From NCBI GenBank assembly GCA_022510615.1, contig JAFLTC010000004.1:62001-126000 (forward strand): 64,000 nt of DNA, written 5' to 3'. Both the position numbers and the translations under genes were made by a program. The first letter of the stretch is position 1, and the number at the start of each line of letters is the position of its first letter. Below the pieces are notes generated by a model. That model was not told the origin of the DNA. It saw only the letters and a list, made by a program, of their open reading frames with translations, and made no database searches. Source of the stretch: Lachnospiraceae bacterium. GTDB taxonomy: Bacteria; Bacillota; Clostridia; Lachnospirales; Lachnospiraceae. Positions 1 through 64,000 of the stretch are shown piece after piece.

Positions 1-2
1 CA

Positions 3-65
3 GCATTCTATGCGCTGATTGATGCAGTGGAAACCTATTTCCCAGAGCCTTTTATAACAAAGTAA
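3..65 (+). CDS. 3' end of an unidentified CDS (partial, ...AFYALIDAVETYFPEPFITK*)
   Basis: Open frame from the window edge to TAA at 63-65, followed by a hairpin plus T-run terminator. Confidence 0.5.
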   Translation, partial: AFYALIDAVETYFPEPFITK

Positions 66-88
66 TAGTAAAAGAAAAAGAATAATAA

Positions 89-122
89 AAACCTCCGGCT
101 TACTAAAGCTGGAGGTTTTTTT
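89..122 (+). terminator. Rho-independent terminator
   Basis: AAACCTCCGGCTT-acta-AAGCTGGAGGTTTTTTT hairpin with T-run. Confidence 0.8.
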
Positions 123-198
123 CGTGTAAAACTTTTCAAATAACCGGGAATCATGTATAATAACAAAAACAGGAATTTTAGTAGAAGAGGAAATATCA

Positions 199-1965
199 AT
201 GAATAAAAAGTCTGAGATAGGAGCATGGATATGGCTCCCGGTTATTCTGGCGGTGGCAGTTGCACCGCTAATAACGGTAATCCACGCATATGACTGTGGG
301 CTGGAGAACAATCTCTGGTTTTCCACCGGAGGAGTTGTATACGATTTCTTTTTATACTATAAATCCCGCCTGCTTATGCTTGCCGGGGTGCTGGCGGCAG
401 TTGTTCTAGGCCTCCTGATTTTGCAGAGGGAAAAGGGAAATCTGGCGAAAAAAAAAGCATGGATGCCACTGATTCCGGTGGGGGTCTTTCTACTGTTTTC
501 CTTTCTTTCCGCTCTTTTTTCCGAAGACAGGCAAGCTGCTTTTTTCGGTGGCTATGAGCAGTTTGAGGGGCTTTTGGTACTGGTGACGTATGTCCTGTGC
601 TTTTCTCTCGTGTATTGCTATGTAAATAACGAAAAGAGTGCAAAAATAATATTGTATGCGCTTCTTGTGGGGGCGTTGTTAGTGGGGACTCTGGGGGTCT
701 TTCAGGCACTTGGCTATGACTATGATTATATGAACTCTAGCTGGGGAAAGGCACTGGTTACCAGTATAGAGGCAGCCACAAGAAAATTTAATTTTAAGCT
801 GAATTTTGAAGAGGGGATAGCATACTCCACCTTATACAACCCGAATTATATCGGTTCTTATGTCGGGCTCGTCCTGCCGGTAACGGCATCTTTTATTGTT
901 TGGAAAGGAAATGTGTATGGAAAAATCTTTGCGGGTATCGCCACACTGTTTCAGGTCATTATGTTAATTGCCTCCCGTTCCTTAGCCGGTATCATTGGCG
1001 TTATCTGTGCTGTTATCACAGCGGTTGTTTTTCTGGTGCCATATATCATAAAAAAGCGTCTGCTTACCGTAATTGCAGGGGGTGTTCTGGCGGTGGGAAT
1101 TGTGGCATTTATCATAGCATGTCCGAATATTTTTGAAAACTTGTTTGCAGATAACTATGCGGGAAAGGCTTCCATTACCTCCATTACCACGGAGAAAAAC
1201 ACGTTCCGGTTAGAAACGGCCTCCGGACGAATCATCACGGGAACAGTGGAAAATGGGACGGGGATTTATCAGGCGGTATTACAGGATGATTTGGGAAATA
1301 CAGTCATAGGAAGCTATGAAAACATTCAGTTTTCACCTTCTCAGATGACTCTCCAAAACCCGGAACAAACGGTGGATACTCTGGAGATAAAGGCGGACGG
1401 AAAAACCTTCTCCCTTGTCATGGTGGGAAAAAACATCCGCTATGTAAATTTATTTGGTCGTGTGGATGCATTGAGGGAGATTGACAAATTTGGCTTTGAG
1501 GGTCACTATGGCTTTGCTACGAAAAGAGGCTATATCTGGTCCCGGACGCTGCCGCTTTTAAAAGACACGCTCTTTCTTGGGAAAGGAGCGGACAATTTTA
1601 CTCACGCTTTTCCGAATGATGATTACGTGGGAAAAATATATATGAATTATGACGGGGCGGTGGTGACGAAGCCTCATAATATGTATATGCAAATCTGGGT
1701 GCAGGATGGGATGTTCGCATGTCTGGCACTGATTGTGTTGTTTTTTCTATATGTGGTGGATACTTTCCGGACCTGTTTTGGCGGAGGGGAAAAGAGTTTC
1801 CGGCAAAAAACGGCGATTGCCATACTCTGCGGAGTCGTGGGCTATATGGTGGCAGGTCTTGCCAATGACTCAACAATCTGTGTAGCCCCGGTATTCTGGG
1901 TACTGTTTGGACTTGGATTTGCCATGAATGTATTGGAACGAGTAAAGGAGAGGGCGAGAGTTTGA
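199..1965 (+). CDS. O-antigen ligase/polymerase-like polytopic membrane protein (paralog 1)
   Basis: 588 aa, many TM segments, large extracytoplasmic insert, GYIWSRTLPLLKD...PHNMYMQIWVQDG motif typical of the Wzy/O-antigen ligase family. Confidence 0.75.
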   Translation: MNKKSEIGAWIWLPVILAVAVAPLITVIHAYDCGLENNLWFSTGGVVYDFFLYYKSRLLMLAGVLAAVVLGLLILQREKGNLAKKKAWMPLIPVGVFLLFSFLSALFSEDRQAAFFGGYEQFEGLLVLVTYVLCFSLVYCYVNNEKSAKIILYALLVGALLVGTLGVFQALGYDYDYMNSSWGKALVTSIEAATRKFNFKLNFEEGIAYSTLYNPNYIGSYVGLVLPVTASFIVWKGNVYGKIFAGIATLFQVIMLIASRSLAGIIGVICAVITAVVFLVPYIIKKRLLTVIAGGVLAVGIVAFIIACPNIFENLFADNYAGKASITSITTEKNTFRLETASGRIITGTVENGTGIYQAVLQDDLGNTVIGSYENIQFSPSQMTLQNPEQTVDTLEIKADGKTFSLVMVGKNIRYVNLFGRVDALREIDKFGFEGHYGFATKRGYIWSRTLPLLKDTLFLGKGADNFTHAFPNDDYVGKIYMNYDGAVVTKPHNMYMQIWVQDGMFACLALIVLFFLYVVDTFRTCFGGGEKSFRQKTAIAILCGVVGYMVAGLANDSTICVAPVFWVLFGLGFAMNVLERVKERARV

Positions 1966-3767
1966 ATCAAGTGAAAAAAATCATGGCTACACTCCCTGTA
2001 TTGCCGGTATTTCTGGCACTGGGATTTGTACCGCTGATTGTGTCGGCGAAGAAATATACGACAGGCTTAAATGGATATGACTGGTTTTCAAATTCGGAAA
2101 CCTCCGTGGATATCTTTTTATATTGGAAGGGACGGGCGCTGATTCTGCTGGCATGTATTATGTTTTTTATTCTGGTGGTACGGTTTGTGCGCCGCACCGG
2201 CAAAAAGGCTGTGCTGCCCTTTCTCTGTCTGTGCTGTTATCTTTTACTGGCCGTTTTGTCCACGATATTTTCCCGGTATCCCTCCTTTTCCCTCTGGGGC
2301 AGCTATGAGCAGTGGGAGGGGTTACTTGTATTGCTTGCCTATGGGATTTTATTTTTCTATGCCTATCAGGTAACAGACTGTGAGCGGATGGTGCGAGTCA
2401 TTGTTTACGGCATTATAATAGGGAGTTTTTTATTGGGGCTCATCGGAACATTTCAGTTTTTCCGGATGGATTTGTTTCGCAGTGACATCGGAAAGAGCAT
2501 TATGAATCTCATGAGTGGGGATAAGATGTCCTACACCTTTAATTTTTCGGATGGATGGGTATATGCCACCCTGTATAACCCGAATTATGTGGGCTCCTAT
2601 GCCGCCCTGACCTTTCCCATATCTGTGGCGGTGGCAGTGATAGAGTGGAAAAAACTGCCGGTGGTGATTACTCTGTTATCTATGGCATCCACCTGCCTTT
2701 TGACCATTACTCTTTTAGGTTCCCAGTCACTGACCGGATGTATCGGTGTGATTGCCGGGCTTTTATTTCTTGTTATCTATATGTTTCCTGTTATGAAAAG
2801 AAAACTCGGAAAAAGGAAAATGACGGGGGGACTTTTGGGGACGGTAGTTTTTATCGGAATCCTCTGCTTTCTTTTTCCGGAGGAAATTCGCTTTGGGACG
2901 GATAAATTGTTTTATCCCACGGCAGATTATCATCTGGTAAGGGAACTGCGATCTACGATGCAGGGACTAGGGGTTAGTACTGTAAAAGGGGACAGTTTCT
3001 ATGTGACAGTAACTGAAAATAAAGAAACCCCTTTGGAGGTAATGAATGCTTCCGGTGAGAGCATTTCCCTGGAGTACGAAAGGGAAAAGGACTATTATAC
3101 GCTGCAGAACGAGGCCTTTACGGATTTTCGACTGTACCCGAAGGAGGTAACGGTGAAGGGAAAAAGCTATCCGGCTGTCTGCATTTTTAATCCGCCTATT
3201 AATAAGGAGTGGACTGTGGCAAAGACAGAAGGTGGCTATATGATTTATAACGCCTTTCACAAGTTGGATAATTTGCGGGAAATACCGGAGTGGGGATTTG
3301 AAAAAAATCAGCATTTTGGTGATAAGAGGGGCTATATCTGGTCCAGGACTTTTCCTCTTTTAAAGGATTATTTGCTGCTTGGTGCCGGCCCTAACACCTT
3401 TACCCTGATATTTCCCAATGACGATTATGTGGGAAAGACAAATATGAATTATGACGAAGCAACGGTGACAAAGCCCCACAACATATATTTGCAGATTTGG
3501 ACCCAGACGGGACTTTTCTCACTGATTGCCTTTATCTTATTGTTTCTTTTGTATTTCGTTGACAGTGTGCGGCTGTATTTTAATAAGACGGAGTATTCCG
3601 TTTTGGATAAATTAGGCGTGGCATTTCTAATCGGTATTTTCAGTTATATGGTGACGGGGCTTGCCAATGATTCTACGGTGGCTGTGGCGCCGGTTTACTG
3701 GGGCATGCTGGGAGCGGGAATGGCGCTGAATGGGATTTTGAGAATAAGGCAAAAAGATGGCGGATAA
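1962..3767 (+). CDS. O-antigen ligase/polymerase-like polytopic membrane protein (paralog 2)
   Basis: 601 aa, colinear homology to the preceding ORF; overlaps its stop by 4 nt (TTG start) or starts at ATG 1983. Confidence 0.75.
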   Translation: MNQVKKIMATLPVLPVFLALGFVPLIVSAKKYTTGLNGYDWFSNSETSVDIFLYWKGRALILLACIMFFILVVRFVRRTGKKAVLPFLCLCCYLLLAVLSTIFSRYPSFSLWGSYEQWEGLLVLLAYGILFFYAYQVTDCERMVRVIVYGIIIGSFLLGLIGTFQFFRMDLFRSDIGKSIMNLMSGDKMSYTFNFSDGWVYATLYNPNYVGSYAALTFPISVAVAVIEWKKLPVVITLLSMASTCLLTITLLGSQSLTGCIGVIAGLLFLVIYMFPVMKRKLGKRKMTGGLLGTVVFIGILCFLFPEEIRFGTDKLFYPTADYHLVRELRSTMQGLGVSTVKGDSFYVTVTENKETPLEVMNASGESISLEYEREKDYYTLQNEAFTDFRLYPKEVTVKGKSYPAVCIFNPPINKEWTVAKTEGGYMIYNAFHKLDNLREIPEWGFEKNQHFGDKRGYIWSRTFPLLKDYLLLGAGPNTFTLIFPNDDYVGKTNMNYDEATVTKPHNIYLQIWTQTGLFSLIAFILLFLLYFVDSVRLYFNKTEYSVLDKLGVAFLIGIFSYMVTGLANDSTVAVAPVYWGMLGAGMALNGILRIRQKDGG

Positions 3768-3770
3768 GTG

Positions 3771-3800
3771 TTGACACCCGGGCTGCTTGTTGTGTAAAAT
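3771..3800 (+). promoter_or_regulatory. SigA-type promoter for the Ig-like protein gene
   Basis: TTGACA-N18-TAAAAT. Confidence 0.6.
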
Positions 3801-3849
3801 AAAAAAGGATAGCAGTATGCTACCGGATAATAAAATATTCGTATGAAAG

Positions 3850-4611
3850 GTGTGGATGAATATGAAAAAAATGACGGCAAAGGTAACAGCATTACTATTA
3901 GTGATGGTTATGGTGGTGGGAGTCTCGGCGGATGCCAAAGTGACAGTCGCGACAGTGAAGAAAAAAGATGTCATAAAAAGTGTAAAGGTAACAAATGTAT
4001 CAGGGAAAAAACTATCGTTAAAAAAGGGTGGAAAATTCAAATTAAAGACGAAAGTTACTTTGAAAAAGAAGAAAAAAGCAAGTAAGAAAGTAAAATATGT
4101 AAGTAGTAAAAAAGCTGTGGCAACAGTAAGCCAGCAAGGTATGATTACGGCAAAAAAAGCAGGCACGGCAAAGATTACTGTTTTTTCTAAGGTAAATGCG
4201 AAAAAGAAAGCCGTTATCAATGTGACGGTAACAGATACGATTTTGGTAAAAAGGATTTCCCTCAATACAACCAGTCTGACATTAGAGGTTATGGAGGATG
4301 ACTATGATTTGATTGCTTCTGTTTTCCCGAAAAATGCCTCGAATCAGAAGTTGAGCTGGTCCAGTTCCGACACAGAGGTTGCCACTGTAGATAGCAGTGG
4401 ATGTGTGTATGCCATGGACGAGGGTACTGCTGTTATTACGGTAAAAGCCACAGACGGCAGCGGTGTGAAGGCCACTTGTCAGGTTACGGTAACGGATGAC
4501 TATGATTGGGATGATGAAGATGATGAAGACGATTGGGATGATGACTGGGATGATGACTGGGATGATGACGATGAAGATGATGACTATGATTGGGATGAAG
4601 ACGACTATTGA
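3850..4611 (+). CDS. Secreted bacterial Ig-like (Big_2) domain protein with Lys-rich body and Asp/Trp-rich C-terminal tail
   Basis: Signal peptide-like N-terminus; Big_2 motifs (SWSSSDTEVATVDSSGCVYAMDEGTAVITVKA); acidic tail DDYDWDDEDDEDDWDDDWDDDWDDDDEDDDYDWDEDDY. Confidence 0.75.
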   Translation: MWMNMKKMTAKVTALLLVMVMVVGVSADAKVTVATVKKKDVIKSVKVTNVSGKKLSLKKGGKFKLKTKVTLKKKKKASKKVKYVSSKKAVATVSQQGMITAKKAGTAKITVFSKVNAKKKAVINVTVTDTILVKRISLNTTSLTLEVMEDDYDLIASVFPKNASNQKLSWSSSDTEVATVDSSGCVYAMDEGTAVITVKATDGSGVKATCQVTVTDDYDWDDEDDEDDWDDDWDDDWDDDDEDDDYDWDEDDY

Positions 4612-4652
4612 TTATATAGAAAGTGAATCATAAGTATTAAAAAGGATTAGTA

Positions 4653-4690
4653 AAAGCCGGTTTAATAAGTAAGCCGGCTTTCTTTTTTTG
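4653..4690 (+). terminator. Rho-independent terminator
   Basis: AAAGCCGG...CCGGCTTTCTTTTTTT. Confidence 0.75.
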
Positions 4691-4705
4691 TAAAGCAAGG
4701 GGAAA

Positions 4706-4732
4706 TTAGCACTCAACTATTGACAGTGCTAA
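4706..4732 (+). promoter_or_regulatory. CIRCE (HrcA operator)
   Basis: TTAGCACTC-AACTATTGA-CAGTGCTAA; one mismatch to the canonical TTAGCACTC-N9-GAGTGCTAA. Confidence 0.92.
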
Positions 4733-4748
4733 CAATGCATGTTATATT
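4720..4748 (+). promoter_or_regulatory. SigA promoter of clpB
   Basis: TTGACA-N17-TATATT, overlapping the CIRCE element. Confidence 0.85.
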
Positions 4749-4799
4749 GTAAATGTGTTATACTTATAATAGAACAGATTAACAAGGTTACCGAAAGGA

Positions 4800-7385
4800 G
4801 TGAATGGTATGGATTTTTCAAAATTTACGCAGAAATCAAGAGAGATATTGAGCAATCTGGAGAAGATTGCCTATGATTTTGGTAATCAGGAGATTGTTCA
4901 GGAGCATCTCCTCTATGGGATGATGACAATAGATGACAGTCTGCTTGCCAGGCTGGTGCAGATTATGGGGATTGAGCCGGCTGTATTTCAAGCTCAGATC
5001 GAGGGACTGGTAAAAAAGAGACCAAAGGTAGAGGGCGGTCAGGTGTATGTCGGAAGCGAGTTAAATAAGGTGTTAGTCTATGCCGAGAATGAGGCAAAGA
5101 CCATGGGTGATGAATATGTATCCATAGAGCATTTATTCCTTAGCTTACTGCAAAAGCCTTCCTTTGATGTAAAAAAGCTGTTGCGGGAATTCCAGATTGA
5201 CAGAGAGCGTTTTTTACAGGCACTGTCCAAAGTCCGGGGGAATCAGAAAGTTACCAGTGATAATCCGGAGGCAGTTTATGAAAGTCTTGAGAAATACGGA
5301 TACGATTTGGTAGAGCGGGCAAGGCAGCAAAAGCTTGACCCGGTCATCGGCAGGGATGCAAAAATACGAAATATGATTCGTATTCTTTCCCGCAAGACAA
5401 AGAACAATCCGGTTCTTATCGGGGAGCCCGGCGTGGGAAAAACAGCGGTAGTGGAAGGACTTGCCCAGCGTATCGTCCGGGGCGATGTGCCGGAGGGCTT
5501 GAAGGATAAACAGGTATTTGCATTAGATATGGGAGCCCTCATTGCCGGTGCCAAATACCGGGGAGAATTTGAGGAACGCCTGAAAGCAGTGCTGGAGGAA
5601 GTGAAGGAAAGCGATGGGCAGATTATATTATTTATTGACGAGCTGCATACCATTGTGGGAGCCGGTAAAACGGACGGAGCCATGGATGCCGGAAATCTTC
5701 TGAAGCCAATGTTGGCACGGGGAGAGTTGCACTGTATCGGAGCTACCACTTTGGATGAGTACCGCATGTATATTGAAAAGGATGCGGCATTGGAACGCCG
5801 GTTCCAGCCGGTACTGGTGGATGAGCCTACAGTGGAGGATACGATTTCCATTCTCCGTGGTCTGAAAGACCGCTACGAAGTGTTCCACGGTGTGAAGATA
5901 ACAGATGGTGCGCTGGTATCTGCGGCCATTTTGTCCGACCGCTATATATCCGACCGCTTTTTACCGGACAAAGCCATTGATCTGGTGGATGAGGCATGTG
6001 CTCTGATAAAGACGGAGTTAGACTCCCTGCCGACAGAGCTGGATGATATACAGCGCCGGATTATGCAGATGGAAATTGAAGAAGCGGCTTTGAAAAAGGA
6101 AACAGACCATTTGAGCCAGGAAAGACTGTCCGAGCTACAAGAAGAGCTGGCAGAGCTCCGGGACAATTTTGCCGCCCAGAAGGCGAAGTGGGATAATGAA
6201 AAATCAGCGGTGGAAAAAGTACATGATTTGAAGGCGCAGATAGAGGAAACCAACAATCAGATTGAGGTGGCGACCCACAATTATAATCTGGAGAAGGCGG
6301 CGGAGCTGCAATATGGTGCCCTTCCACGCCTGCAGCGGGAACTTCATCAGGCGGAGGAAGGGATGTTAGCAGAGGAGCAGACCATGGTGCACGAAAGTGT
6401 CAGTGACGAGGAAATCGCAAAAATTATTTCCCGCTGGACCGGCATCCCGGTGGCGAAGCTGACAGAGTCGGAACGAAATAAAACATTGCATTTGGATGAG
6501 GAGTTACACCGCCGTGTGGTAGGACAGGACGTAGGTGTGACGAAAGTGACAGAGGCGATTATCCGTTCCAAGGCAGGCATCAAGGATCCGAAAAAACCCA
6601 TCGGTTCATTCCTTTTTCTGGGACCTACCGGCGTGGGAAAAACCGAGCTGGCGAAAAGCCTGGCGGAGTGTTTGTTTGACAACGAGAGCAACATGGTGCG
6701 GATTGACATGAGTGAATACATGGAGAAGTATTCCGTCTCCCGTCTAATCGGGGCGCCTCCGGGATATGTGGGCTATGAAGAAGGAGGGCAGCTGACAGAG
6801 GCGGTCCGCCGCAAGCCGTATTCGGTGGTGTTATTTGACGAAATCGAAAAAGCCCATCCCGATGTGTTCAATGTGCTTTTACAGGTGTTAGATGATGGCC
6901 GTGTAACCGATTCCCAGGGCAGAACGGTAGATTTTAAAAATACTATTCTCATTATGACCTCCAATCTGGGAGCAGAGTACCTTCTGGAAGGAATTGACGA
7001 GGAAGGAAACATTGCGCCGGAAAGTGAAGGGGCGGTTATGGATCAGTTAAAGTGCAGCTTCCGCCCGGAATTTTTAAATCGTTTAGATGAAATCATTATG
7101 TTTAAGCCGCTGTCCCGCCAGGATATAAGCGGAATCATTGATTTACAGCTGGCAGACATTAATCAGCGCATCGCCGATAAGGAAATCTCTCTGAGCCTTA
7201 CGGACAATGCCATCGAATACATTACCGAGCAGGCCTATGACCCGGCCTACGGAGCACGCCCGTTGAAACGGTATTTGCAGAAAAATGTGGAAACATTGCT
7301 TGCGAAAAAGATTCTTGCCGATGAAGTTCACGCCGGGGAGGTTCTGACGCTGGATGCCGGCGAGGATGAGCTGGGATTTGTGTGA
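4800..7385 (+). CDS. clpB: ATP-dependent chaperone ClpB
   Basis: 861 aa with Clp_N repeats, two AAA+ modules ([35 protein letters not shown]), coiled-coil middle domain, and arginine finger/sensor motifs. Confidence 0.96.
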
Positions 7386-7777
7386 GGGGAGTGTGCTTTA
7401 CAAATTAACAAGGTGTAAAGCCTTATTCAATTATCAATGTGCTTTGATGTGCATATGTTGATTGAGGACGGGGTTCCGAAATGGACAGTCCGAGGGACAT
7501 ATTAAAAAACAAGAAATTTAGACAATACGAAAAGAATTTTAGTAGGATTAAACAAATAAATATTAAATTTTTGGATTAAGATGCTTTAAAATGAGCTTTG
7601 GCATAGTCATCAACATTTACTATTGTTTCCTAAAATTGTGACAATTATCTAGTGTTAGCAATTTACCATACTACAATAAATCTGTCAATAGCAAACCCTC
7701 ACACAAAAAACGGAGCCCCATCCACCTCCCTGGACAGACCTCCGCTTTCGTCCTCTTAAATTTTTAGCTCCCGCTGC

Positions 7778-8203
7778 TTACCGGCAAAACTGTCTATCAA
7801 AATCCGGGTTATAAGCATAGAAGTTTTTCTTATTCAGATCATCCTGAACCAAGCGAAGACCTTCGCCAAAGCGCTGGAAATGAACAAGCTCACGCTGGCG
7901 CAGGAAGCGAATCGGGTCGGAAACCTCCGGGTCTTTAATGAGACGGAGAATATTATCATAGGTAGTGCGGGCCTTCTGCTCCGCTGCCAAGTCCTCCGTC
8001 AAATCGGTAATCGGATCACCGGTGCTCTGGAATTCTGCAGCGGTGAAAGGAACGCCGCCGGCAGACTGAGGCCACAACCCTACTGTGTGGTCGACATAAT
8101 ATTCAGCAAAGCCCTGAGCCTGCAGTTCTTCTGCTGTCAGATTGCGGGTTAGCTGATGCACAATAGCACATATCATCTCTACATGGTTTAATTCCTCGGT
8201 ACC
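7778..8203 (-). pseudogene. cotJC: cotJC 3' part (C-terminal ~141 aa), separated from its 5' part by the recombinase element
   Basis: GTEELNHVEMICAIVHQLT...FDRQFCR aligns with the intact CotJC at 40730-41359; the frame continues to 8215 (GTG) into element DNA. Confidence 0.9.
8199..8203. other. Left attachment core of the cotJC element (attL)
   Basis: TTCCTCG-GTACC-TGTATCGGTCA; left flank is cotJC, right flank is element. Confidence 0.7.
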
Positions 8204-8244
8204 TGTATCGGTCACGGAATTGCCCCAAAGGGAAATAAGAAGTT

Positions 8245-8276
8245 AAGCACGTCATAGTATTTTGGCGTGCTTTTTG
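8245..8276 (+). terminator. Hairpin/terminator-like dyad near the left end of the element
   Basis: AAGCACG-tcatagtattttgg-CGTGCTTTTT. Confidence 0.5.
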
Positions 8277-8299
8277 CATAAATTATATAAAGAAAGTAA

Positions 8300-8470
8300 A
8301 TGGATTATATGTGTATGTCGATGGTAGGAAAACCATACAAAGAAAGTGAGATGAAGATAGAATTACCAAAATCATTCTGGCGGGTCTTAGAAAATGGTAT
8401 TTACAAGGAACTTCATAGAAGAAAGCTACTTACAAATGCCGAACTAAATCATCTTTTGAAAATTAAGTAA
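8300..8470 (+). CDS. Small SHOCT-like protein (56 aa) upstream of the recombinase
   Basis: MDYMCMSMVGKPYKESEMKIELPKSFWRVLENGIYKELHRRKLLTNAELNHLLKIK*; the C-terminal YKELHRRKLLTNAELNHLL resembles SHOCT-type helices common beside recombinases. Confidence 0.65.
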   Translation: MDYMCMSMVGKPYKESEMKIELPKSFWRVLENGIYKELHRRKLLTNAELNHLLKIK

Positions 8471-8487
8471 AATACGGAGGTGGTACA

Positions 8488-10122
8488 ATGCAGGATAATA
8501 TATTGCGAGTTGCGGCATATGCAAGAGTATCTACGGATAAAGATGACCAGACCAATTCCTTAGTAAGTCAGAGAAAATATTTTACGGACTATATCAGACA
8601 ACGTAAAGGGTGGAAACTTTCCGGGGTTTATTACGATGAGGGAGTAAGCGGAACGCAGACGAAAAAAAGAGCAGGATTTAATCAAATGGTAGGGGATGCC
8701 CTATCGGGGGAGTTTGACCTGATACTGACCAAGGAGGTCTGTCGTTTTGCCAGAAATACCGTAGATGCCCTGAATTATACCAGAAAACTCAAAGAGGCAG
8801 GAATTGGTGTTGTATTCACAATTGATAATATTGACACAAGAGATAGTGATGGAGAACTTCGTTTAACCATTATGGCGAGTATTGCGCAAGAAGAAAGCCG
8901 AAAGACTTCGGAGCGTGTCAAATGGGGACAGAAAAGGCGAATGGAACAGGGTGTTGTGTTTGGACGTGATATGTTAGGATACACGGTAAAGGATGGCATC
9001 CTTTCCATTAATGAGGAAGAGGTGCCGGTAGTGAGAGCTATTTTTCACAAATACACCAATGAGGGAAAGGGTACTCACATTATTGCCAGAGAATTAATCG
9101 TGGAGGGAATGAGACCAAAACGGATTTCTCTGTGGTCAAACACAGTCATTCTCCGGGTTCTGCGGAATGAAAAGTATGTGGGGGATTTGTGCCAGAAGAA
9201 AACCTACACACCCAATTATTTGACCCATGAGAAAAAATATAACAGGGGTGCAGAGGAAAAAGTATATATCCGCAACCACCACGAACCTATCATTGACCGG
9301 GAACTCTGGGATAGGACACAGGAAGAACTTGCCAGGCGGTCTCCGACTGTGGATAGAAAGACAAAACACAGTAACCGCTATTGGTGTAGTGGAAAAATCC
9401 ACTGTGGGGAATGTGGCTGTCGGTTTGTCAGCAGAACAAAAAAGCTGGTGAGTGGTACATACAAGGCATGGCGGTGTTACCAGGCTGCCAATCATGGTTT
9501 ATTAAAAATGGATGCCGATGGAAAAGAGATTGGATGCAATAACCATTCCGTCAACGAAAAAGCTTTGCTGGCTTGTATGAAATACTGTATTGGTCTCATA
9601 TGCCGGAATCAAAAGGAATTACAAAAAGAAATTCTCTCTCGTGTCGGGGAAATCTGTGACGTGGAACAAAATGTTTTTGATGCGGATAAGGTTCTTGAGA
9701 AAATCGACAGTGTCGAAGGAAAGAAGCGAAAAGCCTTTGATGCCATGCTGGAGGGAATTCTTACCAGGGAGGAATTAAAAAAACAGTCGGAGTGGTATGA
9801 CAAAGAGTTAGAACGTCTTAAGAACCTGCTGACAGAGAATAAGCAGAAAAGCGGACAATACAGCAGGAGAGAAGATCGTATTTCAGATTTAGAGAAAGTG
9901 CTGGCCGAAATCTTCGCATTCGGAGAGGAAAATGAAATGCTCTATCGGGAGGTTTTGGAGCGGATTGATATTTACGGTGAATCTGAAAAAGGCTGCAATC
10001 GGCTTGTTATCTGGCTGAAATCTTTGTCCTTTGGCATATACTTAAAAATTAAATCTACAGGAAAAGGTAAGGAATATCACACGGACATACTGGAGACGGA
10101 ATTTGTAGACAGATTTCCCTAG
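8488..10122 (+). CDS. Large serine recombinase
   Basis: N-terminal resolvase motif RVAAYARVSTDKDDQ, GVSGT, recombinase domain, Zn-ribbon (CGECGCRFVSR), coiled-coil C-terminus; full length. Confidence 0.95.
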   Translation: MQDNILRVAAYARVSTDKDDQTNSLVSQRKYFTDYIRQRKGWKLSGVYYDEGVSGTQTKKRAGFNQMVGDALSGEFDLILTKEVCRFARNTVDALNYTRKLKEAGIGVVFTIDNIDTRDSDGELRLTIMASIAQEESRKTSERVKWGQKRRMEQGVVFGRDMLGYTVKDGILSINEEEVPVVRAIFHKYTNEGKGTHIIARELIVEGMRPKRISLWSNTVILRVLRNEKYVGDLCQKKTYTPNYLTHEKKYNRGAEEKVYIRNHHEPIIDRELWDRTQEELARRSPTVDRKTKHSNRYWCSGKIHCGECGCRFVSRTKKLVSGTYKAWRCYQAANHGLLKMDADGKEIGCNNHSVNEKALLACMKYCIGLICRNQKELQKEILSRVGEICDVEQNVFDADKVLEKIDSVEGKKRKAFDAMLEGILTREELKKQSEWYDKELERLKNLLTENKQKSGQYSRREDRISDLEKVLAEIFAFGEENEMLYREVLERIDIYGESEKGCNRLVIWLKSLSFGIYLKIKSTGKGKEYHTDILETEFVDRFP

Positions 10123-10162
10123 AACAATAAGAAGCTATGAGCTGCGCAGATACAAGAAATTG

Positions 10163-10192
10163 TTGACAAACAGCGGCTTATTATGGGATACT
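10163..10192 (+). promoter_or_regulatory. Candidate SigA promoter for pepD cargo
   Basis: TTGACA-N18-GATACT upstream of a GGAGG RBS. Confidence 0.5.
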
Positions 10193-10231
10193 AACATCGA
10201 TGATATAGTATTGGAGGAGAGGAGGTGTAAT

Positions 10232-11680
10232 ATGGAGGTGAACGAACTTGAACCTCAAAGTGTCTTTCGCTTTTTTTCTGAGATTTCACGAATTCCCCAT
10301 GGTTCCGAAAATACGGAGGCTTTGGCAGAGTATTGTCTGAACTTCGCAAAAGAGCGGGGGCTTGAGGCTGTCAAAGACAATTATGGTAACGTGATTATTT
10401 TTAAGGCCGGAACAAAGGGCTACGAGCAGAGTGAAAGCATTATTTTACAGGGGCATCTTGACATGGTCTGTGAAAAGCATCCGGACTGTTCCAAGGATAT
10501 GGAGCGGGAGGGAATTGATTTGGTGATGGATGGTAAATACCTTTGCGCCAAAGGAACTACGCTTGGGGGCGACGACGGCATTGCGGTAGCATACATTCTG
10601 GCTCTCCTGGATGACAAAGAACTCCCGCATCCACCCATTGAGGCTCTGCTTACCGCTGACGAGGAAGTCGGTCTGAGGGGGGCACATGCTCTGGATGTAT
10701 CCAAACTCACCGGAAAACGTATGATTAATATTGATTCCGAGGAGGAAGGCGTCCTGACGGTGAGTTGCGCCGGGGCAGTACGCATTAGTGGCACTGTACC
10801 GTTGACTTATGAAAAGACAACAGCTTCCATGTGTGCTAAAAAGATTACCGTTGGCGGTCTTTTAGGCGGCCATTCCGGTATTGATATCGGCAGGAATCAT
10901 AAAAATGCCGCCATCATATTGGCGGAAGCGCTTTATGAATTTGGTAGTCAGGCAAAATTTCAGATTGCAGAGATGACTTCCGGAGGCAGGCTGAATGTGA
11001 TTCCGTCTACAGCAGAAGCGGTAATCTGCATGGAGCCTTCGGAAATTTCCAAAGTGGACAAGGCACTTACGGAATTTAACACATGGCTGAAGGATGCTTG
11101 TGCCGATACAGAGCCGGATGCACTGGTAATGACTGCCGATGAACAGCTTCCGGAGGAATGTCTGGATCATGCATCCACAGACATTGTTATATCTACGCTG
11201 CTACTTGTGCCAAACGGTGTTTCATCCATTAGTACGGATATTCCATTCCTTGTGCAAACTTCATCCAATCTTGGCAGCGTGATGATTCAGGAAGGAAATC
11301 TGGAGCTTGGATTTCTGGTACGCTCAAACACAGACTATGGAAAAGCAGAAACGCTACGGAGTCTTGCCTGTCTGTTTGTCCATAGAAACGGCAGGATGTC
11401 AACAGAGGACGATTATCCTGCATGGGAATACAGGCGTACTTCGCCTTTGAGGGACACCATGGTGCAGGTTTATGAGGAAATGTATGGAGAGAAACCTCAG
11501 ATCTGCGCTATTCATGCCGGACTTGAATGTGGAATTCTGGCAGAAAAGATACAGGGGGCGGATATGATTTCCATAGGCCCTAATATGGAGAATGTCCATA
11601 CGCCGGAGGAACGACTGGAAATTGCATCTGTGAAGCGCTGCTGGGAGTATCTTCTTAAGGTGCTTGCCGGTTTGAAGTAA
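10232..11680 (+). CDS. pepD: Aminoacyl-histidine dipeptidase (M20 family, PepD-like)
   Basis: GHLDMVCEK...GTTLGGDDGIAVAYILALL...LLTADEEVGLRGA metal/active-site motifs; RBS GGAGG before ATG 10232 (the ORF track starts at 10160). Confidence 0.92.
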   Translation: MEVNELEPQSVFRFFSEISRIPHGSENTEALAEYCLNFAKERGLEAVKDNYGNVIIFKAGTKGYEQSESIILQGHLDMVCEKHPDCSKDMEREGIDLVMDGKYLCAKGTTLGGDDGIAVAYILALLDDKELPHPPIEALLTADEEVGLRGAHALDVSKLTGKRMINIDSEEEGVLTVSCAGAVRISGTVPLTYEKTTASMCAKKITVGGLLGGHSGIDIGRNHKNAAIILAEALYEFGSQAKFQIAEMTSGGRLNVIPSTAEAVICMEPSEISKVDKALTEFNTWLKDACADTEPDALVMTADEQLPEECLDHASTDIVISTLLLVPNGVSSISTDIPFLVQTSSNLGSVMIQEGNLELGFLVRSNTDYGKAETLRSLACLFVHRNGRMSTEDDYPAWEYRRTSPLRDTMVQVYEEMYGEKPQICAIHAGLECGILAEKIQGADMISIGPNMENVHTPEERLEIASVKRCWEYLLKVLAGLK

Positions 11681-11712
11681 TGGAAAAATGAAGATAAAGG
11701 AGAATACGTGTT

Positions 11713-12888
11713 ATGATTGAAAATGGTTTTATGTATATCGCTACATTAATTTTTATTGCGGCACTGTTAGTGTGTCTGCCCAAAATTTTCAAGGGCAAAA
11801 AAGCAAAACGTTTTTTTGATTTTGCACCGCCTATCGTGCTGATTTATTTGGGACTGATGTTGTTTTGTACGGTGAAGCTCTGGGATCTGGAGGCCACATC
11901 CGAAGCATACAGCTCACTGAAAAATCCTATCCTGTACGCCATGATTTTTATCATGCTGCTGCGATGCGATTTGAAAAAAATCGTGCGTCTTGGACCGAAA
12001 ATGTTGATTGGATTTTTCTCTGCTACGATCTCCATTGGACTTGGCTTTGTAGTTGCCTATGCCATTATGTCCGGGTTACTGGGAGAAAATGCATGGCAGT
12101 CTCTTGGTTCACTTTGCGGCAGCTGGATGGGTGGCGGCGGAAATATGCTGGCAATTCAGGCGGCCCTGGATGTACCGGAGTCAATGATGGCATATGCGCT
12201 GGTAATGGATTCTATCTGCGCAACGCTTTATGTTATGTTCCTTCTCTGGGTAATTAATTTTTCAGAAAAATTTAATAAATGGACAAAAGCCGATACGCAT
12301 CTGATCGACAGTGTAGGACAGGCTCTTGAGGCAGAAGCGAAGGCCAATACAAAACCGCTTGTGTGGCAGAACATTATGATTCTGGTTGGTGCAGGGCTTT
12401 TTGTCTCAGCGGTTTCTCAAGAGGTTGGCGCACTGATTGGTAATTATCTGACCTTCTTTGATAAGGCAACCTGGACAGTACTGATTGTAACAGTGCTTGG
12501 CGTGGGCTTTGCCCTTACACCGTTCGGTAAGCTGAGAGGTACAGAAGAGGTTTCCAATGTAATGCTCTACAGTGTAGTGGCATTAATTGCCTCCCGTGCA
12601 GACCTGTCTGCCATGGGAAATGCTCCGGCATGGCTGTTGACAGGACTTATCATATTGCTTATCCATGTTACTATCATGATTGTTCTTGCTAAGCTGCTGA
12701 AGATTGATATTTTTACGGCCTCCGTGGCCTCTCTGGCCAATATCGGTGGAACCGCTACGGCTCCGGTGCTTGCCGGATCATACAGCAGCGCACTGGTACC
12801 GGTTGGTATCATCATGGCATTGCTTGGCTACGTGGTCGGAACCGGCGGCGGTCTGGTTGTGGCACATCTTATGAGTCTATTTGGATAA
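11713..12888 (+). CDS. DUF819 family membrane protein (putative transporter)
   Basis: 391 aa, about 10 TM segments, SLCGSWMGGGGNMLAIQ and NIGGTATAPVLAGSYSSALVPVGIIMALLGYVVGTGGG motifs. Confidence 0.85.
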   Translation: MIENGFMYIATLIFIAALLVCLPKIFKGKKAKRFFDFAPPIVLIYLGLMLFCTVKLWDLEATSEAYSSLKNPILYAMIFIMLLRCDLKKIVRLGPKMLIGFFSATISIGLGFVVAYAIMSGLLGENAWQSLGSLCGSWMGGGGNMLAIQAALDVPESMMAYALVMDSICATLYVMFLLWVINFSEKFNKWTKADTHLIDSVGQALEAEAKANTKPLVWQNIMILVGAGLFVSAVSQEVGALIGNYLTFFDKATWTVLIVTVLGVGFALTPFGKLRGTEEVSNVMLYSVVALIASRADLSAMGNAPAWLLTGLIILLIHVTIMIVLAKLLKIDIFTASVASLANIGGTATAPVLAGSYSSALVPVGIIMALLGYVVGTGGGLVVAHLMSLFG

Positions 12889-12934
12889 ATAAACTAGTTG
12901 ATAATTCGAATAATCTTATAGTTGAATGATGCAA

Positions 12935-12983
12935 AAGCCCCTGAAAACGTCATACAAAAGATGGCGGAGCATTTCAGGGGCTT
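12935..12983 (+). repeat. 12-bp perfect inverted repeat at the right end of the element
   Basis: AAGCCCCTGAAA ... TTTCAGGGGCTT, ending 2 bp before the GTACC core. Confidence 0.85.
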
Positions 12984-12985
12984 CT

Positions 12986-12990
12986 GTACC
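12986..12990. other. Right attachment core of the cotJC element (attR)
   Basis: GGGGCTTCT-GTACC-GATATCCGTCAGTATACC; right flank is cotJC. Confidence 0.7.
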
Positions 12991-13173
12991 GATATCCGTC
13001 AGTATACCACAAACCTGTTTGTTATTATTGGAGTAACGCTGGGCGAGATAACGCTGGGAAGCACCAAGCTCTCCGTCCGGCCCTCCGAACTGGCTGATAA
13101 TTACTTTTGCTAACTTTGCATTTGGTTTTGAAATATTAACGGGATATTCTAATGTTCTGTCATACGTCCACAT
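12991..13173 (-). pseudogene. cotJC: cotJC 5' part (N-terminal ~61 aa)
   Basis: MWTYDRTLEYPVNISKPNAKLAKVIISQFGGPDGELGASQRYLAQRYSNNNKQVCGILTDIG aligns to the N-terminus of intact CotJC; the frame then runs into element sequence. Confidence 0.92.
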
Positions 13174-13442
13174 TAATTACAACCCCCTTCCCAAGGCCAT
13201 GGGTCCCGGACCCAGGTCCAGCCGTCACAGGCGTCTACGCCGTTAGAGGTCAGGGGACCAAAACGTTTTTCGTATTCGCGGCGTACCTCTTTGTTGATTT
13301 GCTGATATTTGTTGTAGTAATCCAACGCCTTTTCATCATCCGGATGGGCGTCCAGGTAAAGCCCTATATCGATAAGGGCAAAGGCTGCCTCCCGGACAGA
13401 CTGCATCAGTTTCTCTCTTTCATGATTGTTTCTGTTTGTCAT
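13173..13442 (-). CDS. cotJB: Spore coat protein CotJB
   Basis: REAAFALIDIGLYLDAHPDDEKALDYYNKYQQ...DGWTWVRDPWPWEGGCN; typical CotJB. Confidence 0.92.
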   Translation of the reverse strand: MTNRNNHEREKLMQSVREAAFALIDIGLYLDAHPDDEKALDYYNKYQQINKEVRREYEKRFGPLTSNGVDACDGWTWVRDPWPWEGGCN

Positions 13443-13663
13443 CGATAACCACATCTCCTTCCATAGGAGTTATTTTGTTGTCCCTGCGAGCAAGGAGCGC
13501 AATTATTATTTGATGCCTGACAGGCTGCCTGAGAGCCGATAAACGGGAAAATCAAATCTTCGAAAATACTTCCCTGGGCAAGACCACAGCTTCCGTCCAG
13601 AACATTTTCAAAAGATTGCCAGGGTACATATGCCATGGCCAATGGTTTGTTTGAAAGTTTCAT
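13439..13663 (-). CDS. cotJA: Spore coat-associated protein CotJA
   Basis: LAMAYVPWQSFENVLDGSCGLAQGSIFEDLIFPFIGSQAAC; typical CotJA; operon with cotJB/cotJC. Confidence 0.88.
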   Translation of the reverse strand: MKLSNKPLAMAYVPWQSFENVLDGSCGLAQGSIFEDLIFPFIGSQAACQASNNNCAPCSQGQQNNSYGRRCGYR

Positions 13664-13834
13664 AGAATCTCCTTATTGTTTTTTAGTTCATATTATGTAA
13701 AAAAAAGTCGATTGTGACGTGATTTTTTGTCGAGATTCAGGTATTGACAAAAAATAAAAGCTACTATATCATAATAACAATATGGTTCCTGTTATTATAT
13801 GAAATAACGGGCGGCAGAAAAGGAGAATTTTATC

Positions 13835-14377
13835 ATGAAAAAATTTGTATGTAGTGTATGTGGTTATGTTCACGAGGGAGACAGCGCACCGGATCAGTGT
13901 CCGGTATGTAAAGCACCGGCAGACAAGTTCAAAGAGCAGACCGGCGATAGAGAATGGGCTGCTGAACATGTAGTCGGAGTAGCAAAGGGTGTCAGCGAGG
14001 ATATCGTAGCTGACCTTCGCGCAAACTTTGAGGGCGAATGCTCCGAGGTTGGTATGTATCTGGCAATGGCACGTGTGGCACACCGTGAAGGTTATCCGGA
14101 GGTTGGTCTTTATTATGAAAAGGCTGCATGGGAAGAGGCAGAGCATGCTGCAAAATTTGCAGAGCTTCTCGGTGAAGTAGTAACAGATTCCACAAAGAAA
14201 AATCTTGAGATGCGTGTAGATGCAGAAAACGGCGCAACAGCAGGTAAATTTGAACTGGCAAAACGTGCGAAGGCTCAGGATCTTGATGCAATCCATGACA
14301 CTGTACATGAGATGGCCAGAGACGAGGCAAGACACGGAAAAGCCTTTGAAGGTTTACTCAAAAGATATTTCGGATAA
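13835..14377 (+). CDS. Reverse rubrerythrin-type protein (N-terminal rubredoxin domain)
   Basis: [32 protein letters not shown] plus ferritin-like diiron domain. Confidence 0.93.
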
Positions 14378-14405
14378 TTACACAAAATAGACTTTGAAAA
14401 TACGA

Positions 14406-14453
14406 GATACCATCCAATCGAACTCGAAAGATTCTCACTGATTGGATGGTATC
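14406..14453 (+). terminator. Terminator-like hairpin
   Basis: Perfect 14-bp arms GATACCATCCAATC / GATTGGATGGTATC. Confidence 0.75.
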
Positions 14454-14610
14454 TTCTATTTTAACCCTGCTTTGTGTCAGTGTCCGATATTTCAACTATC
14501 AAATGTAGCAGAATCACCTAAAAAATCGTACACTTTCCTCTTGAAGCAGCCGTGTTTTTGTGGTATACTATAAAATCGAACAAGTTTTATATGTAAAGGA
14601 GACAAGTACA

Positions 14611-16866
14611 ATGAACAGCAAAGTAAAAGGCATTTTGCAGATTCTGCTGGTTCTGATTCTGATTGCAGCATTTGGTATTGTTGCCTATCGCGGAATTGGT
14701 AGTGCCCGGCGGGGAAGCGCACAAAATATTCGTCTGGGACTGGATTTGAAAGGTGGCGTCAGCGTTACATACGAGGCGACCAAGGCGGATCCAACCGAAC
14801 AGGAAATGCAGGATACTGTTTATAAGATGCAGAAACGTGTCGAGGATATCAGCACGGAGGCTTCTGTTTATCAGGAAGGAGCGAATCGTGTTACCATTGA
14901 TATTCCGGGTGTCAGCAATGCATCTGAAATTTTACAAAAGCTAGGACAAGCAGGTGCCCTGCAATTTGTCCTTTACGAGAATATAAAAGGAAAAGATGGC
15001 AAAGCCTCTCCGGATGAAGGGGAAGAGGTCACATTTGATGCCAAGGATGTGGAGATGGACGGTAAAATGATTTCCAATGCGACCGCCACCACTCAGCAGA
15101 GTGCCACAGGGGCGACGGAAAATGTCGTTAAGATTGATTTTACCGGCAAAGGTACGAAGACCTTTGGCAAGGTAACCGGTGACCATGTGAATGAGCGTCT
15201 GGCAATCATTTATGATAATAAGCTGGTTTCCGCACCGAATATTGAGTCTGAAATTGCAGATGGAACTGCTGTTGTACACGGTGGATTTGATGAGTTTTCC
15301 GAAGCAGAGGACATGGCATCCACACTTCGTATCGGTGCCCTGCCGCTGGAATTAAAAAATATTCATGACAATGTAGTAGGAGCGACACTGGGAAGCGAGG
15401 CGCTTCGCACCAGTCTGATTGCCGGTATCGTCGGATTCATTTTGGTTATTCTGTTTATGATTTTCATGTACAGAGTACCGGGAGCTGTTGCATCCGTTGC
15501 GTTGGTTTTCTACATCGGAGCCATGCTTTTAATCTTAAACGGATTAAATGTCACACTGACATTGCCGGGTATTGCCGGTATTATACTGAGTGTCGGTATG
15601 GCGGTGGATGCAAACTGTATTATCTTTACCCGAATGCGGGAAGAGATGGCTGCCGGGAAGACGGTTTCCCAGGCGATTCAGAATGGTTTTTCCAAGGCGT
15701 TATCCGCTATTATTGACGGTAACGTAACGACCCTGATTGTAGCCTTCGTTCTTTATCTGAGAGGCTCCGGTACCGTAAAAGGTTTTGCCGAGACACTGGC
15801 CATCGGTATTATTTTGTCAATGATTACCGCTATCTTTGTGACAAGATGGTTGTTAAATGCCCTGTGCTATCTGGGACTTGACGATAGAAAATATTATGGT
15901 GTCCAGAAGGAAAGAAAGACCATTAATTTTATCGGAAACTGGAAAAAATATGTGATTATATCCGGTGCCATCGTTGTATTGTGTATTGGCGGTCTGATTT
16001 TTAACGGAGCATCAAAGGACGGCGAGTTATTAAATTACAGCCTTGATTTTATCGGTGGTACTTCTACCTCTGTTTCCATTGATGAAAACACGGAAATAAC
16101 GGATGATTTGAAAGAGGAAGTTTTGGAAGTAGTAAAATCGGCAACCGGGCTGATTGGAGAGGTTTCCTCTTCCGATGATAAAGGAGTGAAAAAGGTTACT
16201 GTCCGTACGACGGCGTTGAATGACGATCAGAAAAAAGCCGTGACAACCCAGTTAGCAAGTAAGTTTAGTGTTGACCAGGGTAAGATTGAGTCAGAAACCA
16301 TCAGTGCTTCTGTCAGCAACGAAATGAAAAGAGATGCGGTTGTTGCTACTTTAATAGCGATAGTCTGCATGCTGATTTATATCTGGATTCGTTTCCGGAA
16401 CTTTTCCAGTGGAGCCAGTGCAGTTATTGCCTTAATCCATGACGTGATTGTGGTATTTACCGTTTATGTTGTGGCAAGCTCTTTCATTCAGGTAGGAAGT
16501 ACGTTTATCGCCTGTATATTGACGATTGTCGGATACTCCATTAACGATACGATTGTCGTATTTGACCGTATCCGTGAAAATAGAAAGAAGGCTTCCAGCC
16601 GCATTGAGTTGTCTGAAATTATTAATCAAAGTGTTACGGAAACCTTATCACGTTCCATTAATACTTCGATAACAACCTTTATCATGGTATTCGTTCTGGC
16701 CCTCTTGGGAGTTGCTTCCGTCCGCCAGTTTGCGATTCCTTTGATTGTGGGTATCATTTCCGGATGTTATTCCTCCATCTGTGTGGCATCACCGGTTTGG
16801 TATCTGCTGATGGGTAAAGGGAAGAAAGAGAAAAAAGCTGTTACTTACTCCAAGAAGAAAAAATAA
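14611..16866 (+). CDS. secDF: Protein translocase subunit SecDF (fused)
   Basis: RLGLDLKGGVSVTYEA, LGSEALRTSLIAGIVG, two SecD/SecF export domains; RBS AAAGGAG before ATG 14611. Confidence 0.95.
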   Translation: MNSKVKGILQILLVLILIAAFGIVAYRGIGSARRGSAQNIRLGLDLKGGVSVTYEATKADPTEQEMQDTVYKMQKRVEDISTEASVYQEGANRVTIDIPGVSNASEILQKLGQAGALQFVLYENIKGKDGKASPDEGEEVTFDAKDVEMDGKMISNATATTQQSATGATENVVKIDFTGKGTKTFGKVTGDHVNERLAIIYDNKLVSAPNIESEIADGTAVVHGGFDEFSEAEDMASTLRIGALPLELKNIHDNVVGATLGSEALRTSLIAGIVGFILVILFMIFMYRVPGAVASVALVFYIGAMLLILNGLNVTLTLPGIAGIILSVGMAVDANCIIFTRMREEMAAGKTVSQAIQNGFSKALSAIIDGNVTTLIVAFVLYLRGSGTVKGFAETLAIGIILSMITAIFVTRWLLNALCYLGLDDRKYYGVQKERKTINFIGNWKKYVIISGAIVVLCIGGLIFNGASKDGELLNYSLDFIGGTSTSVSIDENTEITDDLKEEVLEVVKSATGLIGEVSSSDDKGVKKVTVRTTALNDDQKKAVTTQLASKFSVDQGKIESETISASVSNEMKRDAVVATLIAIVCMLIYIWIRFRNFSSGASAVIALIHDVIVVFTVYVVASSFIQVGSTFIACILTIVGYSINDTIVVFDRIRENRKKASSRIELSEIINQSVTETLSRSINTSITTFIMVFVLALLGVASVRQFAIPLIVGIISGCYSSICVASPVWYLLMGKGKKEKKAVTYSKKKK

Positions 16867-16936
16867 AATTTTTATAAAAACAAGAAAGGGCTTTGCCATA
16901 TCTGCTTACATGCAGAGGCAAAGCTCTTCTTTCATT

Positions 16937-17014
16937 TTATAGGAAAGTTTGCACGCGCGGAGCGAAAACGCTATGCGTTTTCGGAGGTGCGCGTTTTTCA
17001 GTCGCACCTTTTTT
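16937..17014 (+). repeat. Dispersed hairpin + terminator repeat (copy 1)
   Basis: TTATAGGAAAGTT...GCGGAGCGAAAACGCTATGCGTTTTCGGAGGTGCGCGTTTTTCAGTCGCACCTTTTTT; similar to 45269-45348. Confidence 0.8.
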
Positions 17015-17049
17015 CTCTTGACAAAGACAGGAAAGGACGATATAATGAA

Positions 17050-17157
17050 ACCACTATATGACTGACGGAAAAAGTGGAGACATACCACATGGAGTATAGT
17101 GAAGGAAAAAATTGGCCGACCGTCTGGGCTGTGAAAGTCTGGATTGCGGCTTTTTTT
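17050..17157 (+). ncRNA. ZTP riboswitch (pfl motif) with overlapping terminator
   Basis: P1 CACTATA...TATAGTG, TGACTGACGG, hairpin GTGGAGACATACCAC, ATGGAGTA, GCCGACCGTCTGGGC conserved 3' element, then a U-tract terminator; located upstream of pflB. Confidence 0.88.
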
Positions 17158-17175
17158 ATTTCACAGGAGGGAAAT

Positions 17176-19404
17176 ATGAAAGAAGAGTGGAAGGGCTTCC
17201 GTGGGGGAGCATGGGAAAAAGAAATTAATGTAAGAGATTTTATTCAGGCAAACTATACTCCCTATGACGGGGACGACTCCTTTTTAGAGGGACCGACGGA
17301 GGACACGAAGGCTCTCTGGGAACAGGTGCTGGAATTATCGAAAGAGGAGAGGGAGCATGGCGGAGTACTGGACATGGACACTAAGGTAATCTCCACCATT
17401 ACCTCACATGGTCCGGGGTATCTGGATAAAGACAAAGAAAAAATTGTTGGCTTTCAGACAGAAAAGCCATTTAAGCGTGCCTTGCAGCCTTACGGCGGCA
17501 TTCGTATGGCCATGAAAGCATGCCAGGACAATGGCTATGAGGTTGACCCGGAGGTAGTGGAATACTTTACCGTTCATAGAAAGACCCACAATGCCGGTGT
17601 GTTTGATGCCTATACGCCGGAGATGAGAGCCTGCCGGAGTGCCCATATTATTACCGGTCTGCCGGATGCCTATGGCAGAGGGCGTATTATCGGTGATTAC
17701 CGTCGTGCTGCTTTATACGGCGTAGACCGTCTCATCGAGGATAAAGAGGAGCAGTTAAACACCACCCGTACCATTATGTATTCCGATGTGATTCGTGAGC
17801 GGGAGGAATTATCTGAACAAATTCGCGCTCTGAAAATGTTAAAGGAGCTGGCAAAGATTTATGAGTGTGATATCAGCCAGCCGGCATCCAATGTAAAAGA
17901 GGCGACACAGGCAGTGTACTTTTCCTATCTGGCAGCAGTGAAGGAACAGAACGGTGCAGCGATGAGTTTGGGACGTACCTCGACCTTTTTAGATATTTAT
18001 GCAGAGAGGGATTTAAAAAACGGAACCTTTACTGAAAAAGAAATTCAGGAAATTATCGACCAGTTTGTCATGAAGCTGCGTCTCATAAAATTTGCCCGTA
18101 CACCGGATTATAATGCTATTTTTGCCGGAGATCCGACATGGGTTACCGAATCCATCGGCGGGATTGGTATAGACGGAAGGCATATGGTGACAAAAATGTC
18201 CTTCCGCTATCTAAACACCTTAAATAATATAGGAACGGCCCCGGAGCCGAACATGACCGTCCTCTGGGCGAAAAATCTGCCGGAAAACTGGAAACGGTTC
18301 TGTGCAAAGACCTCCGTTAAACACTCCGCAATCCAGTATGAAAATGATGATTTGATGCGAGTGTCCCACGGGGATGACTATGGGATTGCCTGCTGCGTAT
18401 CTTCCATGCGGATTGGTAAGGAAATGCAGTTTTTCGGAGCGAGGGCGAATCTTGCGAAATGTTTGCTCTATGCCATTAATGGCGGTGTGGACGAGATGAG
18501 TGGCAAGCAGGTGGGACCGAAATACCGTCCGGTCACCTCGGAATATTTGGATTTCGATGAAGTGTGGGAAAAATATAAAGATATGATGAAATGGCTTGCC
18601 GGCGTTTATGTCAATGCATTGAACATCATTCACTATATGCACGATAAATACAGCTATGAAAGATTGCAGATGGCGCTGCATGATAAACAGGTAAAACGCT
18701 GGTTTGCCACCGGTATTGCCGGCATGAGTGTTGTGGCGGATTCTTTGTCAGCCATTAAATATGCCAAGGTAAAAACCATTCGTGATGAAAACGGTCTGGT
18801 GGTCGACTATGAAATAGAGGGAGATTTTCCGAAATACGGAAATGATGATGACCGGGTGGACGAGCTGGCTAAGGATGTTCTTCATACTTTTATGCAATAT
18901 GTAAGGGGAAATCACACTTACCGTGGCGGTATTCCGACAACCTCGATACTAACCATTACTTCCAACGTCAGCTACGGCAAAAATACCGGTGCTACACCGG
19001 ACGGAAGAAAGAAAGGCGTTGCCTTTGCGCCGGGTGCCAATCCGATGCACGGACGGGACAATAACGGTGCGGTGGCATCCCTTGCCTCGGTGGCAAAGCT
19101 GCCATTTAGTGATGCCCAGGATGGCATTTCCAATACCTTTACCATTGTTCCGGATTCTCTTGGCAAGAATAAAGAAGAATCCGAGAAAAATCTGGTGGCA
19201 ATGCTAAATGGATATATTGCAAAGGGGGGACATCACCTCAATGTCAATGTGCTGAACCGTGATACTCTGTTGGATGCAAAAGAGCACCCGGAACAGTATC
19301 CGCAGCTGACGATTCGTGTGTCTGGCTATGCCGTGAACTTCATTAAGCTGACAAAGGAACAACAGGATGAGGTAATTGCCAGAACCTTCCATGAGAGAAT
19401 GTAG
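17176..19404 (+). CDS. pflB: Formate C-acetyltransferase (pyruvate formate-lyase)
   Basis: [35 protein letters not shown] active-site region; glycyl radical motif [18 protein letters not shown] before ATG 17176. Confidence 0.97.
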
Positions 19405-19407
19405 CCT

Positions 19408-20154
19408 ATGAAGGGGAAAATTCATTCGATTGAAAGCTTTGGCACAGTGGACGGACCGGGCGTGCGCTTTGTCATATTCTTTCAGGGCTGCCCGATGCGG
19501 TGTCTTTACTGTCACAATCCCGATACCTGGGAAACGGGGACAGGACAGGAAACAGATGTGGAAGGAATTATAAATAAAATGGAGAGGAATCTCTCTTTTT
19601 ATGAGACTGGCGGTATTACGGCCACCGGGGGAGAGCCGATGTTCCAGATGGAATTTCTCTCGGAGCTTTTTAAAGAGGCTAAGAAAAGAGAGATTCATAC
19701 CTGCTTAGATACATCAGGCATTATGTTTCAACCGAAAGACCGTGACAGTCTGGAACAGGTGGATAAGCTGTTAGCCGTTACTGACCTTGTTATGTTGGAT
19801 ATTAAGCATATCGATGCGGCGGAGCATAAAAAATTAACCGGACAGGATAACGCCGGGATACTTGCCTTTGCCAGATATCTGGATGAAAAGAAGGTTCCGG
19901 TCTGGATTCGCCATGTTGTGGTGCCTGGGATTACCGATGATGAGAAGGAATTAACAGAGCTTGGCCACTTTATGGGAACCCTTTCCAATGTGGAAAAGCT
20001 GGAGGTACTTCCCTATCATGCCATGGGAAAGGTAAAATATGAGCAGTTGGGAATGTCCTACCGGCTGGCAGATACCCCACAGCTCACGAAAGAGCAGGCG
20101 AAGGAGGCGGAGGAAGTCATCCTCAGAGCATGGAGGCAGGCAGCCGGAAAGTAA
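19408..20154 (+). CDS. pflA: Pyruvate formate-lyase-activating enzyme
   Basis: Radical SAM CPMRCLYCHNPDTWE; directly downstream of pflB. Confidence 0.97.
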   Translation: MKGKIHSIESFGTVDGPGVRFVIFFQGCPMRCLYCHNPDTWETGTGQETDVEGIINKMERNLSFYETGGITATGGEPMFQMEFLSELFKEAKKREIHTCLDTSGIMFQPKDRDSLEQVDKLLAVTDLVMLDIKHIDAAEHKKLTGQDNAGILAFARYLDEKKVPVWIRHVVVPGITDDEKELTELGHFMGTLSNVEKLEVLPYHAMGKVKYEQLGMSYRLADTPQLTKEQAKEAEEVILRAWRQAAGK

Positions 20155-20245
20155 ATGACACCGGCAAACAAGCAATCCATTGATTACACCCCCTAAGTTG
20201 TGGTATACTATAAAGAAGTAACGATGCTAAGGAGGATTCCATATT

Positions 20246-21364
20246 ATGGCAGAACTTCAGGATGCGAAGAAAAAAAAGAAGAAGAAAAAAGAAGTTATTG
20301 TATTGACACCGGAGGAAAAATATGCCCAGCTGTTGGCATTGAAAAAGGCAACCCGGTGTATTCTTGAGATAGATGAAAAGTATAAAATATATGTCAGGCT
20401 GACAAAAGAATTTGCGGAGCTTGGAAGGAAGGCAGAGGAAAATCCCTTTGAGGGGTCAGACCAGTGTATGGCGCTCAGTGAGGAATGCAGAGCCATTGCC
20501 GAAGAGATGGAGAAAGAGCTTCCCCCGGAAACGGAAGAGGAATCCCAGACTGTCACTACCACAGCGAAGGAACGAGAAGGGAAGGAAAAAGGCGGTAAAG
20601 GAAAATGGCTGTTTTTTGCAGCAATTGCATTGGTAGTTATCGCTATCGTCTGCTATAAAGCACCGCCGACCCGCTATCTCATAGCCGGAGCAGAAAAAAC
20701 GCTTGGCATGGACAAATTGTCAAAGGAATCCTACTACAAGCTGGGAGATTACAAAGACAGTGAAGAAAAGGGAAAGCAGGCAGCTTACGACTATGCCCTT
20801 TCTCTGGAGGAAAAAGGGAATTATATAGAGGCGGCAGCAGAATTTGGAAAACTCGCCCCAAAAGGTTATGCAGACAGTGAACAGAAAGAGGCGGCTATAG
20901 AGCAGGTGCTTTTTTCTGAGGCGGAGCTGGGAAAACCCGTTACCTTTGGCAAGTATCAGTGGCTTGTGCTGGAAAACAGGGAAGATACTGTGCTGTTAGC
21001 AAAGGCTGCAGCCATAGAGGACCTTGCCTACCATGATAAAGCAGAGAAAACAAAATGGGAAACCTGTAGTCTCCGCAGGTATCTGAACGAGGAATTTTTA
21101 CAGGAAACCTTTACGGCGAAGGAGCAGGAACTGATACAGACAAAGTCTTCTACTCAGGATAAACTTTTTATTCTGGATAAGAGCGAGGTAGAAGAGTATC
21201 AGGATATTTTGAAAGAGAAAACACATCATCTCCGGCTTCGAGATTCCGGTGCAGGAAAAACCACAGCCTTTACCACCTATAGGGGAGAGGTAGTTGACGA
21301 GGGCTTTCCGGTGGAACAAACCGGTGTCTGTGTGCGTCCGGTTATGTGGGTAAAGAAAAAATGA
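20246..21364 (+). CDS. DUF6273-like domain membrane protein
   Basis: Lys-rich N-terminus, one TM segment, C-terminal WLVLENREDTVLLAK...WETCSLRRYLNEEFLQETFTAKEQELI. Confidence 0.7.
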   Translation: MAELQDAKKKKKKKKEVIVLTPEEKYAQLLALKKATRCILEIDEKYKIYVRLTKEFAELGRKAEENPFEGSDQCMALSEECRAIAEEMEKELPPETEEESQTVTTTAKEREGKEKGGKGKWLFFAAIALVVIAIVCYKAPPTRYLIAGAEKTLGMDKLSKESYYKLGDYKDSEEKGKQAAYDYALSLEEKGNYIEAAAEFGKLAPKGYADSEQKEAAIEQVLFSEAELGKPVTFGKYQWLVLENREDTVLLAKAAAIEDLAYHDKAEKTKWETCSLRRYLNEEFLQETFTAKEQELIQTKSSTQDKLFILDKSEVEEYQDILKEKTHHLRLRDSGAGKTTAFTTYRGEVVDEGFPVEQTGVCVRPVMWVKKK

Positions 21365-21864
21365 GAAATGAATTAACCAAAAAAGATATTGAAAAGATGC
21401 GGGAAGAAATCGAGTACCGCAAGCTGGTTGTGCGAAAAGAGGCGCTGGAGGCAGTAAAAGAGGCCAGAGCCCACGGGGATTTGAGTGAAAACTTCGAGTA
21501 CCACGCGGCAAAGAAGGATAAAAACCAGAATGAAAGCCGTATCCGCTATCTGGAGCGCATGATCAAAACAGCTGTTGTGATTTCCGAGGAATCCGGTGAA
21601 GACGAAGTGGGAATGAACAATACGGTAGAGGTTTATTTTGAAGAGGATGACCTGACGGAAATTTATAAGATTGTGACGACGGTGCGTGCAGATGCCCTGA
21701 AGGGATTAATCAGCATTGAGTCACCTCTCGGAAAGGCACTTCTCGGAAAAAAGGAAGGGGAGCGGGTTCAGGTAACCATGGACAATGGAAGTTCCTATTA
21801 TGTAGTGATTAAGAAAATTGAAAATACAGTGGATGACGGGACAGACCCTATCCGCAAATTCTAA
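21361..21864 (+). CDS. greA: Transcription elongation factor GreA
   Basis: AREHGDLSENFEYHAAK-like motif (ARAHGDLSENFEYHAAKKDKNQNESRIRYLE); ATGA overlap with the upstream ORF. Confidence 0.94.
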   Translation: MRNELTKKDIEKMREEIEYRKLVVRKEALEAVKEARAHGDLSENFEYHAAKKDKNQNESRIRYLERMIKTAVVISEESGEDEVGMNNTVEVYFEEDDLTEIYKIVTTVRADALKGLISIESPLGKALLGKKEGERVQVTMDNGSSYYVVIKKIENTVDDGTDPIRKF

Positions 21865-21887
21865 AGGTTGTAAATGGAGGTAGAAAA

Positions 21888-22325
21888 ATGGAGTTTAAGA
21901 CATTGCAGTCAGATATGATTGCTGCCATGAAGGCGAAGGACAAGGTGCGGAAGGATGCGATTTCTTCCCTTGTATCTGCGGCAAAGAAGGTTGCCATTGA
22001 TGAAGGTGTCAGAGAGGATATTACGGAGGAAATTGTAAATCGTGTCATCCTCAAGGAGTTAAAAACCGTGAAGGAGCAGATTGACAGTTGTCCGGCAGAA
22101 CGGGCAGAATTAAAAGCCGAGTATCAGGCAAGATATGATATTATCAATGAATATGCTCCTAAGATGCTGTCGGCGGAGGAAGTAGAAACGCTGATTACGG
22201 AAAAGTTTGCCGATGTGGTGGCGACCAAAAATAAAGGTCAGATTATGAAACAGGTCATGGCAGAATTAAAGGGAAAGGCAGACGGAAAGGTCATTAATCA
22301 GGTAGTAACAAAACTCTGCCAGTAA
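21888..22325 (+). CDS. GatB/YqeY domain-containing protein
   Basis: 145 aa, AMKAKDKVRKDAISSLVSAAKKVAIDEG. Confidence 0.93.
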   Translation: MEFKTLQSDMIAAMKAKDKVRKDAISSLVSAAKKVAIDEGVREDITEEIVNRVILKELKTVKEQIDSCPAERAELKAEYQARYDIINEYAPKMLSAEEVETLITEKFADVVATKNKGQIMKQVMAELKGKADGKVINQVVTKLCQ

Positions 22326-22344
22326 CCCTTATGTACTAAAATAT

Positions 22345-22986
22345 TTATGTATTAGAAAGGTACCATAGCACAACGATGGTGCCTTTTTTTACGTTGACAT
22401 AGGCTTTCTTTCCGGTAAACTCATTACTGATGCCTAAGGGAAAGGAATTTGTCAGGTTGATGTCGGCAAGCTCGTATTTTAGTCCCTGTATTGTTACATT
22501 GACACTGATGTCACTGAGGGAAAACACAGAACAGAGATTGCCGGGAGTATTTTCCGGCAGATCCTTGCCAAAAGAAATCGTACCGTCGGTAATAACACGA
22601 ATCGCATAGTTATCGCCATAAAGAGTGCCGGTGGCATCGTTTCGTGACAAGTAAGTAAGTAGCTGGATATTGCCAATGGTGTGATCCAACCGTCCTCCCA
22701 GTCCACCGTAAATGGCAAACTCTGTATAGCCCTTTTTCAGTCCCAGCTTGGCAGCTAACATTAAGTCGGTATCATCCTTCTCCGCCGGATAGCGGAGGCT
22801 GTCAGAGGGAAGATCGTACGAGAGGACAGAATCAAAATCCCCTAGGACAAAATCAGCCCGAAGTCCCAGCTCCTCCAGATAATCATAGCCGCCGTCAGCG
22901 GCTATGACAATATCGTCAGAAGTGAGTGTAATATTACAGTCCGTTTTCTCTCCCGCTCCGAAAATATAACAAATTCCTGATTCCAT
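22345..22986 (-). CDS. thiN: Thiamine diphosphokinase
   Basis: AADGGYDYLEELGLRADFVLGDFDSV...YPAEKDDTDLMLA...IYGGLGGRLDHTIGNI. Confidence 0.93.
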   Translation of the reverse strand: MESGICYIFGAGEKTDCNITLTSDDIVIAADGGYDYLEELGLRADFVLGDFDSVLSYDLPSDSLRYPAEKDDTDLMLAAKLGLKKGYTEFAIYGGLGGRLDHTIGNIQLLTYLSRNDATGTLYGDNYAIRVITDGTISFGKDLPENTPGNLCSVFSLSDISVNVTIQGLKYELADINLTNSFPLGISNEFTGKKAYVNVKKGTIVVLWYLSNT

Positions 22987-23000
22987 GTTTGTATCCTTTC

Positions 23001-23822
23001 CTATTCAATAGCCGCTATGGCAGCAGACAGGTATTCTTCTTCAAAGTTTTCTATGGTTCCGGCATCACAGGCGGCAGCCAGTGACGGATTAATCGGCATC
23101 TGTGCAAGGACTGGGACACCATAGGATTTTGCCGTCTCCTCAATATGGCTTTCTCCAAATACCGGAATTTTCTTTTTGCAGTCCGGACATTCCACATAGC
23201 TCATGTTTTCCACCAGACCAAGTACCGGGATATTCATCATATTTGCCATTTTCATTGCCTTTCCCACTATCATGGAAACCAAATCCTGTGGGCTGGTGAC
23301 GACCACAATGCCGTCCACCGGAATGCTCTGGAATACTGTCAGTGCCACATCACCGGTTCCCGGCGGCATATCCACAAAGAGATAGTCCACATTATCCCAC
23401 AGGACATCTGTCCAGAATTGCTTTACCGTACCGCCGATAACGGGACCGCGCCACACTACCGGGTCCGTCTCGTCAGGCAAAAGAAGATTAATAGACATAA
23501 CCTCAATCTCATATTTTTTTGTCCTTACCGGAAAAATTGTCGTCTCATTTCCCATTGCCTTTTCCGTCAGACCAAAAGCCTTTGGGATGGAAGGACCGGT
23601 AATATCGGCATCCAGGATGCCGCAGTGATAGCCCCGGCGGGAAAAGTTTGTGGCGAGAAGCTGCGTCACCATGGATTTTCCAACGCCGCCCTTTCCGCTG
23701 ACGACACCGATTACCTTGCCGATTTTACTATTGGGATGCGGTGCCTCGATAAAACTTTTCGGGTCCCTGCTGGCACAGTTACTGCTGCAGCTCGAACAAT
23801 CGTGAGTACATGAATCACTCAT
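23001..23822 (-). CDS. Mrp/NBP35 family ATP-binding protein
   Basis: VVSGKGGVGKSMVTQLLA; VDMPPGTGDVALTVFQSIP; N-terminal Cys cluster. Confidence 0.94.
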   Translation of the reverse strand: MSDSCTHDCSSCSSNCASRDPKSFIEAPHPNSKIGKVIGVVSGKGGVGKSMVTQLLATNFSRRGYHCGILDADITGPSIPKAFGLTEKAMGNETTIFPVRTKKYEIEVMSINLLLPDETDPVVWRGPVIGGTVKQFWTDVLWDNVDYLFVDMPPGTGDVALTVFQSIPVDGIVVVTSPQDLVSMIVGKAMKMANMMNIPVLGLVENMSYVECPDCKKKIPVFGESHIEETAKSYGVPVLAQMPINPSLAAACDAGTIENFEEEYLSAAIAAIE

Positions 23823-24061
23823 ACTTTCTATCTCCTTTATTCTCTATTTCTATTTGAACTCTGTCAATAGCACAATGATGCCATCGTGATAGCATGATGG
23901 CGACGTCATGCTATCTCTACTCTAGTACGAAACTACCATCTTTGTCAAATGGTTTTATCACATTGAAAAAAATGTTTTCTTGTGATATTATAAAAATAAG
24001 TATGGCGTATACCGAAACGGCTGGTGTTTGCCATGAATAGAAAGAGAAACGGAGGAGCAGA

Positions 24062-24985
24062 ATGTATACCGTATCATTGCAGAAATGTATTGAAAAAGTG
24101 CAGTTGGAAAACCTGACGAAAGAGGTGGATATCGATGGCATTGAAGTTACCCAGGCGGACGTAAATCGCCCGGCATTACAACTGGCAGGTTTTTTTGACT
24201 ATTTTGACCACCACAGACTTCAGTTGATTGGACAGGTGGAGCATACATATATGGAAAAGCAGGGAATTGAAAAAAGTGCGGAAATGATTGGAAAGATTAT
24301 GTCTTATAAGGTTCCGGCAATTGTATTTTGCCGTGACCTCCCGGTGCCGGAGGAGTTTTTGGAACTTTCCAGGAAGTATGGAGTGCCGATTTTGCGTTCC
24401 AAGGCGGCGACATCCTCTGTTTCTGCAGAGCTGACCCGCTGGCTGAAGGTGGAACTGGCACCGAGAATTAGTATTCACGGAGTGCTAGTCGATATTTACG
24501 GCGAAGGTGTTCTCATTACCGGTGAGAGCGGCATCGGAAAAAGTGAGGTAGCACTGGAACTCATTCACAGAGGTCATCGTCTTGTTTCCGATGATGTGGT
24601 GGAGATAAAAAAGGTCAGTGATGCTACCCTGCTTGGTTCAGCACCGGATATTACCAGACATTTTATTGAACTTAGAGGAATTGGTATTGTTGATGCGAAA
24701 ACGCTTTTCGGTGTGGAGAGCGTAAAGGATACCCAGTCCATTGACTTGGTCATTAAGCTGGAGGAGTGGAACAAAGAGCAGGAGTATGACCGGATGGGAC
24801 TGGAAGAGCAGTACATTGAATATCTGGGAAATAAAGTAGTATGCCATTCCATTCCGATTCGTCCGGGACGAAATGTGGCAATTATCTGTGAATCAGCGGC
24901 AGTTAATTTCCGACAGAAGAAAATGGGATATAACGCTGCGTTAGAATTATATAACCGTGTAACAAGTAACCTATCAAATTCATAA
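24062..24985 (+). CDS. hprK: HPr kinase/phosphorylase
   Basis: GVLITGESGIGKSEVALELIHRGHRLVSDDVVEI; HprK signature. Confidence 0.97.
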   Translation: MYTVSLQKCIEKVQLENLTKEVDIDGIEVTQADVNRPALQLAGFFDYFDHHRLQLIGQVEHTYMEKQGIEKSAEMIGKIMSYKVPAIVFCRDLPVPEEFLELSRKYGVPILRSKAATSSVSAELTRWLKVELAPRISIHGVLVDIYGEGVLITGESGIGKSEVALELIHRGHRLVSDDVVEIKKVSDATLLGSAPDITRHFIELRGIGIVDAKTLFGVESVKDTQSIDLVIKLEEWNKEQEYDRMGLEEQYIEYLGNKVVCHSIPIRPGRNVAIICESAAVNFRQKKMGYNAALELYNRVTSNLSNS

Positions 24986-25010
24986 GATATTATTGGAAAG
25001 GAATCGTATT

Positions 25011-25937
25011 ATGGCAGTATATTATGTAGGCGTTGATGTGGGTGGAACAACAGTAAAAATGGGCCTGTTTTCTGATACAGGGGAATTATTGGAAAAATGG
25101 GAAATACCAACCCGGAAAGAAAATAATGGCGAGTACATTCTCCCGGATGTGATAGACAGCATAGAAAAAAAGCGTGCCGAGATGGGAGGAAATATTAAAG
25201 GAATCGGTATCGGAATCCCGGGACCGGTGACAGATGATGGTGTTGTCCTCAAATGTGCCAATCTGGGTTGGGATGTATTTTCCGTAAAGAATACCATAGC
25301 GGATTTAACCGGCGTGGGAAATGTGAAGGTAGGAAATGATGCCAATATTGCAGCTCTGGGTGAAATGTGGAAAGGCGGCGGCAGAGGCTATGACAGTATT
25401 GTTATGGTAACGCTGGGAACCGGTGTCGGCGGCGGTATTATTCATAAGGGAAAAATTCTTACCGGCAGCAGGGGCGCTGGAGGAGAAATCGGTCATATGA
25501 AGGTGGAAATAGGGGAGACAGAAAGCTGCGGTTGTGGCAGCAAAGGTTGTTTAGAACAATACGCCTCAGCCACCGGCATTGTTCGTCTGGCGAAAAAACA
25601 TATGCCGGAGGATTCCTGTCTGTCAGAAGAAACCGATATTACCGCAAAGAAAATTTTTGACGGAGCGAAGGACGGAGATTCCTACTGTATGGAGATTGTG
25701 GAGCGTTTTGGAAAATATCTCGGTGTGGCACTGAGTAATGTAGCCCATGTGGTGGATCCGGAGGCATTTGTCATCGGTGGAGGAGTTTCGAAGGCGGGAA
25801 CGATTATTTTGGACGTAATTGAGAAATACTATAATGAAAACTCCATGTACGCCTTGAAAAATAAAAACTTTCATCTGGCAGAGCTGGGCAATGATGCCGG
25901 TATATATGGTGCTGTCAGATTGGTAATGTTCACATAG
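25011..25937 (+). CDS. glcK: ROK family glucokinase
   Basis: GVDVGGTTVKMGLF; CGCGSKGCLEQYAS zinc motif; RBS before ATG 25011. Confidence 0.93.
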   Translation: MAVYYVGVDVGGTTVKMGLFSDTGELLEKWEIPTRKENNGEYILPDVIDSIEKKRAEMGGNIKGIGIGIPGPVTDDGVVLKCANLGWDVFSVKNTIADLTGVGNVKVGNDANIAALGEMWKGGGRGYDSIVMVTLGTGVGGGIIHKGKILTGSRGAGGEIGHMKVEIGETESCGCGSKGCLEQYASATGIVRLAKKHMPEDSCLSEETDITAKKIFDGAKDGDSYCMEIVERFGKYLGVALSNVAHVVDPEAFVIGGGVSKAGTIILDVIEKYYNENSMYALKNKNFHLAELGNDAGIYGAVRLVMFT

Positions 25938-25985
25938 CTATGCTAAGGATTTCGTAATGATATTCAGGTGGAATAGAGGTCGACT

Positions 25986-26849
25986 ATGATTCAGTTAGAG
26001 CAGGAGTTATTAAGCTGCCATACGACATTTCGTATCGGGGGTGCGGCGACATATTATCTGATTCCTGAAAAGGAAGAAGAAATTACAGAAGCAGTTGCCT
26101 TTGCAAAGAAAAAGAAGCTTCCCTTTTACATTTTGGGAAAGGGAAGCAATGTATTATTTTCCGACAATGGGTATTCAGGAGTCGTGATTGAGATTGGGAA
26201 AGGTCTGGAGGGCATGGAAATCCATCCGGACGGCATAGTAGAGGCACAGGCGGGAATTGCTCTGAGTGCCATGGCGGCGCAATTGGCAGAGGCAGGACTG
26301 ACAGGCTTTGAATTTGCCGGGGGGATTCCCGGAACACTGGGAGGGGCCATAACGATGAATGCCGGAGCCTATGGTGGAGAAATTAAGGATTGTATTCAAT
26401 CTGCCACCGTTTTGACATCCGAGGGAAGGATACTGACCTTAAAGAAAGAGGAGCTGGCACTGGGATACCGCACCAGTGTAATTCCGGAAGAAAAGTATAT
26501 TGTGTTGTCAGGATGTTTTTCCTTTGAAAAGGGAGAGAAAGAGGAAATTCTGGCGACAATGAAGGAATTAGGAAAAAGGCGGCGGGAAAAACAACCGTTA
26601 GAATATCCCAGTGCAGGAAGCACTTTTAAGAGACCGGAGGGACATTTTGCCGGGAAGCTCATTGAGGATGCCGGACTGCGGGGGTATCGTGTGGGGGATG
26701 CTCAGGTGTCGGAAAAGCACTGCGGGTTTGTGGTAAACCGGGGTGAGGCAACGGCGGCGGAGGTAAGGCAGGTCATTGCTGATGTCCAGACGAAGGTAAA
26801 GGAAACCTTTGGTGTAGAGTTAGAACCGGAGATACGCCTGGTAGAATAG
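25986..26849 (+). CDS. murB: UDP-N-acetylmuramate dehydrogenase
   Basis: HTTFRIGGAATYYL...LGKGSNVLFSDNGYSGVVIE...GIPGTLGGAITMNAGAYGGEI. Confidence 0.96.
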   Translation: MIQLEQELLSCHTTFRIGGAATYYLIPEKEEEITEAVAFAKKKKLPFYILGKGSNVLFSDNGYSGVVIEIGKGLEGMEIHPDGIVEAQAGIALSAMAAQLAEAGLTGFEFAGGIPGTLGGAITMNAGAYGGEIKDCIQSATVLTSEGRILTLKKEELALGYRTSVIPEEKYIVLSGCFSFEKGEKEEILATMKELGKRRREKQPLEYPSAGSTFKRPEGHFAGKLIEDAGLRGYRVGDAQVSEKHCGFVVNRGEATAAEVRQVIADVQTKVKETFGVELEPEIRLVE

Positions 26850-26881
26850 AAAAGAAAGGGTACGGAAAGCGAGGAAACGAC

Positions 26882-27775
26882 ATGAGATTTGTGGTTGTGA
26901 CAGGAATGAGCGGAGCGGGACGAAGCTCTGTCATGCGAATATTAGAGGATGATGGATATTTTTGTGTTGACAATCTGCCGGTGTCGTTACTTCCTACTTT
27001 TATACAGCTGACAGAGGATTCCAGTGAGCAGATTGAGCGTGTGGCGCTGGGGTTGGATATCCGTGGTGGCCGAACCGCTTTGAAAGAGGCTGCCCATATT
27101 TTGAAAAATTTAAAAGAGGAAGGCTATACTCTGGAGATTTTGTTTTTAGAGGCTTCCACACCGGTTATTGTAAAGCGTTATAAAGAGACGAGACGAATCC
27201 ATCCGCTATCCAGTGGTGGACGGATGGACACGGCGATTGAAAATGAGAGGGAACTTCTTGCTGACTTAAAAGGACAGGCAGATTTTATTATTGATACCAC
27301 AACAATGTTGATTCGCGAATTGAAGCAGGAAATTGACCGGATTTTTGTGGAGGAGGAAAATTTTTGTAATTTTTATCTGACCTTTGTGTCCTTTGGATTT
27401 AAGTACGGTATTCCTTCTGATGCGGATTTGGTCTTTGATGTCCGTTTTCTGCCAAACCCCTTCTATATAGAAAACTTAAAGCCTCTGACCGGTAATGACA
27501 AAGAAGTATTTGATTATGTCATGGAATCAGACAAAGCGAAAGAATTTCTTGGGAAAATGAAGGACATGCTGGATTTTCTCATACCAAATTATATGATAGA
27601 AGGAAAAACCCAGCTGGTCATTGCCATCGGATGTACCGGTGGGAAACATCGCTCGGTAACGTTGACCAATGCGATACACGCAGAATTTGAAAACACGGAA
27701 TATGGTTGCAAGAAGGAACATAGAGATATAGAGAAGGATAGGTTACGAAACATATGTCGTTCGCAGGAAAAGTAA
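26882..27775 (+). CDS. rapZ: RNase adapter RapZ
   Basis: VVTGMSGAGRSSVMRILEDDGYFCVDNLPVSLL; GCTGGKHRSV. Confidence 0.97.
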   Translation: MRFVVVTGMSGAGRSSVMRILEDDGYFCVDNLPVSLLPTFIQLTEDSSEQIERVALGLDIRGGRTALKEAAHILKNLKEEGYTLEILFLEASTPVIVKRYKETRRIHPLSSGGRMDTAIENERELLADLKGQADFIIDTTTMLIRELKQEIDRIFVEEENFCNFYLTFVSFGFKYGIPSDADLVFDVRFLPNPFYIENLKPLTGNDKEVFDYVMESDKAKEFLGKMKDMLDFLIPNYMIEGKTQLVIAIGCTGGKHRSVTLTNAIHAEFENTEYGCKKEHRDIEKDRLRNICRSQEK

Positions 27776-28671
27776 AAGAAGAGCTGTATGAGCAGTCGGG
27801 AAAGGCGAAGCATTGTCAGATAGCAGAAATCGCCGCCCTGTTTTCTGTCTGTGGACAGGTAATCATGAGAGAGGATGGAAGTAATCTCATTAAGTTTACA
27901 ACGGAAAACTTGACAGTTGCGAAAAAATGCTATATTTTAATTAAGAAAGCATTTCATATCATTCCGGACATTTCTTTGCGGGGGCATCATCAGTATATCA
28001 TCTATCTGATTAGAAGTGAGGATGCTCAGGCATTTATGAAAGCTGTCCGGGTTTTAGACGGCGCTTTGCTCGTTTCGGATAGCCTTATTGACAGGCAGTG
28101 TTGTAAACGGGCATTTTTACGGGGGCTGTTTCTTGCCAGTGGTTCGGTAACGAACCCGCAGAGCCGGTATCATCTGGAGCTGGTGGCAGGAAGCTATGCA
28201 AGTGCTGTGCGAATGCAGGAGATTATAGGTGTTTTTGAACTGGAAGCAAAAATTGTTGAGCGCAAAAAAAATTATATCGTGTACATGAAAGAGGGGGCCG
28301 GTATTGTTGACTTTCTAAATATTATCGGTGCCCATGTGGCGTTGATGGAATTTGAAAATGTCCGCATTTTAAAGGAAATGAGAAATTCCATTAACAGACA
28401 GGTCAACTGCGAGGCGGCAAATATTAAAAAAACCGTTTCTGCAGCCTCCAGACAGGTGGAGGACATCCGCTTTATCCACGACACGGTTGGTTTTGGAACT
28501 CTTTCGGAGAACCTTTCGGAGATAGCCAGATTACGTTTGGAAAATCCGGAAGTATCGTTGAAGGAATTGGGGGAAATGCTTGACCCACCAATCGGTAAAT
28601 CAGGGGTGAATCACCGGTTGAGAAAATTAAGTGACATCGCAGCGAATTTGCAGAAACAAAAGAAAGAGTAA
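27754..28671 (+). CDS. whiA: DNA-binding protein WhiA
   Basis: SFAGKVKEELYE; LAGLIDADG-like fold plus C-terminal HTH; downstream of rapZ. Confidence 0.95.
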   Translation: MSFAGKVKEELYEQSGKAKHCQIAEIAALFSVCGQVIMREDGSNLIKFTTENLTVAKKCYILIKKAFHIIPDISLRGHHQYIIYLIRSEDAQAFMKAVRVLDGALLVSDSLIDRQCCKRAFLRGLFLASGSVTNPQSRYHLELVAGSYASAVRMQEIIGVFELEAKIVERKKNYIVYMKEGAGIVDFLNIIGAHVALMEFENVRILKEMRNSINRQVNCEAANIKKTVSAASRQVEDIRFIHDTVGFGTLSENLSEIARLRLENPEVSLKELGEMLDPPIGKSGVNHRLRKLSDIAANLQKQKKE

Positions 28672-28731
28672 GAAATCTAGTTGCTGTGCAAGCGCTGTGG
28701 AAATGCTTGCGCAGGCAGGATGGAGGAAAAA

Positions 28732-28983
28732 ATGATAAGGAAAAGTATTGACGTTAGTGTGGAGAAAGAGGGCGCAAGGCCAATGGCTATGCTGGTTCAG
28801 GTGGCAAGTCAGTACAAAAGCAGCGTAAGCATTTGTCAAGGAAGCAAGACAGTAAATGCAAAAAGCATCATGGGTGTGATGACACTGGGACTGATACCGG
28901 GGCAGGAACTGGAAATCTCCGTAGATGGCGAAGATGAAGAAGAAGCCATGGAAAGCATAGAAAAGTATTTAACAGGAAAGTAA
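28732..28983 (+). CDS. HPr family phosphocarrier protein
   Basis: 84 aa; ARPMAMLVQVASQYKSSVSICQGSKTVNAKSIMGVMTLGLIPGQELEISVDGEDE. The usual catalytic His position reads GARPMAML. Confidence 0.85.
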   Translation: MIRKSIDVSVEKEGARPMAMLVQVASQYKSSVSICQGSKTVNAKSIMGVMTLGLIPGQELEISVDGEDEEEAMESIEKYLTGK

Positions 28984-28989
28984 TAGAGG

Positions 28990-29048
28990 AAGAGAAACTG
29001 CCGCACAAACGGGAGACCGGATAAAACTGGTATGTGCGGCAGTTTTTT
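28990..29048 (+). terminator. Rho-independent terminator
   Basis: AACTGCCGCACA...TGTGCGGCAGTTTTTTT. Confidence 0.85.
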
Positions 29049-29071
29049 TGGAAGCAGAAAAGGGGACGAGA

Positions 29072-32000
29072 ATGAATTTTACACATTTGCATGTTCATAC
29101 AGAATACAGTTTGTTAGACGGTTCCAGTAAAATCGGGGAATTGATAAACCGGGCAAAGGAACTGGGAATGGACAGTCTTGCCATTACCGACCACGGTGTT
29201 ATGTACGGTGTCATCGATTTTTATCGTGCGGCAAAGGCGGCAGGGGTGAATCCGGTTATCGGCTGTGAGGTTTATGTGGCTCCCGGCTCTCGTTTTGACA
29301 GGGAAAGTGGCGGCGATAATGAGGAGCGGTATCATCATCTTGTCCTTCTGGCAGAAAATAATACCGGTTATGCAAATCTGATGAAAATTGTATCCCGGGG
29401 ATTTACGGAAGGGTTTTACTATAGACCGAGGGTGGACTATGAAATACTGGAAACCTACCACGAGGGAATTATTGCCCTCAGTGCCTGTCTCGCCGGTGCG
29501 GTCCCGTCCTTTCTTCGCAGAGGATTGTATGAGGAAGCGAAAGAGGAAGCTCTTCGGCTGCGGAAAATATTCGGAGAAGACAATTTCTTTTTAGAATTGC
29601 AGGACCATGGAATTTCGGAGCAGCAGACGGTAAATCAGGGACTCCTACGCATGAATCAGGAGCTTCAGATTCCCCTTGTGGCAACCAACGATGTACATTA
29701 TATATATGATTCTGATGCCGAAGCTCACGATATTTTACTCTGTATCCAGACAGGGAAGAAAGTTTCCGATGAGAACCGTATGCGCTATGAGGGCGGACAG
29801 TATTATCTGAAATCTGCTGAGGAGATGGCAGAGTTATTTCCCTATGCGAAGGAGGCACTGGAAAATACCCATAAGATATCTTCCCGCTGCCATGTGGAAA
29901 TAGAATTTGGAAAATACAAGCTGCCGCATTTTGAGGTGCCAAAGGGTTACACTCCGGAATCCTATTTGCGGGAGCTCTGTGAGGAAGGTCTTGTGAGTCG
30001 TTACGGCGATGGGGTAGAGGAATTAAAGGAACGGTTGGACTATGAACTGGACACCATTGTTACCATGGGTTTTGTGGATTATTTCCTTATTGTATGGGAT
30101 TTTATTAAGTATGCCAAGGATCATGATATTCCGGTGGGACCGGGGCGTGGCTCCGCCGCCGGCAGCCTGGTGGCATATTCTCTCAATATAACGGATCTCA
30201 TTGACCCGATTCACTACAATCTGCTGTTTGAGCGTTTTCTCAATCCGGAGCGTGTCACCATGCCGGATATTGATGTGGATTTTTGCTATGAGCGCCGGCA
30301 GGAGGTTATCGATTATGTGACGGAAAAATACGGTGAAAAGCATGTGGTGCAGATTGTGACTTTCGGAACCATGTCAGCCCGGATGGTAATCCGGGATGTG
30401 GGCAGGGTACTGGATATGCCATACGCCTATGTGGATTCTGTAGCGAAGGCGATTCCGATGGAACTGGGCATTACGATTTCCAAGGCCCTGACCATGAATC
30501 AGGAGTTAAAGCAGCTCTATGAGCAGGACGAGCAGACGAAGAAACTCATTGATATGTCCCTTCGACTGGAGGGACTGCCAAGACATACGTCCATTCATGC
30601 GGCAGGTATCGTCATCAGTCCCAAAGAGGTGGACGAATTTGTTCCGCTGTCCCGCGCGGCGGACGGTAATATAACGACCCAGTATACGATGGTTACGTTA
30701 GAGGAACTGGGACTTTTGAAAATGGACTTTCTGGGACTTCGTACCCTGACAGTCATTAAAGATGCTGTGAACGGAGCCTTTGATATTCATAACATTCCCT
30801 ATGATGACCCGGAGGTCTATGAAATGATTTCTGCCGGAAAGACAGAGGGTGTGTTCCAGTTGGAGAGTGCTGGGATGAAAAGCTTTATGAAGGAGTTAAA
30901 GCCCCAGAGCATGGAGGATATTATTGCAGGAATTTCTCTCTATCGTCCGGGACCGATGGACTTCATCCCGAAATATATTCAGGGAAAAAATGATCAGAAA
31001 AACATCGTATATGATTGTCCGGAATTAGAGCCGATACTAACGCCGACTTATGGCTGTATCGTTTATCAGGAACAGGTTATGCAGATTGTGCGCGATCTGG
31101 CAGGTTACAGCTATGGCCGGAGTGATTTGGTGCGTCGTGCCATGTCGAAAAAGAAGGCCTCTGTCATGGAAAAGGAGAAGAATAATTTTATCTTTGGTAA
31201 TGAAGAGGAAGGTGTAGAGGGCTGCATTAAACGGGGAATTTCAGAAGAGGTGGCAAAAAAGATTTATGACGAAATGACGGACTTTGCCAAATATGCCTTT
31301 AACAAATCCCATGCGGCGGCCTATGCGGTCGTCTCCTATCAGACTGCCTATTTAAAATGTCATTATCCGGTGGAATTTATGGCGGCACTGATGACCTCTT
31401 TTATGGAACATATCGGTAAGGTTACTGAATATATTATGAACTGCCGCCAGTTAGGGATTGAAATTCTGCCTCCGGATATCAACGAGGGAGAGTACCGGTT
31501 TACCCCGGCGGGGAACAATATCCGCTATGGTCTGGCGGCCATTAAAGGTGTGGGAAAGCCAGTTATTGATGAGATTGTGGCGGAGAGAAACGCAGGGGGA
31601 AAATATAAATCCCTGAAGGATTTCTGTTTAAGACTGTCCGGGAAGTCTATCAATAAAAGGACGATGGAAAGCTTTATCAAGGCGGGGGCGTTGGACAGCC
31701 TGCCGGGTACGAGAAAACAAAAAATGAGCGTCTATGTCAGTGTCATTGACGGGGTGAATCAGGAGCGGAAAAATACCATGAGCGGTCAGATGTCCTTATT
31801 TGACTTTGCTGCCCCGGAGGAACAGGAGGAAATGGATGTACCGATGCCGGAGGTAGGGGAGTTTGACAAGGAAATGATACTTGCCTTTGAGAAGGAAGTG
31901 TTGGGTGTCTATATCAGTGGTCACCCACTGGAAGAATATGTGGAGCTTCTGAAGAAAAATATTACAAGGACCACAGCGGATTTCATAACGGCGGACGGTG

Positions 32001-32536
32001 AAGAAATGCCGAAGGTAAAAGATCAGGAGCATGCAGTTATCGGTGGAATGATAATAGGAAAAACAGTAAAGACTACCCGGACCAACAATTTGATGGCATT
32101 TATTACGCTGGAGGATTTATACGGAACGGTGGAGGTAATTGTTTTTCCAAAGGATTATGAGAAAAACCGCAGTGTGCTGGAAGAGGACAGAAAGGTCTTC
32201 ATTCAGGGGCGTGCCACTGTAGAGGAGGACAAGCCGGCAAAATTAATCTGTTCCCGGATTATTCCCTTTGATGAAATGGAGAGGGAGCTATGGATACAGT
32301 GCCGGACAAAGGAGGAATATGTGGAAAAGGAGCCGTGGCTGTTTGAAACCCTTGCCACCTATGATGGAAGGGATGAAGTCAATATATTTCTCTCTACAGT
32401 CCGGGCGAAAAAGCGCCTGCCTAATAGCCATTCTACCAGAGTTTGTCCTGAACTATTAGAACGGTTATATGAGAAATTTGGTAATGAAAACGTGAAAGTA
32501 GTCGAAAAGAGTATTGAAAAAACCTTTCATTCATAG
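29072..32536 (+). CDS. dnaE: DNA polymerase III subunit alpha (DnaE)
   Basis: FTHLHVHTEYSLLDG PHP domain; PDIDVDFCYERR; 1154 aa. Confidence 0.97.
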   Translation: MNFTHLHVHTEYSLLDGSSKIGELINRAKELGMDSLAITDHGVMYGVIDFYRAAKAAGVNPVIGCEVYVAPGSRFDRESGGDNEERYHHLVLLAENNTGYANLMKIVSRGFTEGFYYRPRVDYEILETYHEGIIALSACLAGAVPSFLRRGLYEEAKEEALRLRKIFGEDNFFLELQDHGISEQQTVNQGLLRMNQELQIPLVATNDVHYIYDSDAEAHDILLCIQTGKKVSDENRMRYEGGQYYLKSAEEMAELFPYAKEALENTHKISSRCHVEIEFGKYKLPHFEVPKGYTPESYLRELCEEGLVSRYGDGVEELKERLDYELDTIVTMGFVDYFLIVWDFIKYAKDHDIPVGPGRGSAAGSLVAYSLNITDLIDPIHYNLLFERFLNPERVTMPDIDVDFCYERRQEVIDYVTEKYGEKHVVQIVTFGTMSARMVIRDVGRVLDMPYAYVDSVAKAIPMELGITISKALTMNQELKQLYEQDEQTKKLIDMSLRLEGLPRHTSIHAAGIVISPKEVDEFVPLSRAADGNITTQYTMVTLEELGLLKMDFLGLRTLTVIKDAVNGAFDIHNIPYDDPEVYEMISAGKTEGVFQLESAGMKSFMKELKPQSMEDIIAGISLYRPGPMDFIPKYIQGKNDQKNIVYDCPELEPILTPTYGCIVYQEQVMQIVRDLAGYSYGRSDLVRRAMSKKKASVMEKEKNNFIFGNEEEGVEGCIKRGISEEVAKKIYDEMTDFAKYAFNKSHAAAYAVVSYQTAYLKCHYPVEFMAALMTSFMEHIGKVTEYIMNCRQLGIEILPPDINEGEYRFTPAGNNIRYGLAAIKGVGKPVIDEIVAERNAGGKYKSLKDFCLRLSGKSINKRTMESFIKAGALDSLPGTRKQKMSVYVSVIDGVNQERKNTMSGQMSLFDFAAPEEQEEMDVPMPEVGEFDKEMILAFEKEVLGVYISGHPLEEYVELLKKNITRTTADFITADGEEMPKVKDQEHAVIGGMIIGKTVKTTRTNNLMAFITLEDLYGTVEVIVFPKDYEKNRSVLEEDRKVFIQGRATVEEDKPAKLICSRIIPFDEMERELWIQCRTKEEYVEKEPWLFETLATYDGRDEVNIFLSTVRAKKRLPNSHSTRVCPELLERLYEKFGNENVKVVEKSIEKTFHS

Positions 32537-32612
32537 TACAATTATTATTGTGCGTAATAAGGAAATTAGTGGATTGGATATAGTACTGAATTGAGATATT
32601 GGAGGAATTGAT

Positions 32613-33587
32613 ATGGCAGAGAGTGTAAAGACAATCGGTGTATTGACAAGCGGCGGAGATGCGCCGGGAATGAATGCGGCAATTCGTGCCGTAGTCCGTG
32701 CCGCCCTAGCCAGCGGTTTGAAGGTAAAGGGAATCCGCAGAGGCTATGCCGGACTGTTGGAAGAAGATATTATGGATATGGACACAATGAGTGTTACCGA
32801 TATTGTTCAGCGGGGCGGTACGATTTTATTTACTTCCCGTTGTGCTGAAATGCGTACGCCGGAAGGACAGAAAAAGGCAGCGGATATTTGTAGAAAGCAT
32901 GGTATTGACGGAATTGTCGTTATCGGTGGTGACGGTTCTTTCCGCGGTGCCCAGAAGCTGTCTGCCAATGGAATTAATACCATTGGTGTTCCTGGGACCA
33001 TTGATTTGGATATTGCCTGCACCGAATACACGATAGGTTTTGACACTGCCTGCAATACGGCAATGGAGGCGATTGACAAGGTTCGTGACACCTCTGCTTC
33101 CCATGAGCGATGCAGTATTATCGAGGTAATGGGACGTACAGCAGGGCATATTGCCTTGTGGTGTGGTATTTCCAACGGTTCCGAATATGTTATGATTCCG
33201 GAGCGTTATGATAATGATGAGCAGAAGATTATAGAGAAGATTCTTTCCAAGAGAAGAATCGGAAAGAAGCATCATATCGTAGTAAACGCAGAAGGCATCG
33301 GTGATTCCCACGGACTGGCAGAGAGAATTGAAAAGGCTACGGGAATTGAAACCCGTGCTACAGTAATCGGTCATATCCAGCGAGGCGGAAATCCGACCTG
33401 CCGCGACCGTGTATATGCTTCTGCCATGGGTGCTTTGGCCGTAGATCTTTTAATAGAAGGAAAAACAAACCGGGTAGTCGCATACCGGGACGGCAGCTTC
33501 TGTGATTTCGATATTGATGAGGCGCTGGCGATGACAAAGGATATTGATGAACATATGTATAGTATGACAAGAAGGTTGTCACGATAA
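32613..33587 (+). CDS. pfkA: ATP-dependent 6-phosphofructokinase
   Basis: GVLTSGGDAPGMNAAIR; GGDGSFRGA; GTIDLDI; IGHIQRGG. Confidence 0.97.
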   Translation: MAESVKTIGVLTSGGDAPGMNAAIRAVVRAALASGLKVKGIRRGYAGLLEEDIMDMDTMSVTDIVQRGGTILFTSRCAEMRTPEGQKKAADICRKHGIDGIVVIGGDGSFRGAQKLSANGINTIGVPGTIDLDIACTEYTIGFDTACNTAMEAIDKVRDTSASHERCSIIEVMGRTAGHIALWCGISNGSEYVMIPERYDNDEQKIIEKILSKRRIGKKHHIVVNAEGIGDSHGLAERIEKATGIETRATVIGHIQRGGNPTCRDRVYASAMGALAVDLLIEGKTNRVVAYRDGSFCDFDIDEALAMTKDIDEHMYSMTRRLSR

Positions 33588-33598
33588 TAAGCATACTA

Positions 33599-33638
33599 AA
33601 AAAGGATATTCCGGAGTGAACCGGAATATCCTTTTAAG
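33599..33638 (+). terminator. Rho-independent terminator
   Basis: AAGGATATTCCGGagtgaaCCGGAATATCCTTTT. Confidence 0.85.
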
Positions 33639-33711
33639 TTACATATCAGTAACCGTCAAAGAAATCTTTGACATCATCTTCTTTTATTTTCCCATTCAAG
33701 GAACGAAGGCG

Positions 33712-33978
33712 TTACTCCTCGTCTGCAGTATCGTCCGGCACCAATTCATCCGGTACAGCTTCCTCATCATCCGAGGCATCACTGTCTGTGTTGTCTGGTG
33801 TAATTGTCACATAATCTCTTTCGCCCTCTTCTTCCTCGTAGAGGTCATTGTCAAAATCGTCATCATCGTAATCATCCAGATAATCTTTCATTAATACATT
33901 TTTCAGGAAATATAAAACTCCCCCGACTGCCGCCGCAATCGCAGATAAACAAAGGAGAAATTTAAAAAACTTTTTCAT
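33712..33978 (-). CDS. Small membrane-anchored protein with highly acidic tail
   Basis: 88 aa, N-terminal TM followed by DDYDDDDFDNDLYEEEEGE...DDEEAVPDELVPDDTADEE. Confidence 0.65.
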   Translation of the reverse strand: MKKFFKFLLCLSAIAAAVGGVLYFLKNVLMKDYLDDYDDDDFDNDLYEEEEGERDYVTITPDNTDSDASDDEEAVPDELVPDDTADEE

Positions 33979-34216
33979 GTTGCGTCCGTCCTTTCTTTCC
34001 GTATGACTATTATTATGTCTGATACGTTATTTTCTATTCCTATTCTACGGGATTATCCATGAAAAGTAAAGGTTTTTTGGTAAATGTGTTGAGAATATTT
34101 TTATTATCATATTTTTTTTTGTAATATTTATGATTGTAAAATATCAATAAAAGGTGTATAATTTTCCATAAATAATATATTATGATACAATGTTATAGTT
34201 AAATGGAGGGTTTGTT

Positions 34217-34717
34217 ATGGTAGTAAAAGCAACGAACAAAACAACTACGACAGCAAAAGAACCGGCAGAAAAAGTGACACAGACGACTTTAAAAGTAGAG
34301 GCAGAGAAGAAACCAGTTAAGGTGGAAGAGAAGGTAGCTCCTAAAGTAGAGCCTAAGACAGAGACGAAGACAGCAGAAGCAAAGAAACCAGCAGCGAAGA
34401 AGACTCCGGCAAAGAAAACAGCTACAAGAAAAACTGCAGCAAGCCGCAAAACTACAACGAAAAAAACTACTACAAAAAAGACAGCAGCAAAGAAAGAGAC
34501 TGTTTCCGCTAAAGCTGAGGTTTTCGTTCAGTACAAGGGAATAGAAAGCTCAGAAAAAGAAATCATGAAAAAAGTAACAGCTGCATGGGAAGCAGAAGGT
34601 AAAAAAGCATCTGCTATCAAGAGAGTAAAGCTTTATGTTAAACCGGAAGATTATAAAGCCTACTATGTTATTAATGAAGGTTTGAAAAACTGTTCTACAG
34701 GTGCTGTTGATTTGTAA
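34217..34717 (+). CDS. DUF6465-like protein with histone H1-like Lys/Ala/Thr-rich region
   Basis: PAAKKTPAKKTATRKTAASRKTTTKKTTTKKTAAKK then a conserved VFVQYKGIESSEKEIMKKV...KLYVKPEDYKAYYVIN domain. Confidence 0.75.
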   Translation: MVVKATNKTTTTAKEPAEKVTQTTLKVEAEKKPVKVEEKVAPKVEPKTETKTAEAKKPAAKKTPAKKTATRKTAASRKTTTKKTTTKKTAAKKETVSAKAEVFVQYKGIESSEKEIMKKVTAAWEAEGKKASAIKRVKLYVKPEDYKAYYVINEGLKNCSTGAVDL

Positions 34718-34748
34718 GATATATAGCAATTAAAAGTATTATAAAAAA

Positions 34749-34823
34749 AGAGATATCATCCAATCGACTCAAACCGGAAACGCTTCGCGTTTGAGGTTTT
34801 CGCTGATTGGATGATCTCTTTTT
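34749..34823 (+). terminator. Compound hairpin terminator
   Basis: AGAGATATCATCCAATC ... GATTGGATGATCTCTTTTTTTT with an internal CTCAAAC...GTTTGAG stem. Confidence 0.8.
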
Positions 34824-34881
34824 TTTGAGTCTTTTAGCAGCTATATTTTTGGTAGTGCATAACCAGAAAAAATAATAGCCG

Positions 34882-36090
34882 CTACTTTTCCTGATTTTCC
34901 TTTGCTTCCAAAAAACTGGCCCGCATTATGGCATTCTCACCAAATTTCTCCCGAATGGTATCAATGGCATTTTCCAGCTTTCCCTGTTTTATATATTTAT
35001 CTTGCTCAAAAAGATTTAACTGCCGCATGGATTCTCTCGTAATCTTTGAGGTAGAAACACCGATAAGACGGATGGGAGAGCCATCCCAGTACTCATCAAA
35101 GAGTTCACAGGCATGGGCATACAATTCACTGGTTACGTTGGTAGGGGAATCCAGTGTGCACTGGTGGCTTCCTCTGGAAAACCGGAAGTCTTTTATAGAT
35201 ACGGACACGACCCCTGCCAGGACGTGATCCTTTCTGAGCCGACTGCCTACGGATTCACACAGGGAAAGAAGATATTTTTTTGCCTCGGCGGAATCCGTCA
35301 CATCATGAGAAATGGTAGTGGAATTACCATAGCCTTTATTATCCGTTGCCTCGGCGGCAACCGGAGAGGTGTCAATGCCGTTGGCATAATCATGGATAAG
35401 CGTACCATGCTTGCCAAGATGGGACCGAAGAATATCACGGTCAAAAAGAGCCAGCTCGCCGATGGTACGGATTCCCAGATTGTACAGACGGTTTTTTGTG
35501 GCGCGTCCCACGAAAAAAAGAGTATCGACGGGAAGTGGCCACATCTTTTTCTGAATCTCCTTTGGAAACAGACTGTGGACCCTATTTGGTTTTTCGAAAT
35601 CCGATGCCATTTTTGCCAGAATTTTATTGGAAGAAACGCCGATGTTTACCGTGAATCCCAGTGTGTCGTAAACATGCTGGCGCAGTTCTTCGGCGACAGC
35701 CACCGGGCGGGTCTGAATCTCTTTCCCAAAACCGGTCATATCGGCAAAGGCTTCATCGATGCTGTACTGCTCTATAATAGGAGAGTACTCGTGCAGAAGG
35801 GCAATCAGTTTTCGGGAATATTCTTTATAAATGTGCATACGGGGTGGGACAATCATAAGGTTCGGGCATTTCTTTCTGGCATCCCCGAGAGTCTCAGCAG
35901 TTTTTACTCCAAAGCCCCGGGCCGGCATGGATTTGGCGAGAATAATTCCATGGCGGCTTTCCTTATTGCCGCCAATGGCAGAGGGAATAGTACGCAGATC
36001 CAGTGTTTCACCTAATTCGTTAAGACGGTAAAGAGCTTCCCAACTGAGATAGGCATTATTGACATCAATATGAAAAATAACCCGCTCCAT
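34882..36090 (-). CDS. dinB: Y-family DNA polymerase (DNA polymerase IV-like)
   Basis: FHIDVNNAYLSWEA; YSIDEAFADMT; GVSSNKILAKMASDFEKPN. Confidence 0.92.
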   Translation of the reverse strand: MERVIFHIDVNNAYLSWEALYRLNELGETLDLRTIPSAIGGNKESRHGIILAKSMPARGFGVKTAETLGDARKKCPNLMIVPPRMHIYKEYSRKLIALLHEYSPIIEQYSIDEAFADMTGFGKEIQTRPVAVAEELRQHVYDTLGFTVNIGVSSNKILAKMASDFEKPNRVHSLFPKEIQKKMWPLPVDTLFFVGRATKNRLYNLGIRTIGELALFDRDILRSHLGKHGTLIHDYANGIDTSPVAAEATDNKGYGNSTTISHDVTDSAEAKKYLLSLCESVGSRLRKDHVLAGVVSVSIKDFRFSRGSHQCTLDSPTNVTSELYAHACELFDEYWDGSPIRLIGVSTSKITRESMRQLNLFEQDKYIKQGKLENAIDTIREKFGENAIMRASFLEAKENQEK

Positions 36091-36245
36091 ACAGCCCCCC
36101 TCCTTTCATAATGTAGTACTGTCATCAGTCCACGGACTATTTTCTATATTATAGCACAAGAACATATGTTTGTAAACGAGGGCTTGCATAAAATTCCATT
36201 TTCATGTAAAATGAGCAGGAAGAAAATAGAAGGAGGAAGTGCAGC

Positions 36246-37460
36246 ATGTACAAAATTAATGACAACTATTTAAAATTACCGGGCAGTTATTTGTTTTCCA
36301 ACATTGCCAAAAAGGTAACAGCATATAAGGAAGCGAATCCGGATAGAGATGTAATCAGTCTGGGGATTGGCGATGTGACTCTTCCGCTGGCTCCGGCTGT
36401 GATTGAAGCACTGCATGGTGCGGTAGATGAGATGGCGCAGGCAGAGACTTTCCATGGCTATGCACCGGACCTTGGCTATGAGTTTTTACGCCGGGCCATT
36501 ATTGATAACGATTATAAGGCACGGGGTGTGGATATTGCTCTGGATGAGGTTTTCATTAGTGATGGTGCGAAAAGTGATTCCGGTAATATTGTTGACATTT
36601 TTGCACAGGATAATACGATTGCTGTGACAGACCCGGTGTATCCGGTATATGTGGACAGTAATGCCATGTCCGGGAAAACAGGGGAATATCTCCATGACAA
36701 AGAATGCTGGTCCAATGTCATCTATATGCCATGTACGGCAGAAAATGATTTTGTGCCGGAGATACCGGAAAAGACACCGGATATTATCTATATCTGCTGT
36801 CCGAATAACCCGACGGGAACAACATTAAACAAAGAGCAGCTGCAAAAATGGGTGGATTACGCCAATGAAAAGAAGGCAGTGATTATTTACGATGCAGCCT
36901 ATGAAGCATACATTTCCGAGAAAGATGTTCCGCATAGTATTTTTGAGTGCGACGGGGCAAAGACCTGTGCGATTGAGATGCGAAGCTTTTCTAAAAATGC
37001 CGGCTTTACCGGAACACGTCTTGGCTTTACGGTAATCCCGAAGGAATTAAAAAGTGGCGATGTATCTCTGAACAGTCTCTGGGCAAGACGTCACGGTACA
37101 AAGTTTAACGGTGCACCGTATATTATCCAGAAGGCCGGAGAAGCCGTTTACAGTGACGCCGGGAAAAAACAGACAAAGGGGCAGATTGCTTACTATATGA
37201 AAAATGCGGAGATGATTCGTGAGGCGCTGACAGATATGGGCTATACCGTATTTGGCGGTGTCAATGCACCATACATCTGGCTGCAGACGCCGGAGGGGAT
37301 AAGATCATGGGATTTCTTTGATATGCTGTTAGAGAGAGCCAATGTAGTCGGTACACCGGGTTCCGGTTTCGGACCAAGCGGAGAAGGGTATTTTCGACTC
37401 ACCGCATTTGGTTCTGCCGAAAATACGAAAAAAGCACTGGAGCGGATTCAGAGCCTGTAA
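36246..37460 (+). CDS. dapL: LL-diaminopimelate aminotransferase
   Basis: [34 protein letters not shown]; 404 aa. Confidence 0.95.
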
Positions 37461-37482
37461 TTAAATTTCGTTATAGAAAGGT

Positions 37483-38400
37483 ATGGTGAGAAATGTGAAA
37501 AAGACATTTATGAGTATCTTGGCAGGGGTTACTGCCTTGTCGGTATGTCTGGCACCGGGGGCAGTGTCTAAAGCGGATTCGGTAGACGTGAGACCATATA
37601 TTGCCTTTGGGGCAGATCTGACAAATAGTCAGAAAAACACAGTGATGGAACAGCTTGGAGTGACAAAGGATACTCTGGCGGACTATGAAACCATTGCGGT
37701 AACCAATGAGGATGAGCATAAATATCTGGATTCCTATCTAGACAATAATGTAATCGGTACCAAGGCGTTGTCTTCCGTAAAGATTGAAGAGGCGGATGCC
37801 GGAAGCGGAATTCGGGTGGAGACTCACAATATTACCTTTTGCACAGTAGAGATGTATACCAATGCTCTTGCCACGGCAGGTATCAGCGATGCTGTCGTGA
37901 CAGTGGCAGCTCCGTTTAACATTTCCGGTACGGCAGCGTTGGTGGGAGCTATGAAGGCCTATGGCACAATGACCGGTGAAGAGATTGACAGTGACAGTGC
38001 CGACGCGGCAACAAATGAGTTAGTGCTGACCGGGGAACTGGGAGATTCTATTGGAAAGGATGAGGCGTCTCAGCTTATTGCATTGGTAAAAGATAAAGTA
38101 ATCCGTGGTGATTTGTCAGATGCGGAAGAAATTGAACAGGCGATACAGGACGCCATGCAGGAACTGAACATTTCCCTGTCTGATAGTCAAAAGCAGGAAA
38201 TATTATCCCTGATGCAGAAAATCGGCGATCTGGATTTGGATCTGGGAGCAATCCAGGACCAGGCAAAGGGAATTTATGAGAAGCTGAAAAATCTGGATAT
38301 TGATTTGAGTCAGGCAGAGGGTATTTTAGAAAAAATCGGTAATTTCTTTGCCGAATTATTTCAAAAAATAGCTGAATTTTTTGCCGGTCTGTTTAAGTAA
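37483..38400 (+). CDS. DUF1002 domain-containing secreted protein
   Basis: Signal peptide; FGADLTNSQKNTVMEQLGV...ITFCTVEMYTNALATAGISDAVVTVAAPFNISGTAALVGAMKAY. Confidence 0.85.
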   Translation: MVRNVKKTFMSILAGVTALSVCLAPGAVSKADSVDVRPYIAFGADLTNSQKNTVMEQLGVTKDTLADYETIAVTNEDEHKYLDSYLDNNVIGTKALSSVKIEEADAGSGIRVETHNITFCTVEMYTNALATAGISDAVVTVAAPFNISGTAALVGAMKAYGTMTGEEIDSDSADAATNELVLTGELGDSIGKDEASQLIALVKDKVIRGDLSDAEEIEQAIQDAMQELNISLSDSQKQEILSLMQKIGDLDLDLGAIQDQAKGIYEKLKNLDIDLSQAEGILEKIGNFFAELFQKIAEFFAGLFK

Positions 38401-38412
38401 CAGACCGGTTTT
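38384..38412 (+). terminator. Terminator overlapping the stop codon
   Basis: CCGGTCTGtttaagtaaCAGACCGGTTTTTA. Confidence 0.75.
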
Positions 38413-38445
38413 TATGCATTGGTATTAGATGAAGGGAGCTAATAA

Positions 38446-40662
38446 ATGAAACTATGGAGAACCGCAGCCGCAGTAATAGCAATAACCCTGTGTATAACAG
38501 CGGTGCCAGTCGCTGCAGAAAAGAGTCAGGACGAGAAAACAGTAAGTATTTCGGAAGAATGGGAAGGCGCAGATAAAGGTCTTGGTTATATCCCCTATCA
38601 GAACGAAGTATATAACGAAAATGATTTGATCGATATTCAAACTGCGACATCGCCAGGGGAGAAGCGAAGGTCGGCGGTGGTTCTGCCGTCCTCTTACGAC
38701 GCCAGAGACGATGGAGTGGTTCCTTCGGTGAAAGATCAGGGAAACACAGGAAGTTGCTGGGCGTTTGCAGCCCTTGGTTCCGGGGAGTCCGGTCTGATGA
38801 AGAAAGGGATAGAAAAAGGACTTGGTGCAGAAATAGAAGAACCGGATTTGTCAGAGCGTCAGCTCACCTATACCGCACTGAATTATTGGCTGGACCCGTT
38901 AAATCTGACAGAGGGAGATATCAAACAGTTAGGTTCTGGGGTCAATTCCTATAATCAAGGTGGTAACTCGACCATAGCCATCAATTCACTGGCGGCATGG
39001 CGGGGGGCAGTGGATGAGGAGAAAGCGCCCTATGATGTCATTTATAATGCAGATGTAGATGAGAAGGATAAAGACATCCGGATTCCGGACAGTCTGGTTT
39101 ACCAGCAGGATTCGTATCACCTGGAAAATTCGGAGAGTGTTTATCTAGCCACCCCGAACAGGATAAAGGAACTGCTGATGGAAAAGGGTTGCGCTGAGAT
39201 TAGCTACCATGCACCGGATACAAAAGCAGAAGTGTCACGGTATGCCAATGCCGACTACACGGCGTACTACGTGGATGATGAGAATGCGGGGATCAATCAT
39301 GCGGTGTTGCTGGTGGGCTGGGATGATGACTATCCGGTAGAAAATTTTAATCCGAACTGTCGTCCTGAGAAGCCGGGAGCCTGGCTGATTCGGAACAGCT
39401 GGGGAACGGATATCCACGATGAGGGATATCTATGGATTTCCTATGAGGATAAGGTATTGTCACAGGAAGCGAATGAAGTGACATTTTTTGATATGGTGCC
39501 GGCAGATAACTATGATAATAATTATCAGTATGACGGCAGTGCGGCATATGCATATGTGATAGGACCGCAGGGCATGGCCAACATTTTTACGGCACAGTAT
39601 AAAGAAAACCTCGAAGCTGTTTCCATCCAGACTCTCGAACGAAATGTAACCTATGAAATAAAAATCTACCAGGTGTCGGATGCCACAAAACCGGAGAGCG
39701 GGAAACAACTGGGAACAACCATTACCGGTACGGTGGAGGAGCGGGGCTATCACACCATTGACTTTACCGAACAGGGAGGGGAAGATATCGCGCTGGACAA
39801 GGGAAACAAATTTTCCGTTGTGGTGAGGTTGAAAAATGAAGAAGACGACGACAGTTACATTGTGATGGAGTACGCATATCCATCGAGGTTCGGCGTGACA
39901 GAAAAAGTTTCTCTGAAGGAAAAGGAAAGTTTTGTTCTAAATGGAAGCCGATGGCAGGACTGTGCTGACAATCCGAAAGTATTCATGGGAAATTTGCGGA
40001 TAAAAGCTTTTACCACCGTCGATGACAGTGTACCATGCACCGGTATCACTGCCAAAACAGACAGGATAACCGTGCCGCTAAATGAAAAAGCTGATATTTC
40101 CTATACCCTGTCGCCAAATAATGTAACGAATGAGGTCGTGACGTGGGAGTCCGCGGATGAAAGTATTGTCAGGGTGTCAAATGGAGTGGTATACGGCATA
40201 AAAAAAGGAGAAACCACAGTTACCGGCCGCATCAATGGACACGAAATGACGGTGCCAGTAACGGTAGTCGATGCGCCGGTAGTAAAACCGGGGACGCCAA
40301 CATCCGATGCGACAAATACGCCAACGCCCGCTGTAACGAAAAAACCAACTCCATTGCCAACGCCAAAGCCGCCAACTGTCAAAAAAGAGGTGAAAAAGGT
40401 TGTCATCACGAAAAAGGGAAAAAAGAAAGCCCTCAAAAAGAAGGTTACCTTGAAAGAGGGAGAAAAACTGAAACTGGCTGCAAAGGTAACGGTTACAGGT
40501 GGAGCATCCAAGAAAGTAACATGGAAATCCTCCAAGAAAAAGGTTGCCACGGTTTCCGGTAAAGGTGTTGTCAAAGCCAAGAAAAAAGGTAAGGCGAAGA
40601 TTACCGTCACTTCCAAGGTAAATAAGAAAAAGAAATGCACGATTACAATCAGGGTAAAATAA
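38446..40662 (+). CDS. Secreted C1-family (papain-like) cysteine peptidase with C-terminal Big_2 and Lys-rich Ig-like module
   Basis: YDARDDGVVPSVKDQGNTGSCWAFAALGSGESG; INHAVLLVGWDDDY; RNSWGTDIHDEGYLWISYED; TP-rich linker; WKSSKKKVATVSGKGVVKAKKKGKAKITV. Confidence 0.92.
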   Translation: MKLWRTAAAVIAITLCITAVPVAAEKSQDEKTVSISEEWEGADKGLGYIPYQNEVYNENDLIDIQTATSPGEKRRSAVVLPSSYDARDDGVVPSVKDQGNTGSCWAFAALGSGESGLMKKGIEKGLGAEIEEPDLSERQLTYTALNYWLDPLNLTEGDIKQLGSGVNSYNQGGNSTIAINSLAAWRGAVDEEKAPYDVIYNADVDEKDKDIRIPDSLVYQQDSYHLENSESVYLATPNRIKELLMEKGCAEISYHAPDTKAEVSRYANADYTAYYVDDENAGINHAVLLVGWDDDYPVENFNPNCRPEKPGAWLIRNSWGTDIHDEGYLWISYEDKVLSQEANEVTFFDMVPADNYDNNYQYDGSAAYAYVIGPQGMANIFTAQYKENLEAVSIQTLERNVTYEIKIYQVSDATKPESGKQLGTTITGTVEERGYHTIDFTEQGGEDIALDKGNKFSVVVRLKNEEDDDSYIVMEYAYPSRFGVTEKVSLKEKESFVLNGSRWQDCADNPKVFMGNLRIKAFTTVDDSVPCTGITAKTDRITVPLNEKADISYTLSPNNVTNEVVTWESADESIVRVSNGVVYGIKKGETTVTGRINGHEMTVPVTVVDAPVVKPGTPTSDATNTPTPAVTKKPTPLPTPKPPTVKKEVKKVVITKKGKKKALKKKVTLKEGEKLKLAAKVTVTGGASKKVTWKSSKKKVATVSGKGVVKAKKKGKAKITVTSKVNKKKKCTITIRVK

Positions 40663-40680
40663 TGGACGGATTTACAATGA

Positions 40681-40733
40681 AACGGGACGCCCGCATTGGT
40701 GAGAAACTGCCGGTGCGAGCGCCCCTTTTTTAT
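40681..40733 (+). terminator. Hairpin terminator between peptidase gene and cotJC2
   Basis: GGGACGCCCGCATTGGTGAGAAACTGCCGGTGCGAGCGCCCCTTTTTT. Confidence 0.65.
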
Positions 40734-41359
40734 TCGAGAAACTTCTTATCAAACTCCGCATTAAAGTAATAAAAATTCTTAGCATCCAGCTTCGACTTGG
40801 TCATTTCCAGTGCCTCCCCGAACCGCTGAAAGTGGACAATCTCTCTGGCGCGAAGGAATTTCAGTGGTGCCCGTACGTCCGGGTCATCGATAACCCGCAG
40901 AAGATTTTCATAGACCGTTCTCGCTTTCTGCTCCGCCGCAAGATCCTCATATAAGTCGGCGAAGGCGTCTCCCTTAGACTGAAACTCCAGAGCGGTAAAA
41001 GGAACGCCGGCAGCAGCCTGAGGCCAGAGGGCACTTGTATGGTCAATATAGTAGGCATCAAAGCCGGCAGTCTTTGCCTGCTCCGGTGTCAAATCTTTCG
41101 TCAGCTGATAAACCATGGCGCATATAATCTCCATGTGGTTAATCTCTTCTGTTCCGATATCCGTCAAAAGTCCGCCCACCTTTTTTACCGGCATGGAATA
41201 ACGCTGGGCAAGATACCGCATGGAGGCGGACAGCTCGCCGTCAGGACCGCCGTACTGACTGATAATCAACTGTGCCGTTTTCGGACAAGTTTTTTCTATC
41301 TTTACAGGAAACTGTAATCGTTTTTCATAACTCCACATTAGATGAGTCCTCCTTCCCAT
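40730..41359 (-). CDS. cotJC: Spore coat protein CotJC (manganese catalase-like), intact paralog
   Basis: 209 aa, QYGGPDGELSASMRYLAQRY...LTDIGTEEINHMEIICAMVYQL...FTALEFQSKGD...LRAREIVHFQRFGEAL. Confidence 0.95.
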   Translation of the reverse strand: MGRRTHLMWSYEKRLQFPVKIEKTCPKTAQLIISQYGGPDGELSASMRYLAQRYSMPVKKVGGLLTDIGTEEINHMEIICAMVYQLTKDLTPEQAKTAGFDAYYIDHTSALWPQAAAGVPFTALEFQSKGDAFADLYEDLAAEQKARTVYENLLRVIDDPDVRAPLKFLRAREIVHFQRFGEALEMTKSKLDAKNFYYFNAEFDKKFLE

Positions 41360-41808
41360 GGCATAGGGCCTTCCGCCCAGCCATATTCGTTGGTATCCGG
41401 ATTGCCGGTAATCATGGAAATCTGGGTAAGAGGATTATACTTTTTCGCATATTCCGCCAGTAAGTCCAGTCTCTGCTCCAGCAATTCTTTGAATAATGCC
41501 AGTCCTTTCGGACAGGAAGGATGCGTGTCTAAATATAATGTCAAGTCATTGATGGCAAAACTGATAGTTGCAATTTTACTCATCATTTCTTCTCTATCTG
41601 CTTCCTTTTTATCCAGTGCAGAAAATTTAGAGGTGAGGGAACTTTTGACATCCTCAGCTTTAAAAAATTTTAAGTTCAGGCATGGGAAAATAGTACCTTC
41701 TTTCAGAGCAGTTTTAAAATCATAGGGCTCGCACCATTCCTGCATGGGAACAGACGCCATGGCAAGAGTTTCCGGGCAGGTGCAGCCGGTATCCTTCGTA
41801 TCGTTCAT
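41338..41808 (-). CDS. CotJA-CotJB fusion protein
   Basis: N-terminal LAMASVPMQEWCEPYDFKTALKEGTIFPCLNLKFF (CotJA-like) fused to ATISFAINDLTLYLDTHPSCPKGLALFKELLEQ...GPMPWEGG (CotJB-like). Confidence 0.85.
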   Translation of the reverse strand: MNDTKDTGCTCPETLAMASVPMQEWCEPYDFKTALKEGTIFPCLNLKFFKAEDVKSSLTSKFSALDKKEADREEMMSKIATISFAINDLTLYLDTHPSCPKGLALFKELLEQRLDLLAEYAKKYNPLTQISMITGNPDTNEYGWAEGPMPWEGGLI

Positions 41809-41954
41809 CCTATCATCTCCTTTGTATAAATTTTTGTGACAATAATATTTTTTGTCGATTAAGGGATAATATGCGGACAAGATATTTCCATTGTGAATTC
41901 AAAAGTGTTTCAAAAAATTCCAATTGAATTAAAAAAATAAAAATTAAAAAAATT

Positions 41955-42500
41955 GCAACTGTTTCCGCTCCCTGGGAAGAGATATATAATACGGAAGACG
42001 GAAGTACCGGAAAAATGGTTACGAATCCATCTTATGTAAAGCTGGCATTCAAATATGCCTATGATGAGCTGGTAGCCAATAAGAGAACGAATATCTCCTT
42101 AATCTACAATGATTTTAATACCTACGGTGAGGATACCGCAGATCGTATAGTGACGATGTATAAGTGGTTGAATACTAAGGATGATGTGAATACCACCGGT
42201 GCTACGATTTGTAACGGTGTCGGTATGCAGTCCCATCTGAGTGTGAAAAATTCATATCATTCGGTGACTAATTTTACGGCTGCCCTGAATAAGTTCTGTA
42301 ATGTAGGTATGGAGGTTCAGATTACTGAGCTGGATGCCACCAGAGATGGTGCTACAGAGGCTGAGGAGGCAGCGTACTGGAAAGACATCATGAAGGCTTT
42401 AATTACTGCTAAGAAGGCTGGCGGCAACATAACTGGTGTTACCATCTGGGGACTTTATGATGCCACTTCATGGCGAGCATCCGGAGGTTTTTTCGTGTAA
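41955..42500 (+). pseudogene. GH10 endo-1,4-beta-xylanase remnant (internal to near-C-terminal fragment)
   Basis: ATVSAPWEEIYN...KLAFKYAYDELVANKRTNISLIYNDFNTYG...VGMQSHLSV...EVQITELDA...GVTIWGLYDATSWRASGG then FFV*; no N-terminal half and a truncated end. Confidence 0.85.
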
Positions 42501-42519
42501 AACTTTTCAAATAACCGGG
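42483..42519 (+). repeat. 37-nt repeat, near-identical to 111-148
   Basis: GGAGGTTTTTTCGTGTAAAACTTTTCAAATAACCGGG; differs from 111-148 by one T in the T-tract. Confidence 0.92.
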
Positions 42520-42588
42520 GATAGCACTGAACTGGATTTCAGAAAACTGGAAGAAAATAAAAAAATGTCAAATAATGTAAAATAATGA

Positions 42589-42618
42589 TTGACATGTCGA
42601 CGAGCCATTGTGTAAAAT
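42589..42618 (+). promoter_or_regulatory. SigA-type promoter of the Hint/protease operon
   Basis: TTGACA-N18-TAAAAT, RBS GAAAGGAG before ATG 42671. Confidence 0.65.
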
Positions 42619-42670
42619 TAAAAGTAACTTGCTCAGGTTATAGAAAGCAATGGAAAGGAGATGAGTTAAT

Positions 42671-44317
42671 ATGTCAACATATGGGAAAATGGACTATACG
42701 AAAGAGGAACACTTTTTGGCGGCTCTTGAGCATTTTGGAGGAAAAGACTTTCTGCAGGAAAACTTCCCGAATATGCTCCAAATGTTGTACAATACGCGCG
42801 AGTGGCATCAGGAGCTTAACAGGAAGAATGAGGATGAGCCAGTGGGATACGAGGATTCATTCGAAATTATGGAACTGTGCCAGTCTGATACAAAGAATGA
42901 ACGGGGGGAATCTGGGACATCTATTGTGAGCCTGTCAAATATGTCGTTGGTTAATAAAGCATCTTTCCTGCAAATATCCAGTGTTGTAAAGGATCCGGTC
43001 AATGGGGTGATTTTTGCGTCAAGCGCAGTACATGACACGAATAGAAACAATCTGGAAAATCCGCTGACCGTGGATTCTAAGTTGATGTCTTACACTAAAA
43101 GTCCCAAGGTTCTGACCGTGTCGGACTTCATGGCAGCCAGCAAGGTCAACGGTAAAAGCGTATGTGTCGCAAATACAATAAACAGGACACTGGAAATTGA
43201 CTTGGCGAATGGCAAGCCGGATATTACAAATATTGTGGTAAACCAACCGGCTCCCAAAAACGAACAAGCCTTTGTAATAAGGGTTGTTTATAACGGCCGG
43301 ACGGATAACGATGCCAGTTACAATTTTAAGATGGCGACGGACTGGACATCAGGGGGTGTCCGATATGTCAGGGTGTTTTTCCCTTTTTCTATTACGGTGA
43401 ATTTGGATGATGACTTTCAGTTTTGCAACGATACGCCGGTAAGCTTTGGAGATGATTTTATGGTCAGTCTGGCGAGTGAGGTTGTACAGGGAGGGAGCGT
43501 CCATTTTAACACCGCTACCCCCTATATAGATAAAATAAAATCGACGATAGACGGAAACACATTAACGTTGGACTTCTCCTATCAGGCGGATACAGATTTT
43601 AATTACTGGGGTATAGAGATGCCTTTGACGTTAAAACAGGCGGAGGGGGTGTTTGATTTTCATCTGCAATTTACTGTGAATTACGCTTACAAGGACAATC
43701 CTGGTGAAATACTTCACACGCCAATCCTTGTGACTAGTGAGGAGTATCCGGAGTCCCAGAATATGGTGAAGATAAAACAAGCGAGAATCTTGTGGGGATG
43801 TTTGGGAAAAGACACTCAACTGCTTACAGAGGATGGATATCGAAACATTAGTGAGGTTAAGCCCGGTGATAAGCTTTACACGAATAAGGGGTATATCAGA
43901 TTAAAAAATATGGTGACTGGCACAGAAGAAAAAATAGTCGCTGTGGCTGTGTCCGAGGAAAAGACATTGCTTCTCACCAAAAAGCACCCGATTGCTACCG
44001 AGCGGGGAATTATTTATGCGGACGGTCTCACAATTGGGGACAAGCTGAAAATGGAGGACGGTTCTCTCAGGGAAATTTATTATCTGGAAATTAAAGATTA
44101 TCATGACAAGGTATATTGTCCTGAACTGGAGGAAAGCGCTCTGATTGCAGCCGACGGCATTATGGTGGGGGATTATATGACGAAGGTGGATGTAGTCGAG
44201 GAACCGGAGGAAGAATTGGAGCCGTTGGAGCCTGAACTTATGGATGAATTGATTCGGTGGTCCGAATGGAAGGAGCAGAAAATGAAGGAAGAACATAGGA
44301 AGGAGGTAGCAAAATGA
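42671..44317 (+). CDS. Hint-domain (intein/hedgehog-like) protein
   Basis: C-terminal CLGKDTQLLTEDGYRNISEVKPGDKLYTNKG (block A) and TLLLTKKHPIATERG (TxxH block B), ending IAADGIMVGDYMTKV; novel ~370-aa N-terminal region. Confidence 0.8.
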   Translation: MSTYGKMDYTKEEHFLAALEHFGGKDFLQENFPNMLQMLYNTREWHQELNRKNEDEPVGYEDSFEIMELCQSDTKNERGESGTSIVSLSNMSLVNKASFLQISSVVKDPVNGVIFASSAVHDTNRNNLENPLTVDSKLMSYTKSPKVLTVSDFMAASKVNGKSVCVANTINRTLEIDLANGKPDITNIVVNQPAPKNEQAFVIRVVYNGRTDNDASYNFKMATDWTSGGVRYVRVFFPFSITVNLDDDFQFCNDTPVSFGDDFMVSLASEVVQGGSVHFNTATPYIDKIKSTIDGNTLTLDFSYQADTDFNYWGIEMPLTLKQAEGVFDFHLQFTVNYAYKDNPGEILHTPILVTSEEYPESQNMVKIKQARILWGCLGKDTQLLTEDGYRNISEVKPGDKLYTNKGYIRLKNMVTGTEEKIVAVAVSEEKTLLLTKKHPIATERGIIYADGLTIGDKLKMEDGSLREIYYLEIKDYHDKVYCPELEESALIAADGIMVGDYMTKVDVVEEPEEELEPLEPELMDELIRWSEWKEQKMKEEHRKEVAK

Positions 44318-45222
44318 CATACGATGCGCTTAAAGAGTATCTGGAACAGAACTCTGATGAGATTATGAAACAGACGGGGGCGCATATGGTCGGAATCGGA
44401 AAAAATGCAGATGGCGAGGATATTTTGAATATATATGCGGAGAATCCGCCGACGAATCAGGAGTCAAAGGCGATGCAGAAGCTATTTTCAGATTCTGTGA
44501 AAATTCCATTTCAGTATGTGGTAGAGAAACAGTCGGAATCCGATATCCTGTATGTAAATGAAGAGGAGTCGTTGCATAAGGACTACGGGCGATACCGCCC
44601 TTTGATAGGGGGGATTCAGGTCTATTTAAAGAATAAAACGAAGGCATGGTTTGGAACGCTGGGGACTTTTGTGAAGTCAAAAGATTCAAAGGATAATAAA
44701 TTGTACCTTCTTTCCAATAAACATGTGCTGGATTCCGTGAACCTCAATGTGTATCAGCCATTGCCCGGCGACAACAATATAATTGCCAAAGTTTGTCGTG
44801 TGGAAGAATTTAACAATACGGATGCCGCGCTGGCGGAAGTGCTGAACCCTTCCGACGTAGATGCTGATGTTATAGAAGAAATTGGGATAATAACTGAGAT
44901 AAAAAAAATCGAAAAGAGCGATGCCGGTAAGAAGGTGATTAAGCGAGGTCGGACGACGATTCGAACAGTAGGAACTATCGAAAGCACCTCTGCCACAGTT
45001 AGATTGACCGACGGCACCGTGCGTTATGACTGTGTTATTGTGCGAGCCAACAAGGGTGAGTTATTTTCAAATTCGGGCGACTCGGGTTCTCCGGTCGTCA
45101 TGAGTGGAGAAGGAAAGCTTGTGGGCCTGCATTTTGCAGGAAATCAAACACCGGGGGGCACCTCTATTTTCTGTAAAATCGATAACGTTTTTGAAAACTA
45201 CAATATTAAACTGACAGATTGA
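44314..45222 (+). CDS. Trypsin-like serine protease (chymotrypsin fold), cytosolic
   Basis: LLSNKHVL (His), FNNTDAALAEV (Asp), SNSGDSGSPVVMSGEGKLVGLHFAG (Ser); no signal peptide; ATGA overlap with upstream ORF. Confidence 0.85.
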   Translation: MTYDALKEYLEQNSDEIMKQTGAHMVGIGKNADGEDILNIYAENPPTNQESKAMQKLFSDSVKIPFQYVVEKQSESDILYVNEEESLHKDYGRYRPLIGGIQVYLKNKTKAWFGTLGTFVKSKDSKDNKLYLLSNKHVLDSVNLNVYQPLPGDNNIIAKVCRVEEFNNTDAALAEVLNPSDVDADVIEEIGIITEIKKIEKSDAGKKVIKRGRTTIRTVGTIESTSATVRLTDGTVRYDCVIVRANKGELFSNSGDSGSPVVMSGEGKLVGLHFAGNQTPGGTSIFCKIDNVFENYNIKLTD

Positions 45223-45225
45223 TAA

Positions 45226-45267
45226 AAAATCCCCTGGCTATATCACTATAGCCAGGGAATTTTTTAT
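45226..45267 (+). terminator. Rho-independent terminator
   Basis: TCCCCTGGCTATAtcacTATAGCCAGGGAATTTTTT. Confidence 0.9.
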
Positions 45268-45268
45268 C

Positions 45269-45348
45269 TTATAGGAAAGTTCTTCCTTGCGGAGCGAAAA
45301 ACGCTATGCGTATTTCAGAAGGGCGCGTTTCTCAGCCGCCCCTTTTTT
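45269..45348 (+). repeat. Dispersed hairpin + terminator repeat (copy 2)
   Basis: TTATAGGAAAGTTCTTCCTTGCGGAGCGAAAAACGCTATGCGTATTTCAGAAGGGCGCGTTTCTCAGCCGCCCCTTTTTT; similar to 16937-17014. Confidence 0.8.
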
Positions 45349-45472
45349 ATGGTGCTCTGTGACTTCTTACAGAGAGAATCGTGTTGATTTTTGATGTAAA
45401 AATATCTAAACTTTTGCAACATTTTTGACATAAAAATCGTTTTGTATATAGAAAGAAATTTAATAGGAGGGA

Positions 45473-46711
45473 ATGACTATGAAAAAACTGATTACCTTAT
45501 TAACATTGAGTGCCTGCATTCTTTTTCTTGGCGCGACCCGTGCAGATGCCGCAGATGCCGGAAATGTGCAAATCACTGCAACAACGTTTCCGGATGAATT
45601 TTTCCGAAACTATGTGTTAGACAATATCGACACAAACAAGGATGGGATTCTGCAACAGGAAGAGGCAGAAGCAGTGACGAAGATTTCTTTTCGGAAATTC
45701 AATGATGCCGATGAGCAGGATAGCGAAGATGAGGAAGGAACAGTAGAACTGCACTATTACACAAAAGATGAATTTACTTTTGATTTTAAAGGTCTGGAGA
45801 ATTTTACAAATGTAACAGATCTTACGATTCGGTTGTTTGGTGGACTGACAAAAGACAATGCAGACTATCCGGTCCAGGTCAGCAATGTAAGTTCTTTGTA
45901 CCGGCTTAAAAATTTGAAAGCATTGGAAATCAATAAGACGAACATGAAGAACTTTGACTGTTCAAAGTTTCCAAAGCTTGAGAAATTAACCCTCACGGAA
46001 TTTGGTGAACTGACAAAAATGACGTTCAAAGGGAACAAAAAATTAAAGAAATTGAATTTGTCAGATTTTCCAAAGCTTAGTTCATTCGATGTATCTTCGC
46101 TTGGAAAGCTTACCTCTATACAGTTGCGCGCAGTCAATGTCAAAAATATCAAATTCGGAAAAAAGAATAGCAGTATAAAAAGGCTGGATATTGGCAGTTA
46201 TACAAACCAATATTGTAAAAAGTTGACATCCCTTAATTTAAGCAAATTGACCGGGTTGAAAAAACTGCTTGTCTCATGGCAGAAAAATTTAAAGAAGCTG
46301 GATGTATCCCATAACAAAAAACTCAGTGCGATTTACTTGGAAAAATGCAACAAGATTACCACACTGGTCCCAAAGAAAAATCAGAAGCTGACAGAGGTAA
46401 ATGTCTGGGGTTGTAAAAATTTTAAGACTCTGGATCTAAGTGCAAATCATAAACTGAGTTCGCTGAGTCTGGAAGGCATGATAGTAAAGAACATTCGGCT
46501 GAGCAAGAAGAATAAGCTGACCTTTTTCCGTTATGCCAACGCGAAACTCAAAAAATTCAATGTAAAGAATATTAACACGAAGACACTGAAGGACTTGCAG
46601 CTCTATGGAAACAAACTGAAAAAAGTAGATATACGAAAATATAAAAAGTTGCAAAATCTGGAAGTGGATAAGGGCGTGAAGGTGGTCGGAAAATTATCCT
46701 TGCAATCGTAG
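45473..46711 (+). CDS. Secreted leucine-rich-repeat protein with EF-hand-like N-terminal motif
   Basis: Signal peptide; FPDEFFRNYVLDNIDTNKDGILQQEEAEAVTKI; repeats such as LKKLDVSHNKKLSAIYLEKC. Confidence 0.85.
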   Translation: MTMKKLITLLTLSACILFLGATRADAADAGNVQITATTFPDEFFRNYVLDNIDTNKDGILQQEEAEAVTKISFRKFNDADEQDSEDEEGTVELHYYTKDEFTFDFKGLENFTNVTDLTIRLFGGLTKDNADYPVQVSNVSSLYRLKNLKALEINKTNMKNFDCSKFPKLEKLTLTEFGELTKMTFKGNKKLKKLNLSDFPKLSSFDVSSLGKLTSIQLRAVNVKNIKFGKKNSSIKRLDIGSYTNQYCKKLTSLNLSKLTGLKKLLVSWQKNLKKLDVSHNKKLSAIYLEKCNKITTLVPKKNQKLTEVNVWGCKNFKTLDLSANHKLSSLSLEGMIVKNIRLSKKNKLTFFRYANAKLKKFNVKNINTKTLKDLQLYGNKLKKVDIRKYKKLQNLEVDKGVKVVGKLSLQS

Positions 46712-46737
46712 GTGGGATGTGCTACAATATTAGGCAA

Positions 46738-47005
46738 AGCGATGAAGGAAACGAATGCTTATGCAGTGACCGTATGACAGGGAGAGACGTCATTGACTGA
46801 AAGCGTCTTGTGGAAGCGATAAGCAGGAGAACATTCCAGAGCTGATAAGTCGAATATTTAGTAGACTTACCCGGTGAGCACCGTTATATGCGATAATGAG
46901 AGGAGATACAATGGGGTATCTCAACGCGGGTGGTACCGCGGGTTTATTAATAGTGTAAATTTTCCCGTCCCAGAAAAAGCAGGAATGCTTTTCTGGGACG
47001 TTTTT
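46738..47005 (+). ncRNA. T-box leader upstream of aspS2-gatCAB
   Basis: GATGAAGGAA 5' Stem I; T-box GGGTGGTACCGCG (46928-46940); terminator GTCCCAGAAAAAGC..GCTTTTCTGGGACGTTTTT (46967-47005). Confidence 0.95.
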
Positions 47006-47008
47006 CAC

Positions 47009-47145
47009 GTTAGCGACAAGCCATACTCCGTAAGAACAACAACCCTCTGCGTGCTCGCACGCAGTGAGGGATGTTGTTCTTACGGAGCACGGCGACCGCC
47101 GTGATGATTTGCGCCTATGGCGCAAAGAATTGGCATGACGCTAAC
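47009..47145 (+). repeat. Multi-hairpin element with outer inverted repeat
   Basis: Outer GTTAGCGACAAGCC / GGCATGACGCTAAC (12/14 complementary) enclosing hairpins 47026-47087, 47088-47103 and 47108-47126. Confidence 0.75.
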
Positions 47146-47161
47146 AAAGCAGAGCCTGTTG

Positions 47162-47188
47162 TTTGCGCCTGAGGCGCAAAGAATTGGC
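47162..47188 (+). repeat. Second copy of a 27-nt direct repeat (first at 47108-47134)
   Basis: TTTGCGCCTGAGGCGCAAAGAATTGGC vs TTTGCGCCTATGGCGCAAAGAATTGGC (25/27). Confidence 0.9.
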
Positions 47189-47213
47189 TTGGTTGCAAAG
47201 ATTGGAGGTCATT

Positions 47214-48545
47214 ATGGAATATTTAACAGGAAAAACAAAGAAAGAAACCCTTGCCATATCAGAAATTCTGACAGGGGACTACGAAGGAAAGGAAATCCGG
47301 ATAAACGGAGCTATTCACAAAATTCGTGACATGGGTGATGTGGCATTTATCATTTTGCGAAAAAGAGAAGGACTGGTTCAGACCGTATATGAAGAAGGCG
47401 TAACGGGTATCAGCCTGAAAGAACTGAGTGAAGAATCAGCGGTGGAAGTAAGCGGCATTGCCACAAAAGAGGAGCGTGCGCCCCATGGCTTTGAGATTCG
47501 CCTGAAAGAAGTAAAAATCCTGTCCAAACCGGCGGAGCCAATGCCGATAACAGTCAATAAATGGAAAATGAACACTTCGCTGGAAACGAAACTGGATTTA
47601 CGGCCGCTGTCTTTGCGCAATGTAAAGGAGAGGGCTAAATTCCGGATTCAGGAGGGAATCGTCAGAGGCTTCCGTGACTTTCTGCATGCCAATGGCTTTA
47701 CGGAAATTCATTCCCCTAAGATTGGAGCCAGAGGGGCAGAGGGTGGCGCAAATCTTTTCCGGCTGGAATATTTTCACAAACATGCGGTGCTCGCCCAGAG
47801 TCCACAATTTTATAAGCAGATGATGGTGGGAGTGTTTGACCGTGTATTTGAGGCGGCACCGGTATTCCGTGCGGAGAAACACAATACGAAACGTCACTTG
47901 AATGAGTATACATCCTTGGATTTTGAGATGGGCTATATCGACAGTTTCCAGGATATTATGGAAATGGAAACGGGCTTTTTACAGTACACGATGGGACTTC
48001 TGGAAAAGGAATATGACAAGGAATTAAAAATTCTTGATGTCACCCTGCCAAAGACGGAAAAAATTCCGCAGGTTCGTTTTGACAAGGCGAAGGAACTGGT
48101 GGCAGAGAAGTACAATCGAAAAATCCGTAACCCATATGATTTGGAACCGGAAGAGGAAAATCTCATTGGACAGTATTTTAAAGAGGAGATGGATGCGGAT
48201 TTTGTATTCATTACCCATTATCCATCGAAAAAGAGACCATTCTATGCGATGGATGACCCGGAGGATACAACCTTTACCCTCAGCTTTGACTTACTGTTCC
48301 ACGGACTGGAGATTACGACAGGAGGGCAGCGTATCCATGATTACCGGACACTGGTAGATAAATTAGAAGACCGGGGAATGACCGATGAGGGAATGGAGCA
48401 GTATATGCTAATTTTCAAGCATGGTATGCCGCCTCACGGTGGACTGGGAATTGGATTGGAGCGTCTGACGATGAAACTTTTGGGAGAGGAAAATGTCAGA
48501 GAAACTACCCTGTTCCCAAGAGATTTGAGCCGTTTGGAGCCATAG
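47214..48545 (+). CDS. aspS2: Archaeal/eukaryal-type aspartyl-tRNA synthetase (likely aspartate--tRNA(Asn) ligase)
   Basis: 443 aa; EIHSPKIGARGAEGGANLFRLEYF, AVLAQSPQFYKQMMV, GLGIGLERLTMKLLGEENVRETTLFPRD; RBS GGAGG before ATG 47214. Confidence 0.92.
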   Translation: MEYLTGKTKKETLAISEILTGDYEGKEIRINGAIHKIRDMGDVAFIILRKREGLVQTVYEEGVTGISLKELSEESAVEVSGIATKEERAPHGFEIRLKEVKILSKPAEPMPITVNKWKMNTSLETKLDLRPLSLRNVKERAKFRIQEGIVRGFRDFLHANGFTEIHSPKIGARGAEGGANLFRLEYFHKHAVLAQSPQFYKQMMVGVFDRVFEAAPVFRAEKHNTKRHLNEYTSLDFEMGYIDSFQDIMEMETGFLQYTMGLLEKEYDKELKILDVTLPKTEKIPQVRFDKAKELVAEKYNRKIRNPYDLEPEEENLIGQYFKEEMDADFVFITHYPSKKRPFYAMDDPEDTTFTLSFDLLFHGLEITTGGQRIHDYRTLVDKLEDRGMTDEGMEQYMLIFKHGMPPHGGLGIGLERLTMKLLGEENVRETTLFPRDLSRLEP

Positions 48546-48587
48546 ATTTGTTCAGGGAAAGATGGAGAAAATAGGAGGAATGAGAAC

Positions 48588-48881
48588 ATGGCAAATATTA
48601 TTTCAGATGAAACCATTGAATATGTGGGTATTCTGGCAAAGCTGGAACTTTCCGAGGAGGAAAAGGAGCAGGCGAAAAAAGATATGGGAAGCATGCTGGA
48701 TTACATTGATAAATTGAATGAACTGGACACGGAAGGCGCCCAGCCCATGTCCCATGTATTTCCGGTACAAAATGTGTTTCGGGAGGATGTGGTAACCAAC
48801 GGGGATGACAGGGAGAATATGCTTGCCAATGCGCCGGAGAAAAAAGAAGGTACTTATATGGTGCCAAAGACATTTGATTAG
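48588..48881 (+). CDS. gatC: Asp-tRNA(Asn)/Glu-tRNA(Gln) amidotransferase subunit GatC
   Basis: 97 aa, [38 protein letters not shown]. Confidence 0.95.
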
Positions 48882-48892
48882 AAGGGAGCCTG

Positions 48893-50350
48893 GTGAAAAT
48901 GGAACTTATGAGTTTGACTGCCGTGGAGCTTGGCAAAAAAATCAAAGCCGGAGAAGTGACGGCAATGGAGGCAGCAAAGGCGGCACTGGATAAAATAAAG
49001 GAAGTAGATGAAAAGATAAACAGCTATGTGACTGTTTTGGATGAGGTGACTATACTGGCACGGGCAAAAGAGGTACAAAAGCAGATTGAGGATGGTGTGC
49101 TGACAGGCCCGCTTGCCGGAGTGCCGGTGGCGATAAAGGATAATATGTGTACCGAGGGGATTTTGACTACATGCAGTTCCAAGATTCTTTCGAATTTCAA
49201 ACCTACTTTTTCAGCGGAGGCGGTATTGAATCTGGAAAAGGCAGGAGCCGTAATAATAGGAAAGACAAATATGGATGAATTTGCCATGGGAAGTACGACG
49301 GAAACCTCTGCTTACGGCGTAACGAGAAATCCACACAACACGGAGCATGTACCGGGTGGTTCCTCCGGTGGTTCCTGTGCGGCAGTGGCAGCCGGAGAAT
49401 GTTCCTTTGCCCTTGGTTCTGATACCGGTGGTTCTATCCGCCAGCCAAGTTCTTTTTGTGGCGTAACCGGAATCAAGCCGACTTATGGAACCGTATCCCG
49501 GTATGGGTTGATTGCCTATGGCTCCTCTCTGGACCAGATAGGACCGGTGGCGAAGGATGTGACAGACTGTGCGACCATTTTAGAGATTATTTCCTCCCAT
49601 GATTTAAAGGATAGTACATCAGTGGCGAGAGAGGATACGGATTTCACCTCGGCACTGAAAGAGGATGTTAAGGGAATGAAAATCGGGATTCCAAAGGACT
49701 ATTTCGGAGAAGGACTGGACCCGGAGGTTCGGGAAGCGATAATGAAAGCGGCAAAGGTGTTAGAGGATAAAGGTGCTGTTTTGGAGGAATTTGATTTGAG
49801 TCTGGTGGACTACGCCATTCCGGCATATTATGTCATTGCTTCTGCCGAGGCAAGCTCGAATCTGTCCCGTTTTGACGGTGTAAAATATGGCTATCGCACA
49901 GAGGAATATGAGGGACTTCACAATATGTATAAGAAAAGCCGATCCGAAGGTTTTGGGGCAGAGGTAAAACGAAGGATTATGTTAGGTTCTTTTGTCCTCA
50001 GCAGCGGCTATTATGATGCCTACTATCTGAAAGCCCTGCGGACGAAGGCGCTAATTAAGCAGGCTTTTGACAAAGCCTTTTCCCGATATGATGTGATTTT
50101 ATCTCCGGCGGCACCGACCACCGCTCCGAAAATCGGAGAGAGTCTCAGTGACCCGATCAAGATGTATCTCGGGGATATTTACACCATCTCTGTCAATCTG
50201 GCAGGGCTTCCGGGAATTACTGTTCCCTGCGGTGTAGATAATAAAGGATTGCCAATCGGCTTACAGCTTATCGGAGACTGCTTTAAGGAAAAAGAAATTA
50301 TCCGGGCAGCCTATACTTATGAGCAAAACAGAGAGAAGGGAGGGGAATAA
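48893..50350 (+). CDS. gatA: Asp-tRNA(Asn)/Glu-tRNA(Gln) amidotransferase subunit GatA
   Basis: Amidase signature GGSSGGSCAAVAAGECSFALGSDTGGSIRQPSSFCG. Confidence 0.97.
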   Translation: MKMELMSLTAVELGKKIKAGEVTAMEAAKAALDKIKEVDEKINSYVTVLDEVTILARAKEVQKQIEDGVLTGPLAGVPVAIKDNMCTEGILTTCSSKILSNFKPTFSAEAVLNLEKAGAVIIGKTNMDEFAMGSTTETSAYGVTRNPHNTEHVPGGSSGGSCAAVAAGECSFALGSDTGGSIRQPSSFCGVTGIKPTYGTVSRYGLIAYGSSLDQIGPVAKDVTDCATILEIISSHDLKDSTSVAREDTDFTSALKEDVKGMKIGIPKDYFGEGLDPEVREAIMKAAKVLEDKGAVLEEFDLSLVDYAIPAYYVIASAEASSNLSRFDGVKYGYRTEEYEGLHNMYKKSRSEGFGAEVKRRIMLGSFVLSSGYYDAYYLKALRTKALIKQAFDKAFSRYDVILSPAAPTTAPKIGESLSDPIKMYLGDIYTISVNLAGLPGITVPCGVDNKGLPIGLQLIGDCFKEKEIIRAAYTYEQNREKGGE

Positions 50351-50351
50351 C

Positions 50352-51785
50352 ATGGCAAAACAATACGAAACAGTAATCGGACTTGAGGTTCATGTGGAAC
50401 TGGCAACAAAGACAAAGATTTTCTGTGGATGTTCCACGGCATTTGGCGGGGCACCGAATACCCATACCTGCCCGGTTTGTACCGGAATGCCGGGTTCTCT
50501 TCCGGTTTTGAATAAACAGGTAGTGGAGTATGCTATGGCGGTGGGGCTTGCTTTGAACTGTGATATTAACCAGTACTGTAAATTTGACCGGAAAAACTAT
50601 TTTTATCCGGATAATCCGCAGAACTATCAGATATCCCAGCTGTATCTGCCAATCTGCATCAACGGAAGTGTGGAAATCGAAACAGCCGGTGGCAAAAAGA
50701 AGGTGGGCATCCATGAAATTCATATGGAGGAGGATGCCGGAAAGTTGGTACATGATGAATGGGCAGACTGCTCTTTGGTAGATTATAACCGTTCCGGTGT
50801 ACCGCTGATTGAGATTGTCTCGGAGCCGGATATGAGAAGTGCCGATGAGGTTATTGCCTATCTGGAAAAGCTGCGTACAACGATTCAGTATCTGGAGGCG
50901 TCGGATTGTAAATTAAATGAAGGCTCCATGCGTGCCGATGTGAACCTGTCGGTGAGAGAGGTAGGGGCATCCGAGTTTGGAACCCGTACTGAGATGAAAA
51001 ACTTAAACTCCTTTAAGGCAATCGCCAGAGCCATAGAGGGAGAGAGAGAACGCCAGATAGAGATTTTGGAGGATGGCGGGGAGGTCATACAGGAAACCCG
51101 CCGGTGGGACGATAATAAGGAGTATTCCTATGCCATGCGTTCCAAAGAGGATGCACAGGATTACCGGTATTTTCCGGATCCGGATTTGACGCCGATTTCC
51201 ATTAGTGATGAGTGGATTCAGCGGATTAAAGACTGTCAGCCGGAATTTCAGGCGGAAAAGGCGGAGAGGTATAAAAAGGAGTACGATATTCCGGAATATG
51301 ATATTTCCATTATTACTGCCAGCAAAAAAATGGCGGATGTCTTTGAGAAAACGGTTGCCATCTGCCACAATCCGAAAAAGGTTTCCAACTGGCTTATGGG
51401 TGAGACCATGCGCCTGTTAAAGGAGCAGGAAATGGAGCCGGAAGATATTACCTTTACTCCTGAAAATCTTGCGAAACTCATTGAAATGACAGAGTCAGGA
51501 AAGATTAACTCCACGGTGGCAAAGGAAGTTTTTGAAAAAATATTTAAAGAAAATATTGACGTGGAGCGGTTTGTAGAGGATAATAGACTTGGAACAGTAA
51601 ATGATGAGGGTACCCTGCGTGAGGCGATTGAAAAAATAGTTGCTGATAATCCTCAATCGGTAGCGGATTATCAGGCGGGAAAGAAAAAGGCTATTGGCTT
51701 TTTGGTGGGGCAGACTATGAAAGCTATGCAGGGGAAAGCAGACCCGGGAATGGTAAACAAAATATTACAAGAGCTGTTACAATAA
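50352..51785 (+). CDS. gatB: Asp-tRNA(Asn)/Glu-tRNA(Gln) amidotransferase subunit GatB
   Basis: ETVIGLEVHVELATKTKIFCGCSTAFGGAPNTHTCPVCTGMPG. Confidence 0.97.
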   Translation: MAKQYETVIGLEVHVELATKTKIFCGCSTAFGGAPNTHTCPVCTGMPGSLPVLNKQVVEYAMAVGLALNCDINQYCKFDRKNYFYPDNPQNYQISQLYLPICINGSVEIETAGGKKKVGIHEIHMEEDAGKLVHDEWADCSLVDYNRSGVPLIEIVSEPDMRSADEVIAYLEKLRTTIQYLEASDCKLNEGSMRADVNLSVREVGASEFGTRTEMKNLNSFKAIARAIEGERERQIEILEDGGEVIQETRRWDDNKEYSYAMRSKEDAQDYRYFPDPDLTPISISDEWIQRIKDCQPEFQAEKAERYKKEYDIPEYDISIITASKKMADVFEKTVAICHNPKKVSNWLMGETMRLLKEQEMEPEDITFTPENLAKLIEMTESGKINSTVAKEVFEKIFKENIDVERFVEDNRLGTVNDEGTLREAIEKIVADNPQSVADYQAGKKKAIGFLVGQTMKAMQGKADPGMVNKILQELLQ

Positions 51786-51838
51786 GAAATCAGATTTTGA
51801 TAAAAATGGGGGCAGCTACTAAAAAGGAGAAGAGAAGT

Positions 51839-52186
51839 ATGATTGAAATGAGAAGGGAAAAACGTTGGCCGGCTAAGCTGGAGCTGGAAATTTCTTCTTT
51901 GTTTAAGCAGGACAACGTAAAAGTGGAGAACCTCAACGCACCGATAGAGGTCGTTGATGTATCAAAGGCCGGAATTGGTTTTAAGAGTGAGAGCGTATTG
52001 CCAATCGGCTATTATTTCAATGCAAGACTGGTTTTGGGGGAGCAAGATGTTTTGACTTGTGTTGTTCGAATTATTCGTCAGCAGAAAGTGGACAACCACT
52101 ATATATACGGTTGCGAAATTGTAGGTGCGGCATCCATTATGGATTATGTAATCAACGATTATGCTGCCTCGATTGAACAGGAGTAG
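51839..52186 (+). CDS. PilZ domain-containing protein
   Basis: MRREKRWPAKLELEISSLF...VVDVSKAGIGFKSE (RxxxR and DxSxxG-like motifs). Confidence 0.85.
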   Translation: MIEMRREKRWPAKLELEISSLFKQDNVKVENLNAPIEVVDVSKAGIGFKSESVLPIGYYFNARLVLGEQDVLTCVVRIIRQQKVDNHYIYGCEIVGAASIMDYVINDYAASIEQE

Positions 52187-52204
52187 CAGAAATAGTGACA
52201 AAGC

Positions 52205-52242
52205 GAAAAGAGACCTTCCGTGCGTGCGGAGGGTCTTTCCTT
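52205..52242 (+). terminator. Rho-independent terminator
   Basis: AAGAGACCTTCCGtgcgtgCGGAGGGTCTTT. Confidence 0.75.
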
Positions 52243-52296
52243 AGTAGAGGGTTTAGAAAAAAAGATTTAAATCTATTTGAAGCGAAGGGATAAAAA

Positions 52297-52800
52297 ATGA
52301 AAGTAGTCAGCAAACAAAGAAACAGCAAAATGTGTATGATATGTGGACTGGACAATGAGTATGGTGTGAATGCTCCTTTTTATAATATGGAGGATGGCAG
52401 TGTAATGACTCTGTTTCATTACAAAAGGCAGCACCAGAGTTATCCGGGAAGAGTGCATGGTGGACTTATTACTGCCATGCTGGATGAGATGGGGCTTCGC
52501 TCCTTATGGGCAAAAGAGCTGTCAGAGGAAAAATTTGGAGTGACCTTGTCGCTGGACACAAAATATCGCAAGCCTGTACCTTATGAAACGGAATTAATAG
52601 GCAGGGGAATTGTGACAAGAGAAAATTCAAAATTTATCGTAACGGATGCCTGCATCATGGATGTTTATGGTAATGTGCTGGCGAACGGAGAGATTAAATA
52701 CATAAAAATGGATACCGGGCAGATTGCGGAGGGCATTGAAATACATGAGGAAATGCCCTATCTGATTGAGGATGATGTAAAAGAAATTGTTTTTGGTTAA
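52297..52800 (+). CDS. PaaI/hotdog-fold thioesterase family protein
   Basis: HQSYPGRVHGGLITAMLDEMGLRSLWA; hotdog thioesterase motif. Confidence 0.8.
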   Translation: MKVVSKQRNSKMCMICGLDNEYGVNAPFYNMEDGSVMTLFHYKRQHQSYPGRVHGGLITAMLDEMGLRSLWAKELSEEKFGVTLSLDTKYRKPVPYETELIGRGIVTRENSKFIVTDACIMDVYGNVLANGEIKYIKMDTGQIAEGIEIHEEMPYLIEDDVKEIVFG

Positions 52801-52818
52801 GCTGGATTTCATGAACAG

Positions 52819-53943
52819 CTATAGAATCAAAATGTTAGCACAGGATAAATCATCTGCTAAATTATAGACGTTTCCGGAGGTTAAACCAACGACGGTAGGG
52901 CGTAAAACAGCATTTGATTTATTTTCCACCACCCGTGCTTTTTCGCCGTTACTAAGTTCCACCGTAGAATCTACCGGATAGAGAATGACACTGCCAAGAA
53001 AGCTTCTCATGGCGGTGATATCCAGCTCTTCCGTCATCGACATAATCATTTCCACTGCCGTACGCTGTGAGAATGATTTCTTATAAGGGCGCTCTGTAAC
53101 AAGAGCATCATAGACATCCGCAACAGAAAGAATTTTGGCATAATGAATAATTTTATCAGCATTACAACCAAGGGGATATCCGGCCCCATTCATTTTCTCG
53201 TGGTGCTGTAAAACAGCGAGAGAAATGGCGTCGGAAAATTCCTTTTTTTCTTTTAAAATTTCATAACCGAGAGTGGAGTGCTGCTTCATAATGGCAAACT
53301 CATCTTCATTTAGTCTACCCGGTTTATTTAAAATCTCCAAAGGAATTTTGGATTTTCCCATATCATGCAGAAGTCCGGCAATACCGATGTTGTATACATC
53401 TTTGTCGGAATATCCCTGATTTTTAGCAATAATCATAGACATGGTGGCAACATCCACGCTGTGTTTAAAGGTGTACTCGTCGCTGGTTTTCAGTGTGCTG
53501 ATATCAACGGCGAGAGCCTCATTATCATTAATTGCCTTCATTAAGTCATTGGTAATTTTACTGGAAGTTTCAGCAAACTGTTTTGTGCTGGAATTACTGT
53601 ACAAATACTGGATTCCCTCGGAAACTCTCTTTTTTACACTTTCGGAAAGAGTTACCTTGGCAGGGTCCTGTGTCCGCAGTTTTTCGACATTATGGCGCAC
53701 GACAGGAGGCAGGGTAGCGATATCATCTTCCGGCTTTTCCTGCTTTATATCTTCCTCTCCCTCGCTGACATAGACCCCGGGAACTCCCCTCTTTTTCAAG
53801 CCGTCAATTAAGTATTCATCCAAAAGAGTACCCCGGGCAATCAATGTACGGTCGAGACGATCTTTAATTGCCTGGTCAATTCGCATGCCTTCCTTCAGGG
53901 AGCTTGTGCGAACATAATAGCGCTTTATCAATAAATTCTCCAT
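52819..53943 (-). CDS. HD-GYP domain protein (putative c-di-GMP phosphodiesterase)
   Basis: GLLHDMGKSKIPLEIL...HHEKMNGAGYPLG...VADVYDALVTERPYKK. Confidence 0.92.
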   Translation of the reverse strand: MENLLIKRYYVRTSSLKEGMRIDQAIKDRLDRTLIARGTLLDEYLIDGLKKRGVPGVYVSEGEEDIKQEKPEDDIATLPPVVRHNVEKLRTQDPAKVTLSESVKKRVSEGIQYLYSNSSTKQFAETSSKITNDLMKAINDNEALAVDISTLKTSDEYTFKHSVDVATMSMIIAKNQGYSDKDVYNIGIAGLLHDMGKSKIPLEILNKPGRLNEDEFAIMKQHSTLGYEILKEKKEFSDAISLAVLQHHEKMNGAGYPLGCNADKIIHYAKILSVADVYDALVTERPYKKSFSQRTAVEMIMSMTEELDITAMRSFLGSVILYPVDSTVELSNGEKARVVENKSNAVLRPTVVGLTSGNVYNLADDLSCANILIL

Positions 53944-54191
53944 TCCGCTGTATTACACAGCCTATTCTGCTCATAAGTATATTTCGACAGTATCCAATAA
54001 AAAAAGAAGTTTAATAGTAATATTATACAACGGCTTGGAAAACAAAGCAATAAGGGAAAGATATAATAGATGAAAAAAATTCATCTTTAAAATGAAACGA
54101 ATTATACATTTTCGCTTTACTTTTTTATTCTCTCCGCTATAATAAAATATGCTGGTATAATAATAACTGCCAGGCGGAATGGAGGAAAACA

Positions 54192-54806
54192 ATGAAAAAC
54201 GGAATTGAAATCAGATGGCATGGCCGGGGTGGTCAGGGAGCGAAAACCGCAGCTTTATTATTAGCGGATGTTGCGTTTAAGACGGGGCAGAATGTACAAG
54301 GCTTTCCGGAATATGGTCCGGAGCGCATGGGGGCACCGATTACGGCGTACAATCGCATTAGTGCTGATAAAATCCGGGTTCATTCCAATATATATCATCC
54401 GGATTATGTGGTAGTAGTGGATGAAACTCTGTTAGGCTCTGTGGATGTAACCGCCGGACTGAAAAAAACCGGTGCCATTATTATAAATACACCAAAAAGC
54501 AAAGAAGAGATTAAAAAACATCTGGCAGGCTATGAAGGGCGTGTGTATACGGTAGACGCCAGAAAAATTTCTGTGGAAACGCTGGGAAAAAATTTCCCGA
54601 ACTCACCAATGTTAGCAGCTGCGGTTGCTGTCAGTGGTATTATGCCAAGAGAAAAATTCATTCATGAGATGCGGGCTTCTTATGAGCACAAGTTCGCGAA
54701 GAAGCCGGAGGTGATTGACGGCAATATGAAAGCATTGGAAATGACCTTCGATGTGCTGGAAGAAGCGTTGAAGGCAGATAAAGCGGCGCGAAAGCTTTCC
54801 GCTTAG
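54192..54806 (+). CDS. 2-oxoacid:acceptor oxidoreductase, gamma subunit
   Basis: IEIRWHGRGGQGAKTAALLLADVAFKTGQNVQGFPEYGPERMGAPI. Confidence 0.93.
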   Translation: MKNGIEIRWHGRGGQGAKTAALLLADVAFKTGQNVQGFPEYGPERMGAPITAYNRISADKIRVHSNIYHPDYVVVVDETLLGSVDVTAGLKKTGAIIINTPKSKEEIKKHLAGYEGRVYTVDARKISVETLGKNFPNSPMLAAAVAVSGIMPREKFIHEMRASYEHKFAKKPEVIDGNMKALEMTFDVLEEALKADKAARKLSA

Positions 54807-54827
54807 AAAAACAGGAGAACAGGGAAT

Positions 54828-55133
54828 ATGAGAACAGATGTTACGAAAATAAATGAGAAGACCCCTCATCACCAGCTGACGGAAGGGCTGATGATGTTTG
54901 CCGGTGGTACTTCCCGCCATTTTAGTACTGGCGAGTGGAGAACAAATACACCGGTATTTTTAGCAGATAAATGTAAGCAGTGTTTATTGTGTGCGCCGGT
55001 CTGCCCGGACAGCAGTATTCCGGTGAAAAACGGAGAGCGTCTGGATTTTGACTTTGACCACTGTAAGGGCTGCGGTATTTGTGCTAATGTATGTCCTTTT
55101 GGGGCGATTGAGATGAAGGAGGGGAATGAATAA
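54828..55133 (+). CDS. 2-oxoacid:ferredoxin oxidoreductase, delta (4Fe-4S ferredoxin) subunit
   Basis: CKQCLLCAPVCPDSSI and CKGCGICANVCPFGAIEM. Confidence 0.93.
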   Translation: MRTDVTKINEKTPHHQLTEGLMMFAGGTSRHFSTGEWRTNTPVFLADKCKQCLLCAPVCPDSSIPVKNGERLDFDFDHCKGCGICANVCPFGAIEMKEGNE

Positions 55134-56314
55134 TGGCAATTAAGGAACGTATGTCGGGAAATGAGGCAGTATCCTATGCAATCCGGCAGATAAATCCGGA
55201 TGTTATGCCGGCATTTCCGATTACTCCTTCCACGGAGATTCCCCAGCAGGTATCCACTTATATTGCAAATGGGGAAATGGATACGGAATTTATTCCGGTA
55301 GAGAGTGAGCATTCTGCCATGAGTGCTACGATCGGGGCTGAGGCAGCAGGAGCCAGAAGTCTCACTGCTACATCATCGGCAGGGCTTGCCCTGATGTGGG
55401 AAGAGCTTTTGTTGGCGGCATCGAACCGGCTGCCTTTGGTTATGGCATTAGTCAACCGTACTCTGTCGGGACCAATTAATATTAACTGTGACCATTCCGA
55501 CGGTATGGGAGCAAGAGATACCGGATGGATTCAGATTTATGCGGAAAATAATCAGGAGGCATATGATAATTTTCTTCAGGCATATCCGATTGCTGAGGAT
55601 GAGAGGGTGCATCTGCCGGTTATGATTTGCCAGGATGGATTTATTACGAGCCATGCGGTAGAAAATATTGAACTTCTGGAGGATAACCTGGTAAAGGATT
55701 TTGTGGGCGAATATGAGCCGGAGGAATATCTTTTAAATCCGGGGAAGCCGATTGCGGTAGGTCCTTATTCTGTTTCCAATTATGCTATGGAGGCAAAGAA
55801 AAATCAGGAAATTGCCATGGAAGCTTCGAAAGAGGTCATTCTTGAGGTGGCAGAGAAGTTTGCCAAGATGGCAGGCAGGGAGTATGGACTTTTTGAAGAA
55901 TACCGGACAGAGGATGCCGACTACATAATGCTGATTATGGGCTCTGCTGCCGGTACGGCAAAGCAGGCGGTGGACGATTTGCGGGAGCAGGGGAAAAAGG
56001 TAGGCGTTTTGAAACTCCGTGTATTCCGTCCGTTTCCGGCAAAGGAGATTGCCGAGGCGTTAAAGAATTGTAAAGCAGTGGCAATTCTCGACCGCTGTGA
56101 AAGCTATAACTCAAATGGCGGTCCTCTGGGAAGTGAAGTAAAAGCTGCGTTGTTTGATAACAAAGTAATGATAGAAGCAGTGAATTATATTTATGGTCTT
56201 GCCGGACGCGATTTTACCATCAGCGATGTAGAGGAAATTTTTGCTGAGCTGGCAGGCAAGGTAGAGAATGGAACGGAAATTGAAGAATATCGGTATGTGA
56301 GATTACGCAAATAG
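55133..56314 (+). CDS. 2-oxoacid:ferredoxin oxidoreductase, alpha subunit
   Basis: GNEAVSYAIRQINPDVMPAFPITPSTEIPQ...ESEHSAMSATIGAEAAGAR. Confidence 0.94.
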   Translation: MAIKERMSGNEAVSYAIRQINPDVMPAFPITPSTEIPQQVSTYIANGEMDTEFIPVESEHSAMSATIGAEAAGARSLTATSSAGLALMWEELLLAASNRLPLVMALVNRTLSGPININCDHSDGMGARDTGWIQIYAENNQEAYDNFLQAYPIAEDERVHLPVMICQDGFITSHAVENIELLEDNLVKDFVGEYEPEEYLLNPGKPIAVGPYSVSNYAMEAKKNQEIAMEASKEVILEVAEKFAKMAGREYGLFEEYRTEDADYIMLIMGSAAGTAKQAVDDLREQGKKVGVLKLRVFRPFPAKEIAEALKNCKAVAILDRCESYNSNGGPLGSEVKAALFDNKVMIEAVNYIYGLAGRDFTISDVEEIFAELAGKVENGTEIEEYRYVRLRK

Positions 56315-56331
56315 AGGAGATAACTTGAATT

Positions 56332-57273
56332 ATGAGTGATTATAATTTGAAAACAATGATGGAAAAGCCGGATCGGCTGGCACCCGGACACCGTATGTGT
56401 GCCGGATGTGGCGCGACAATAGCAGTCCGTGCCGTGCTTCGCGCCCTTCATGAGGAGGACCGGGCTGTTGTCGGCAATGCTACCGGATGTCTGGAGGTTT
56501 CCTCCTATATGTATCCGTATACGGCATGGGAGGATAGCTATATACATAACGCCTTTGAGAATGCCGGAGCTACTTTGAGTGGTGTGGAAACTGCCTACCG
56601 GGTGTTGAAAAAACGCGGCAAACTGCCGGAAAATGAAAATTTTAAATTTATTACCTTCGGCGGTGATGGTGGAACCTACGATATTGGTTTCCAGTCTCTG
56701 TCCGGTGCTATGGAGCGTGGGCATGATATGGTATATGTCTGCTATGATAACGGTGCTTATATGAATACCGGTATCCAGCGTTCCTCCGCTACTCCGATGT
56801 ATGCGGATACTACTACCACACCGGTGGGAAAACAATCCAACGGAAAGATGCAGAATAGAAAGGATCTGGCAAGTATTATTGCGGACCATGATGTTCCATA
56901 TGTGGCGCAGACCACCTTTACCACTGATTTTAAAGATTTGCACCGCAAGGCAGAAAAGGCGATCTATACCGAGGGAGCCTGCTTTCTTAATATCATGACT
57001 CCATGCCCGAGAGGCTGGCGGTATGATACGCCGGAAATTATGAAAATCTGTAAGCTGGCAGTGGAAACCTGCTACTGGCCATTATTTGAGGTAGAAAACG
57101 GTAAATGGACCCTTTCCTACGAACCGAAGAAAAAACTTCCAATCGAAGACTTCTTACGGGAGCAGGGACGCTTTAAGCACCTGTTCAAGAAAGGCAATGA
57201 GGACTTAATCGTCCAGTTCCAGGAAGAAGTCGATAGACGTTGGGAGGACTTACTTTATAACTGTGCGCGCTAG
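56332..57273 (+). CDS. 2-oxoacid:ferredoxin oxidoreductase, beta (TPP-binding) subunit
   Basis: GHRMCAGCGATIAVR; FGGDGGTYDIGFQSLSGAMERGHDMVYVCYDN. Confidence 0.94.
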   Translation: MSDYNLKTMMEKPDRLAPGHRMCAGCGATIAVRAVLRALHEEDRAVVGNATGCLEVSSYMYPYTAWEDSYIHNAFENAGATLSGVETAYRVLKKRGKLPENENFKFITFGGDGGTYDIGFQSLSGAMERGHDMVYVCYDNGAYMNTGIQRSSATPMYADTTTTPVGKQSNGKMQNRKDLASIIADHDVPYVAQTTFTTDFKDLHRKAEKAIYTEGACFLNIMTPCPRGWRYDTPEIMKICKLAVETCYWPLFEVENGKWTLSYEPKKKLPIEDFLREQGRFKHLFKKGNEDLIVQFQEEVDRRWEDLLYNCAR

Positions 57274-57274
57274 A

Positions 57275-57453
57275 CCTGAGCCGTGCACTACCCAAAAAGG
57301 AACCCCTTCCCTGTGCTTGCACAGAGGGAAGGGGTTCCTTTTTGGGTAGTATAGGGCGAAGCCCGCGACCCCCGGATTACTTGGTAACGAACCAAACTCG
57401 TTGACAAGTAATCCGGGGGTGCAGCGGCTCATGTGGGTGGGGCACGGTTCAGG
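57275..57453 (+). repeat. Multi-hairpin intergenic element with outer inverted repeat
   Basis: Outer CCTGAGCCGTGCACTACCC / GGGTGGGGCACGGTTCAGG (16/19); internal hairpins 57287-57350 (24-bp arms), 57354-57364 (GGGCgaaGCCC), 57368-57420 (16-bp arms). Confidence 0.85.
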
Positions 57454-57561
57454 CAGGGTGCCCTGGCGCAGGCGGAGGGCACTGGCTCATCTGCCAATAG
57501 AAAAATTGAAAAATCACTCACTTTATGCTACACTTTACATTAGTTTTAAGGAGGCATCAAT

Positions 57562-58398
57562 ATGAACATCAACGGAGCATTCTTTCAGGAATACGCAGCA
57601 CCGGGCATCATAGAAGAGGTGGCAGGAGTTGATTATGGAATACTGAAAAAACACACCTATTACTCCACGACAAGAGAGCGGGAGACGAAGGTAAATGTCC
57701 TGCTTCCACCCGGATATTCGGAAAATGAAAAATATCCCGTATTATATGCCCTGCATGGCTATTGGGGAGACGAAGATACTATTGTAAATATGGGGAGAGT
57801 ACAACAAATGCTTGGAAATCTCATTGCAGCCGGTGAAGCGGAAAAAATGATAGTGGTATTTCCTTATATTTATACGAGCAAAACTCAGGAAACCTGCAGC
57901 GGTCTTGACTCTGCTAATTGCCGGAATTATGATAATTTTGTCAACGACCTGACGACGGATTTGATGCCGTATATGGAACAGACATTTTCCGTTAAAACAG
58001 GACGGGAGAATACAGCAATTACCGGTTTTTCCATGGGTGGACGTGAGGCGCTGTTTATCGGAGTTACACGGATTAATTTGTTTCGTTATATCGGTGCCAC
58101 CTGTCCGGCACCCGGTCTTACACCCGGAATTGATTCCAACATGACACATCCGGGACAGCTGAAAGAAAGGGAACTTACGATAGATGAGACTACGCCATAT
58201 TTCCTACTGCTGACAGCCGGCAGTCAGGATGATGTTGTGTGGGATCATCCATCAAAATATCACGATATTTTGAATCATAACGGAGTGAATCATGTATGGC
58301 ATACCGTGTCGACGGGTGGACATGATGATACTAGTGTCCAGTCGCATTTGTATAATTATCTGAGAGCAATTTTTAAGATGGATTTAAATGGAGGTTAA
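57562..58398 (+). CDS. Alpha/beta hydrolase esterase (feruloyl/acetylxylan esterase-like)
   Basis: VLLPPGYSENEKYPVLYALHGYWGDE...ITGFSMGGREALFIG (GxSxG). Confidence 0.85.
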   Translation: MNINGAFFQEYAAPGIIEEVAGVDYGILKKHTYYSTTRERETKVNVLLPPGYSENEKYPVLYALHGYWGDEDTIVNMGRVQQMLGNLIAAGEAEKMIVVFPYIYTSKTQETCSGLDSANCRNYDNFVNDLTTDLMPYMEQTFSVKTGRENTAITGFSMGGREALFIGVTRINLFRYIGATCPAPGLTPGIDSNMTHPGQLKERELTIDETTPYFLLLTAGSQDDVVWDHPSKYHDILNHNGVNHVWHTVSTGGHDDTSVQSHLYNYLRAIFKMDLNGG

Positions 58399-58792
58399 AA
58401 TGGCAGTTTCCAATATGAAAGTTAGTTTTCCCTGTGATGTCCGGGAGGCCTGGGAGATTGTCACTTCTCTTGAAAATTATTCATGGCGGAGTGACTTGGA
58501 CAGGATTGAAGTAATCAGTGAGAAGCAATTTATTGAATATACAAAGGAAGGATATTCCACTACGTTTACTGTTACAGCGTCAGAAGAGTGCAGAAGATGG
58601 GAATTTGATATGGAAAATGACAATATGAAAGGTCATTGGATTGGTATCTTCACCTCAAAGAACGGATTGACGGAAGTTGATTTTACAGAAGATGTCACGG
58701 CGAAAAAAATTTTTATGAGACCTTTTGTTAAGGCATATTTAAAGAAACAACAGGCATTGTATGTTGCTGATTTAAAGAAAGCATTGTCTTGA
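58388..58792 (+). CDS. SRPBCC family protein
   Basis: 134 aa; [32 protein letters not shown]. Confidence 0.8.
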
Positions 58793-58863
58793 CAAATAGG
58801 GCGTTTCGCACCATAATAGGATTAAGTTTTTACATCGATTATATAGTAAAGGAGAATTTCGTT

Positions 58864-59406
58864 ATGAAAGAATCAAAGTATGCAGGAACACAGACAGAGA
58901 AAAATTTAGAGGCAGCATTTGCCGGAGAGTCCCAGGCCAGAAATAAGTACACTTATTTTGCATCTGTGGCAAAGAAAGAGGGTTATGAGCAGATATCAGC
59001 CCTGTTTTTAAAAACAGCGGACAATGAAAAAGAGCATGCCAAGATGTGGTTTAAGGAGTTGAACGGTATCGGCAGCACTCCTGAGAACCTGAAAGCTGCT
59101 GCTGAGGGTGAAAACTTTGAGTGGACAGATATGTATGAGGGCTTTGCCAAAACGGCTGAGGAAGAGGGATTTACAGAGCTGGCTGAGAAATTCAGACTGG
59201 TAGCTGCTATTGAAAAGCACCATGAGGAACGTTACCGTGCTCTGCTTAACAACGTTGAGACGGCCCAGGTATTTAAAAAGAGTGAAGTGAAGGTTTGGGA
59301 ATGCCGTAACTGCGGCCATATTGTTGTGGGAACCGAAGCTCCGGAGGAGTGTCCGACATGTAACCACCCACAGAGCTATTTTGAAGTGAGTGCAGAGAAT
59401 TACTAA
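58864..59406 (+). CDS. Rubrerythrin
   Basis: [27 protein letters not shown]...[30 protein letters not shown]. Confidence 0.96.
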
Positions 59407-59432
59407 AGACATCTTTTGAAAGGAGCATAAAA

Positions 59433-60410
59433 ATGAGCAAAGAAAGAGAACCATTGGTAACGAATATTTTTACAGCAGACCCGTCGGCACATGTATTTGA
59501 CGGTAAGTTATACATATATCCTTCCCATGATATTCCACACGATGGTGAGGACAATGATGAAGGTGATGAGTACCGTATGGAGGACTACCATATCCTGTCT
59601 ATGGATAACTTAGAGGCTCCTTGTGTAGATAATGGCGAGGCACTTCATATGAAGGATGTGCCATGGGTAAGCAAACAGATGTGGGCACCGGATGCCGCTT
59701 ATAAAAATGGTACTTATTATTTATATTTCCCGGCAAGAGATAAAGATGGAATTTTCCGTATCGGTGTTGCTACCAGTACGAGCCCGGTGGGATCTTTTAC
59801 ACCGGAGCCGGATTATATTCAGGGAAGCTACAGCATTGACCCTGCTGTATTAGTGGATGATGACGGAAGAGCGTACATGTACTATGGCGGACTTTGGGGC
59901 GGTCAGCTTGAAAAATGGCAGAGCGGTTCCTTTGATGAAGACGCACCAAAGCCAAAGGATGATGAGCCTGCCATTGGACCGATGTGTGCAGAGCTGAATG
60001 AAGATATGAAATCCATTAAGGGTGAGCCGATGCATCTCACTATTTTGGATGCGGATGGAAATCCGATTACTGCCGGTAATGAGGATTGTAGATTTTTCGA
60101 GGGAGCCTGGATGCACAAATATAACGGACTGTATTATTTATCCTATTCTACAGGAACGACACATTATGTTGTGTATGCGACCAGTGAGAATCCGAAAGGG
60201 CCGTTTACTTACCGCGGACGTATTCTGGAACCGGTCATCGGCTGGACAACGCACCATTCTATCGTAGAGTATAACGGTAAATGGTATTTGTTCTACCATG
60301 ACTGTGAGCTCTCAGAGGGGATTAACCACAGACGTACCGTTAAGTATACAGAACTTCATTATAATGAGGACGGTACGATTCAGACAATACATCCATATGA
60401 TCATAAATAA
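59433..60410 (+). CDS. Glycoside hydrolase family 43 protein
   Basis: TADPSAHVFDGKLYIYPSHD...MWAPDAAYKNGTYYLYFPARD...GWTTHHSIVEYNGKWYLFYHD. Confidence 0.92.
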   Translation: MSKEREPLVTNIFTADPSAHVFDGKLYIYPSHDIPHDGEDNDEGDEYRMEDYHILSMDNLEAPCVDNGEALHMKDVPWVSKQMWAPDAAYKNGTYYLYFPARDKDGIFRIGVATSTSPVGSFTPEPDYIQGSYSIDPAVLVDDDGRAYMYYGGLWGGQLEKWQSGSFDEDAPKPKDDEPAIGPMCAELNEDMKSIKGEPMHLTILDADGNPITAGNEDCRFFEGAWMHKYNGLYYLSYSTGTTHYVVYATSENPKGPFTYRGRILEPVIGWTTHHSIVEYNGKWYLFYHDCELSEGINHRRTVKYTELHYNEDGTIQTIHPYDHK

Positions 60411-60422
60411 GGTGTACAAGAT

Positions 60423-60956
60423 ATGTTTTTTTCGATGGAATACAAAGCGCCCATTGGAAAACTTACGATAGCTGCCACGGATGACAGTGTTGTCGGATTG
60501 TGGATAGAGGGGCAGAAATATTTTCTGAATACACTGCAGGAAGAATTGGTTTCGGTGAAAGGAAATTCTGCGCTCAGACAGGCAGAGGGGTGGTTGGACA
60601 GGTACTTTGCCGGAGACAGACCGGCACCGGAGGAATTGCCTCTTTCTCCGATGGGAGGAAAATTCCGACAGGATGTATGGAAAATACTTTGTGAGATTCC
60701 CTACGGAGAGGTCACGACCTATGGGAGGATTGCAAAAAAGATAGCAGCTGAAAGAGGAATAAAATCAATGTCTGCCCAGGCAGTGGGCGGAGCGGTAGGG
60801 CACAATCCTATTTCTATTATTATTCCGTGCCACAGGGTAATTGGGGCAGACGGAGGCCTGACAGGTTATGCAGGAGGACTGGAAACCAAAGAAAAATTAT
60901 TGTCTTTGGAGGGTGTAGATATTCGGAATTTAAGTGACGCAGCCTCTGACCTGTAG
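60423..60956 (+). CDS. ogt: Methylated-DNA--[protein]-cysteine S-methyltransferase
   Basis: IPYGEVTTYGRIAKKI...AVGGAVGHNPISIIIPCHRVIGADGGLTGYAGGLETKEKLL. Confidence 0.95.
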   Translation: MFFSMEYKAPIGKLTIAATDDSVVGLWIEGQKYFLNTLQEELVSVKGNSALRQAEGWLDRYFAGDRPAPEELPLSPMGGKFRQDVWKILCEIPYGEVTTYGRIAKKIAAERGIKSMSAQAVGGAVGHNPISIIIPCHRVIGADGGLTGYAGGLETKEKLLSLEGVDIRNLSDAASDL

Positions 60957-61020
60957 ACAGCATAATGGCGTCAAGTTGCACCATCGTGCTAGATGAACAG
61001 AAATGAAAGGAGAGGTTTGA

Positions 61021-61902
61021 GTGACCTTACTAACCTATCAGACATTAAAAACGGTAGCAGAGTTGGGAAGTTTTCGCAAGGCGGCAGATCTTTTGGGTCT
61101 GACGCCTTCGGCGATTAGTCATGCCATATCCTCTCTGGAGGCTGAACTTGGATTTTCTGTGTTAAACCGAAGTAAAAACGGTGTGACGCTGACAAACTAC
61201 GGAGAGCAGCTTCTTCCCTATGTAAATGCTGTTCTCAATAGTGATGAAAGTTTACAGCAGGCGATTGCGGAGTTTAATGGTTTGAAACAGGGGCAGGTAA
61301 AGGTGGGCTGCTTTTCCAGTGTGTGTACGAACTGGCTGCCGGATATTATGCACTCCTTTCAGGAGGAATACCCGGGTATCAGTATCGAGATTTTTCAGGG
61401 GACCTATGATGATGTGGTATATTGGATAAAAAACGGTGTGGTGGATTTGGGATTTTTGTCTGTATCCAGTGCGGAGGATATTCCCATTGAGCCTCTGTAT
61501 AAGGACCCGCTCCTTTGTGTTGTTCCAAAGGGAATGAGAAAGGAAAAAAATGATGAACCTATGGGCATTGAGGAGATGAGGAATTGTCAGTTTGTGACCC
61601 AGAGGGAGAGTACCGATGCCGACATTCAAAATTTCTTAAAGAAAAATGATTTGAATGTGCAGTCCAGTTATCATGTGGTGGACGACCTCTCTACGATTGC
61701 TATGGTGGCAAACGGCTTTGGGATTTGTCTGATGCCGGAAATGGTGATGAATGATATTCCCTATGAGGTGGACTGTTATCCGGTAAAGCCGGACGCTTAT
61801 CGGATTATCGGAATCGCCACCCTGAATCCGGAAAATATGGCTCCGGCGGTGAGGACCTTTTATAACCGGGTACTGGAAAAATATAAAGAGGATTTTGAGT
61901 AG
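61021..61902 (+). CDS. LysR family transcriptional regulator
   Basis: TYQTLKTVAELGSFRKAADLLGLTPSAISHAISSLEAELGFSVLNRSKNGVTLTNYGEQLL. Confidence 0.94.
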   Translation: MTLLTYQTLKTVAELGSFRKAADLLGLTPSAISHAISSLEAELGFSVLNRSKNGVTLTNYGEQLLPYVNAVLNSDESLQQAIAEFNGLKQGQVKVGCFSSVCTNWLPDIMHSFQEEYPGISIEIFQGTYDDVVYWIKNGVVDLGFLSVSSAEDIPIEPLYKDPLLCVVPKGMRKEKNDEPMGIEEMRNCQFVTQRESTDADIQNFLKKNDLNVQSSYHVVDDLSTIAMVANGFGICLMPEMVMNDIPYEVDCYPVKPDAYRIIGIATLNPENMAPAVRTFYNRVLEKYKEDFE

Positions 61903-62034
61903 GAAAAAATGAAGGAAAGTCTTGTTGGCAAAGATGTGAATATATGTCTGCCAGGGGCTTTCTTTTCTGTATTCGATATGTGAAAGCATGGAAATAAAGA
62001 TTATTCATTAAATGAAATAACTGACACAATATTT

Positions 62035-62529
62035 TTGGAACGGTCAAAGGAAGAATTGCTGGAGGAGGATATTATTTACGAAAAATATATCCTGAAATAT
62101 ATAGCTAGGCTACCAGATAATGTTCAAAGGATTTGGGAATACTCTTTTATGGAAATGATGAATAACGCCATTGACCATTCTCAGGCGGAAAAGGTGCGAT
62201 TATTTATCTGTCAGACCTATGTTGATACTGTGATCTTACTTATTGATGATGGGATAGGTATCTTTCGGAAAATCAAAGAATATTATCATTACAATTCACT
62301 GGATGATGCAGTTAATGAGCTTTTTAAGGGAAAACTGACAACGGACAGGAAAAATCATTCAGGAGAGGGGATTTTTTTTACTTCCCGGATGTTAGATTCC
62401 TTTGCGGCAATATCTGATGGTAAAATTTTTACGCATGATAAATATTCAGAAATGATAAATAATCTTGGGGACATCAATGTTTTACGCCAGTGGAAGGACA
62501 ATAGGGGAACTATTATATTTATGAGATGA
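62035..62529 (+). CDS. HATPase-domain protein (possibly N-terminally truncated)
   Basis: FMEMMNNAIDHSQAEKVRLFICQTYVDTVILLIDDGIGIFRKI; TTG start; in-frame codons continue upstream to 61984 without an obvious start. Confidence 0.75.
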   Translation: MERSKEELLEEDIIYEKYILKYIARLPDNVQRIWEYSFMEMMNNAIDHSQAEKVRLFICQTYVDTVILLIDDGIGIFRKIKEYYHYNSLDDAVNELFKGKLTTDRKNHSGEGIFFTSRMLDSFAAISDGKIFTHDKYSEMINNLGDINVLRQWKDNRGTIIFMR

Positions 62530-62568
62530 TCTAACAATAGTAAACGATTAACAAAGGAGGTATTTGAT

Positions 62569-62862
62569 ATGTTCTCGGATGTAGATGGCGGTTTTACAAA
62601 AACGCGGATTCCGCTGAAAAATATATATGAGACCTACCCTGTATCCCGCTCTCAGGCAAAGCGGCTTTGTAATCGTCTGGAAAACTTTATGGAAGTGGAG
62701 TTGGATTTTGCCGAGATTGAGGAAATCGGGCAAGGCTTTGCCCACCAAATTTTCTGTGTATTTCAAAATGACCACCCGGGTATTGAGCTAATACCGGTGA
62801 ATATGTCAACGGAAGTTGAGAAAATGATATACCATGTAAAACAGTCCATCAATTCTCTGTAA
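62569..62862 (+). CDS. DUF4325 / STAS-like domain protein
   Basis: YPVSRSQAKRLCNRLENFMEVELDFAEIEEIGQGFAHQIFCVFQNDHPGIELIPVNMSTEVEKMI; paired with HATPase. Confidence 0.8.
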   Translation: MFSDVDGGFTKTRIPLKNIYETYPVSRSQAKRLCNRLENFMEVELDFAEIEEIGQGFAHQIFCVFQNDHPGIELIPVNMSTEVEKMIYHVKQSINSL

Positions 62863-62993
62863 GATAAAGCTGACACTATTGCGAAACCAACAGATATAGC
62901 CGATATACCATACAGAGTATTGCCTTAACCGGGAAACTTCTGAATCTGGCAGACCGGGTACAGGTAAAATGATAGTAAGAAAGGAAGTAAATT

Positions 62994-64000
62994 ATGAGCG
63001 AAAAAAAGGAAATTCCATATAAAATTTATTTGGAGGAACACGAAATGCCGAAGCAGTGGTATAATCTCCGGGCTGACATGAAAAATAAGCCGGCACCACT
63101 GTTAAATCCGGGGACGGGGAAACCGGTTACTCTGGAAGAAATGAGCGGTATTTTCTGTGAAGAGCTGGCCAAGCAGGAACTGGATGTGGACACTCCTTAT
63201 ATTGATATTCCGGAGGAGATTTTACAGTTTTATAAAATGTATCGTCCGGCACCGTTAGTCCGTGCCTATCATCTGGAGAGATATCTGAAAACACCGGCGA
63301 AGATTTATTATAAATTTGAGGGAAATAATACATCGGGAAGCCATAAACTGAATTCTGCCATTGCTCAGGCCTATTATGCGAAGAAGCAGGGCTTAAAGGG
63401 AGTTACGACTGAGACGGGAGCAGGACAGTGGGGAACCGCCCTTTCCATGGCATGTGCTTTCCTGGGACTGGATTGTCAGGTTTACATGGTAAAGGTTTCC
63501 TATGAGCAGAAGCCGTTTCGCCGAGAAGTAATGCGTACCTATGGAGCGCAGGTGACCCCTTCCCCATCGGAGAAAACAGAAGTGGGAAGAAAAATCCGTG
63601 CGGAATTTCCAAACACAAACGGAAGCCTTGGCTGTGCGATTTCGGAAGCTGTGGAGGCTGCCGTGACTCAGGAGGGATACCGGTATGTGCTCGGTTCTGT
63701 TCTGGCACAGGTTGTGTTACATCAGTCTGTCATTGGACTGGAAAGTAAAATTGCATTGGATAAGTATGGTGAAAAACCGGATATTATTATCGGCTGTGCC
63801 GGAGGCGGCTCCAATCTGGGAGGTCTCATTGCACCGTTTATGGGCGAAAAGCTGAGAGGGGAGGCAGACTACAGAATTATTGCGGTAGAGCCGGCTTCCT
63901 GCCCAAGCTTTACAAGAGGAACCTACGCCTATGATTTTTGTGATACCGGTGCCATTTGTCCGCTGGCAAAAATGTATACGTTAGGAAGCAGCTTTATGCC
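62994..64000 (+). CDS. TrpB-like pyridoxal-phosphate-dependent enzyme (TrpB2-type), truncated by window end
   Basis: RPAPLVRAYHLERYLKTPAKIYYKFEGNNTSGSHKLNSAIAQAYYAKKQGLKGVTTETGAGQWGTALS; open to 64000. Confidence 0.92.
   Translation, partial: MSEKKEIPYKIYLEEHEMPKQWYNLRADMKNKPAPLLNPGTGKPVTLEEMSGIFCEELAKQELDVDTPYIDIPEEILQFYKMYRPAPLVRAYHLERYLKTPAKIYYKFEGNNTSGSHKLNSAIAQAYYAKKQGLKGVTTETGAGQWGTALSMACAFLGLDCQVYMVKVSYEQKPFRREVMRTYGAQVTPSPSEKTEVGRKIRAEFPNTNGSLGCAISEAVEAAVTQEGYRYVLGSVLAQVVLHQSVIGLESKIALDKYGEKPDIIIGCAGGGSNLGGLIAPFMGEKLRGEADYRIIAVEPASCPSFTRGTYAYDFCDTGAICPLAKMYTLGSSFM

Follow-up and report, generated by a model that had tools for sequence, protein, structure and literature searches.

Hint domains have been described in inteins, in hedgehog signalling and in the release of toxins. 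In a 64,000-nucleotide stretch of a Lachnospiraceae contig (JAFLTC010000004.1), here called the window, a Hint-domain protein (ORF1) is encoded directly ahead of a trypsin-like protease (ORF2), which raises the question of what the Hint domain does in this protein and whether the protease belongs to its function. An earlier note on this DNA had regarded the two genes as a proteolytic or self-processing system, possibly related to conflict or defence. Its ORF coordinates and lengths, as well as the ATGA overlap between the two ORFs, proved exact; the features discussed below are collected in Table 1.

Table 1. Features of the Hint-protease locus, in window positions.
Feature	Position	Strand	Basis or detail
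Segment missing from G309	41892..45477	.	comparison with same-genus genome
GH10 piece	42015-42500		PF00331 positions 148-286 of 311
Sigma-70-like promoter candidate	42589-42618	+	TTGACA-18-TAAAAT, 11/12 match
ORF1, 548-aa Hint-domain protein	42671..44317	+	beta-rich N part, Hint, C-terminal helix
N-terminal helices of ORF1, aa 12-49	42704..42817	+	AF2 model, family alignment
Beta-rich region of ORF1, aa 63-374	42857..43792	+	AF2 model, fold comparison
Hint domain of ORF1, C377 to Q505	43799..44185	+	alignment, profile, structure match
Block B of ORF1 Hint, T436-K-K-H439-P440	43976-43990	+	
GD replacing HN in ORF1 Hint	44168-44173	+	
C-terminal helix after ORF1 Hint, aa 521-547	44231..44311	+	AF2 model
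ORF2, 302-aa Nal1-like serine peptidase	44314..45222	+	Nal1_C match, triad alignment
Intrinsic terminator	45232-45257	+	11-pair stem, then T run

The assignment of a Hint domain to ORF1 is above chance. As a single protein, ORF1 finds its best Pfam match in PT-HINT with an E-value of 2.3e-5, the score of 25.1 bits lying below the gathering cut-off of 27.7, and in the PDB it matches the gp41-1 intein 6riz (phmmer, 3.2e-6). A profile of the family described below reaches the BIL domain 2lwy of C. thermocellum with an E-value of 1.3e-9. In the AF2 model of ORF1 the Hint region shows a pLDDT of about 90, and the Hint part aligns with TM-scores of 0.87 to 6riz and 0.79 to 2lwy. The domain starts behind the junction W375-G376|C377, with C377 as Cys1, and in its last block VGD, with a Tyr coming next, takes the place of VHN. 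The features that define the HINT superfamily, i.e. the Hint fold, a Cys or Ser at position 1 and the block B His, are all present. The earlier description of a Hint module with WG|C and TKKHP, in which GD takes the place of HN, was borne out. Past Q505, 43 aa remain, for which a single helix is predicted. On the other side of the domain, the N-terminal helices carry a weakly conserved motif in the family alignment (DxSxxxHxxY...GGxxxLxxxxP), and the beta-rich region yields generic FnIII/Ig-like fold matches only, with moderate to low model confidence at aa 260-330.

ORF2 is a short, divergent Nal1-like serine peptidase of the trypsin fold. Both defining features of such peptidases were found: the Nal1_C score of 38.9 bits exceeds the cut-off of 26.1, and the intact triad H137/D170/S257 aligns with that of 12 further Nal1-like proteins of the same phylum, in agreement with the chymotrypsin-fold protease proposed before. 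With the Nal1-like peptidases, represented by plant NARROW LEAF 1 and bacterial relatives, ORF2 shares the VGIG start and the LSNxHV, NxxDAA and GDSGS motifs; it differs from them in being shorter and divergent, in lacking the long His-Asp segment and in being the only one found next to a Hint gene. As the earlier note had stated, no signal peptide is found in the sequence of either ORF, nor in a hydrophobicity scan of ORF1.

The pair is followed by the terminator that had been noted. Ahead of it, the site described as a strong promoter is indeed a close match to the consensus, but promoter-like sites in the region are not above chance (9 versus 8.1 in shuffles). The notion of a self-contained two-gene unit beside a degraded GH10 locus likewise stood in part, namely for the tight unit. 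The degradation of GH10 is unsafe: 77 bp of the window (41972-42048) are an exact copy of the last 77 bp of another contig of the same genome (C55), where the last ORF represents, in frame, the 5' half of a GH10 gene. Such an overlap is typical of an assembly-graph branch point, and the GH10 truncation beside the pair may be an assembly artefact. Some 600 bp separate this branch point from the Hint-protease unit to its right, which is on the side continuous with a conserved LRR gene. The syntenic flanks comprise genes for the spore coat (cotJ), for the LRR protein and for housekeeping functions. The genome G309, of the same genus, has just 180 bp between cotJ and the LRR gene, against 3.6 kb in the window; thus, the Hint-protease unit represents extra DNA relative to G309.

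A synteny survey for Hint-trypsin pairs, which the earlier note had suggested, did not reveal a conserved pair. In a search of 397 genomes from the bacterial family, P0002 matched its own genome alone, and no Hint gene lies within about 1.5 kb of any of the 12 further Nal1-like loci of the phylum; the Nal1-like peptidases at these loci stand alone. A protease-specific circuit therefore rests on one locus, and we rejected, for now, the Hint-trypsin pairing as a conserved system.

The Hint protein, by contrast with this single pairing, has relatives. We sampled the genome sets of the genus, family, order and phylum as well as named genomes and plasmids, and found 23 distinct loci with the plan of ORF1, i.e. 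N-terminal helices, a beta-rich region, an aromatic-G-C junction, the Hint domain and a short tail. The hosts belong to Bacillota, Gammaproteobacteria and Alphaproteobacteria, including Serratia, Pseudoalteromonas and Tistrella, and to MAGs of Geobacteraceae, Flavobacteriaceae and Methanosarcinales. These MAGs are bins and may include contigs of foreign origin; the archaeal member breaks off at a contig end. The plasmid search contributed the Pseudoalteromonas and Tistrella members and also gave a candidate match in Azospirillum. The family is rare: once ordinary Hint proteins are set aside, it occurs in 3 of 39 genomes of the genus sample, 8 of 299 of the family sample, 4 of 392 of the order sample and 4 of 399 of the phylum sample. 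The sole match in a search of phages was Hint-like and located in a mycobacteriophage portal protein. In the openly accessible journal literature that was searched, no paper describes the family; it is apparently undescribed, such silence being weak evidence of novelty.

Cys1 and the block B His are present in every one of the 23 members and the terminal HN in none, its place being taken by G-D in 22 and by G-E in one (L016). HN-type (VHN) Hint proteins of the RHS type from the same bacterial family, e.g. L021, split off cleanly. In two members (L033 and L035) a Ser, not a Gly, precedes Cys1; these two carry export signals, which are lacking in the other members. Block F shows an Asn or Cys at the position of the conserved intein Asp.

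At 21 of the 23 loci an adjacent ORF on the same strand lies at a distance of 30 nt or less, often overlapping the Hint gene. The partners are diverse and comprise LamG proteins with variable C-termini (L015, L017, L020, L024, L027, L028, L044), RHS or LamG-RHS proteins (L016, L045), a multi-gene FN3/LysM operon common to L018 and L036, the first protein of which is fused to the Hint protein in L025, and a recurrent protein of ~1,110 aa accompanied by a Gly-rich protein or a fusion (L019, L065, L067; by eye also L046 and L066). Further partners are a Serratia cluster, DUF7689, thermolysin and DUF6765, the M4 thermolysin gene of Pseudoalteromonas lying 10 nt upstream of the Hint gene; a Nal1-like or trypsin-like partner occurs in this window only. 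The partner groups are unrelated to one another. In the genus of the window, the three genomes that have the gene show three different partner types, which, together with the unrelatedness of the groups, argues for a constant Hint protein and an exchanged partner. Partner type in part tracks the tree of the Hint proteins: the LamG loci except L015 and L024 group together (support 0.89) across Bacillota, Geobacteraceae and the archaeal bin, three of the loci with the ~1,110-aa protein form a second clade (support 1.0), and the window protein branches deeply on its own.

Outside the window, the family's partners resemble large proteins of the LamG, RHS or LysM type. Ahead of the Hint gene, the uncharacterised ~1,110-aa protein ('...HLHFILPDAFTH...'), a ~550-aa protein and the Gly-rich, collagen-like protein or fusion form a cluster (L019 11463-17164, L065 10919-16825, L067 2290-9759). 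The large protein of L019 has no match in Pfam or the PDB, and the large partner proteins gave no useful match in PDB or PHROG searches. On plasmid pTM1 of Tistrella mobilis (L038 12389-32878), an operon behind the Hint gene encodes very large uncharacterised proteins, the longest of 2,521 aa and one of them weakly matching LysM; homologous operons occur in L018 and L025. The C-termini of the LamG partners show, by eye, a transglutaminase-like C...H...D pattern, a weak lead (best Pfam E-value 0.0093); the structure model was too poor to use (pLDDT 39).

What, then, would the Hint domain do? Cys1 and the block B Thr and His are kept and block G is lost; a domain of this kind, like type B BIL domains and hedgehog (PMC4031507, PMC7664689), is predicted from known Hint chemistry to form a thioester on its N side, which would be resolved by hydrolysis or by transfer, and not to splice. 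In ORF1, Cys377 would attack the peptide bond after W375-G376, aided by T436 and H439, to give the thioester, and the N part (aa 1-376) would be freed by hydrolysis or passed to a nucleophile. Since the terminal His-Asn is replaced by Gly-Asp, we propose that the domain neither splices nor efficiently cuts on its C side, so that the C-terminal helix would stay attached to it. Retention of Cys1 and His with loss of HN in all members is the pattern that selection would be expected to leave if it favoured chemistry on the N side but no splicing. Splicing is known from some inteins that end in Asp (reference 80 of PMC4031507), so that members of the family may cleave slowly on the C side. Where the earlier note had Hint cleavage expose or release the N-terminal domain, N-side self-cleavage without C-side cleavage is a sensible prediction for ORF1.

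Among known systems, type B BIL domains come closest in these respects; according to PMC4031507, they are expected to cleave without splicing. ORF1 shows their sequence hallmarks, with VGD-Y in place of an intein-like block G and a +1 nucleophile, and would by these be classed as type B BIL. The family shares with them the Hint fold, Cys1, the block B TxxH and the profile match to 2lwy; it differs in its uniform GD/GE ending, its own conserved beta-rich N part and its coupled, exchangeable partner. A class 1 splicing intein ends in Asn, rarely Gln or Asp, with a penultimate His and a C, S or T at +1, whereas ORF1 has G-D and then Tyr. The Hedgehog Hog domain, for which only the N-S acyl shift is expected (PMC7664689), is likewise a C-terminal Hint domain behind a G-C junction, but the present family is prokaryotic, its N part is unrelated in sequence and there is no sign of a sterol or other acceptor.

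Our preferred reading, to which we give about an even chance, is that ORF1 represents a beta-rich protein with a type-B-like BIL domain that would cleave on its N side only and that is encoded with an exchangeable partner. The Hint protein would then be the constant processing or carrier half, and the neighbouring gene the exchangeable one. Domain content, residue conservation, tight gene coupling, the variability of the partner and the distribution are observed, whereas we infer that the N side is cleaved, what this yields and whatever link, physical or functional, ORF1 has with the protease; adjacency alone is no proof of partners working together. Against this reading weigh the Asn or Cys in block F, the Ser ahead of Cys1 in L033 and L035 and the single occurrence of the trypsin pairing. 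A bolder version, in which the family acts as a prokaryotic hedgehog-like conjugation module that holds the N protein as a thioester and hands it to a nucleophile on the partner or the cell surface, a swap of partner thereby altering what becomes joined or processed, seems to us rather improbable.

The role of the protease can be explained otherwise. In a dedicated two-component circuit, self-cleavage by the Hint domain would expose or free the N domain, and the trypsin-like protease would cut this domain or a target. The overlap of the two genes, their single terminator and the intact triad fit such a circuit, as does the thermolysin of Pseudoalteromonas as a second proteolytic partner in the family; however, the Hint-Nal1 pair was found once, the 12 other Nal1-like loci lack a nearby Hint gene and most partners are not recognisable proteases, and we consider the circuit unlikely. 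We are also doubtful of mere co-transcription, in which a Nal1-like peptidase was recruited by chance downstream of a self-sufficient Hint protein without joint function. The single instance, the insertion of the segment relative to G309 and the solitary Nal1-like peptidases elsewhere speak for it, but tight coupling to a neighbour is family-wide.

Two further explanations concern conflict, and both appear very improbable. If ORF1 were a polymorphic toxin, its Hint domain would free a C-terminal toxin. PT-HINT is the closest Pfam model for ORF1, and two family members neighbour RHS proteins; yet PT-HINT ends in VHN right before the toxin domain, whereas the family ends in VGD and a short tail, with HN absent throughout, and in ORF1 only the helical tail follows. 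No immunity-like gene lies ahead of the terminator. The toxin reading of ORF1 is largely refuted by the absence of a C-terminal toxin domain. Some anti-phage defence systems likewise consist of a small inserted unit in which a cytosolic protease is encoded together with another protein; against such a role, which the earlier note had considered, stand the lack of a PADLOC match, the spore-coat, LRR and housekeeping genes in the flanks and the export signals of two family members.

Overall, the observation of the earlier note was borne out and its interpretation supported in part. The interest of the locus is in the family, with its uniform loss of HN and its coupled, exchangeable partners, and not so much in its protease. 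Occurring in several bacterial phyla and an archaeal bin, and combining a uniform non-splicing ending with a tightly coupled but exchangeable partner gene, such a family would be a further use of Hint chemistry. The question that it poses is whether this chemistry serves cutting or joining; in case of joining, the family would constitute a natural protein-ligation module with interchangeable targets.

The surroundings of the pair gave some minor observations. To its left, one ORF (41341-41880, minus strand) combines the CotJA and CotJB domains and is followed by a CotJC-type Mn-catalase ORF (40733-41359, minus strand); beyond these lies a secreted protease of the papain family (C1) that carries Lectin_like and Big_2 domains (38446-40662, plus strand). 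A dispersed ~88-bp repeat that contains a hairpin and a T run, and for which no Rfam family scored over its cut-off in this stretch, occurs at 45261-45350 and 16930-17014. Further copies are found on contigs C108 (two), C37, C75 and C53 of the same genome, which gives at least seven genome copies with 78-92% identity between them.
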